Virus record (IMG/VR): IMGVR_UViG_3300036045_000052
Coordinates: 1-28,551 of that record
Direction: 5' to 3' (one strand)
From: a virus
Length of the DNA: 28,551 nucleotides
Under the pieces are notes generated by a model. The model was given only the letters and a program-made list of their open reading frames with translations. It made no database searches and had not been told where the DNA came from. How positions within the stretch are numbered: the stretch's first letter is position 1; the number at the start of each line of letters is the position of its first letter. Below are positions 1-28,551 of the stretch, piece by piece. Made by a program: the position numbers and the translations under genes.

Positions 1-2
1 GC

Positions 3-1292
3 ATAGAATTAAACAAGTTGGCAACATCTACATTTGGTTTCAATCAAAAATCAGCTAAGGGTAAAAGCCCGAAAGAACTATTTGGCGCATCTGATTCAGA
101 TGCGTCTATGATTTTTTACGCAGACAGCGTAGGCACAACTGGAAATGCTACTAGAGTAACAATAATTAACGATCCTGACGACGATACTTTCACAATTAAC
201 GTTTCAAACAATGGCATACAAGTTGAATCTTGGGGTCAACTAACAAAAGACACCAAGAGTAAATTTTATGTAGAGTCATTTGTCAATTTGGTTTCAGAAT
301 GGATTCGGGTTGTTGATAATCCGGCTAATATCTTCCCGCCAAAAAATGGGACATACCTATTGGGAGATGAAAAAGTTGCTGGTGCTGTCCGAGGTTGCGA
401 TGGCATTCCTGATAGCGTAGAACATCAGGATAAATTAATAATTGGAAATCCATTAGACAGGTCAGGACTTTATTCAATAATTGATAAAAGTCTTTTTGAA
501 GTTGATCTAATCTTTGTGCCAGGAAGAAGTTCAAAAGAAGTAATAAAAGCTCTTACGCAGGTGTGCGATAAGCGTAGAGATTGTATTGCTTTGATTGATC
601 CTCCTATGGAGTTATCTGCTTCTGAGGCTTCTGAGTGGGCGAAAGATTATACATCTGAAACTGGTGCTTTGGCGTGGCCGTGGGTAAAGGTAAGGGACTC
701 TCATAATCGTATTAACGCCTGGGTTCCCCCTTCTGGTTCTGTAGCTGCTACCTTAGCTAATTTGGATTTGTGTTCCCCTCCTGGGACAATTGATGGCGGA
801 TACAACCGCCTAATTGTTCCAGGCGTATTAGATGTTTTTGGCAAGCCATTGCAAGAAGAGAAAGCAAGAATGAACAGAGAGGATTCGGTAATAAATCCTA
901 TTCTGCACTATCAAGGCTACGACAGCTTTGCAATTAATTTGCGTAATACCCTTTCTGGCGAGCGAATATCGGCTAAAAGATTGCTGATTTATGTAGAAAA
1001 AAAAGTAAGTGAAGCAATAGATATTCTACTTGCAGGCCATGAATTGACTAATAATGAACTGCTAGAAAAAATTAGTCAGATTTGTGACCATGTATTGGGA
1101 CAAATAAAAAGCAGTCGCTGCATATATAGTTACACTGTTGATACCGACTACGTTGCGTCGGATAAAAGCGATGTGTTCCGAATAAAAGCAAGAATAGGTA
1201 TAAGAAATAAAGAGGCTGATAAGTATATATCTAAAATTATGTATTTTGAAAAGCCCTTAAATACTACTTTCAAGTTCGAAAAAGGAGATTGA
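3..1292 (+). CDS. Contractile tail sheath protein, C-terminal part (5' end outside the window)
   Basis: This is the polymerising sheath subunit that surrounds the tail tube and contracts at infection. The frame is already open at the left edge; a TTG at 18 is the first possible start codon inside the window, but the bases before it also code, so the gene is treated as 5'-truncated. The visible ~429 residues show sheath hallmarks: a strand-like ALIDPP near nt 588, GALAWPWVKVRD near nt 670, VPPSGSVAA near nt 723, then a helix-rich segment and the C-terminal domain that in this family mediates tube and neighbour contacts. The tail-tube gene starts 3 nt after its stop, the usual gp18-gp19 order of T4-like phages. 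Two hairpins lie within the coding sequence (86-104 and 780-823). Family assignment is firm; the true N-terminus is unknown. Confidence 0.88.
   Translation: MELNKLATSTFGFNQKSAKGKSPKELFGASDSDASMIFYADSVGTTGNATRVTIINDPDDDTFTINVSNNGIQVESWGQLTKDTKSKFYVESFVNLVSEWIRVVDNPANIFPPKNGTYLLGDEKVAGAVRGCDGIPDSVEHQDKLIIGNPLDRSGLYSIIDKSLFEVDLIFVPGRSSKEVIKALTQVCDKRRDCIALIDPPMELSASEASEWAKDYTSETGALAWPWVKVRDSHNRINAWVPPSGSVAATLANLDLCSPPGTIDGGYNRLIVPGVLDVFGKPLQEEKARMNREDSVINPILHYQGYDSFAINLRNTLSGERISAKRLLIYVEKKVSEAIDILLAGHELTNNELLEKISQICDHVLGQIKSSRCIYSYTVDTDYVASDKSDVFRIKARIGIRNKEADKYISKIMYFEKPLNTTFKFEKGD
86..104. repeat. Palindrome inside the sheath gene
   Basis: Nine-base arms, 86-94 and 96-104, are perfectly complementary around a single central base. 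As RNA the innermost pairs would open to give a small loop. It lies inside coding sequence. Confidence 0.5.
780..823. repeat. Long imperfect hairpin inside the sheath gene
   Basis: Bases 780-791 pair with 812-823 (11 Watson-Crick pairs plus one G.U in the + strand RNA). Inside this, 795-799 (GGCGG) pairs with 806-810 (CCGCC) around a 6-nt loop. The helix is about 17 bp with a small internal loop and sits wholly in coding sequence. Confidence 0.6.
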
Positions 1293-1295
1293 TAA

Positions 1296-1937
1296 ATGGC
1301 TTGTGCAGCATTAACATTACCAGCGGCTGGCGCTCAGCCAACCGGCGTCAATATGGGTCTTGGCCCATTGGGAACAGGCTCGCTTATTTTCAAGCGCAAA
1401 TTCCGTTGGACAATGGAAATCACATATTGTGATAGCGGAGTGAGCGGTCCCAAGTGCGTTGCGAAGGAATTCGTAAAACTAGGCTCTCGTCCTCAGATTG
1501 ACATTGAAGAAACAGAAATTAACTACTTGCACGGAAAGATGTTCATTCCTGGCAAGGCCACATGGCAAACAATGACAGTAACGTACTATGACGTTGCTGG
1601 TAGCGCAGGTGGTGGTATTAACGTTCAGTCCATCTTCGGTTGGATTGCTTCGGTATACGACATTACTGACCCAACAAAGCTTTATATGGGTTCCAAGCTT
1701 TCCGACTACGAAGGTACGGCTCGTATTTATCTTTATGACGGTTGCGGTAATGCGGTCGAAGGCTGGTTGCTCAGACACGTTTGGCCACAGTCGGTAAACT
1801 TCGGTGAGTTGGATATGTCTAGCTCCGAAGAATGTACGGTAGAATTGACACTCCGTTATTCAGAAGTACAATACCAGAGCTACTGTCCATCAGGCTCTAT
1901 CGACAAGTGCCCATGTACACCTTGCGATTCGCTATAA
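1296..1937 (+). CDS. Major tail tube protein (T4 gp19-like)
   Basis: This subunit would stack into the inner tail tube beneath the sheath. The 213-residue protein has the family pattern: FKRKFRWTM (residues 32-40), a WQTMTVTYYD strand in the middle, a turn with DGCGN, then WPQSVNFGELDMSS and a terminal LRYSEVQY strand. A Shine-Dalgarno (AGGAG near 1282) precedes the ATG, and the gene follows the sheath by 3 nt. The codons look more G+C-rich than those of neighbouring minor genes, as expected of an abundantly made protein. The last 18 residues are an unusual cysteine-rich tail (C197, C205, C207, C210) beyond the normal tube fold, which could bind metal or form disulfides. A palindromic terminator follows directly. 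Tail tube is firm; 'major' is inferred from its place next to the sheath. Confidence 0.85.
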   Translation: MACAALTLPAAGAQPTGVNMGLGPLGTGSLIFKRKFRWTMEITYCDSGVSGPKCVAKEFVKLGSRPQIDIEETEINYLHGKMFIPGKATWQTMTVTYYDVAGSAGGGINVQSIFGWIASVYDITDPTKLYMGSKLSDYEGTARIYLYDGCGNAVEGWLLRHVWPQSVNFGELDMSSSEECTVELTLRYSEVQYQSYCPSGSIDKCPCTPCDSL

Positions 1938-1955
1938 TCGTATTTCAAAAATAGT

Positions 1956-1987
1956 AAAAAGGGGCATAATTAATTATGCCCCTTTTT
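1956..1987. terminator. Perfect 32-nt palindromic terminator
   Basis: Positions 1956-1971 and 1972-1987 are exact reverse complements. The arms start with A5-GGGG and end with CCCC-T5, so a G+C core is flanked by an A-run and a U-run and can act as an intrinsic terminator in either direction. It separates the tube gene from the second tube-family gene, suggesting that high tube transcription is attenuated here. Confidence 0.85.
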
Positions 1988-2012
1988 CTTTTATATAGGT
2001 GGAGAATCAACT

Positions 2013-2687
2013 ATGGATATGGGCTTTTATAACCATGATGAATGGAATGGTTATCCTAATACTTGCTTAAAAAAGAAGAACAGATGGCGATTTATTATCA
2101 CCGATGTTTCTGCTAGTGGCGTTGGCAGCTTGCCACCATCCAAAATGTCAAGACCATCTTTGAGCTTCAAAGAAATGCAAGCAGAACATCTTAATGAAAC
2201 AATTGCTTTTCCAAGCAAACCAGAATGGAAACCAATCACATTAACGCTTTATGATATTGTCAAAGAGACAGAGAACCCTGTGTTCACTTGGTTAAAAAGA
2301 CAATATAATCCTACTCCAACAGAATGCTCTTATTGGAAGCCTTGTTTACAAGACCCTTCGTTGAAGGTAGCTCAATGTTTCTTGGAAGAATACGATGGAT
2401 GTGGAAATATCATTGAAAAATGGGTATTTGAACATGCTTGGCCACAATCAGTAGAATTCTTTGAAGGAGATATGAACACTGGTGAAATAGCTGCGTGTGA
2501 TATTACTTTAAGATACGACCGTGCGTACATACAAATACCAGCATCCGCAAGCACACAGGATATGAATGGCATTTTGCCATCATATACATGTTCTGTCACG
2601 CCTGCGGTGTCAATTATAGACATATCTGGGATACAAATGCCGATGTCTTTTGGAGTACCAATACCCGATTTTATGATTATCAGGTAG
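2013..2687 (+). CDS. Tail tube-like protein, second paralogue
   Basis: This 224-residue protein aligns by eye with the tube protein at 1296: an RWRFIITDVS strand near residue 25, KPITLTLYDIV near residues 73-83, EEYDGCGNIIEKWVFEHAWPQSVEF in the second half, and a final ITLRYDRAYIQI strand. It carries an extra ~25 residues at the C-terminus and a longer loop before the DGCG turn. Such extra gp19-fold proteins could cap the tube or join it to the baseplate or neck (inference). The start is the ATG at 2013, with GGTGGAG about 8 nt upstream. The stop overlaps the end of the convergent gene on the minus strand by 8 nt, so there is no room for a terminator between them. Confidence 0.75.
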   Translation: MDMGFYNHDEWNGYPNTCLKKKNRWRFIITDVSASGVGSLPPSKMSRPSLSFKEMQAEHLNETIAFPSKPEWKPITLTLYDIVKETENPVFTWLKRQYNPTPTECSYWKPCLQDPSLKVAQCFLEEYDGCGNIIEKWVFEHAWPQSVEFFEGDMNTGEIAACDITLRYDRAYIQIPASASTQDMNGILPSYTCSVTPAVSIIDISGIQMPMSFGVPIPDFMIIR

Positions 2688-2925
2688 TGGCTTCATCTCC
2701 ATCTGGGTCAATGATCGCCTTACAAGCGGAGATTATATCTTCAAGCTCTTTAGTTTTACAACCTAGAACCCTACATGCGCCGCTTTTGTTAAGCCTAGCT
2801 TTCTTTGTGTAAACTAGATTCTCATTGCTCAGAAAAGCATCAACAAACTCACCATACCCAGCATCTATTAACTTTTGCAAAAGCTCCTGTTGTTCAAGTA
2901 TGTCTTGTGGGTTACTGCTTCTCAT
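2680..2925 (-). CDS. Small conserved phage protein, possible helix-turn-helix
   Basis: I do not recognise a named family. The 81-residue product is mostly helical: an N-terminal DILEQQELLQKLIDAGYGEF segment, then LNKSGACRVLGCKTKELEDII, which has the spacing of a helix-turn-helix, and an acidic tail. It lies immediately downstream of the gp55-like sigma gene on the same strand with a 15-nt gap, so the two are probably co-transcribed. T4 late transcription also needs a small co-activator (gp33); the neighbourhood makes a transcription accessory role conceivable, but there is no visible sequence similarity to gp33. Its 3' end overlaps the convergent tube-like gene by 8 nt. Confidence 0.65.
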   Translation of the reverse strand: MRSSNPQDILEQQELLQKLIDAGYGEFVDAFLSNENLVYTKKARLNKSGACRVLGCKTKELEDIISACKAIIDPDGDEATT

Positions 2926-2940
2926 ATTAATTCCATTAAA

Positions 2941-3510
2941 CTAATTATACCTAGCATACTTATCCTTGGCAACCCCCGTGGATTTAGCCTTGGATGGCTG
3001 TAAACTTTTGTCGGCATTTACACTCAAGTAATCACCGAACTTCTTTTTAAGTTCATTATAGTTCCTGGCTGATCTGTATAATTGTCTGTAGTGGTTTAGA
3101 ATACATGTAGTCATATAATTAAAAGCTTTGCCCTTTTTAGGATCAAACCTATCAAGTTTCTCAAAACATATCATAACAAATTCTTGCACCGCATCATCCA
3201 CATCAACAAAATGGAATTTGCGATATCTAATTATGTTTTCTGAAAGAGTAAAAAACGCAATAGCCAGTTGGCTTTGCGAATCAGTAAAATCTTTCATAAT
3301 TGCATTATACTCGTTAACCTTAGACGTTAACATAGCATTTCTCGGAACATTAGCATTTCTGTTCAGAGAAGCTTTTAGATCATCAATTATTAACTCGTAC
3401 TTGAGTTTATCTTGTTTAGATTGCTTATAACGTGCAATATTCGCCTCAAACACTTTATTATTCAAATATTCAATAGCCAAGTTGCTCCTTATTTGCGCAT
3501 AAAAAAACAT
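2941..3510 (-). CDS. Late sigma factor (T4 gp55-like)
   Basis: Predicted to bind host core RNA polymerase and direct it to late promoters. The 189-residue product contains a sigma region 2-like block in its second half: IIRYRKFHFVDVDDAVQEF, then CFEKLDRFDPKKGKAFNYMTTC and ILNHYRQLYRSARN. This matches the helix pattern of gp55, where the segment around FDP-K-AF-Y-T binds the clamp helices and the -10 element. The N-terminal third is a lysine- and asparagine-rich helical region. No region 4 is seen, in line with gp55-type minimal sigmas. The ATG at 3510 is chosen; the frame stays open a little further upstream (down to a TAA near 3550) without another good start codon, so a few extra residues cannot be excluded. 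It lies downstream of a glycosyltransferase and upstream of a small HTH-like gene. Confidence 0.75.
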   Translation of the reverse strand: MFFYAQIRSNLAIEYLNNKVFEANIARYKQSKQDKLKYELIIDDLKASLNRNANVPRNAMLTSKVNEYNAIMKDFTDSQSQLAIAFFTLSENIIRYRKFHFVDVDDAVQEFVMICFEKLDRFDPKKGKAFNYMTTCILNHYRQLYRSARNYNELKKKFGDYLSVNADKSLQPSKAKSTGVAKDKYARYN

Positions 3511-3561
3511 TGCCCCATTTATATCTTCAAGTTCAATTCTTTTCTTGCGCAGGAATAATTA

Positions 3562-4404
3562 TTAATTCTTCCAACTTGCTATTCTTTCAATCGCTTCTTT
3601 CTTAGCAGCCTCAAACCATTCTTTGGCTTGTTGAAAATAGTGAGGACTGTATAATTTTCCAGAAGTGTAACTTCTGATGTGGTCGATATTTTCGTCCATT
3701 TGGCGGGAAAAATTTTGTTCTGAGCCTATTAGATGTGGTTTAATTTTGTTGTATCTTAGAATATAGTTTCCCAATATCTCGGTGTCTGGCCAGTTTGGTC
3801 TAAGAGGGGATGGCTTGTAATCCTTGATGTTGTACATATTGCACAATCTTCTAAGACTCCAACCAAAACCTATTTTATCCATAGTTGGCATGTGATAAAG
3901 AGTGGCCGTGTGTGAAACCATGCCTTTCCAATCAGAATGTGCCCTTGGACTCATTTCATAACCAACAACTGGAGAAGTTTTACTTGACAAATCAAGCAAA
4001 TGTTCAAGAAAATCTCTTCTTCTCAAAAAACAATCTGCGTGAGTGGCAAAAATATACTCGCTTCTGCACAAAGCAAAAGCAACATCCATTGCCATAGCTG
4101 GAAAGTCTGATGGGTGTAAAACACCATTCAATCTTATGAAGTGTACTTCACAATCATCAGCTTGTAATTCTTTCATTCGTTCAGCTTGATCGCCACAACT
4201 ACCAGTGTCTAAAAGCAAAATATAAGGTCTTTCTGTTTGTAATCGTAAAAGTTCAATACAAATTTCCACAGTTTCTACTGTATCAAGACATGGAATGGCA
4301 GCAACTATCTTGTAATCCCAAGGTTTCTTTTTAGCACTTCCCTCCCAAGGAGACTGAGTTGTGTTAACTCCTGCTCCTCTAAGTGGTGCAATATCTTTTT
4401 TCAT
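3562..4404 (-). CDS. GT2-type glycosyltransferase
   Basis: Predicted to transfer a sugar from a nucleotide-sugar donor. The 280-residue protein has a GT-A fold signature: YKIVAAIPCLDTVETVEICI (first strand and helix, about residues 31-50), PYILLLDTGS for the second strand with the donor-binding Asp, and YIFATHADCFLRRRDFLEHLL, where HADC takes the place of the metal-binding DxD. The C-terminal half (SDWKGMVSHTATLYHM onward) is probably the acceptor side. There is no signal peptide or membrane segment. The start has GAGG 7 nt upstream and lies 11 nt from a divergent small gene on the + strand. Targets could be virion protein, DNA base or host glycan; the sequence does not say which. Confidence 0.72.
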   Translation of the reverse strand: MKKDIAPLRGAGVNTTQSPWEGSAKKKPWDYKIVAAIPCLDTVETVEICIELLRLQTERPYILLLDTGSCGDQAERMKELQADDCEVHFIRLNGVLHPSDFPAMAMDVAFALCRSEYIFATHADCFLRRRDFLEHLLDLSSKTSPVVGYEMSPRAHSDWKGMVSHTATLYHMPTMDKIGFGWSLRRLCNMYNIKDYKPSPLRPNWPDTEILGNYILRYNKIKPHLIGSEQNFSRQMDENIDHIRSYTSGKLYSPHYFQQAKEWFEAAKKEAIERIASWKN

Positions 4405-4415
4405 TTGTGACCCTC

Positions 4416-4628
4416 ATGAACCTCTATAAAATAATAGTTAATTTGATCGAAAACCCAAATACCCCCAGGTTTTACCGCATGGCAAGGGACTATTATAATA
4501 GTGTGGGCAAAACAAATGAAGCAAATGCTTTTAGATACTTATTGAAAATGAAATTTGGTGAAGATGATACCGTTAACGATACAGATGATAGTGAAGGAAC
4601 ACGAGGAGAATCTACAACAGACACTTGA
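4416..4628 (+). CDS. Small protein overlapping a TPR glycosyltransferase-like gene
   Basis: No family is recognised. The 70-residue product is helical in its first 45 residues (NLYKIIVNLIENPNTPRFYR, then ARDYYNSVGKTNEANAFRYL, a TPR-like helical hairpin) and ends in an acidic, Thr/Ser-rich tail. There is no clear Shine-Dalgarno before the ATG, which sits in the 11-nt gap to the divergent glycosyltransferase, so expression is uncertain. Its last 65 nt overlap the next gene in another frame. The TPR-like hairpin and the TPR domain of the next protein suggest they work together. Confidence 0.55.
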   Translation: MNLYKIIVNLIENPNTPRFYRMARDYYNSVGKTNEANAFRYLLKMKFGEDDTVNDTDDSEGTRGESTTDT

Positions 4629-5520
4629 TTCACTTGAAGAATTAGGCGGATCAATAATCATTGGACATGCTGGTGGTCAATTGCCAGCAACCAAGAATGC
4701 TGCCATTGTTAGAAAGCTATCACTGAAATCAGACATCTCTGTTACGAGAAATGAAATATCAAATAATTCCAATACAAATTGGCAGATGTATATCGAGCCT
4801 TGGGAGATTCTATTAAGCGGACACGAAGAAATTAAAAATGCTTTGGTTAATCCTCAGTCAAAATCTTTCTACATCAATATCATGCAAGGCGAAGACACAA
4901 TAACAAAACAGATTAGGATTTGGAATAAAAAAGAATGTCAATTTGTTAATCCTGTCTGTGAAAAAATTATAGATGATAATGCTGAGTACATTGATGCGAC
5001 AGTGTGGTCTGCAAAGACTGATATCAAATTCGACCTAATAGAGAAATGGAAAAAAACCAATCCACTTGCGTTAGAACCATACTACTATCAGTCTCTTTAT
5101 TGTTTAATGAATAAAAACTACAATGAATTTATTACTTTAGCGGATCATTACATGTTCCACGAAAAGAAAACTTCTATATCAAAAACAATGATGATGTATT
5201 ATCTTGGAATTGTAAATTGCTTTGTAAAAAGCAACCAGAACTCAGCTATTCATAACGCCCTGCTTTGTATCGCAGAACATCCACTCATGGCTGAGTTCTG
5301 GTGCTTACTAGGGGATGCTTACGCAAAAGTAAAAGAGTTTACTAAAGCAATTTCTTTTTACGAAAATGCAATTTTTCTTGGAAAAAATAGATTACAATCT
5401 GATAGATGGCCTGTTCAGATATCAAAATACGAGGAATATCCGCAAGAAATGATTAAAAAATGCAAAGAAATAATTTCTAACTCAAAAAATTTTGGACTTA
5501 AAAAGAATCCAAATCATTGA
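4564..5520 (+). CDS. Glycosyltransferase-like protein with C-terminal TPR repeats
   Basis: The 318-residue product begins with IPLTIQMIVKEHEENLQQTL, the opening of SUNS/TPR-type family 2 glycosyltransferases (normally 'MIVKNEE'), and continues with a GT-A-like region up to about residue 150. The usual donor-binding 'D-G-S-D' is replaced by GHAGG and no clear DxD is seen, so it may be catalytically degenerate or unusually diverged. The second half holds TPR-like helical pairs, clearest in AEFWCLLGDAYAKVKEFTKAISFYENAIFLG. ATG 4564 is preferred because translation then starts exactly at the conserved first strand; TTG 4555, GTG 4558 and ATG 4585 are alternatives. It overlaps the previous gene by 65 nt and the convergent next gene by 23 nt. 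Confidence 0.68.
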   Translation: MIPLTIQMIVKEHEENLQQTLDSLEELGGSIIIGHAGGQLPATKNAAIVRKLSLKSDISVTRNEISNNSNTNWQMYIEPWEILLSGHEEIKNALVNPQSKSFYINIMQGEDTITKQIRIWNKKECQFVNPVCEKIIDDNAEYIDATVWSAKTDIKFDLIEKWKKTNPLALEPYYYQSLYCLMNKNYNEFITLADHYMFHEKKTSISKTMMMYYLGIVNCFVKSNQNSAIHNALLCIAEHPLMAEFWCLLGDAYAKVKEFTKAISFYENAIFLGKNRLQSDRWPVQISKYEEYPQEMIKKCKEIISNSKNFGLKKNPNH

Positions 5521-6028
5521 TGATAACTGTTACTTTATCTTCATAGCGTGCGATGGCAAGCTGTTTTCTTCCTGGCGGAAGTTGTTTTAATTTCAACTCC
5601 AAATCTTTGGATGCACAATTGATTACATTAAAATGATTGTCGGCTAGATCAATTAGTTCATCTAACTCATTCACAACAACTGTCACTTGATCTTGGTATC
5701 TTGCGATAGCAATTTGCTTTCTTCCTTGTGGCAACTGTTTCAGTTTGGATAAAAGTTCATCAACAGAACAATCAATGACTCTAAATTTGTTTTCTAAACT
5801 TCCTTTTTTTATGAATTCATCTACTTTTGGAACATCAAACTGAGGGTAGTATTCTACAAGTTGCTTCCAAGCATATTTTAGTACGTTTCTATATATCGGC
5901 AAATTACATGGACAATTTGGATTTTGCTCATATTTCTGCACATCTTCAGTTAATTCGACTGGTAATGTTCTGCGGAAATTAGAGTCCCGCATTGCCGTCT
6001 TGATTTCGTACATCGTCAGTTTCTTCAT
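5498..6028 (-). CDS. Unknown protein with two tandem 44-residue repeats
   Basis: The 176-residue protein has an N-terminal domain (YEIKTAMRDSNFRRTLP, then a CPC-containing NPNCPCNLPIYRNVLKYA) and two C-terminal copies of a 44-residue unit at about residues 82-125 and 133-176. Each unit reads roughly V-I-(D/N)-C, then LKQLPxGRKQ(I/L)AIARY and VTV(V/I)(V/I)N-(E/D)-LD. The GRKQ-AIARY core looks like a small alpha/beta unit. No function is recognised. ATG 6028 is chosen for its AAAGGCAG upstream; an ATG 18 nt earlier and one at 5992 are alternatives. It overlaps the upstream zinc-ribbon gene by 50 nt and the convergent gene by 23 nt. Confidence 0.72.
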   Translation of the reverse strand: MKKLTMYEIKTAMRDSNFRRTLPVELTEDVQKYEQNPNCPCNLPIYRNVLKYAWKQLVEYYPQFDVPKVDEFIKKGSLENKFRVIDCSVDELLSKLKQLPQGRKQIAIARYQDQVTVVVNELDELIDLADNHFNVINCASKDLELKLKQLPPGRKQLAIARYEDKVTVIINDLDSF

Positions 6029-6284
6029 TTCGATCTGCCTTTGCATCTTTTGGCTTAGGATACTTTTTAGCTGTAATTAGCCTGCCACACTTGGGACACT
6101 TAAATTGTTTGGGAAGTTTATGAAAATCTTTTTGTACAGTCTTTTTTTGTTTTGGATCGTATTTAGGTATGCCAGTTTGTATAGACGATCTTTGGTAAAC
6201 CAAAAGATCGTCTACATCTGTACCATCCGTCCATCTGTTATAACCGCACATTTCGCAGTATAACCTAAAAATCATTTCATCCAT
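5979..6284 (-). CDS. Zinc-ribbon protein
   Basis: This 101-residue protein carries two CxxC knuckles: LYCEMCGYNRW (residues 9-19) and FKCPKCGRLI (about residues 62-71), separated by a ~45-residue linker. It probably folds as one zinc ribbon around a single zinc ion. The C-terminus is lysine-rich then acidic. Such small ribbons in phages often contact nucleic acid or RNA polymerase, but nothing here fixes the role. A 15-bp hairpin (6182-6214) lies inside the coding sequence. The stop of the gene lies within the start region of the repeat-containing gene downstream, and the DUF1360 gene ends 1 nt upstream of its start, so the set reads as one minus-strand transcript. Confidence 0.7.
   Translation of the reverse strand: MDEMIFRLYCEMCGYNRWTDGTDVDDLLVYQRSSIQTGIPKYDPKQKKTVQKDFHKLPKQFKCPKCGRLITAKKYPKPKDAKADRNEETDDVRNQDGNAGL
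6182..6214. repeat. Hairpin inside the zinc-ribbon gene
   Basis: The arm 6182-6196 is the reverse complement of 6199-6214 except for one bulged base, giving about 15 pairs with a very tight loop. The repeated core is TAGACGATC / GATCGTCTA. It lies wholly in coding sequence. Confidence 0.6.
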
Positions 6285-6285
6285 T

Positions 6286-6675
6286 TTAACCCTTATCTTC
6301 TGGCGGAAGATGTACTATAGTTTGAGCCTCAAAATAATTAAACAATATTGCCGCAGCGTTGGCTAAAAAGCTTCCTGCAAATCCTGAAGCCAGCACATGC
6401 CAAAATCCCGCCCCGCTCCAAACCATCCAACCAACCGCCAATCCCGCCCAGAATCCAGAGCATTGATAACATCCAGTCATATGACCAATTGGATCAAACA
6501 ATCTCTTTCGCAAAAAAGCCCAAGGAGTAACAAGATCACCCCACCCATCCTTCCACTTAAAAATCCAAGGAACATAAGGCTCCTTGAACCAATCACGGAT
6601 CGGCTGCATGATTGCAGAATCAACAATGATGTGTGTCAAACCAATGACACCAAAAATAAAAAGCAATATTTCCAT
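6286..6675 (-). CDS. DUF1360-family membrane protein
   Basis: The 129-residue protein starts with a hydrophobic helix (residues 2-18) and has two more candidate membrane segments in GFWAGLAVGWMVWSGAGFWHVLA and GFAGSFLANAAAILFNYF. The family mark is TGCYQCSGFWAGL, a C-x-x-C-S-GFW motif at the start of the second helix, as in DUF1360 proteins of bacteria and phages. Expected in the inner membrane; function is not known for the family. AAGG lies 10 nt before the ATG. The gap to the upstream gene is 3 nt and the gap to the downstream gene is 1 nt, so it is part of the same minus-strand operon. Confidence 0.75.
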   Translation of the reverse strand: MEILLFIFGVIGLTHIIVDSAIMQPIRDWFKEPYVPWIFKWKDGWGDLVTPWAFLRKRLFDPIGHMTGCYQCSGFWAGLAVGWMVWSGAGFWHVLASGFAGSFLANAAAILFNYFEAQTIVHLPPEDKG

Positions 6676-6678
6676 AGC

Positions 6679-7044
6679 TTAGAACCTTATGATTTCTACA
6701 GAAGATGGTTGAACTCTTCTTGGTACAAAAATTACAGCGTACTTATCTGGCAAACGTGCCAGTAGTAATTCATAGCTTGCTCTGGCCCTTTGAAGGTGTT
6801 TAGTTATTGATTGGGGCGGCATTTGCCCAACCTCTATATAAAACACAATCAAACCCTCAATGGGTCCGTTAGCTTCATTTAAGAGTACGAGATTATCTGA
6901 AGATTCGCAAGCCTTTTCTTCTAAATCAGGGGCTTCAGATTCTCCCGATTCATTTGGTGTTTTTTCTTCTGGCGATTCCTTCTTCAAGCCAGAAAGAAAT
7001 GACTTAAACAACTCGTTCATAAATGGATTATCTTGCTGTGTCAT
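6679..7044 (-). CDS. Hypothetical protein with acidic linker
   Basis: Not recognised. The 121-residue product has a short N-terminal helix (PFMNELFKSFLSGLKK), a Glu/Ser-rich disordered stretch of ~35 residues, and a compact C-terminal domain: GLIVFYIEVGQMPPQSITKHLQ, then YELLLARLPDKYAVIFVPRR and a final VEIIRF strand, which looks alpha/beta. ATG 7044 is chosen because GAAAGG lies at Shine-Dalgarno distance; an in-frame TTG 15 nt earlier is less likely. It is co-directional with and 17 nt downstream of the next gene. Confidence 0.65.
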   Translation of the reverse strand: MTQQDNPFMNELFKSFLSGLKKESPEEKTPNESGESEAPDLEEKACESSDNLVLLNEANGPIEGLIVFYIEVGQMPPQSITKHLQRARASYELLLARLPDKYAVIFVPRRVQPSSVEIIRF

Positions 7045-7061
7045 ATTTTTTCCTTTCAAAA

Positions 7062-7442
7062 TTATCTCCAGAAGCTTACATATAGTTTACCAGCATTTCT
7101 TGTGACCGCAAAGCTAGAAAATCCTTCCGCAGCGGTAAAAGTTTTATCTAAATTCAAAGCTTCTATGTTTTCCAGAGGAATATCGAATTCCTTAATCAAG
7201 TGATAATCTATTTTATCAAGGGATATTGAATCACCGAAATATTCTTCTAAATTTTCTAAATGCTCACTACTGATATTATTAAGCAAGTCAATTTTGGACT
7301 GCTTACACAATGATCGCAATGCTGGAATTCTTTGACTCAACAACCATTGATCTACTATATGAGTCAGCCCAGATAGCATGGAACGTGCTTTTGGGTCGAT
7401 CAAAATTAAGTCTTCTATGTTTTGAAGATTTATGAAAATCAT
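7062..7442 (-). CDS. Hypothetical protein
   Basis: Not recognised. The 126-residue product is mixed alpha/beta: IFINLQNIEDLILIDPKARSML at the start, a helical centre, and a final strand pair (FSSFAVTRNAGKLYVSFW). It is the first gene of the minus-strand group 7442-5498 and diverges from the gp26-like gene across a 45-nt gap. A perfect TATAAT lies only 4 nt upstream of its ATG, too close to serve as an ordinary promoter for this start. A weak GGGG element lies about 10 nt upstream. Confidence 0.62.
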   Translation of the reverse strand: MIFINLQNIEDLILIDPKARSMLSGLTHIVDQWLLSQRIPALRSLCKQSKIDLLNNISSEHLENLEEYFGDSISLDKIDYHLIKEFDIPLENIEALNLDKTFTAAEGFSSFAVTRNAGKLYVSFWR

Positions 7443-7487
7443 ACTATTATAACCCCAGCCTAGTTTAGTAATCGAAGGAGAAAAATA

Positions 7488-8519
7488 ATGTCTGATGAAG
7501 TAAGAACTGGCGTGAATATGCCACCTGAAGGGCTGAAGATCACCGGCAAGGTTCCGCCTGCCATGAGAGAAGCCTTAAAGATGGTAAGGCAAGAACAAAT
7601 AGATCAGAGTGGCGCTCCGCTGCCAACTGCATCTGACCCAAACCCAGGCGGAAAGCCGCAGGTTAGTGCAACTCCTAAGTTGTCTCAAGTAAGGCAACAG
7701 GGTAGTGCGCAATTAGAAGACCTGATTGCGGGTATTCGTGACAAGTCTCATGTCTACGAAGAAATTACCCTGCCATCGAGAGGTTACTTCTACAACGGCA
7801 AGGACGGTCCAACAGACGGCAAGATTAGCATTCGTCCTATGACGGGTGAAGAAGAACAAATTTTGGCTACGCCAAGATTCGTTCGTAAAGGCCAAGCTGT
7901 AAACATGATTTTCCAGCGTTGTATTAAGGAACACTTCCGTTCTGAGGAATTCCTTTCGGCTGACAGAACTTACCTCCTGATTTACCTTCGTGGTATTTCT
8001 TACGGTTCTGAGTACGAAGTCGAAGTAAAAGACCCAGAAACTGATCGCAAGTTCCCAACAACAATCAATCTGGATCAGTTGCAACTGAATGCATGTCCAG
8101 ACAATTACCGTCCACCGCTCTCTGGCGTTATGCCAAAGTCCGGCTATCGTTTCAACTATCGTTTGTCGAGAGGTCGTGACGAAACTGCCGTTCAGGATTA
8201 TCGTGAGAGAAGCTTGAAGATGTTCGGTGATACGGGTGCCGATGATACCCTGTTGTACAGAACGGCACTTCTTCTTGAAGATGTTGAAGGATTGAAGGAT
8301 AAGACTGAGTTGGTTATGTTGCTGAAGAAGCTTCCAATTCAAGACGTTTCATATGTTCGCAATCTTGTGTCCGATCCACCATTTGGTGTAGACACCAAGA
8401 TAAGCATCTACTCGCCATATAGCATGGAAGAGTTTGATATCGAACTCCCACTTGAAGCAAATTTTTTCTTCCCTCGTCAACGCAAGAAGAAGGAGGACGA
8501 TCTAACCGAGTCAGCCTAG
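7488..8519 (+). CDS. Baseplate hub assembly protein (T4 gp26-like)
   Basis: Belongs to the T4 gp26-type baseplate family, needed to assemble the central hub of the baseplate. The 343-residue protein has a ~90-residue Pro/Gln-rich N-terminal extension, then the conserved domain: ITLPSRGYFYNG, IRPMTGEEEQILATPRFVRKGQA, FQRCIKEHF, DRTYLLIYLRGISYGSEYEVEVKDP, a long central part, and a C-terminal LEANFFFPRQRKKK. In many relatives the two strand pairs around YEVEVKDPE and ISIYSPYSM carry CxxC zinc knuckles; here both have lost their cysteines. AAGGAG precedes the ATG. Two overlapping -1 slippery heptamers occur 50-60 nt before its stop, and the -1 frame there continues into the next short coding region. 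Confidence 0.78.
   Translation: MSDEVRTGVNMPPEGLKITGKVPPAMREALKMVRQEQIDQSGAPLPTASDPNPGGKPQVSATPKLSQVRQQGSAQLEDLIAGIRDKSHVYEEITLPSRGYFYNGKDGPTDGKISIRPMTGEEEQILATPRFVRKGQAVNMIFQRCIKEHFRSEEFLSADRTYLLIYLRGISYGSEYEVEVKDPETDRKFPTTINLDQLQLNACPDNYRPPLSGVMPKSGYRFNYRLSRGRDETAVQDYRERSLKMFGDTGADDTLLYRTALLLEDVEGLKDKTELVMLLKKLPIQDVSYVRNLVSDPPFGVDTKISIYSPYSMEEFDIELPLEANFFFPRQRKKKEDDLTESA
8459..8468 (+). other. Probable programmed -1 ribosomal frameshift site
   Basis: In the frame of the gp26-like gene the bases read A AAT TTT TTC. This contains two overlapping X-XXY-YYZ heptamers, AAATTTT (8459-8465) and TTTTTTC (8462-8468), both of canonical type. The -1 frame has no stop from here to 8690, so slippage would replace the last ~17 residues of the gp26-like protein with ~75 new residues that include the short coding region at 8537-8692. 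No obvious pseudoknot was worked out; a TTGCTCGAT/ATCGAGCAA hairpin exists at 8625-8644 but is far downstream. Confidence 0.5.
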
Positions 8520-8536
8520 AATTTTGGGAATACCTG

Positions 8537-8692
8537 ATGGAAGAACAATTCTTCTTCAGGTATCACCTAAGAGCTAGTCGTGAAGAATTTAGATCGTATC
8601 CAATTAACGAGAGAAAATGGATGATTGCTCGATTTATCGAGCAAAAGGAAAAGGAACACGAGGCTATGGAAAAGGCCAAAAAGAAAAAGTAA
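8537..8692 (+). CDS. Short baseplate/tail-assembly frame, probably the -1 frameshift extension
   Basis: From ATG 8537 this frame codes 51 residues, EEQFFFRYHLRASREEF, then INERKWMIARFIEQKEKE and a lysine-rich end. The pattern 'F-R, S-x-E-E, P-x-x-x-R-W-x-I-x-R-F-I-E-Q' resembles small proteins found directly after gp26-like genes in T4-like phages. The protein-like reading continues upstream of the ATG (EFWEYLMEEQ), back through the stop of the gp26-like gene in the -1 frame, which favours expression as a fused extension. Independent initiation is possible: GGGAA lies 6 nt before the ATG, but it is a poor Shine-Dalgarno. The arrangement recalls the G/GT tail-assembly chaperones of lambda-type phages (analogy, not homology). 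Confidence 0.62.
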   Translation: MEEQFFFRYHLRASREEFRSYPINERKWMIARFIEQKEKEHEAMEKAKKKK

Positions 8693-8702
8693 AGTCTCAC
8701 TA

Positions 8703-8879
8703 ATGATTGAATGTTGTGTTCTCAGAAATTATTGGTTAGATCAGATTGCTAGAAGAAAAGAACAGGAAGTTAAAAATAAACTACTAAAAAAAATAGTAGA
8801 TAGAGTGGTCAAACTTACAATTGGGGTAAAAGGGAAATATGGCAACAAAGGATCGTTACCAAAATCCAGTAATAGGTGA
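8703..8879 (+). CDS. Possible small basic protein
   Basis: A 58-codon frame fills the 146-nt space between two clear genes and overlaps the next by 41 nt. The first half (YWLDQIARRKEQEVKNKLLKK) is a plausible amphipathic helix, but the C-terminal part is simply the shifted reading of the next gene's start. No convincing Shine-Dalgarno precedes the ATG. It may be a real peptide or just an open spacer. Confidence 0.32.
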   Translation: MIECCVLRNYWLDQIARRKEQEVKNKLLKKIVDRVVKLTIGVKGKYGNKGSLPKSSNR

Positions 8880-9582
8880 TACAGTTAAATTACGCTTGTT
8901 TGTGTTAAACAGCAATATGACTGCTGCTGTAGATGCAATAAGCAAAGTAGAAATCTATTACTTAGACCCAACTGCAAGAACGCCAAGCAATCCAGACGGT
9001 CGAACCTTGGTACAAACTGTGCCAGGGGGAAGCGTTACCAATCCGGCTCAAGGTGAATACCTTGTAGACCTATTCCTTGATCCTTTGATTTATACAGAAA
9101 CAGGGCGATACATTGATGAATGGTATGTAACATTTGAAACAGGTGATCCTGAGACGACATTAGATCACCTGTTTCAAATCTACCCTGATCTGTGGTACAC
9201 CACACCTATCCCAATTGTTTACGATTTCAGCTTTTATTTCCAACCAAATAAAATCAGGTACGGAAGCAAAAAGAATATTGAAATCGAAATAGTCCCAAAT
9301 GTCCCAAGGGCTACCGATTTAGAAAAGTATTATGAAAACCTTGCCATTGTTTCAGATTTGAAGGTTTCCATAGCACAAAAATGCGGTCCTTGCGTGCCTT
9401 GCGAAGAAGACTTAAAATTGATTGTTGACGACGCTCCCACAACATATCGTGAAAAATGCAGAGCGTACTATTTCCTAGATACCACCTTATTTGATTGCGG
9501 TGTCTATGACATATGGTTCAAACTAGAGTTTGGCGGCAACGTCTACGTCTCAGAAGTTAATCAACTTCAAATTTACAGTTAA
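8839..9582 (+). CDS. Probable virion structural protein
   Basis: No named family is recognised. The 247-residue product is almost all beta: an N-terminal domain (IGDTVKLRLFVLNSNMTAAV, ISKVEIYYLDP, GEYLVDLFLDPLIYTETGRYIDEWYVTFE) with an immunoglobulin-like rhythm, and a second similar domain ending CGVYDIWFKLEFGGNVYVSEVNQLQIY. A CGPCVPC cysteine cluster lies near residue 183. It sits among baseplate and tube genes and has a good AAAGGG Shine-Dalgarno, so a role in the virion, perhaps baseplate or fibre attachment, is likely but inferred. A perfect 17-bp inverted repeat lies within its coding sequence (9132-9179). Confidence 0.7.
   Translation: MATKDRYQNPVIGDTVKLRLFVLNSNMTAAVDAISKVEIYYLDPTARTPSNPDGRTLVQTVPGGSVTNPAQGEYLVDLFLDPLIYTETGRYIDEWYVTFETGDPETTLDHLFQIYPDLWYTTPIPIVYDFSFYFQPNKIRYGSKKNIEIEIVPNVPRATDLEKYYENLAIVSDLKVSIAQKCGPCVPCEEDLKLIVDDAPTTYREKCRAYYFLDTTLFDCGVYDIWFKLEFGGNVYVSEVNQLQIYS
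9132..9179. repeat. Perfect 17-bp inverted repeat inside a structural gene
   Basis: Arms 9132-9148 and 9163-9179 are exact reverse complements with a 14-nt loop (9149-9162). The arm core is GAAACAGGTGATC. It lies entirely in coding sequence, encoding residues around VTFETGD and LDHLFQI. Confidence 0.8.
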
Positions 9583-9608
9583 TATAATACAGATTTTTTA
9601 TTATTAAA

Positions 9609-9635
9609 TATCACATGGAAAATTTCCAAGTGATA
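9609..9635. promoter_or_regulatory. Dyad-symmetric element in a 79-nt intergenic gap
   Basis: TATCAC-A-TGGAAA (9609-9621) mirrors TTTCCA-A-GTGATA (9623-9635) around a central base, giving 12 complementary pairs in each arm with one A/A mismatch. It lies between the structural gene and the OB-like gene at 9662. No U-run follows on either strand, so an operator or mRNA processing hairpin fits better than a terminator. Confidence 0.45.
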
Positions 9636-9661
9636 GTATGAACTTTTGAATTAGGAGAAAA

Positions 9662-9895
9662 ATGAAAAATTTAGAAATCGCAACAGTAGTTTCAAACATT
9701 GATTCTACTCATAGCGGTGCTATTTTTGTGGCAGGAATAGATCACGCCATATTCCCAATATGTTCGGTTTCCGAATGTGAATTCGTCGTGCCAAATGCTG
9801 GTGATGAGGTTCTGGTCGTGAAAAGTAATGTTGACACTGGTGGTGTTTTTTACATAGGACAATTTATCAAAAAGGAGCAAAATGGATCAAGATAA
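9662..9895 (+). CDS. Small beta-rich protein, possible OB-fold baseplate component
   Basis: Not firmly recognised. The 77-residue product reads as five strands: IATVVSNIDSTHSGAIFV, HAIFPICSVSECEFVVPNAGDEVLVVKSN, then GGVFYIGQFI. The sequence P-x-x-GDEV-VV followed by a terminal G-x-FYIG strand resembles the OB domain of phage spike or gp5/gpV-like baseplate proteins, which supports a baseplate role (inference). AGGAG lies 6-7 nt before the ATG, and the gene overlaps the next by 14 nt, indicating translational coupling. Confidence 0.62.
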   Translation: MKNLEIATVVSNIDSTHSGAIFVAGIDHAIFPICSVSECEFVVPNAGDEVLVVKSNVDTGGVFYIGQFIKKEQNGSR

Positions 9896-10301
9896 TTACA
9901 AAATGGGATTACCAAAAGAATTTCTAAGCCCAAACACCGTATTTTTAAGGAGATTCCGTTGGATTATGGAATCAAGCATATGCACTGCAATCAGTGATTG
10001 GTTCGATAAAGTAGAAGTAGATTACATAAATAAAACCATCAAATTCGACGTAATTGATGACAAAAAAGGCGTAGTATTCTATTGGCTTCAAGAGCTTGTA
10101 AAAGACAAAGCTTCTCCACAAGAACTTGCGATTAGAATGCTTGATGGTTGTGGAAAAGTAGTTTGTTCATTGCACTTCTCAAGATTAGATATAAAAGTTC
10201 ACAAGCAACTATTTGATTACGAATCTTCTGAACTGCTCAGGCACCACGTTGAAATTGACTACAAATTTGTCAAAAGAAAAGATGAACTAAATATTAACTA
10301 A
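9882..10301 (+). CDS. Tail tube-like protein, third (short) paralogue
   Basis: This 139-residue protein keeps the gp19-type landmarks in reduced form: NTVFLRRFRWIMESS (compare FKRKFRWTME of the tube protein), a helix-containing centre VVFYWLQELV, RMLDGCGKVVCSLHFSRLDIKVH at the DGCG turn, and a final HHVEIDYKFV strand. It is about 75 residues shorter than the main tube protein, lacking much of the central loop and the C-terminal extension. A tube terminator or a baseplate-tube adaptor (such as T4 gp48, gp54 or gp3-like functions) is plausible. AAGGAG precedes the ATG, which overlaps the previous gene by 14 nt. Confidence 0.68.
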   Translation: MDQDNYKMGLPKEFLSPNTVFLRRFRWIMESSICTAISDWFDKVEVDYINKTIKFDVIDDKKGVVFYWLQELVKDKASPQELAIRMLDGCGKVVCSLHFSRLDIKVHKQLFDYESSELLRHHVEIDYKFVKRKDELNIN

Positions 10302-10323
10302 GTTACTTATATAGATTGTCCTT

Positions 10324-10344
10324 GGCGGTGATGACTCCACCGCC
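10324..10344 (+). promoter_or_regulatory. Intergenic hairpin
   Basis: GGCGGTG (10324-10330) pairs with CACCGCC (10338-10344) around a 7-nt loop in the 90-nt gap before the gene at 10392. No U-run follows, so it is a weak terminator candidate. A TTATATAG element lies just upstream at 10307-10314. Confidence 0.4.
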
Positions 10345-10391
10345 GAACTTTGCCCGATTGAGGACTAGGGTTACTTTTTAAGGAGTTTACA

Positions 10392-11297
10392 ATGGTTTAT
10401 TCAAGTCGCTTTGTTGCTTGTGTATTGATTGATGGCAAGCCACAAAAAGAACTACACAATGGTGTGGTTCCTATTCCTTTCGGCTGTAACTACAGCCTAA
10501 GATTCAGAAACAAAAACAACAGACGAGCAGTAGTTAAATTCACTATTGATGGCGAAGATGTATCTGGCCCTGGATATATTATCCAGCCAAATTCACACAT
10601 TGACATACATAGGCATTCAAATAAAGATGCTATGTTCAAATTTGTTGAATTAGATTCACCAGAAGCTGTGGATTTCGGCAAAAATGGGCCAAATGATGGC
10701 ACTAAAGGTGTTGTTGTAGCACGTTTTTACTTGGAAAAACTCTACAAAATGCCAGTACAACAACCATCTCCGTGGTACAATAATTTGCCGCCTTCACCAA
10801 ATTGGAACCCGCCTTCTCCATACCCAATACCAGATAAGATATTTCTTGACAATACAAACATACCTTCAAAGATAGATGTAACTTGGGGAAATGCGCCAAA
10901 AATAGATTTAACTTGTGGGAATGCGTCACAAGTAGGCCCAGGTTGGGGGGCACAAAACTCTTGTGGAAAGGGAATGTCATCTGGGCTTCCGCAATCAATT
11001 AACTATTGCGCCCAACCAACAACATTTGGAACATATATTCCTTCTCCGACACCTACGCCGACTCCTTTGCAAGAAGGATGCACGGTAGAAGGAGAAAGAT
11101 CAGGACAAACTTTCTCAACTCAGTATATTGATCTGGAGCATGATTACACTACAGTAACCTTATTCCTAAAGGGATTTTCCGCTCAGTCATCGTTTGTAGC
11201 CCCAGCTAGACAATCATATTGCTCTAATTGCGGTGCTAAAAAAGCAAGAGACGCAGATAAATTCTGCGGGGTTTGTGGCAATCGCTTTAGTAACTAA
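10392..11297 (+). CDS. Three-part protein: beta domain, Pro-rich linker, C-terminal zinc ribbon
   Basis: The 301-residue protein opens with a beta domain, about residues 1-125: KELHNGVVPIPFGCNYSLRF, NKNNRRAVVKFTIDGEDVSG, then IQPNSHIDIHR and MFKFVELDSPEA, a jelly-roll-like pattern seen in phage and bacterial surface or decoration proteins. A Pro/Asn-rich linker follows (around residues 125-160), then low-complexity sequence with PTPTPTP. The last ~25 residues form a zinc ribbon, YCSNCGAKKARDADKFCGVCGN (CxxC-x11-CxxC). The position after tail genes and before a strong hairpin suggests a late virion or assembly role, but I cannot name a function. AAGGAG precedes the ATG. Confidence 0.68.
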   Translation: MVYSSRFVACVLIDGKPQKELHNGVVPIPFGCNYSLRFRNKNNRRAVVKFTIDGEDVSGPGYIIQPNSHIDIHRHSNKDAMFKFVELDSPEAVDFGKNGPNDGTKGVVVARFYLEKLYKMPVQQPSPWYNNLPPSPNWNPPSPYPIPDKIFLDNTNIPSKIDVTWGNAPKIDLTCGNASQVGPGWGAQNSCGKGMSSGLPQSINYCAQPTTFGTYIPSPTPTPTPLQEGCTVEGERSGQTFSTQYIDLEHDYTTVTLFLKGFSAQSSFVAPARQSYCSNCGAKKARDADKFCGVCGNRFSN

Positions 11298-11299
11298 AC

Positions 11300-11339
11300 G
11301 ACAAGGGGTTAGGGACAACCGTGTCCCTAACCCCTTGTC
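11300..11339. terminator. Strong 18-bp hairpin after the structural block
   Basis: Positions 11300-11317 are the exact reverse complement of 11322-11339 with a 4-nt loop (ACCG). There is no U-run downstream, so it may stop polymerase with a factor, or protect the 3' end of the mRNA. It lies 3 nt after the stop of the zinc-ribbon gene. Confidence 0.65.
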
Positions 11340-11553
11340 TGGCTTCTACATCATATAGCCTCTCCCAAATTTATATTTGGTCAAGACCATGTATATATGT
11401 ACATGACTATTAATTTTACCAGTCTGCGGGCATTTTTTCCGCAAGAAACTTCCAATTTGGAATTGTCAAGCGGAAAAAGTTTACGACGGCCAAATCCGTG
11501 GTACAACACAAGCATGTAGTTTTTCACATTCGCCCTGCCTAGAGGTTATGGTT
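11340..11553 (+). promoter_or_regulatory. Hairpin-rich intergenic region before the DGQHR/MoxR/VWA cassette
   Basis: No coding frame is convincing here. Visible structures are CCAAAT/ATTTGG at 11365-11380 with a TTAT loop, CATGTA/TACATG at 11388-11405 around TATATG, and a nested pair in which TTTTTCCGC (11434-11442) pairs with GCGGAAAAA (11470-11478) and encloses CAATT-TGG-AATTG (11453-11465). The region therefore probably forms a folded leader for the gene at 11554. AGAGG at 11541-11545 is the Shine-Dalgarno for that gene. No clear sigma-70 promoter was found. Confidence 0.45.
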
Positions 11554-12804
11554 ATGTCTAAAAGAAGCCGCCAGAAAGCAAAGCGACGTGCTGAAGCTGA
11601 ACGATTGCGTAATACGGCAGCAGTGACCGCTAACGCCCCAGATGGCCTTGGCAGGCCAAGTATTGCACAAATCGTTTTGCAACGTGTGTCTGAACTAAAC
11701 CCTCCGCAAACCGTTGCGAACATCAAAACTGTTGATGTTCCCTCAAAACAACTCCCCGTAGTCCAGCAAGAAGACAACTGGCCAGATAACTGGCCCAGGT
11801 GTCCAGCCACATGTTCAAAGCTGGAGTGGGAGCGTGCGCTTCAAAACAAGGAGCATTACGAGCTTGCGTCATTGGAAGATGACCTTCGCAAGCCGTGGTT
11901 CCAATATCCGAAGCACCCCTATCAGTATAGCGAATTCGTTTTTTGTACACCCGAAATGATGGGGGAAATGTTGAAGTACATGCCCATCAATCGTGATTTG
12001 AAGGAGTCATGGGCGGATGCAATCGCTCGTGATATCACGAATGATCGCTGGTTGCAAACACACGAATCAATTGCGATTAACACGCAAGGGAATATGCACG
12101 ACGGGCAGCATCGTGCGCAAGGAATCCTGAAGGCAAACAAGGGATGGCCCATCTACATCACTTGGAATGTGCCGCCAGAAGCAATCTATGTCACCGATAG
12201 TGGCGAAAAACGCAAGATCAACGAGAAGTTGGCTTTGCTTTTCCCTGAATCGAAATTGACACAGAAAACTGCTGCACTTTGCCGATCCATGATGTGGGGG
12301 TTGTCAACCCGTGGCGTTAGGTATAGTGAATCGGAAATTGCTGAATTCGCTGTAAAATACGCAGCAGCAATTGCATGGGTGCATCGCTACATGCGTGCCT
12401 ATCGTGCAGATTTGCAGGCAGTTATCGCCAAGGCAGTATTGTGGTGGGGAGAAGAAGCTGTATTGCCGTTCGTGGAGAGGTTGAACAAGATCGAATTCAC
12501 TGGTGATGGTGATCCAGCAAAAGCACTCTACTTGTGGCTGATGCAAGCCCGTCAAAAGGGCAAACGCACAGGATATGCAAACCCACTAATCTACTACAAA
12601 AAGACCCTTGCTGCAATTCACGCTCATGTGAATAAAAAGAGCGCAACCAAGCTCTACCAAAGAGCGGATGACGTTTTTGAATGGCTCCCAGGATGGAATG
12701 TGCCAGAAAACGCACCGCACAAGGGTAAAATCTTCGTAAACGATCCCCTCGCTGATCTTCCTGAAGAAGAGGAATCTTCAGAAGAAGATGGTGACAACCA
12801 GTGA
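11554..12804 (+). CDS. ParB-like DGQHR-motif protein
   Basis: The 416-residue protein begins with a very basic segment (SKRSRQKAKRRAEAERLR), then a linker, and a ParB/Srx-like domain centred on residues 135-210: YMPINRDLKESWADAIARDI, W-x-x-THESIAI, and NMHDGQHRAQGILKANKGW. DGQHR (residues 183-187) is the hallmark motif of this superfamily, whose members bind DNA or nucleotides. Residues ~265-400 form a helical domain whose core, AKAVLWWGEEAVLPFVERL and LYLWLMQAR, recurs as a separate gene at 16024. The tail is acidic. ATG 11554 is preferred over ATG 11548 because AGAGG then lies 8 nt upstream. It heads the cassette and ends in a hairpin terminator. DNA binding or segregation is inferred from the fold, not shown. 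Confidence 0.72.
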   Translation: MSKRSRQKAKRRAEAERLRNTAAVTANAPDGLGRPSIAQIVLQRVSELNPPQTVANIKTVDVPSKQLPVVQQEDNWPDNWPRCPATCSKLEWERALQNKEHYELASLEDDLRKPWFQYPKHPYQYSEFVFCTPEMMGEMLKYMPINRDLKESWADAIARDITNDRWLQTHESIAINTQGNMHDGQHRAQGILKANKGWPIYITWNVPPEAIYVTDSGEKRKINEKLALLFPESKLTQKTAALCRSMMWGLSTRGVRYSESEIAEFAVKYAAAIAWVHRYMRAYRADLQAVIAKAVLWWGEEAVLPFVERLNKIEFTGDGDPAKALYLWLMQARQKGKRTGYANPLIYYKKTLAAIHAHVNKKSATKLYQRADDVFEWLPGWNVPENAPHKGKIFVNDPLADLPEEEESSEEDGDNQ

Positions 12805-12814
12805 AACATATGCT

Positions 12815-12846
12815 AGAATCCGGCGTGTAAATACACGCCGGATTCT
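12815..12846. terminator. 14-bp perfect hairpin between the DGQHR and MoxR genes
   Basis: Arms 12815-12828 and 12833-12846 are exact reverse complements around an AAAT loop, with a G+C-rich GGCGTGT core. Only a short CGTTT follows rather than a U-run, so termination may be partial, allowing read-through into the MoxR gene. Confidence 0.65.
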
Positions 12847-12919
12847 CGTTTACAAACGGAGAATTCATGGTATATTAACATTCGGACGCACATGAACCGC
12901 TCATATCGGAGCCTCCATA

Positions 12920-14503
12920 ATGGCAGCAGAATTAAGAGATGAAAAACTAGACTTTTGGATCAAGAATCATCTGAATGTCTTGTTAACTGGTCCCGCTGGC
13001 GTCGGTAAGACTGCCCGTGTAATTCAAGCTTTTGAACGCAACAAATTAAAGTGGAAGTATTTTAGTGCTGCCACGATGGACCCTTGGGTTGATTTTATTG
13101 GTATCCCAAGAGTAGTTGAAAATGGCAACTCAAGACACCTTGAACTTATTTTGCCGAAAGACTTTCAAGAAGATTCGATTGAAGCAATTTTCATGGACGA
13201 GTTTAACCGTTCGCATAAGAAGGTCAGAAATGCTGTCATGGAATTGATTCAGTTCAAATCCGTGAACGGCAGACCTTTCAGAAATTTGAAGGTAGTTTGG
13301 GCTGCAATCAATCCAGAAGATGGGGATGAAGCTTATCAGGTAGAACCTCTGGATAAAGCCCAAAAGGACCGATTTCAGGTTCAGGTAGAAGTGCCCAACA
13401 AGCCATGCCGCCTTTGGTTTGCCAAGAAGTTTGGCGAACGACTGGCTAAGGCTGGCATTGATTGGTGGGAAGGGCTTCCTGAAGAAATGAAGAAACAAGT
13501 CACTCCAAGAAGATTGGAGTATGCCTTAACCATTTATTCAATAAAAGGTGGCGATGTTAAAGACGTGCTGCCGCATGGTTGCGGCGTGTCCAAGCTACTC
13601 AGCACAATCACCGCTGGCCCAGCGATTGATAGGCTGAAGGAATTCTTTGACAACAAAGACGCAGAAGCTGCGAGGAAGTATTTGTTGGTTGAGAACAACT
13701 ATGCTTCTGCCTTGAAGTATCTTTGCAACCCACAAGAGTTGAGGCTGTCATCCGTTGAACCTTGGCTTACTTTCTTCTTGCCAGTAATTGCGCCAGAAAA
13801 ACTTACGGCGTTAATCTCTGAGAACGAGACGGCCTGTGACCATGTGCTGAGTAATGCCGACAAGTTCCCAGCTTATCGCAAGGTTATGTCTGATGTACTT
13901 AATGCCGGTACACAAAAGTCCCTGGTGAGAAAGATCAAGAAGGTTTTGGGAAGCAACAAAACCCTCTCGCAACAGTTTGGTAATTTGCAGAATATCAATG
14001 CAGAAAAACCCTACTTTGCCAAGGGCAGCAAGGTCAATTGGGATGCAGCATTGCTGGGATTTATGTCTCAGCCAATGGATAAAACTCCGCAACGCATGAA
14101 GATTTACGGAGAAATTGCCAGCCAGATTCCAGAGAAACTTACCTCACAGCAATGTGTCGATACTCTGGAACTGATGAGCTTGCTTGTAGGTCGTTGCTGG
14201 GCACAGACGTTGCGTGATGACATGAAGCACATTATGGGCATTGTCAACCACTGCGTCGATCAATTGCACAAAGCAACAGGGCAATCTTGGGCAGAAATCT
14301 TGAATGTACACGGAGGCAAGTTTGAAAAACTTCTCCGAAAGATTCAAGAGGCGAAATTGCAAGACAAACTGTACTGTCCAGTAAAGCCTTCTAGTACAGG
14401 ATCAGCTACAAGCATTGATCCTGCTGTGAAGGCATACCACTACCCAAACGATCCAACACAACCTCCGACTGTAGCTGTGCTTGAAGGGGGCAAAAATGCC
14501 TGA
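12920..14503 (+). CDS. MoxR-type AAA+ ATPase
   Basis: Predicted ATP-driven remodelling factor. In the 527-residue protein the AAA+ core occupies about residues 1-230: Walker A GPAGVGKT (24-31), Walker B IFMDE (90-94) followed by FNR, sensor 1 in VVWAAINPE (N131) and an arginine-finger candidate in KAQKDRF (R151). This order and the 'DEFNR' and 'AAINP' motifs match the MoxR/AAA_5 branch. Residues ~250-527 are a helical region with no recognised domain. MoxR ATPases usually act with a VWA-domain partner, and exactly such a gene follows, overlapping by 8 nt. GGAG lies 8 nt before the ATG. Host MoxR systems insert metals or assemble complexes; here the client is unknown. Confidence 0.8.
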   Translation: MAAELRDEKLDFWIKNHLNVLLTGPAGVGKTARVIQAFERNKLKWKYFSAATMDPWVDFIGIPRVVENGNSRHLELILPKDFQEDSIEAIFMDEFNRSHKKVRNAVMELIQFKSVNGRPFRNLKVVWAAINPEDGDEAYQVEPLDKAQKDRFQVQVEVPNKPCRLWFAKKFGERLAKAGIDWWEGLPEEMKKQVTPRRLEYALTIYSIKGGDVKDVLPHGCGVSKLLSTITAGPAIDRLKEFFDNKDAEAARKYLLVENNYASALKYLCNPQELRLSSVEPWLTFFLPVIAPEKLTALISENETACDHVLSNADKFPAYRKVMSDVLNAGTQKSLVRKIKKVLGSNKTLSQQFGNLQNINAEKPYFAKGSKVNWDAALLGFMSQPMDKTPQRMKIYGEIASQIPEKLTSQQCVDTLELMSLLVGRCWAQTLRDDMKHIMGIVNHCVDQLHKATGQSWAEILNVHGGKFEKLLRKIQEAKLQDKLYCPVKPSSTGSATSIDPAVKAYHYPNDPTQPPTVAVLEGGKNA

Positions 14504-15734
14504 ACAAGACGTGACAGTGGACGCCGAGGAATGGCTGGACATTAGCAGGATGCTAGAGGAACATCATGCGTTGTTCTACCAGTGTTGGTCGATGGGACGA
14601 CCATCGTTCACCCGCATGATTGATACTGCCGCCGTCACGTTCAATCGTGACGGCGAGTATATTGATTTTCTTTTTAATCCAGACTTCTGGAGAGGTTTAA
14701 CTACCTACGAGAAGGCATTTGTAATTTCACATGAATGTCTTCACGTTATTTTGCGACACGGCCTTCGCAGTGCTGGGTCTACCGACCATAGCAAGGCAAA
14801 TATCGCATTAGATATTGTAGTTAATCATTTGCTGGTAAACAGCTTTGCCTTCGACAGATCAAAGCTTTATGACGCCGAAGACCTGTGCTGGATCGACACT
14901 GTGTTCAGCGAGGAACAAAAGGATGCAATCCTAGAGAATGAGTCTTATGAGTATTACTACGGACTTGTGCCTAATACTCCCAGGATCAAAATCAGGATTC
15001 TTGATGACCACGGCAAACTGATTGCTGATTGGGATAAGTTGATTGAAAAACTCGATGAACAATTGTCAGAGGAAGACAAGTCAATCCTAAAGGGGATGAT
15101 TGAAAAGCACGCCCCTGACAGTGTTGCAGGAAGAGGCACGGGCGGCTGGCATTTTGTTGGCGACCGCATTGAAATCATCAAAAGAAAAAAATGGGAAACG
15201 GTAATCAAGGAATGGAGCTTGAAGTATCTCAGACAGGATTCTCAAGACCACGAGCAGTGGGCAAGAATTCATCGTCGCTGGACGATGCTTCCAGACGACA
15301 TAATCTTGCCATCTGAAATGGAAGAAGATAGTACAGAGAAAGACCGCCTGCCAGTCTTTCTTTATTTGGACACGAGTGGTTCGTGTATTGGCTACAAGAA
15401 CCGATTTTGGGCTGCTGGTGCATCATTGCCAAAAGAAAGATTTGATGTTAGGTGCTTCTGCTTCGACACACAGGTGCAGGAAACCACCATTGAATCTAGG
15501 AAAATCTACGGCGGTGGTGGCACAAGTTTCGCAATCATCGAGGCGCACATTCAGAAGCTGATTAAGGAAGAAGGGATTGCTTATCCTGAAGCTGTCTGGA
15601 TTATCACCGATGGTTATGGCGATTGGGTGAAACCAGAGTTGCCCAAAAACTGGTATTGGTTCTTGACCAATTATTCAACTAGACAATATGTCCCGCAAGA
15701 AAGCAAAGTCTTTCTGCTAAAAGACTACGAGTAA
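14496..15734 (+). CDS. Metallopeptidase-like / VWA protein (DUF2201 type), MoxR partner
   Basis: The 412-residue protein has two domains. The N-terminal one contains VISHECLHVILRHG (H79-E80-x-x-H83 with H88), a zincin-like HExxHxxxxH metal site preceded by NPDFWRGLTTYEKAF. The C-terminal one is a VWA-like domain: PVFLYLDTSGSC (MIDAS-type D-x-S-x-S near residue 290), later YGGGGTSF and AVWIITDGYGDW. This pairing defines DUF2201 proteins, which sit next to MoxR ATPases in bacteria. ATG 14496 has AAGGGGG upstream and overlaps the ATPase gene by 8 nt, implying coupled translation. Whether the metal site cleaves peptides is unknown. Hairpins 14586-14603 and 14631-14654 lie near the 5' end of the gene. 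Confidence 0.78.
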   Translation: MPEQDVTVDAEEWLDISRMLEEHHALFYQCWSMGRPSFTRMIDTAAVTFNRDGEYIDFLFNPDFWRGLTTYEKAFVISHECLHVILRHGLRSAGSTDHSKANIALDIVVNHLLVNSFAFDRSKLYDAEDLCWIDTVFSEEQKDAILENESYEYYYGLVPNTPRIKIRILDDHGKLIADWDKLIEKLDEQLSEEDKSILKGMIEKHAPDSVAGRGTGGWHFVGDRIEIIKRKKWETVIKEWSLKYLRQDSQDHEQWARIHRRWTMLPDDIILPSEMEEDSTEKDRLPVFLYLDTSGSCIGYKNRFWAAGASLPKERFDVRCFCFDTQVQETTIESRKIYGGGGTSFAIIEAHIQKLIKEEGIAYPEAVWIITDGYGDWVKPELPKNWYWFLTNYSTRQYVPQESKVFLLKDYE

Positions 15735-15738
15735 ACCA

Positions 15739-16020
15739 ATGACAAAGCAAGACATTCTGGCCAAGGTTGAACGTGGCGAGCTAAAAGCGTCAGAGGCCAT
15801 GTCACTTATTGAAAAGCTCGACCGTCTTGAAAAGAAAAAGAAGGCACCGAAGTTCAAGGTTGCCGAGAAGTCGGGCTGGTGTTCTATTTATTTTGATGGG
15901 TTGCGATATCCATGTACGCTCCCTGCTGAATGTTGGGAAGAGTTACTGGAGCAGGAGAACTTGACTAGGTTGCAGAATTTCTTGAAGGAAAACAAGCACC
16001 TATTCAAAACCAAAGAGTAA
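15739..16020 (+). CDS. Small conserved protein of the MoxR/VWA cassette
   Basis: Function unknown. The 93-residue product begins with a helical hairpin, DILAKVERGELKASEAMSLI, resembling the short oligomerisation motifs often found at protein ends, then a lysine-rich patch, and a beta-strand/helix module: WCSIYFDGLRYPCTLPAECW, then LLEQENLTRLQNFLKEN. It starts 4 nt after the VWA gene and ends 3 nt before the next gene, so all are one transcript. The module 'G-hydrophobic strand-RYP-TL-W' occurs in other phage proteins as a small stand-alone domain. A regulatory or adaptor role for the ATPase is possible but unproven. Confidence 0.68.
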   Translation: MTKQDILAKVERGELKASEAMSLIEKLDRLEKKKKAPKFKVAEKSGWCSIYFDGLRYPCTLPAECWEELLEQENLTRLQNFLKENKHLFKTKE

Positions 16021-16023
16021 ACA

Positions 16024-16626
16024 ATGAGCATCACAAGATACGACATGATTACAAACCAAATTCTTTATGGGTTTGGTAAGCGGAAAGACGTGCCTGCTGA
16101 AGTCTTCGCCGCATTTCAACGCAGGCATAGTAAATTAATTGAGTACCTTGAAACCCACATACCTCGACACATCAGTGTTGGCGTGTGTGGGGCAATAGGC
16201 AAAGCAATTCTCTGGCATGGCCAAGAGAAAATGGCTCCCTTTTGCGATGCAATCTCCAAAGGCGACTTCAAAGGTCACGACGATCCGCCGCACATTTTGT
16301 ATCTATGGCTTATGCGTAGAACCAAATATCAGACAAAAGATGTTTACAAAAGGACGATAACAGTTATACGAGCCTTCATTGAAGGAAAGAAAATTGGCAG
16401 AATGAAAGACGGACAGGTAGTTATGCCATCACTGCCTCCTGCTGAAACCGATTTGTTTGAATGGGACGATACTTATACGCTCATGATAAAAAAACAAAGA
16501 CCTGATGCGAAAAAAGCTATCACCAAATCGGTTTACGATGTGATGGACAAAGACGATATCGTTGCCGAAGCAAGGGATATGCTGAAAATACTAGCGATTA
16601 AATCAATGGTACAGGAAGTACCCTAG
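16024..16626 (+). CDS. Free-standing homologue of the C-terminal domain of the DGQHR protein
   Basis: The 200-residue product lacks the DGQHR domain but aligns with residues ~265-400 of the protein at 11554. IGKAILWHGQEKMAPFCDAI matches AKAVLWWGEEAVLPFVERL; GDFKGHDDPPHILYLWLMRR matches EFTGDGDPAKALYLWLMQAR; and PPAETDLFEWDD matches QRADDVFEWLPG. The domain therefore exists both fused and alone at the two ends of one cassette, which suggests a shared binding surface or a regulatory copy. It follows the small gene by 3 nt with only a weak AGAG Shine-Dalgarno. Its 3' end overlaps a convergent miniprotein gene by 24 nt. Function unknown. Confidence 0.7.
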   Translation: MSITRYDMITNQILYGFGKRKDVPAEVFAAFQRRHSKLIEYLETHIPRHISVGVCGAIGKAILWHGQEKMAPFCDAISKGDFKGHDDPPHILYLWLMRRTKYQTKDVYKRTITVIRAFIEGKKIGRMKDGQVVMPSLPPAETDLFEWDDTYTLMIKKQRPDAKKAITKSVYDVMDKDDIVAEARDMLKILAIKSMVQEVP

Positions 16627-16716
16627 CGACACTGCGCCTAGAATAATTGCTATCCAAAAGAAGTCAGCCCACCACCATGCACTGTATGGTTGATCTTGAT
16701 TATCATACGGGTCCAT
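16603..16716 (-). CDS. 37-residue membrane miniprotein
   Basis: A short frame starts at ATG 16716, 1 nt after the stop of the HAD gene, with AGGAG 6 nt upstream. It codes MDPYDNQDQPYSAWWWADFF followed by WIAIILGAVSLGYFLYH: an acidic, polar N-terminus, a WWW aromatic belt and a ~18-residue hydrophobic helix. This is the layout of single-pass phage membrane peptides. It overlaps the end of the convergent gene by 24 nt. Function cannot be assigned; a membrane anchor or lysis- or exclusion-related peptide would be guesses. Confidence 0.6.
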   Translation of the reverse strand: MDPYDNQDQPYSAWWWADFFWIAIILGAVSLGYFLYH

Positions 16717-16717
16717 A

Positions 16718-17077
16718 TCATTCTCCTAGTAAAAGTTTCTCAACCCAAGACCAACCTGGGAATCCTCCCAGGTTGCGATCATCTATGTAGTAATTAGCAT
16801 ACACTTTACGACCACCACCATCTCTAAAATCATCGTCTTGATGATTCTCGTTGACTGAGCGGAAGACAACTCCGTTTTCTTCACAGAATTCTACAGCCTC
16901 TGTCAAATAGGCTCTTTTTTTCTCATCCTCACGGCAGGTGTTGAGAATTAAACCAAATCCAGCATCTTGAAGTTTTTTCATAACCTCAAACGCTCTGTCC
17001 ATAGGCTCACCAATGTCTGGGAACCTATGATGCACAATCGTACCGTCAAAATCAATTGATACCAATTTCATTTTCAT
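16718..17077 (-). CDS. HAD-superfamily phosphatase
   Basis: The 119-residue protein has the HAD catalytic signature SIDFDGTIV (nucleophile D9 and acid/base D11), a second motif in ILNTCREDEKKRAYL with Thr54-like polar residue, and a late acidic motif YYIDDRNLGG for Mg2+. It is a small cap-less member related to short phage and bacterial HAD hydrolases. The substrate is unknown; nucleotide or sugar phosphates or a nucleic acid 3'/5' phosphate are possible. AGGAAG precedes the ATG. The gene lies 1 nt after the resolvase-like nuclease gene and 1 nt before the miniprotein, so all three are one transcript. Confidence 0.75.
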   Translation of the reverse strand: MKMKLVSIDFDGTIVHHRFPDIGEPMDRAFEVMKKLQDAGFGLILNTCREDEKKRAYLTEAVEFCEENGVVFRSVNENHQDDDFRDGGGRKVYANYYIDDRNLGGFPGWSWVEKLLLGE

Positions 17078-17078
17078 T

Positions 17079-17609
17079 TTACTTCCTGAAGAAATAAGAA
17101 TCGGGTTCTTTTAGAAGCTCCTCAAGGGCAATCGCAGACCATTGATTATAAATCAATCTGAAGCGGTAATCAAGATGAGGTAAGTCAGAAGTTTTCACAA
17201 AAGCAAGCCAAGGCTTCCTGTTTTTCTTCCAGGCTAACAATGGTTTTCTTCCAGTTCGGGAACTTTCATCTTCTGCCTGTTTGAGAAACGCATCTAATTG
17301 AGAGTTACCATCAACAAATGCACTGTTAAGATCAATCTCTTCGTATCCACCTTTGCTTTCAAAAACAAAATCAAATTGCTCAGGGCAAACCAAATCACCA
17401 GAAAATGTATCTTGTGCGTGTTTTGGCAAAACTGCAACTTGCCCCCAACGATTGCCCGAACCTACTGATCTGGAGAAGCCGCCGCCAAAACGATCATTCA
17501 GCAGTTTAACCAAATCACGTTCTACACGTTTACCCTTACGCCCAGAGTTTAATTTCTTTTTGGCTCTTGGCTGTAAAATATCGTCAATTTCTAAATCTTT
17601 AGCATCCAT
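17079..17609 (-). CDS. PD-(D/E)XK nuclease, Holliday junction resolvase-like
   Basis: The 176-residue protein has the order of the Hjc-like resolvase family: SGRKGKRVERDLVKLLN (E30) and FSRSVGSGNRWG, then SGDLV (D72) and FVFESKG (E84-x-K86), followed by the helix and strand LDAFLKQAEDESSRTGRKPLLAWK. E30, D72 and E84-x-K86 are the expected metal-binding and catalytic residues. It could cleave four-way junctions or branched replication intermediates before packaging, which fits the gp46/gp47-type recombination genes further right. No clear Shine-Dalgarno precedes the ATG, which lies 13 nt after the amidotransferase gene, so translation is probably coupled. Confidence 0.72.
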   Translation of the reverse strand: MDAKDLEIDDILQPRAKKKLNSGRKGKRVERDLVKLLNDRFGGGFSRSVGSGNRWGQVAVLPKHAQDTFSGDLVCPEQFDFVFESKGGYEEIDLNSAFVDGNSQLDAFLKQAEDESSRTGRKPLLAWKKNRKPWLAFVKTSDLPHLDYRFRLIYNQWSAIALEELLKEPDSYFFRK

Positions 17610-17622
17610 GCTAATAATTTAG

Positions 17623-18735
17623 TTATATGCTTTTCAAAACATTGCCCAATTGTGATTTGATATCAGACAAGCTGCTGATGAGATGCCTCATTCTTCCTTC
17701 TGCCATACTTCCTTCCATATACATGTTGTGGGCTTGAGTAACTATCTCTCCCATGTAATGCAGTATGTGTCTGCGATAATTCTCTATTTCATTAAAATAA
17801 GTATGGTCGTGTTTTGTGTCAGAATGCACTTCGACAACTGATTTAGAAATTTTAGTTGGCAATTCATCTTGTTCATCTAATCTGCTTATCACTTTAACAG
17901 GCGGCTTTTTTTCAACAATAGGCAAAATAGCATCAAATGCCCATTCCTTTACCTCTGTGCCATGTACAACCTTGTATCTCTTAACATCAGTTGCATGACG
18001 AGAATCGTTGTTGATAGAAAAAGACCAAACTTCATCAGTTGGAACCTCAACTAATTTCTGACTTTTAGTTGCTTTGTAGTTGCTCTGATAAATAGCTTGT
18101 TGCCAGATTTCAGGAGTGGAACAGAAGAAAATTTGTCCAAGAGACGCTCTCAAATCAACAACCCAAAGCGGTCTGTGCTTGTTTCTAAACAGGAATAATT
18201 GCCTCTCGCCAGATAAAAGCATTTCTCCCAAAGCAACAGACATATGACCAGAATTGATAAGGGAAAAAATATCCCTAATGCCAGCAAGTCTGGCTAGGTA
18301 TTCTGTTTGTCCGGTGGAAGCTTCTATTATCCGAAGCAAGATTTCTGAATCGCATTGTGAGAACACTTGATATTTTTTTCTCAAAAGTTCAAACTCTGTA
18401 ATCTTGCCATTGTGAACTAGACAAAGTAATTTATCACTACTTATGAAAGGGTGATTGTTTCTGTTATGGAAAGGATCGCCAGCACTTGCAAGCCTAGCAT
18501 GACAAAGGATCATATCTGGATTGAATTTTTCAACTTTCTTCCACATATCTCCAGAAACTATGATCGAAGATCGGGCTGGTTCTTTATGGTAAATGATCTG
18601 ACCATTTTCGTTACTTCCCCAAAACCCCGCTGCATCTACTCCACGAACTTCTGTTGCAGCGAACAGATTGCTTATGATATCATAAGTGGTTTCTGGTTCT
18701 TTGGACTCTCCGATGTATCCTGCAATTCCACACAT
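17623..18735 (-). CDS. Class II glutamine amidotransferase-domain protein
   Basis: The first ~230 residues form a class II (Ntn-type) glutaminase domain: MCGIAGYIG with Cys2 as the N-terminal nucleophile, ATEVRGVDAAGFWG, HARLASAGDPFHNRNNHPF, CLVHNGKITEF and SQCDSEILLRIIE, all as in GlmS, PurF and AsnB. These residues bind glutamine and release ammonia. The remaining ~140 residues are not the sugar-isomerase, phosphoribosyl or asparagine synthetase domain expected of a full enzyme; they include a linker and a helical end (ENYRRHILHYMGEIV onward). The acceptor of the ammonia is therefore unknown and may be a partner protein. A clear promoter with a consensus -10 lies upstream. Confidence 0.78.
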   Translation of the reverse strand: MCGIAGYIGESKEPETTYDIISNLFAATEVRGVDAAGFWGSNENGQIIYHKEPARSSIIVSGDMWKKVEKFNPDMILCHARLASAGDPFHNRNNHPFISSDKLLCLVHNGKITEFELLRKKYQVFSQCDSEILLRIIEASTGQTEYLARLAGIRDIFSLINSGHMSVALGEMLLSGERQLFLFRNKHRPLWVVDLRASLGQIFFCSTPEIWQQAIYQSNYKATKSQKLVEVPTDEVWSFSINNDSRHATDVKRYKVVHGTEVKEWAFDAILPIVEKKPPVKVISRLDEQDELPTKISKSVVEVHSDTKHDHTYFNEIENYRRHILHYMGEIVTQAHNMYMEGSMAEGRMRHLISSLSDIKSQLGNVLKSI

Positions 18736-18754
18736 TGATTTTCCTTTTTAACTG

Positions 18755-18783
18755 ATTATAAAAGGTATTATGAATACCTACAA
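18755..18783 (-). promoter_or_regulatory. Sigma-70-like promoter with palindromic operator in the spacer
   Basis: On the minus strand a consensus TATAAT (18760-18755) follows TTGTAG (18783-18778) by exactly 17 nt, pointing at the amidotransferase gene, whose ATG is at 18735. The -35 box is weak (3 of 6). The spacer holds a perfect 7-bp palindrome, AGGTATT-ATG-AATACCT (18763-18779), well placed for a repressor. Confidence 0.55.
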
Positions 18784-18822
18784 TGTTAAGGAGAAATTTT
18801 GATGATTTAATTTGGAGGCACC

Positions 18823-19296
18823 ATGACTGATAACCGTAACTTTGGCGATAAAGTTAGTGATATTGTAACACACTTCGGTGGTTCATGGAAATTTATATTC
18901 TTGTTCATTCTTGTTATAACAGCATGGGTGACAATAAACACACTTGCTCTATTTCAAGCTATAGCATTTGACAAACCGCCCTATATTTTACTTAATCTTA
19001 TTTTAAGTTTCGTCGCCGCATTCCAGGCACCATTTATCATGATGAGTCAGAACAGAGCAGAGAAAAAACAAGATGCAGCATACAGAGAGTTGTTCATAGA
19101 AATAAAAGAGTTGGTTCAACAAGACTTAGATACCGAAATCGAAATTCACAACATGGAAAAATACATCATGCGAGAATTAGATGCCGTAAAAAAACAACAA
19201 ACCCAACTGCTCATGGCACTTAAAGAAGCAATTGCTTTGGAAAAACTTAACAGGGAGTCAATTGTGGAGATTTTACAGAATCAAGAGGAAGAATAG
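18823..19296 (+). CDS. DUF1003-family membrane protein
   Basis: The 157-residue protein has FGGSWKFIFLFILVITAWVTIN (first membrane helix, about residues 18-40), a second helix ILLNLILSFVAAFQAPFIMM, and MMSQNRAEKKQDAAYRELFIEIK, the 'LNL-LS-AA-QAP-I-MSQNR' signature of DUF1003. The last ~80 residues are a predicted cytoplasmic coiled coil (EIHNMEKYIMRELDAVKKQQTQL). Family function is unknown. It is the only + strand gene between 16.6 and 28.5 kb, with GGAGG 4-5 nt before the ATG. Its 3' end overlaps the convergent GT9 gene by 50 nt. Confidence 0.8.
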   Translation: MTDNRNFGDKVSDIVTHFGGSWKFIFLFILVITAWVTINTLALFQAIAFDKPPYILLNLILSFVAAFQAPFIMMSQNRAEKKQDAAYRELFIEIKELVQQDLDTEIEIHNMEKYIMRELDAVKKQQTQLLMALKEAIALEKLNRESIVEILQNQEEE

Positions 19297-20089
19297 AGTT
19301 TAGACGCACAATGATTTCTGTTGCTGGTATGGCTTCTGTATTAGAGCTATAGATGATTTCGAAATTATGACTACTCATAATCATTTTATCAGTTACAATA
19401 GGCCCAAGGCAAACTACCCCTGGAGTGTTGAATCCTTGAGCTAAGATAATTGGTGAACCTTCTATGCCAACAAATAACTTGGCAACAGCTTGTACCGAAA
19501 ACCACTGACGGGGGGTAGTTTTTCCAATCAAATTTTTATCTATCAAATCATTATCAGGAATGACAACCTTATTATGATTTTGTCCTACTAAGCAAATTTT
19601 CAAACCTTTGTCTTTCAAAAATTCAAGAACAGGAATCCAATCGGCGTATTTCCAAAAAGGTCGTCTTAAAACTCCATTAGGATAGGCCATATAAAAAACA
19701 ACCCAATCGCCATCCCCTAACAATTCTCTGCCAGCATCTAATTCTTCATTGGTAAGATAAACTCTTGGAATAAGATGATCTGGCGATAAACTGAGTCCAA
19801 AATTAAAAGCATAAGAAGCAGGAATTGAAATAATTGGCATTTTTCCTTGCCATATTAATTGGTAATTATTTTCATAAACATTAGTAAGATTAAAGAAATC
19901 ACGAGGTAAATTCTTAGGTATTTGGTCAACCATTTTAACAAAAGGATGGTTATCAAAAATATAACTATGTTGGCCGCAATTGATGTAAATACCTTCGTAC
20001 CCTTTCAATTTGAGGGACCAAAGAAAAGGTTCAACCATCATAATGTCTCCTATAGCAGCAACACGTCTTACCAACGCTATAGAAGTCAT
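19247..20089 (-). CDS. GT9-family glycosyltransferase (heptosyltransferase-like)
   Basis: The 280-residue protein resembles ADP-heptose:LPS heptosyltransferases of the GT-B class. It starts RRVAAIGDIMMVEPFLWSLK (compare 'R-G-A-LGD-L-P' of the family), has the Rossmann strand YEGIYINCG, a central FYMAYPNGVLRRPFWKYADW (acceptor to donor domain transition) and GLKICLVGQNH, then VAKLFVGIEGSPIILAQGFNTPGVVCLGP, the donor-binding 'D/E-G/S-x-x-x-H/L-A' region where Glu replaces the more usual Asp. It may modify surface glycans or decorate phage components. The ATG overlaps the upstream stop as ATGA, with AGAAGG upstream, so translation is coupled. Confidence 0.78.
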   Translation of the reverse strand: MTSIALVRRVAAIGDIMMVEPFLWSLKLKGYEGIYINCGQHSYIFDNHPFVKMVDQIPKNLPRDFFNLTNVYENNYQLIWQGKMPIISIPASYAFNFGLSLSPDHLIPRVYLTNEELDAGRELLGDGDWVVFYMAYPNGVLRRPFWKYADWIPVLEFLKDKGLKICLVGQNHNKVVIPDNDLIDKNLIGKTTPRQWFSVQAVAKLFVGIEGSPIILAQGFNTPGVVCLGPIVTDKMIMSSHNFEIIYSSNTEAIPATEIIVRLNSILPLDSVKSPQLTPC

Positions 20090-20547
20090 TGTAACCTTCT
20101 TCTCTTGTTCATTTTTGCTTCCATTTTTTCATATAAAACTTTCAAATATATACAGCTATGTTTACCGAAAACTTCTTGAATTAGTTTCTTTTGTTCGTCG
20201 TATTCAGCCTTTATCGTTTCGATTGAATCTTCTGGAAGGGGTCCGAATATTTCATAAAGAATTTTTTCTGTCTCTTCTTGTTCCTCTTTGGAATCAGGAT
20301 TGTTTTTTAATGGCTCTTGGAACTCTTGAATATTGTAATCATTCCAATAATCTGGATATAATACATCTACCATATCTGATGCATACAACTGCAAATCATG
20401 CAATAGACCACACGAACAAAAGCTAAAATCGTGAGCCTCTAATGATCTATAAATTTCACAATCAAAATAATGAGTAATGTTATTGCCGTTAAAATATCTG
20501 GAACGGATGAGTTCCAGATTTTTAGAGCGATTTGATTTGTTTTTCAT
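20086..20547 (-). CDS. Hypothetical acidic protein
   Basis: Not recognised. The 153-residue product has a basic start (NKSNRSKNLELIRSRYF), a CSCG pair with HYFDCEIYRSLEAHDF before it, a very acidic middle (DSKEEQEETEKILYEIFGPL) and a helical, lysine-rich end. It begins 1 nt after the upstream gene's stop without a clear Shine-Dalgarno, and its stop overlaps the glycosyltransferase start as ATGA, so it depends on translational coupling in both directions. Confidence 0.65.
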   Translation of the reverse strand: MKNKSNRSKNLELIRSRYFNGNNITHYFDCEIYRSLEAHDFSFCSCGLLHDLQLYASDMVDVLYPDYWNDYNIQEFQEPLKNNPDSKEEQEETEKILYEIFGPLPEDSIETIKAEYDEQKKLIQEVFGKHSCIYLKVLYEKMEAKMNKRRRLQ

Positions 20548-20548
20548 T

Positions 20549-21007
20549 TTACACAGGTGTATTTAGTCCTGGGGGTGGCATCATACTAGCTGGTTGTTGT
20601 TGAGAAGCAGGAGGCGGTGTCTCCTTTTGCGGCTTAGGCTCTTGTTTCTTTGGTTTAGAACCCAACTTATTTATAGGAGCGGCAATCTTGTGAGATAAAT
20701 CTTCAAGTTCCGATCTTACGCTATTAAGCGTCTCGGTTAAATCGCCTTTTTCATCAATACACTTCATCAAAGCAACGCCGCATTTCTGTAACCTTCTCAG
20801 AAACTTGTACTCGGTCCTTGGCCAACTCGTATGTAAAATCTTCCTAATCTGATTTACCACACCCTCTGTGTGCTTTACCAACTGTCTTGCACCAACTTGC
20901 TTACCTCCTTGTACAAGTTCATGTACAGAGGTAAGCAAGTCTCCTACCTTGTGACCAAGATATTCATGCTGTTCGTTCAAGATAAATCTCTTAAAATGCA
21001 TTTCCAT
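20549..21007 (-). CDS. Helical hypothetical protein with Pro/Gln-rich tail
   Basis: No family is named, but the pattern is that of a conserved phage protein. Residues 1-105 are helical: FILNEQHEYLGHKVGDLLTS, VNQIRKILHTSW, FLRRLQKCGVALMKCIDEKGD and LEDLSHKIAAPINKLG. The last ~45 residues are Lys/Pro/Gln-rich and likely disordered. It starts 5 nt after the stop of the CTP synthase gene with a weak Shine-Dalgarno, so is probably expressed by read-through. A 13-bp perfect inverted repeat lies within it (20895-20940). Confidence 0.65.
   Translation of the reverse strand: MEMHFKRFILNEQHEYLGHKVGDLLTSVHELVQGGKQVGARQLVKHTEGVVNQIRKILHTSWPRTEYKFLRRLQKCGVALMKCIDEKGDLTETLNSVRSELEDLSHKIAAPINKLGSKPKKQEPKPQKETPPPASQQQPASMMPPPGLNTPV
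20895..20940. repeat. Perfect 13-bp inverted repeat inside a coding region
   Basis: Arms 20895-20907 and 20928-20940 are exact reverse complements (core CTTGCTTACCTC). Inside, TGTAC (20910-20914) pairs with GTACA (20923-20927), so the RNA could form an extended hairpin with an 8-nt loop. It lies within the first third of the helical hypothetical gene. Confidence 0.7.
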
Positions 21008-21012
21008 AAAAA

Positions 21013-22665
21013 CTATGTAGTTTCTTCATCGCTCGTTTTTTGTGTAACAATGCCTTTCTTTTCAAGGGCAGCTTGAATCAAACCAGCAAATAATGGTGCA
21101 GGAGAACCCAATCTGCTCTTGAATTCAGGATGCGCTTGAGTAGCAACAAAATAAGGATGATTTTCCTTGCTAATCTCTATCATTTCAACCAGATTGCTAT
21201 CTGGATTTTTGCCAGATACCAACAGTCCAACTTTTTTCAAGGTATCAATATAATCAGGATTGACTTCGTATCTATGACGATGCCTTTCACTGATAAGTTT
21301 CTTCTTATAAAGATTAGCGACAATACTATCTTTTATCAACTCGCAGTCATAAGCACCCAGCCTCATTGTACCAGATTTTTTCCTAAGTCCTTCCTGCCCT
21401 TCGACAAAATGAATGACTGGATTTTGGGTAGTGTTGCTAAATTCCGTGCTATTGGCATCAGCAAGTCCACAAAGATTTCTTGCTACCTCGATAACTGCAC
21501 ATTGCAGTCCCAGGCAAATCCCAAGAAATGGGATTTTCTTTTCTCTAACGTATTTTATTGCACGAATTTTACCTTCAACACCACGAGAATCAAAGCCGCC
21601 AGGAACAATAACTCCGTCAACTCCTTCAAAAAACTTCCAAACTCCACGCATATCTTTTGATTGCTCAAGAGTTTCCGCTGAAAGCCAGCGGATATTAACA
21701 CGGGCATCCCATGCCACACCCGCATGGTACAAAGCTTCTTTGAGACTAAGATAAGCCTCATCACAATTTTCATATTTGCCTACAATGGCAATCTCTACAT
21801 CTGGCAAATCCTCACCACCAACATACTTTTCAACCAAGTCACGATATTTGTGGATTCTGCAACCATTTCTTTTTAGGTGGAATTTATCAGCAATCAGATC
21901 GTCAATATGCCTATTGTAGAATTCGATTGGAACCTGATAAATCGTGCTAACATCTGGAGCGGTGAACACCGCTTCACGGGGGACGTTTGTAAGGTTAGAA
22001 ACCTTGTCCAAAATCTTAGTTGGAATCTCTTTGTCAATTCGGCAAAGCAGGATTTCTGGTTGAAGCCCGAAACCCTGTAATTCTTTAACTGCCTGCTGTA
22101 AAGGTTTGGTTTTGAACTCCTTGATTGTGGGAATCCACAAAATAGGAGCAACCAAAACAATTAAAACATCATTCCAGTTTCTTTGCTTGAACTGCCGTAC
22201 CGCCTCAAGAAAGCATCCGCTTTCCAAGTCGCCAACGGTGCCACCGATTTCTGCAATGACTATCTCAGAGTCTTTGCCCAAATCCTCTAATCTTTCTTGA
22301 ATTTTATTTGTGACGTGAGGAATAATCTGGACTGTTTGCCCAAGATATTTGCCTTCTTCCTCTTCTTTTAGAATTTCTTTGTATACAGTGCCACTGGTAA
22401 GGATGTTTCTGCCGGAAACTTCCATATTGATGATTCTTTCATAGTGCCCCAGGTCAAGGTCCGTTTCCGAACCGTCTTCGCACAAAAAAACCTCGCCATG
22501 CTCACGGGGCGCAAGAACCCCAGCATTAACATTCAAATAAGGATCAAGCTTAATAGGGGATACTTTGTGCCCTCTTAAATTTAGCAACAAACCAATAGAT
22601 GCAGCAGATATACCTTTGCCGGTGCCACTGATTACACCACCAACTACCACTATGTACTTAGACAT
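21013..22665 (-). CDS. pyrG: CTP synthase
   Basis: Converts UTP to CTP with ATP and ammonia from glutamine. The 550-residue protein is full length for the family. The synthetase domain (residues ~1-270) has GGVISGTGKGISAASIG (P-loop, 9-25), KLDPYLNVNAG, REHGEVFLCEDGSETDLDLG, then QIIPHVTN and IAEIGGTVGDLE. The glutaminase domain (~285-540) has VPGGFDSRG, the nucleophile loop LGICLGLQ (Cys384) and the His-Glu pair of QAHPEFKSR. 'SGTGKG' differs from the usual bacterial 'SSLGKG' and is closer to the archaeal/eukaryotic form. GGAG lies 7 nt before the ATG. It follows the reductase gene after a structured 137-nt gap, suggesting one nucleotide-supply operon. Confidence 0.93.
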   Translation of the reverse strand: MSKYIVVVGGVISGTGKGISAASIGLLLNLRGHKVSPIKLDPYLNVNAGVLAPREHGEVFLCEDGSETDLDLGHYERIINMEVSGRNILTSGTVYKEILKEEEEGKYLGQTVQIIPHVTNKIQERLEDLGKDSEIVIAEIGGTVGDLESGCFLEAVRQFKQRNWNDVLIVLVAPILWIPTIKEFKTKPLQQAVKELQGFGLQPEILLCRIDKEIPTKILDKVSNLTNVPREAVFTAPDVSTIYQVPIEFYNRHIDDLIADKFHLKRNGCRIHKYRDLVEKYVGGEDLPDVEIAIVGKYENCDEAYLSLKEALYHAGVAWDARVNIRWLSAETLEQSKDMRGVWKFFEGVDGVIVPGGFDSRGVEGKIRAIKYVREKKIPFLGICLGLQCAVIEVARNLCGLADANSTEFSNTTQNPVIHFVEGQEGLRKKSGTMRLGAYDCELIKDSIVANLYKKKLISERHRHRYEVNPDYIDTLKKVGLLVSGKNPDSNLVEMIEISKENHPYFVATQAHPEFKSRLGSPAPLFAGLIQAALEKKGIVTQKTSDEETT

Positions 22666-22687
22666 TTAACAACTCCGTAAACAGTAT

Positions 22688-22797
22688 CACCCTAAATGAA
22701 TCAGTCAAACCCAGCTAGTTTCAAAATTTGACTTTAGTGTCTAATCGAACCCATTAACACAATTGGCTCATTAGACAAAATTGATTCACTTAGGGTG
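22688..22797 (-). ncRNA. Candidate three-way-junction RNA between the reductase and CTP synthase genes
   Basis: Read on the minus strand, 22782-22797 pairs with 22688-22703 (16 bp, 15 Watson-Crick plus one G.U) to form a closing helix. Inside it, 22770-22777 pairs with 22738-22745 and continues, after one bulge, as 22765-22769 with 22747-22751 (one G.U). A second arm pairs 22727-22732 with 22704-22709. Both non-canonical pairs are G.U only in the minus-strand RNA (they would be A.C in the other strand), so the fold suits the transcript. No U-run follows, so it is not an ordinary terminator. It fills the 5' leader of the CTP synthase gene. Confidence 0.45.
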
Positions 22798-22802
22798 TGC
22801 TG

Positions 22803-25076
22803 TTATATCAGTTGGCAAGAACCACCGGAACACGCCCATTCTCGTTGAACGCTTGTGTTGTCTTCTTCCTCGATCATACCACTATAATCAACATCCTTGT
22901 ATTCTCGATTCAAATCGAGCCATGTCTTCCAGTTATTAACATCTTTCAAGCAATAAGTCATTTGCCTGTCATCGCCGCCGAAATATCTCTCGGCAAACTG
23001 TTTTGCACGTCTCACCCAATCGACCTGTAAATGGTACTGATTTCTAGCCTGGATAAATTCTTGGACACCAACAACATCGTCAACTGATGACACTGGTTCT
23101 GTTAATGGCGCTCCATATCCTAGCACAGCCTCACACGCCCTCCACAAATTATTGTCGAAGCAATGCAAGCCATCTACGATCAATCCACTAGCCATTATGC
23201 TTCCGTCACCATACATCGAAACAATTTCTTTCGGAGTATAAACAGCACACATGGGGGCTTGTGGAAAATCTTTGTCACCGGAAATCGGCAGCAAACTGAT
23301 TCCGGCAAAAAATTTCCTGTTGTCGTAAATGAAATCGGCTACTTTGTCCCATTCATCAGGGCGTACATTAATTGTATTAGAAACGTTATGCATCAACCAA
23401 GATTGTGTGCAACGTTCTGCAACACGTCCATAAGTGACCCAATTTTGCTGGGTTAGCTTAACATGTTCTAAAAGAGTAATAGCGTCAAGATCATTCTTGG
23501 TTTTTGCACCATCTGGCACGGTTATACAGAAGGTCACAACCTCATCAGTCTTATTCGCAGACCAAACACTTCGCTCGACAGCGTGATGGTTGAATCGCTT
23601 AAACCACTGAAGAGGCGCTTCCATCTGGTTGCCCTGAATTCTTCTGAAATACCTCTTTGCATGGTGAGGATGGATACCGCTTCCAGTTCCAAGAACACAA
23701 GAAGTTGTTCCTGCTGGCTTGACACAAGTTGCTCTGGCACAAGGATTAATCCCCAATTTAGGAGCAATTTCCTCATTGGTCTTGAGTATTAGTTCGGCCA
23801 TTTCACGTTGAAGCTTGGCATCAAAAATAATATCGGGATTATCCATCATGCCAGTGATAGAAACTCCCAATAAAGCCTCACGTTCAACGATTTTCTTGGT
23901 CACACTACCAAGATAATCAAAATCAGAATAACCAGCCTGCAATGTCCCAATGATAGCACCAGCAACCGCTGCCTTGATCCAATCTTCACGAGACTTGATT
24001 TTTCTTCCATTCTGCTCGCAAAGATTGCACATCTGCCAACCAGATAGACCAGATTCTACTTCAACGGGCCACATGCCAATTTCTACACAAGGATTAACTA
24101 CTAATTCAGTGCTGTCTGCCCATACAAACCCTGGCTCACCGAATTCTTTAACTGCCTCCATCAAACGCATAAACTCTTTTTTGCTTGTCTTATTCCTTAC
24201 AAGCAATGCCGAATTGTTGGAGCGTGCCCTTTGTGGATTTTCATGGAACCAATTTCCCACCTTGGCATTAATCATATCCTCATCATCTGGACTAAACAAA
24301 CAAATACTTGCGGATCGACGCACGCCACCCGATAATACCGCATCGCTGCTATGCATAACAATATCGTAAGCATCAATAGAACGTAATCTGCTTTGCCCTC
24401 TAAGGATGCAGTTATCAAGTAAAGTTCTAATAATCTCAAGCGATCTACGCAATGGCTCTGGGCCTGGAGCTTTACCGCTACCAGAAGAAAGATAAGAGCC
24501 TGCTGGACGGATTAATGCATAATCGAACTCTACTTGGTAGCCCTCATATTCCGCAAACTCTTCATGGGGAATATAAGAGGCCAAAAGAATACCTAACGCA
24601 TCAGACCACCCTTCGATGCTATCTGGAATAAGAAACTTCTTAACGGGTTTTGTTTTGTTGGGGTTTAGAAGTTTCTTGCTAAACTCAGGTAGTTTGGCAA
24701 TATGGTGCTTTTGCACACTGAAACCTACGCCGCAACCACAAAGCAAAAGCCAAAATGACTCTTGGAAAAACCTAATTCGATCACAAAAACTTACAGTACA
24801 ATTGTAAATTCTTGCGTTCTTTTTAAGGATGGGTTCGCCGCCGAATTGCAGGGCACGCTGCGAACCTAAAACTCTTTTTTGTCTAACTTGGTCGAATGCC
24901 CATTCGATTTTTTCCGCTAATTCAGGATACATTTCAATTCTAGCAGCGTACTTCTTCAAGTGCATGTTCTTTACACGCTCTACTGCTTCCTGCCATGTTT
25001 CCCTTCTTTTAGCTTTTGCGTTGTACCTAGCATACTTGCTATAAAACGTGTATTCTTGTAAAGCTTTAATTGACAT
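22803..25076 (-). CDS. Class II (adenosylcobalamin-dependent) ribonucleotide reductase
   Basis: Reduces ribonucleotides to deoxyribonucleotides using a B12-derived radical, without a separate beta subunit. The 757-residue protein follows the monomeric RTPR type: IYNCTVSF (first redox cysteine), GCGVGFSVQK, SGSGKAPGPEPLRR, SGGVRRSASICLFS, NPQRARSNNSAL, the active-site NPCVEIG (N-x-C-x-E), MCNLCEQNG, VKPAGTTSCVLGTGSGIH, and a C-terminal CSGGSC that passes reducing equivalents to the active site. ATG 25076 is preferred (GAGG 9 nt upstream); a GTG 24 nt earlier is the alternative. It has its own sigma-70-like promoter and precedes the CTP synthase gene. Confidence 0.9.
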   Translation of the reverse strand: MSIKALQEYTFYSKYARYNAKAKRRETWQEAVERVKNMHLKKYAARIEMYPELAEKIEWAFDQVRQKRVLGSQRALQFGGEPILKKNARIYNCTVSFCDRIRFFQESFWLLLCGCGVGFSVQKHHIAKLPEFSKKLLNPNKTKPVKKFLIPDSIEGWSDALGILLASYIPHEEFAEYEGYQVEFDYALIRPAGSYLSSGSGKAPGPEPLRRSLEIIRTLLDNCILRGQSRLRSIDAYDIVMHSSDAVLSGGVRRSASICLFSPDDEDMINAKVGNWFHENPQRARSNNSALLVRNKTSKKEFMRLMEAVKEFGEPGFVWADSTELVVNPCVEIGMWPVEVESGLSGWQMCNLCEQNGRKIKSREDWIKAAVAGAIIGTLQAGYSDFDYLGSVTKKIVEREALLGVSITGMMDNPDIIFDAKLQREMAELILKTNEEIAPKLGINPCARATCVKPAGTTSCVLGTGSGIHPHHAKRYFRRIQGNQMEAPLQWFKRFNHHAVERSVWSANKTDEVVTFCITVPDGAKTKNDLDAITLLEHVKLTQQNWVTYGRVAERCTQSWLMHNVSNTINVRPDEWDKVADFIYDNRKFFAGISLLPISGDKDFPQAPMCAVYTPKEIVSMYGDGSIMASGLIVDGLHCFDNNLWRACEAVLGYGAPLTEPVSSVDDVVGVQEFIQARNQYHLQVDWVRRAKQFAERYFGGDDRQMTYCLKDVNNWKTWLDLNREYKDVDYSGMIEEEDNTSVQREWACSGGSCQLI

Positions 25077-25178
25077 TTCTTCAGTCCTCACTTCTCTCAC
25101 ATCTCCTGATCTAATTTAGCTGGGGAGATATGTAAGTGTTCATAACGAATTTTTTCGGCTATTAAAAATCAATGTGCT

Positions 25179-25207
25179 ATATTAACTTGAAATAGGATAA
25201 TTGGCAA
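25179..25207 (-). promoter_or_regulatory. Sigma-70-like promoter of the reductase gene
   Basis: On the minus strand TTGCCA (25207-25202) and TAATAT (25184-25179) are separated by 17 nt, in the 110-nt gap after the gp46-like gene. The leader that follows contains an ATCTCC/GGAGAT pairing (25129-25124 with 25106-25101). Confidence 0.5.
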
Positions 25208-25210
25208 GAA

Positions 25211-27208
25211 TCAATCGCATTTTGTAGTAACTTCGTCCTTCATTTGGAGTTGTACTTTGTCACAACCATCTAACATTTGTAGTAAACTTTCGTTGTGGTC
25301 AATGACAAAAACCTGCTTGTCCTTGGCAAGTTCGCAAATCATCCGATAAATGCCTTCAACTCCAATTTCATCCATATTCATGGACACTTCATCAAGAAAA
25401 ACAACAGATGGAGACGCACCAGAATTCAACTCACGGATGTGAGCAAATGATTGCCCCACACTAAGGTTCAATCGCCTTCTTTGACCACCTGACATGCCGT
25501 GGTACACATAAGGTCGCCCTTGAAATGGGAAACGATCAATGGTTTCATTGAAATTGGAATCAAAAATCAGTTTAATCTTATTATCAATCAAAAACTGTAG
25601 CCAGTAAGATATTCTGGAATTGAGAGCAGGAACGATGCCCTCAATAACATACTTTCTAATACCGTTATCTCCAAATGCCTTAATCCAGAAATCATAATAT
25701 GGCATTTGTGATTCTGCTTCGTCCAATTCCTTTTTCTTGTCCTTAACGGAATCTGTCATATCCACAACCTCTTGTACCAGAGATTGTTTAATAGACTGAA
25801 ATGGTGAAGGACCGTTGATTTCTTCTTTCTTAGCCTCCACTTGCTTTTTCAGTTCCTCAATCTGATCCTGAATCAGCAGTTCTTCAACATCCGCAGCAGG
25901 TTCTTTAACTTTGGAAAGCTCTGATATTTCAGAATGAATCTTAGTTATATCACTATTGGTTTTATCTAACTCTTGTTTCTTTTGAGTAATACCCTTTTCC
26001 ACTTTGGTTTTACTGGTTGTAATGGTTTGCAAATCTGTAGAGGCAGATTCCAAATCCTCAACAAATTGCGGCAAATTTGCACTATGCTCATCAACAACTT
26101 TCTGAGCCTGCAACATTATATTTTCAAAATTATCCTTGGTGATCTTGCTAAGACAATAAGGGCAATCCTTGCCAATTTTCTTAGCAGCATCTTTTATGAT
26201 CTTCTCATTTTCAGATATCAATTTTCTGCAATCTTCTACTACTTTATGGGCCTGATTATACTTATCGGTTGCCTTTTCATGGTTAGAATTTAGTGTTACA
26301 ATTTTGGGCGCAACATCTTCCAAAATCTTGGCAACACTAACCTTCTTGGCTTCCAATTCCAGAAGAAGCGTATTGAGTTCCTTGATTCGCTCTTGAGCTT
26401 CACAATATTTCGCTAGAGCGGCACCAGTGTCGCTTTTGTCTAACTGGTCACGTTTAGCCTTCAAGCTTTCCAACAACTTCCTCAAATCCTTTTCCTTGGA
26501 TTCTTTCCATTCCTTTTCTTGTTGTTCAATCTTCGTAATGCGTGTTCTAGCGGCATCTAGGTCGCTTAACAAATGCTGATAATCATTGGCCAGCAACTTT
26601 ACGTTATCTTTGACCTTTTTGGCCAAAAGCTTCGCTGAATCCGAATAGCCTCTATACTTTTCCAGAGAAAGTAAATTCTCAACTATTTCACGCTTAGTAG
26701 GCGTGTCGCACTCTAAGAAGCAATTAGTGTAATCATCTGTGAAGATAAATATGTTCACAAATGTTTCATAGTTTAGACCTATTAGTTGTTCAATGTATTT
26801 CTGTGTCGCTGGCATACCGCCTAAAGTAATTTCCGTAGTTTTATCCCATACGCCATCTGCACTCTTCCAAAGCCGCAGTCCATCTGGTTTACGGGTTCTA
26901 ACCACTCTATAATCGTCCCAACAAAGCTCCACATGCAAAGCCTTGCCGGATTTATTGTTGATAATGTCGGCATGACCAAGCTTTTTTGGTTTCTTAATCG
27001 TCTTGCCAAAAAGCGCATAGACTGGTATCTCTGGTAGTGATGACTTCCCGACACCATTGCTGGCCACTTTGTCTTCGTTTTCTACATCTAGGTTCTGCCC
27101 TTTAACAACAACGATGTTCCCATATTCGGAAAACTTCAGTTCAATTCCATCTGCTCCAAAGCAGAGAAAGTTCTTTGCTGAAGCGTATTTCAATTTCAAC
27201 TTACGCAT
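25211..27208 (-). CDS. Recombination endonuclease subunit, Rad50/SbcC-like (T4 gp46)
   Basis: ATPase subunit that with an Mre11-like nuclease (gp47) trims DNA ends for recombination-dependent replication. The 665-residue protein has a split P-loop: VVVKGQN (33-39), a 12-residue insert, then NGVGKSS (51-57). A long coiled coil runs from about residue 190 to 500 and is interrupted near residue 350 by the zinc hook KDCPYC. The C-terminal lobe has the ABC signature MSGGQRRRLNL (572-582), Walker B VVFLDE (602-607) and the switch His in FVIDH (634-638). AAGGAG precedes the ATG. It is separated from the presumed gp47 gene by one unrelated gene. Confidence 0.9.
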   Translation of the reverse strand: MRKLKLKYASAKNFLCFGADGIELKFSEYGNIVVVKGQNLDVENEDKVASNGVGKSSLPEIPVYALFGKTIKKPKKLGHADIINNKSGKALHVELCWDDYRVVRTRKPDGLRLWKSADGVWDKTTEITLGGMPATQKYIEQLIGLNYETFVNIFIFTDDYTNCFLECDTPTKREIVENLLSLEKYRGYSDSAKLLAKKVKDNVKLLANDYQHLLSDLDAARTRITKIEQQEKEWKESKEKDLRKLLESLKAKRDQLDKSDTGAALAKYCEAQERIKELNTLLLELEAKKVSVAKILEDVAPKIVTLNSNHEKATDKYNQAHKVVEDCRKLISENEKIIKDAAKKIGKDCPYCLSKITKDNFENIMLQAQKVVDEHSANLPQFVEDLESASTDLQTITTSKTKVEKGITQKKQELDKTNSDITKIHSEISELSKVKEPAADVEELLIQDQIEELKKQVEAKKEEINGPSPFQSIKQSLVQEVVDMTDSVKDKKKELDEAESQMPYYDFWIKAFGDNGIRKYVIEGIVPALNSRISYWLQFLIDNKIKLIFDSNFNETIDRFPFQGRPYVYHGMSGGQRRRLNLSVGQSFAHIRELNSGASPSVVFLDEVSMNMDEIGVEGIYRMICELAKDKQVFVIDHNESLLQMLDGCDKVQLQMKDEVTTKCD

Positions 27209-27240
27209 AGGTTCTCCTTGTGGAACACAAAACTAACAAA

Positions 27241-28116
27241 TTACTTGGTTTTCTTCAAGCTTGGTTTTACTACAAGTTTAGGAAACGAAGGGTTGCCATT
27301 ATAGAATGAAATCCATTTGCTATAAACCTCTGGGAATTTGTTTCTCAAATGAAATTTTGCACTATCTGCCGAATATTGCATGTTACTTGGTATATTCATG
27401 ACCTTAACCTTCTTGCCATCTTGGAAATAAGCATGGTTCCATAAAAGATCATTGCCAATTGCTTTATTCCATGTGGAGTCTTGAACTGAGACAAAGCCAA
27501 AATCATTGCCAAATATATTCAGACAAACCAATGCTGAGTTATTCATGGGGTTAATCAAATCGTTATACAAACAATGCTCGATAAATTTATCAAAAATATT
27601 GAGTAATTTGGCATTAGTGGCAAAAAAATCTAAGCTCAACAAAGCACCATGTTTCCTTGCAGAGTGTTTTAGCAACTCATACAAAAAAACAGGTTCATTA
27701 CTAACACGGTCATCAATTCCAAAAGATTCTAGCGAATGCCCATGAGCAAGACAGTGGTTTTGCTCTTTGCAACAAACAAATTTACTTTTAGCCAAGTCGA
27801 AAACATCTGCTATGTTATCTTGGAAATATGATGTATGATCCCAATAAGCAAGCACAGCATTTTTACCATGCATGAAATTAGAAAGAGTGCTTATTATATC
27901 AAGATTTCTAACATCGTACTTAGCTTCAATCGGCACACGGATAACGTTGATTCCATCCAAAAAATTACGTTGTTTGGCCGACAAGCCACAGTCCACTACC
28001 ACCACATTGCCCATATAATGGGCAAGCTCTACTAATGAGCCAAGCCACGAAAGCCCCCAAAAGCTCCAAGAAGTTTCATCAAAATTAGTTGCTATGAATC
28101 TACTGGTGTTTGACAT
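27241..28116 (-). CDS. Unknown protein, possibly glycosyltransferase-like
   Basis: No firm family. The 291-residue product begins with a Rossmann-like or GT-A-like pattern: FWGLSWLGSLVELAHYMGNV and VVVDCGLSAKQRNFLDGINVI, where a strand ending in D-x-G-L-S and a helix recall nucleotide-sugar enzymes. Later segments are VLAYWDHTSYFQDNI (a D-x-T in place of a DxD), ALLSLDFFATNAKLLNIF, ALVCLNIFGNDFGF and a C-terminal DSAKFHLRNKFPEVYSKW. A transferase is the best guess at low confidence. It overlaps the upstream gp47-like gene by 25 nt and lies 32 nt before the gp46-like gene, so it is embedded in a recombination operon. Confidence 0.65.
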   Translation of the reverse strand: MSNTSRFIATNFDETSWSFWGLSWLGSLVELAHYMGNVVVVDCGLSAKQRNFLDGINVIRVPIEAKYDVRNLDIISTLSNFMHGKNAVLAYWDHTSYFQDNIADVFDLAKSKFVCCKEQNHCLAHGHSLESFGIDDRVSNEPVFLYELLKHSARKHGALLSLDFFATNAKLLNIFDKFIEHCLYNDLINPMNNSALVCLNIFGNDFGFVSVQDSTWNKAIGNDLLWNHAYFQDGKKVKVMNIPSNMQYSADSAKFHLRNKFPEVYSKWISFYNGNPSFPKLVVKPSLKKTK

Positions 28117-28551
28117 ATTTGCTTACCTACTTCCAAAAGTTTTTCCTTATCTAAGCTAGTGTCGCTGGACTGCTTAAACACTGCTTCGATGTATTTTTCA
28201 AGCATCTTATCTTCATCATCCAGAATAGCCTTGGCATCATCAATGATATGTGCTTCATCCTCATGCTTCACAGGCATAATCTCAAGAGTTGCAGGCTTCT
28301 GCCCTTCCAGTCCTTTCTTTAATTCTACTACAGTGGAACTACTTATATCATCAACTGCTATCCTGATGAAGTTCTTGGTTATATCATATTTATCAACATC
28401 TTTTTCTGGGATGATGAAATGTTGAGGGCTAAACTTATTCCTAATGTATTCTCTGCTACCATCTTCCAGATCAAATTCGATTATGTGTTTGTGTTGAAAC
28501 GCTTCACCGAAAGTCAACTGCAATGTTGACCCGACATATTCAGCATTCTTT
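28092..28551 (-). CDS. Probable Mre11/SbcD-like nuclease (T4 gp47), C-terminal part (5' end outside the window)
   Basis: The frame is open to the right edge; a TTG inside it is not taken as the start because coding continues upstream. About 152 residues are visible. The opening YVGSTLQLTFGEAFQHKHII resembles the end of the Mre11/SbcD phosphoesterase core, where 'Y-x-GS-x-x-x-x-F-x-E' is followed by a strand (IEFDLEDGSREYI) of the capping domain. The rest is a strand-helix region (NFIRIAVDDISSSTVVELKK) and an acidic helical end. The gp46-like partner gene lies downstream on the same strand, supporting the call. The catalytic phosphoesterase motifs would lie beyond the window, so the assignment rests on the C-terminal pattern and context. 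Confidence 0.62.
   Translation of the reverse strand, partial: KNAEYVGSTLQLTFGEAFQHKHIIEFDLEDGSREYIRNKFSPQHFIIPEKDVDKYDITKNFIRIAVDDISSSTVVELKKGLEGQKPATLEIMPVKHEDEAHIIDDAKAILDDEDKMLEKYIEAVFKQSSDTSLDKEKLLEVGKQICQTPVDS

Follow-up and report, generated by a model that had tools for sequence, protein, structure and literature searches.

A predicted three-way-junction fold between nrdJ and pyrG in a hairpin-rich phage clade

What role, if any, does a strongly folding 137-nt gap play between the genes for a class II ribonucleotide reductase (nrdJ) and CTP synthase (pyrG)? The window that we analysed, the whole of a 28.6-kb virus record, belongs to a tailed phage, as indicated by matches to a tail sheath and a baseplate hub. 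Because relatives that share pyrG or nrdJ include contigs of 220–595 kb, what we have in the window is likely to be one part of a large phage. A gp46/SbcC-like gene, encoding a palindrome-specific nuclease subunit, adjoins nrdJ at 25211–27208 in this hairpin-rich phage. A preliminary description of the locus had proposed that the gap encodes a three-way-junction RNA, possibly a regulatory element tied to nucleotide supply.

The predicted fold and its placement

Folding of the transcribed minus strand across the junction (22670–22815) gave −54.2 kcal/mol and a z score of −6.10, with identical minimum-free-energy (MFE) and centroid structures and 0 of 200 shuffles folding as well. By GC-corrected energy the fold ranks second in the window. 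Its three helices lie within 110 nt and each contributes beyond chance (Table 1). The closing helix (16 bp), the bulged arm (13 bp) and the outer extension to the nrdJ stop codon fall where the preliminary description had placed them. The three-way junction itself was also correctly drawn and positioned, except that the second arm, given there as 6 bp, has 10 pairs in the MFE structure (22724–22733 with 22703–22712, three of them U.G pairs beside the loop). The 16 pairs of the closing helix include one G.U; the MFE structure counts 15, with the last A-U going to the second arm. In the bulged arm, 22765–22777 pairs with 22738–22751 through 13 pairs, one of them G.U. The second arm and closing helix abut with zero unpaired bases between them, and are predicted to be capable of stacking into about 25 pairs. 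An outermost 5-bp helix, missing from the preliminary description, touches the GGAG of the probable pyrG Shine–Dalgarno sequence. The fold begins with the nrdJ stop codon and reaches to 3 nt short of GGAG.

Table 1. Features of the nrdJ–pyrG junction
Feature	Position	Strand	Basis
nrdJ, class II ribonucleotide reductase, 765 aa, upstream gene	22803..25100	-	
Outermost helix, 5′ strand, within nrdJ end	22810..22814	-	predicted fold
nrdJ stop codon	22803-22805	-	
Outer extension, 5′ strand; takes in two nrdJ stop-codon bases	22800..22804	-	predicted fold
Closing helix, 5′ strand (CACCCUAAGUGAAUCA)	22782..22797	-	predicted fold
Bulged arm, 13 bp, bulged G at 22746, 4 apical pairs	22738..22777	-	predicted fold; z -3.79 for 22735-22776
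Second arm, 6-10 bp	22703..22733	-	predicted fold; z -2.54 for 22702-22733
Closing helix, 3′ strand (UGAUUCAUUUAGGGUG), one G.U pair	22688..22703	-	predicted fold
Outer extension, 3′ strand	22680..22684	-	predicted fold
Outermost helix, 3′ strand; overlaps last two bases of pyrG Shine–Dalgarno	22670..22674	-	predicted fold; sequence
GGAG, probable pyrG Shine–Dalgarno, 7 nt before ATG	22673..22676	-	sequence
pyrG, CTP synthase, 550 aa, downstream gene	21013..22665	-	

The plus strand of the junction also folds far beyond chance (−46.6 kcal/mol, z = −6.64), so significance alone cannot choose the strand. The transcribed strand is the more stable by 7.6 kcal/mol, and the inner 79 nt, taken without the outer helix, score z = −3.95 on the minus strand and −2.91 on the plus strand. 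The preliminary description had read the G.U pairs as the mark of a selected RNA. Only two interior pairs stand behind that argument, with a 1 in 4 probability of the pattern by chance, and wobbles across the clade's hairpins are strand-symmetric (see below).

Turnover of the junction among relatives

The two genes are adjacent or nearly so in 11 other lineages (L008, L012, L016, L019, L023, L024, L026, L027, L029, L036 and L092), separated by gaps of 9–732 nt whose sequences are unrelated to the junction of the window. Two of these gaps are empty (14 nt in L012, 9 nt in L026). L019 and L023 carry terminator-like hairpins and L016 and L029 other hairpins; by inspection, L092 has a small membrane-protein-like open reading frame with a similar one in L016, and L024 and L036 have an inserted reading frame resembling an HNH homing endonuclease. 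L027 and L029 are 83–86% identical on both flanks, and their junctions share no alignable sequence. Judged from these comparisons, the junction sequence is turning over fast. A three-branched fold in the L027 junction was rejected as not significant (z = −1.4). In L016, L019 and L026, nrdJ matches in two pieces with 1–1.5 kb between them, as by an intron or intein.

One way to account for the hairpin in the gap would be an nrdJ terminator followed by a separate pyrG promoter, as the terminator-like hairpins of L019 and L023 might suggest. The minus strand also contains TTGACT-16-TACTGT with a preceding TG. However, the closing helix is followed by AUACUGUUUACGG and no U-run, as the preliminary description had observed, and the candidate promoter inside the element is weak, agreeing at 8 of 12 bases in a window with 151 matches of that score class. 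We regard this arrangement as very unlikely.

The fold is absent from all 11 lineages, which at 60–70% nrdJ identity are too distant for a covariation test. The preliminary description had set beforehand, as grounds for abandoning its proposal, a lack of conserved pairing in related phages that share the gene pair, and such pairing is absent at that distance. Nor did the comparisons it suggested return a family or a homolog. No Rfam 15 covariance model scored the element at or above its gathering cut-off; under permissive thresholds the best score was 18.1 bits, where the cut-off is 75. A covariance model built from the junction element alone and run against 26 related records gave credible scores only for the element itself and its own reverse strand; the next match (14.5 bits, E = 0.04, on the L019 contig and its twin) was taken as chance.

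Searches by pattern, BLAST and covariance model likewise returned no second copy or homolog. The closing-helix pattern had 11 single-arm matches in viral contigs, none with the partner arm nearby, and BLAST of the junction against phages and plasmids gave chance matches of 21–25 nt or nothing. The paired-arm pattern had zero matches in genome contigs and two in viral contigs, both discarded as unrelated (one within a methyltransferase-like gene, one in unrelated repeats). As far as the data reach, the fold appears private to its lineage among the relatives searched.

These results bear on two further explanations. A regulatory RNA that controls pyrG by binding a ligand, either nucleotides or adenosylcobalamin, would suit a three-way junction lying 5′ of a CTP synthase gene and downstream of a B12-dependent reductase, and riboswitches upstream of nucleotide genes similarly have a multibranch fold in a leader-like position. 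Unlike them, the junction has no family match, conservation or conserved binding core that we could find. The unrelated gaps of the 11 lineages and the non-aligning junctions of L027 and L029 mean that a conserved nucleotide sensor is not supported, and the link to nucleotide supply that the preliminary description had raised is, in our judgement, barely credible. A mobile, palindromic MITE-like element inserted in the gap would explain the long imperfect terminal repeats, and genes have been inserted in the corresponding gaps of L024 and L036. The element is nevertheless single-copy, with several copies expected of such an element in related genomes, shows no clear target duplication and has the paired-arm search results against it, which together make mobility highly improbable.

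Hairpins throughout the genomes of the clade

The junction is set in a genome in which hairpins abound. The window contains seven perfect stems of at least 12 bp, against 0.3 in random sequence of equal dinucleotide content. Within genes, where the expectation was taken from synonymous-codon shuffles, the window has 4 stems of at least 11 bp against 0.5 expected. The same excess is found in IMGVR_UViG_3300014202_001521, a 340-kb contig that is the nearest large relative and among the nearest by pyrG (G001; loci L178–L180 and L187–L200), with 39 perfect in-gene stems of at least 11 bp against 4.6 expected and 15 of at least 13 bp against 0.1, and in a second relative (G002; loci L201–L203), with 4 of at least 11 bp against 0.7. 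Other nrdJ phages have no excess (3 against 9.5 expected). The clade is hairpin-rich across the genome, genes included; our literature search for hairpin-rich phage genomes found no account of them with the terms used.

The strongest fold of the window lies in another gap, 11288–11557 (250 nt at 11298–11547), which combines an 18-bp perfect hairpin with a second, imperfect one of 22 bp. Among the gaps listed, at most six per genome, only this one and the nrdJ–pyrG junction join z < −5 to a multibranch fold. Inside genes, a 17-bp perfect stem that closes a 14-nt loop occupies 9132–9179 (ORF 8839–9582) and is lacking from homologs, and an 11-bp stem at 24630–24677 (nrdJ codons 142–157) falls in the sole variable, length-changing loop of that region of the reductase.

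Two comparisons address how these stems arise. Interior wobbles were counted in near-perfect hairpins from the window and from six related phages. On the sense strand they were G.U in 12 cases and A.C in 15, so that no sense-strand preference marking RNA-level selection was found in clade hairpins. This symmetry makes the hairpins, as a class, look like products of DNA-level events. In a single case judged by eye, an in-gene hairpin common to L002 (7353–7378), L004 and L005, most of the differences seem to preserve pairing of the G.U type on the strand of the gene, in contrast to the symmetry seen on average.

The second comparison concerns the two arms of a hairpin. At 5234–5302 (ORF 4555–5520), the residues encoded by the 3′ arm, MAEFWCLLG, recur in the three homologs found. 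The 5′ arm (KSNQNSAI) differs from those homologs (KKDYQHAI, KKDYREAI) and corresponds instead to the 3′ arm read as its reverse complement. The 5′ arm thus appears to have been rewritten on the pattern of the conserved one, as by template switching; a rewritten arm that matches the reverse complement of the other is the signature of quasi-palindrome template switching (PMC7202029, PMC8604942). In the gene after pyrG, a perfect stem of 13 bp, continued by more pairs towards its apex (20895–20940 in ORF 20549–21007), is absent in 22 of 22 colinear homologs. Over 16 hairpins mean conservation was 0.51 for the 5′ arm and 0.65 for the 3′ arm, and arms did not differ significantly from the rest of the gene (p = 0.31). 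Template switching is the likely, though not proved, mechanism behind the stems of the clade.

A mechanical role and its precedents

A strong fold in a gap of so hairpin-rich a genome needs no conserved function to account for it. The main rival to a role in the message is that the junction is one more inverted repeat left by the hairpin-forming process of the clade, functionless in itself. The in-gene excess of hairpins, where an RNA role is not evident, speaks for such a by-product, as do the strand-symmetric interior wobbles and a junction free to vary. Against it, the junction packs three separate helices into 110 nt, each beyond chance, and few other gaps, among those listed in related phages, join so low a z score to a multibranch fold. 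We consider a functionless repeat unlikely, although a serious contender.

The reading that we tentatively prefer is that the nrdJ–pyrG message contains a structured intercistronic spacer, specific to the lineage, with a mechanical role and no ligand; its function is drawn from geometry alone. What favours this mechanical spacer is that the fold runs from the stop codon to a point beside the Shine–Dalgarno sequence and leaves an effective path of about 14 nt. Template switching in DNA, which would make imperfect inverted repeats more perfect, may well have produced the junction stems, an origin for which the support comes from the genome as a whole. The fold would leave a path of about 14 nt, in place of 137 nt, between the nrdJ stop and the pyrG start, similar to the 9–14 nt spacing of the gapless relatives, and pyrG translation could stay linked to that of nrdJ. 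Coupling between neighbouring genes peaks in efficiency at short spacing (PMC12548453). Beginning at the nrdJ stop codon, the fold could also form a stable 3′ barrier on the nrdJ mRNA. It speaks against a bridging role that ribosomes terminating on nrdJ would unwind the stem at its base.

The junction helix may possibly serve as a double-stranded processing site as well. Phage operons use RNase III-type sites, and the predicted fold does contain the long double-stranded helix expected of one, with the abutting closing helix and second arm giving the run of stacked pairs described above. A site selected as such, for RNase III-type processing or 3′ stabilization, would have cleavage of the long helix part the nrdJ and pyrG messages. 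No double-stranded site is kept in the relatives, however, and selection for processing seems improbable. Rather unlikely, too, is a broader version of the spacer reading: that a clade with unusually active template switching keeps writing long near-perfect hairpins, genes included, and that one of these has been recruited here as a three-way-junction bridge coupling nrdJ and pyrG translation.

Several known systems resemble the element. NEMIS/Correia and ERIC sequences are multicopy intergenic palindromic repeats that, to our knowledge, share its size of about 100–150 nt, its terminal inverted repeats and its intercistronic position, whereas the junction element is single-copy and relatives of it were not found. 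The RNase III sites of T7 are intercistronic stem structures. A long hairpin before gene IX of f1 is another intercistronic stem of a phage operon (reviewed in PMC12548453). Like these, the junction places a long stem between co-directional genes near the next ribosome-binding site; it differs in being three-way rather than a single hairpin, in being unconserved in relatives and in being predicted from sequence. Taken by itself, the element is an orphan among intercistronic structures of a well-known type, and its genomic context matters more. Structure searches in such genomes, we caution, will yield numerous strong folds other than regulatory RNAs. The nrdJ–pyrG junction has no homolog for comparison with the products of quasi-palindrome template switching (PMC7202029, PMC8604942), whereas the near-perfect in-gene inverted repeats of this genome resemble those products, with one arm seen to be rewritten at 5234–5302. 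Should template switching be responsible, the hairpin-rich phages would offer a natural system in which to ask how this process acts on coding sequence.
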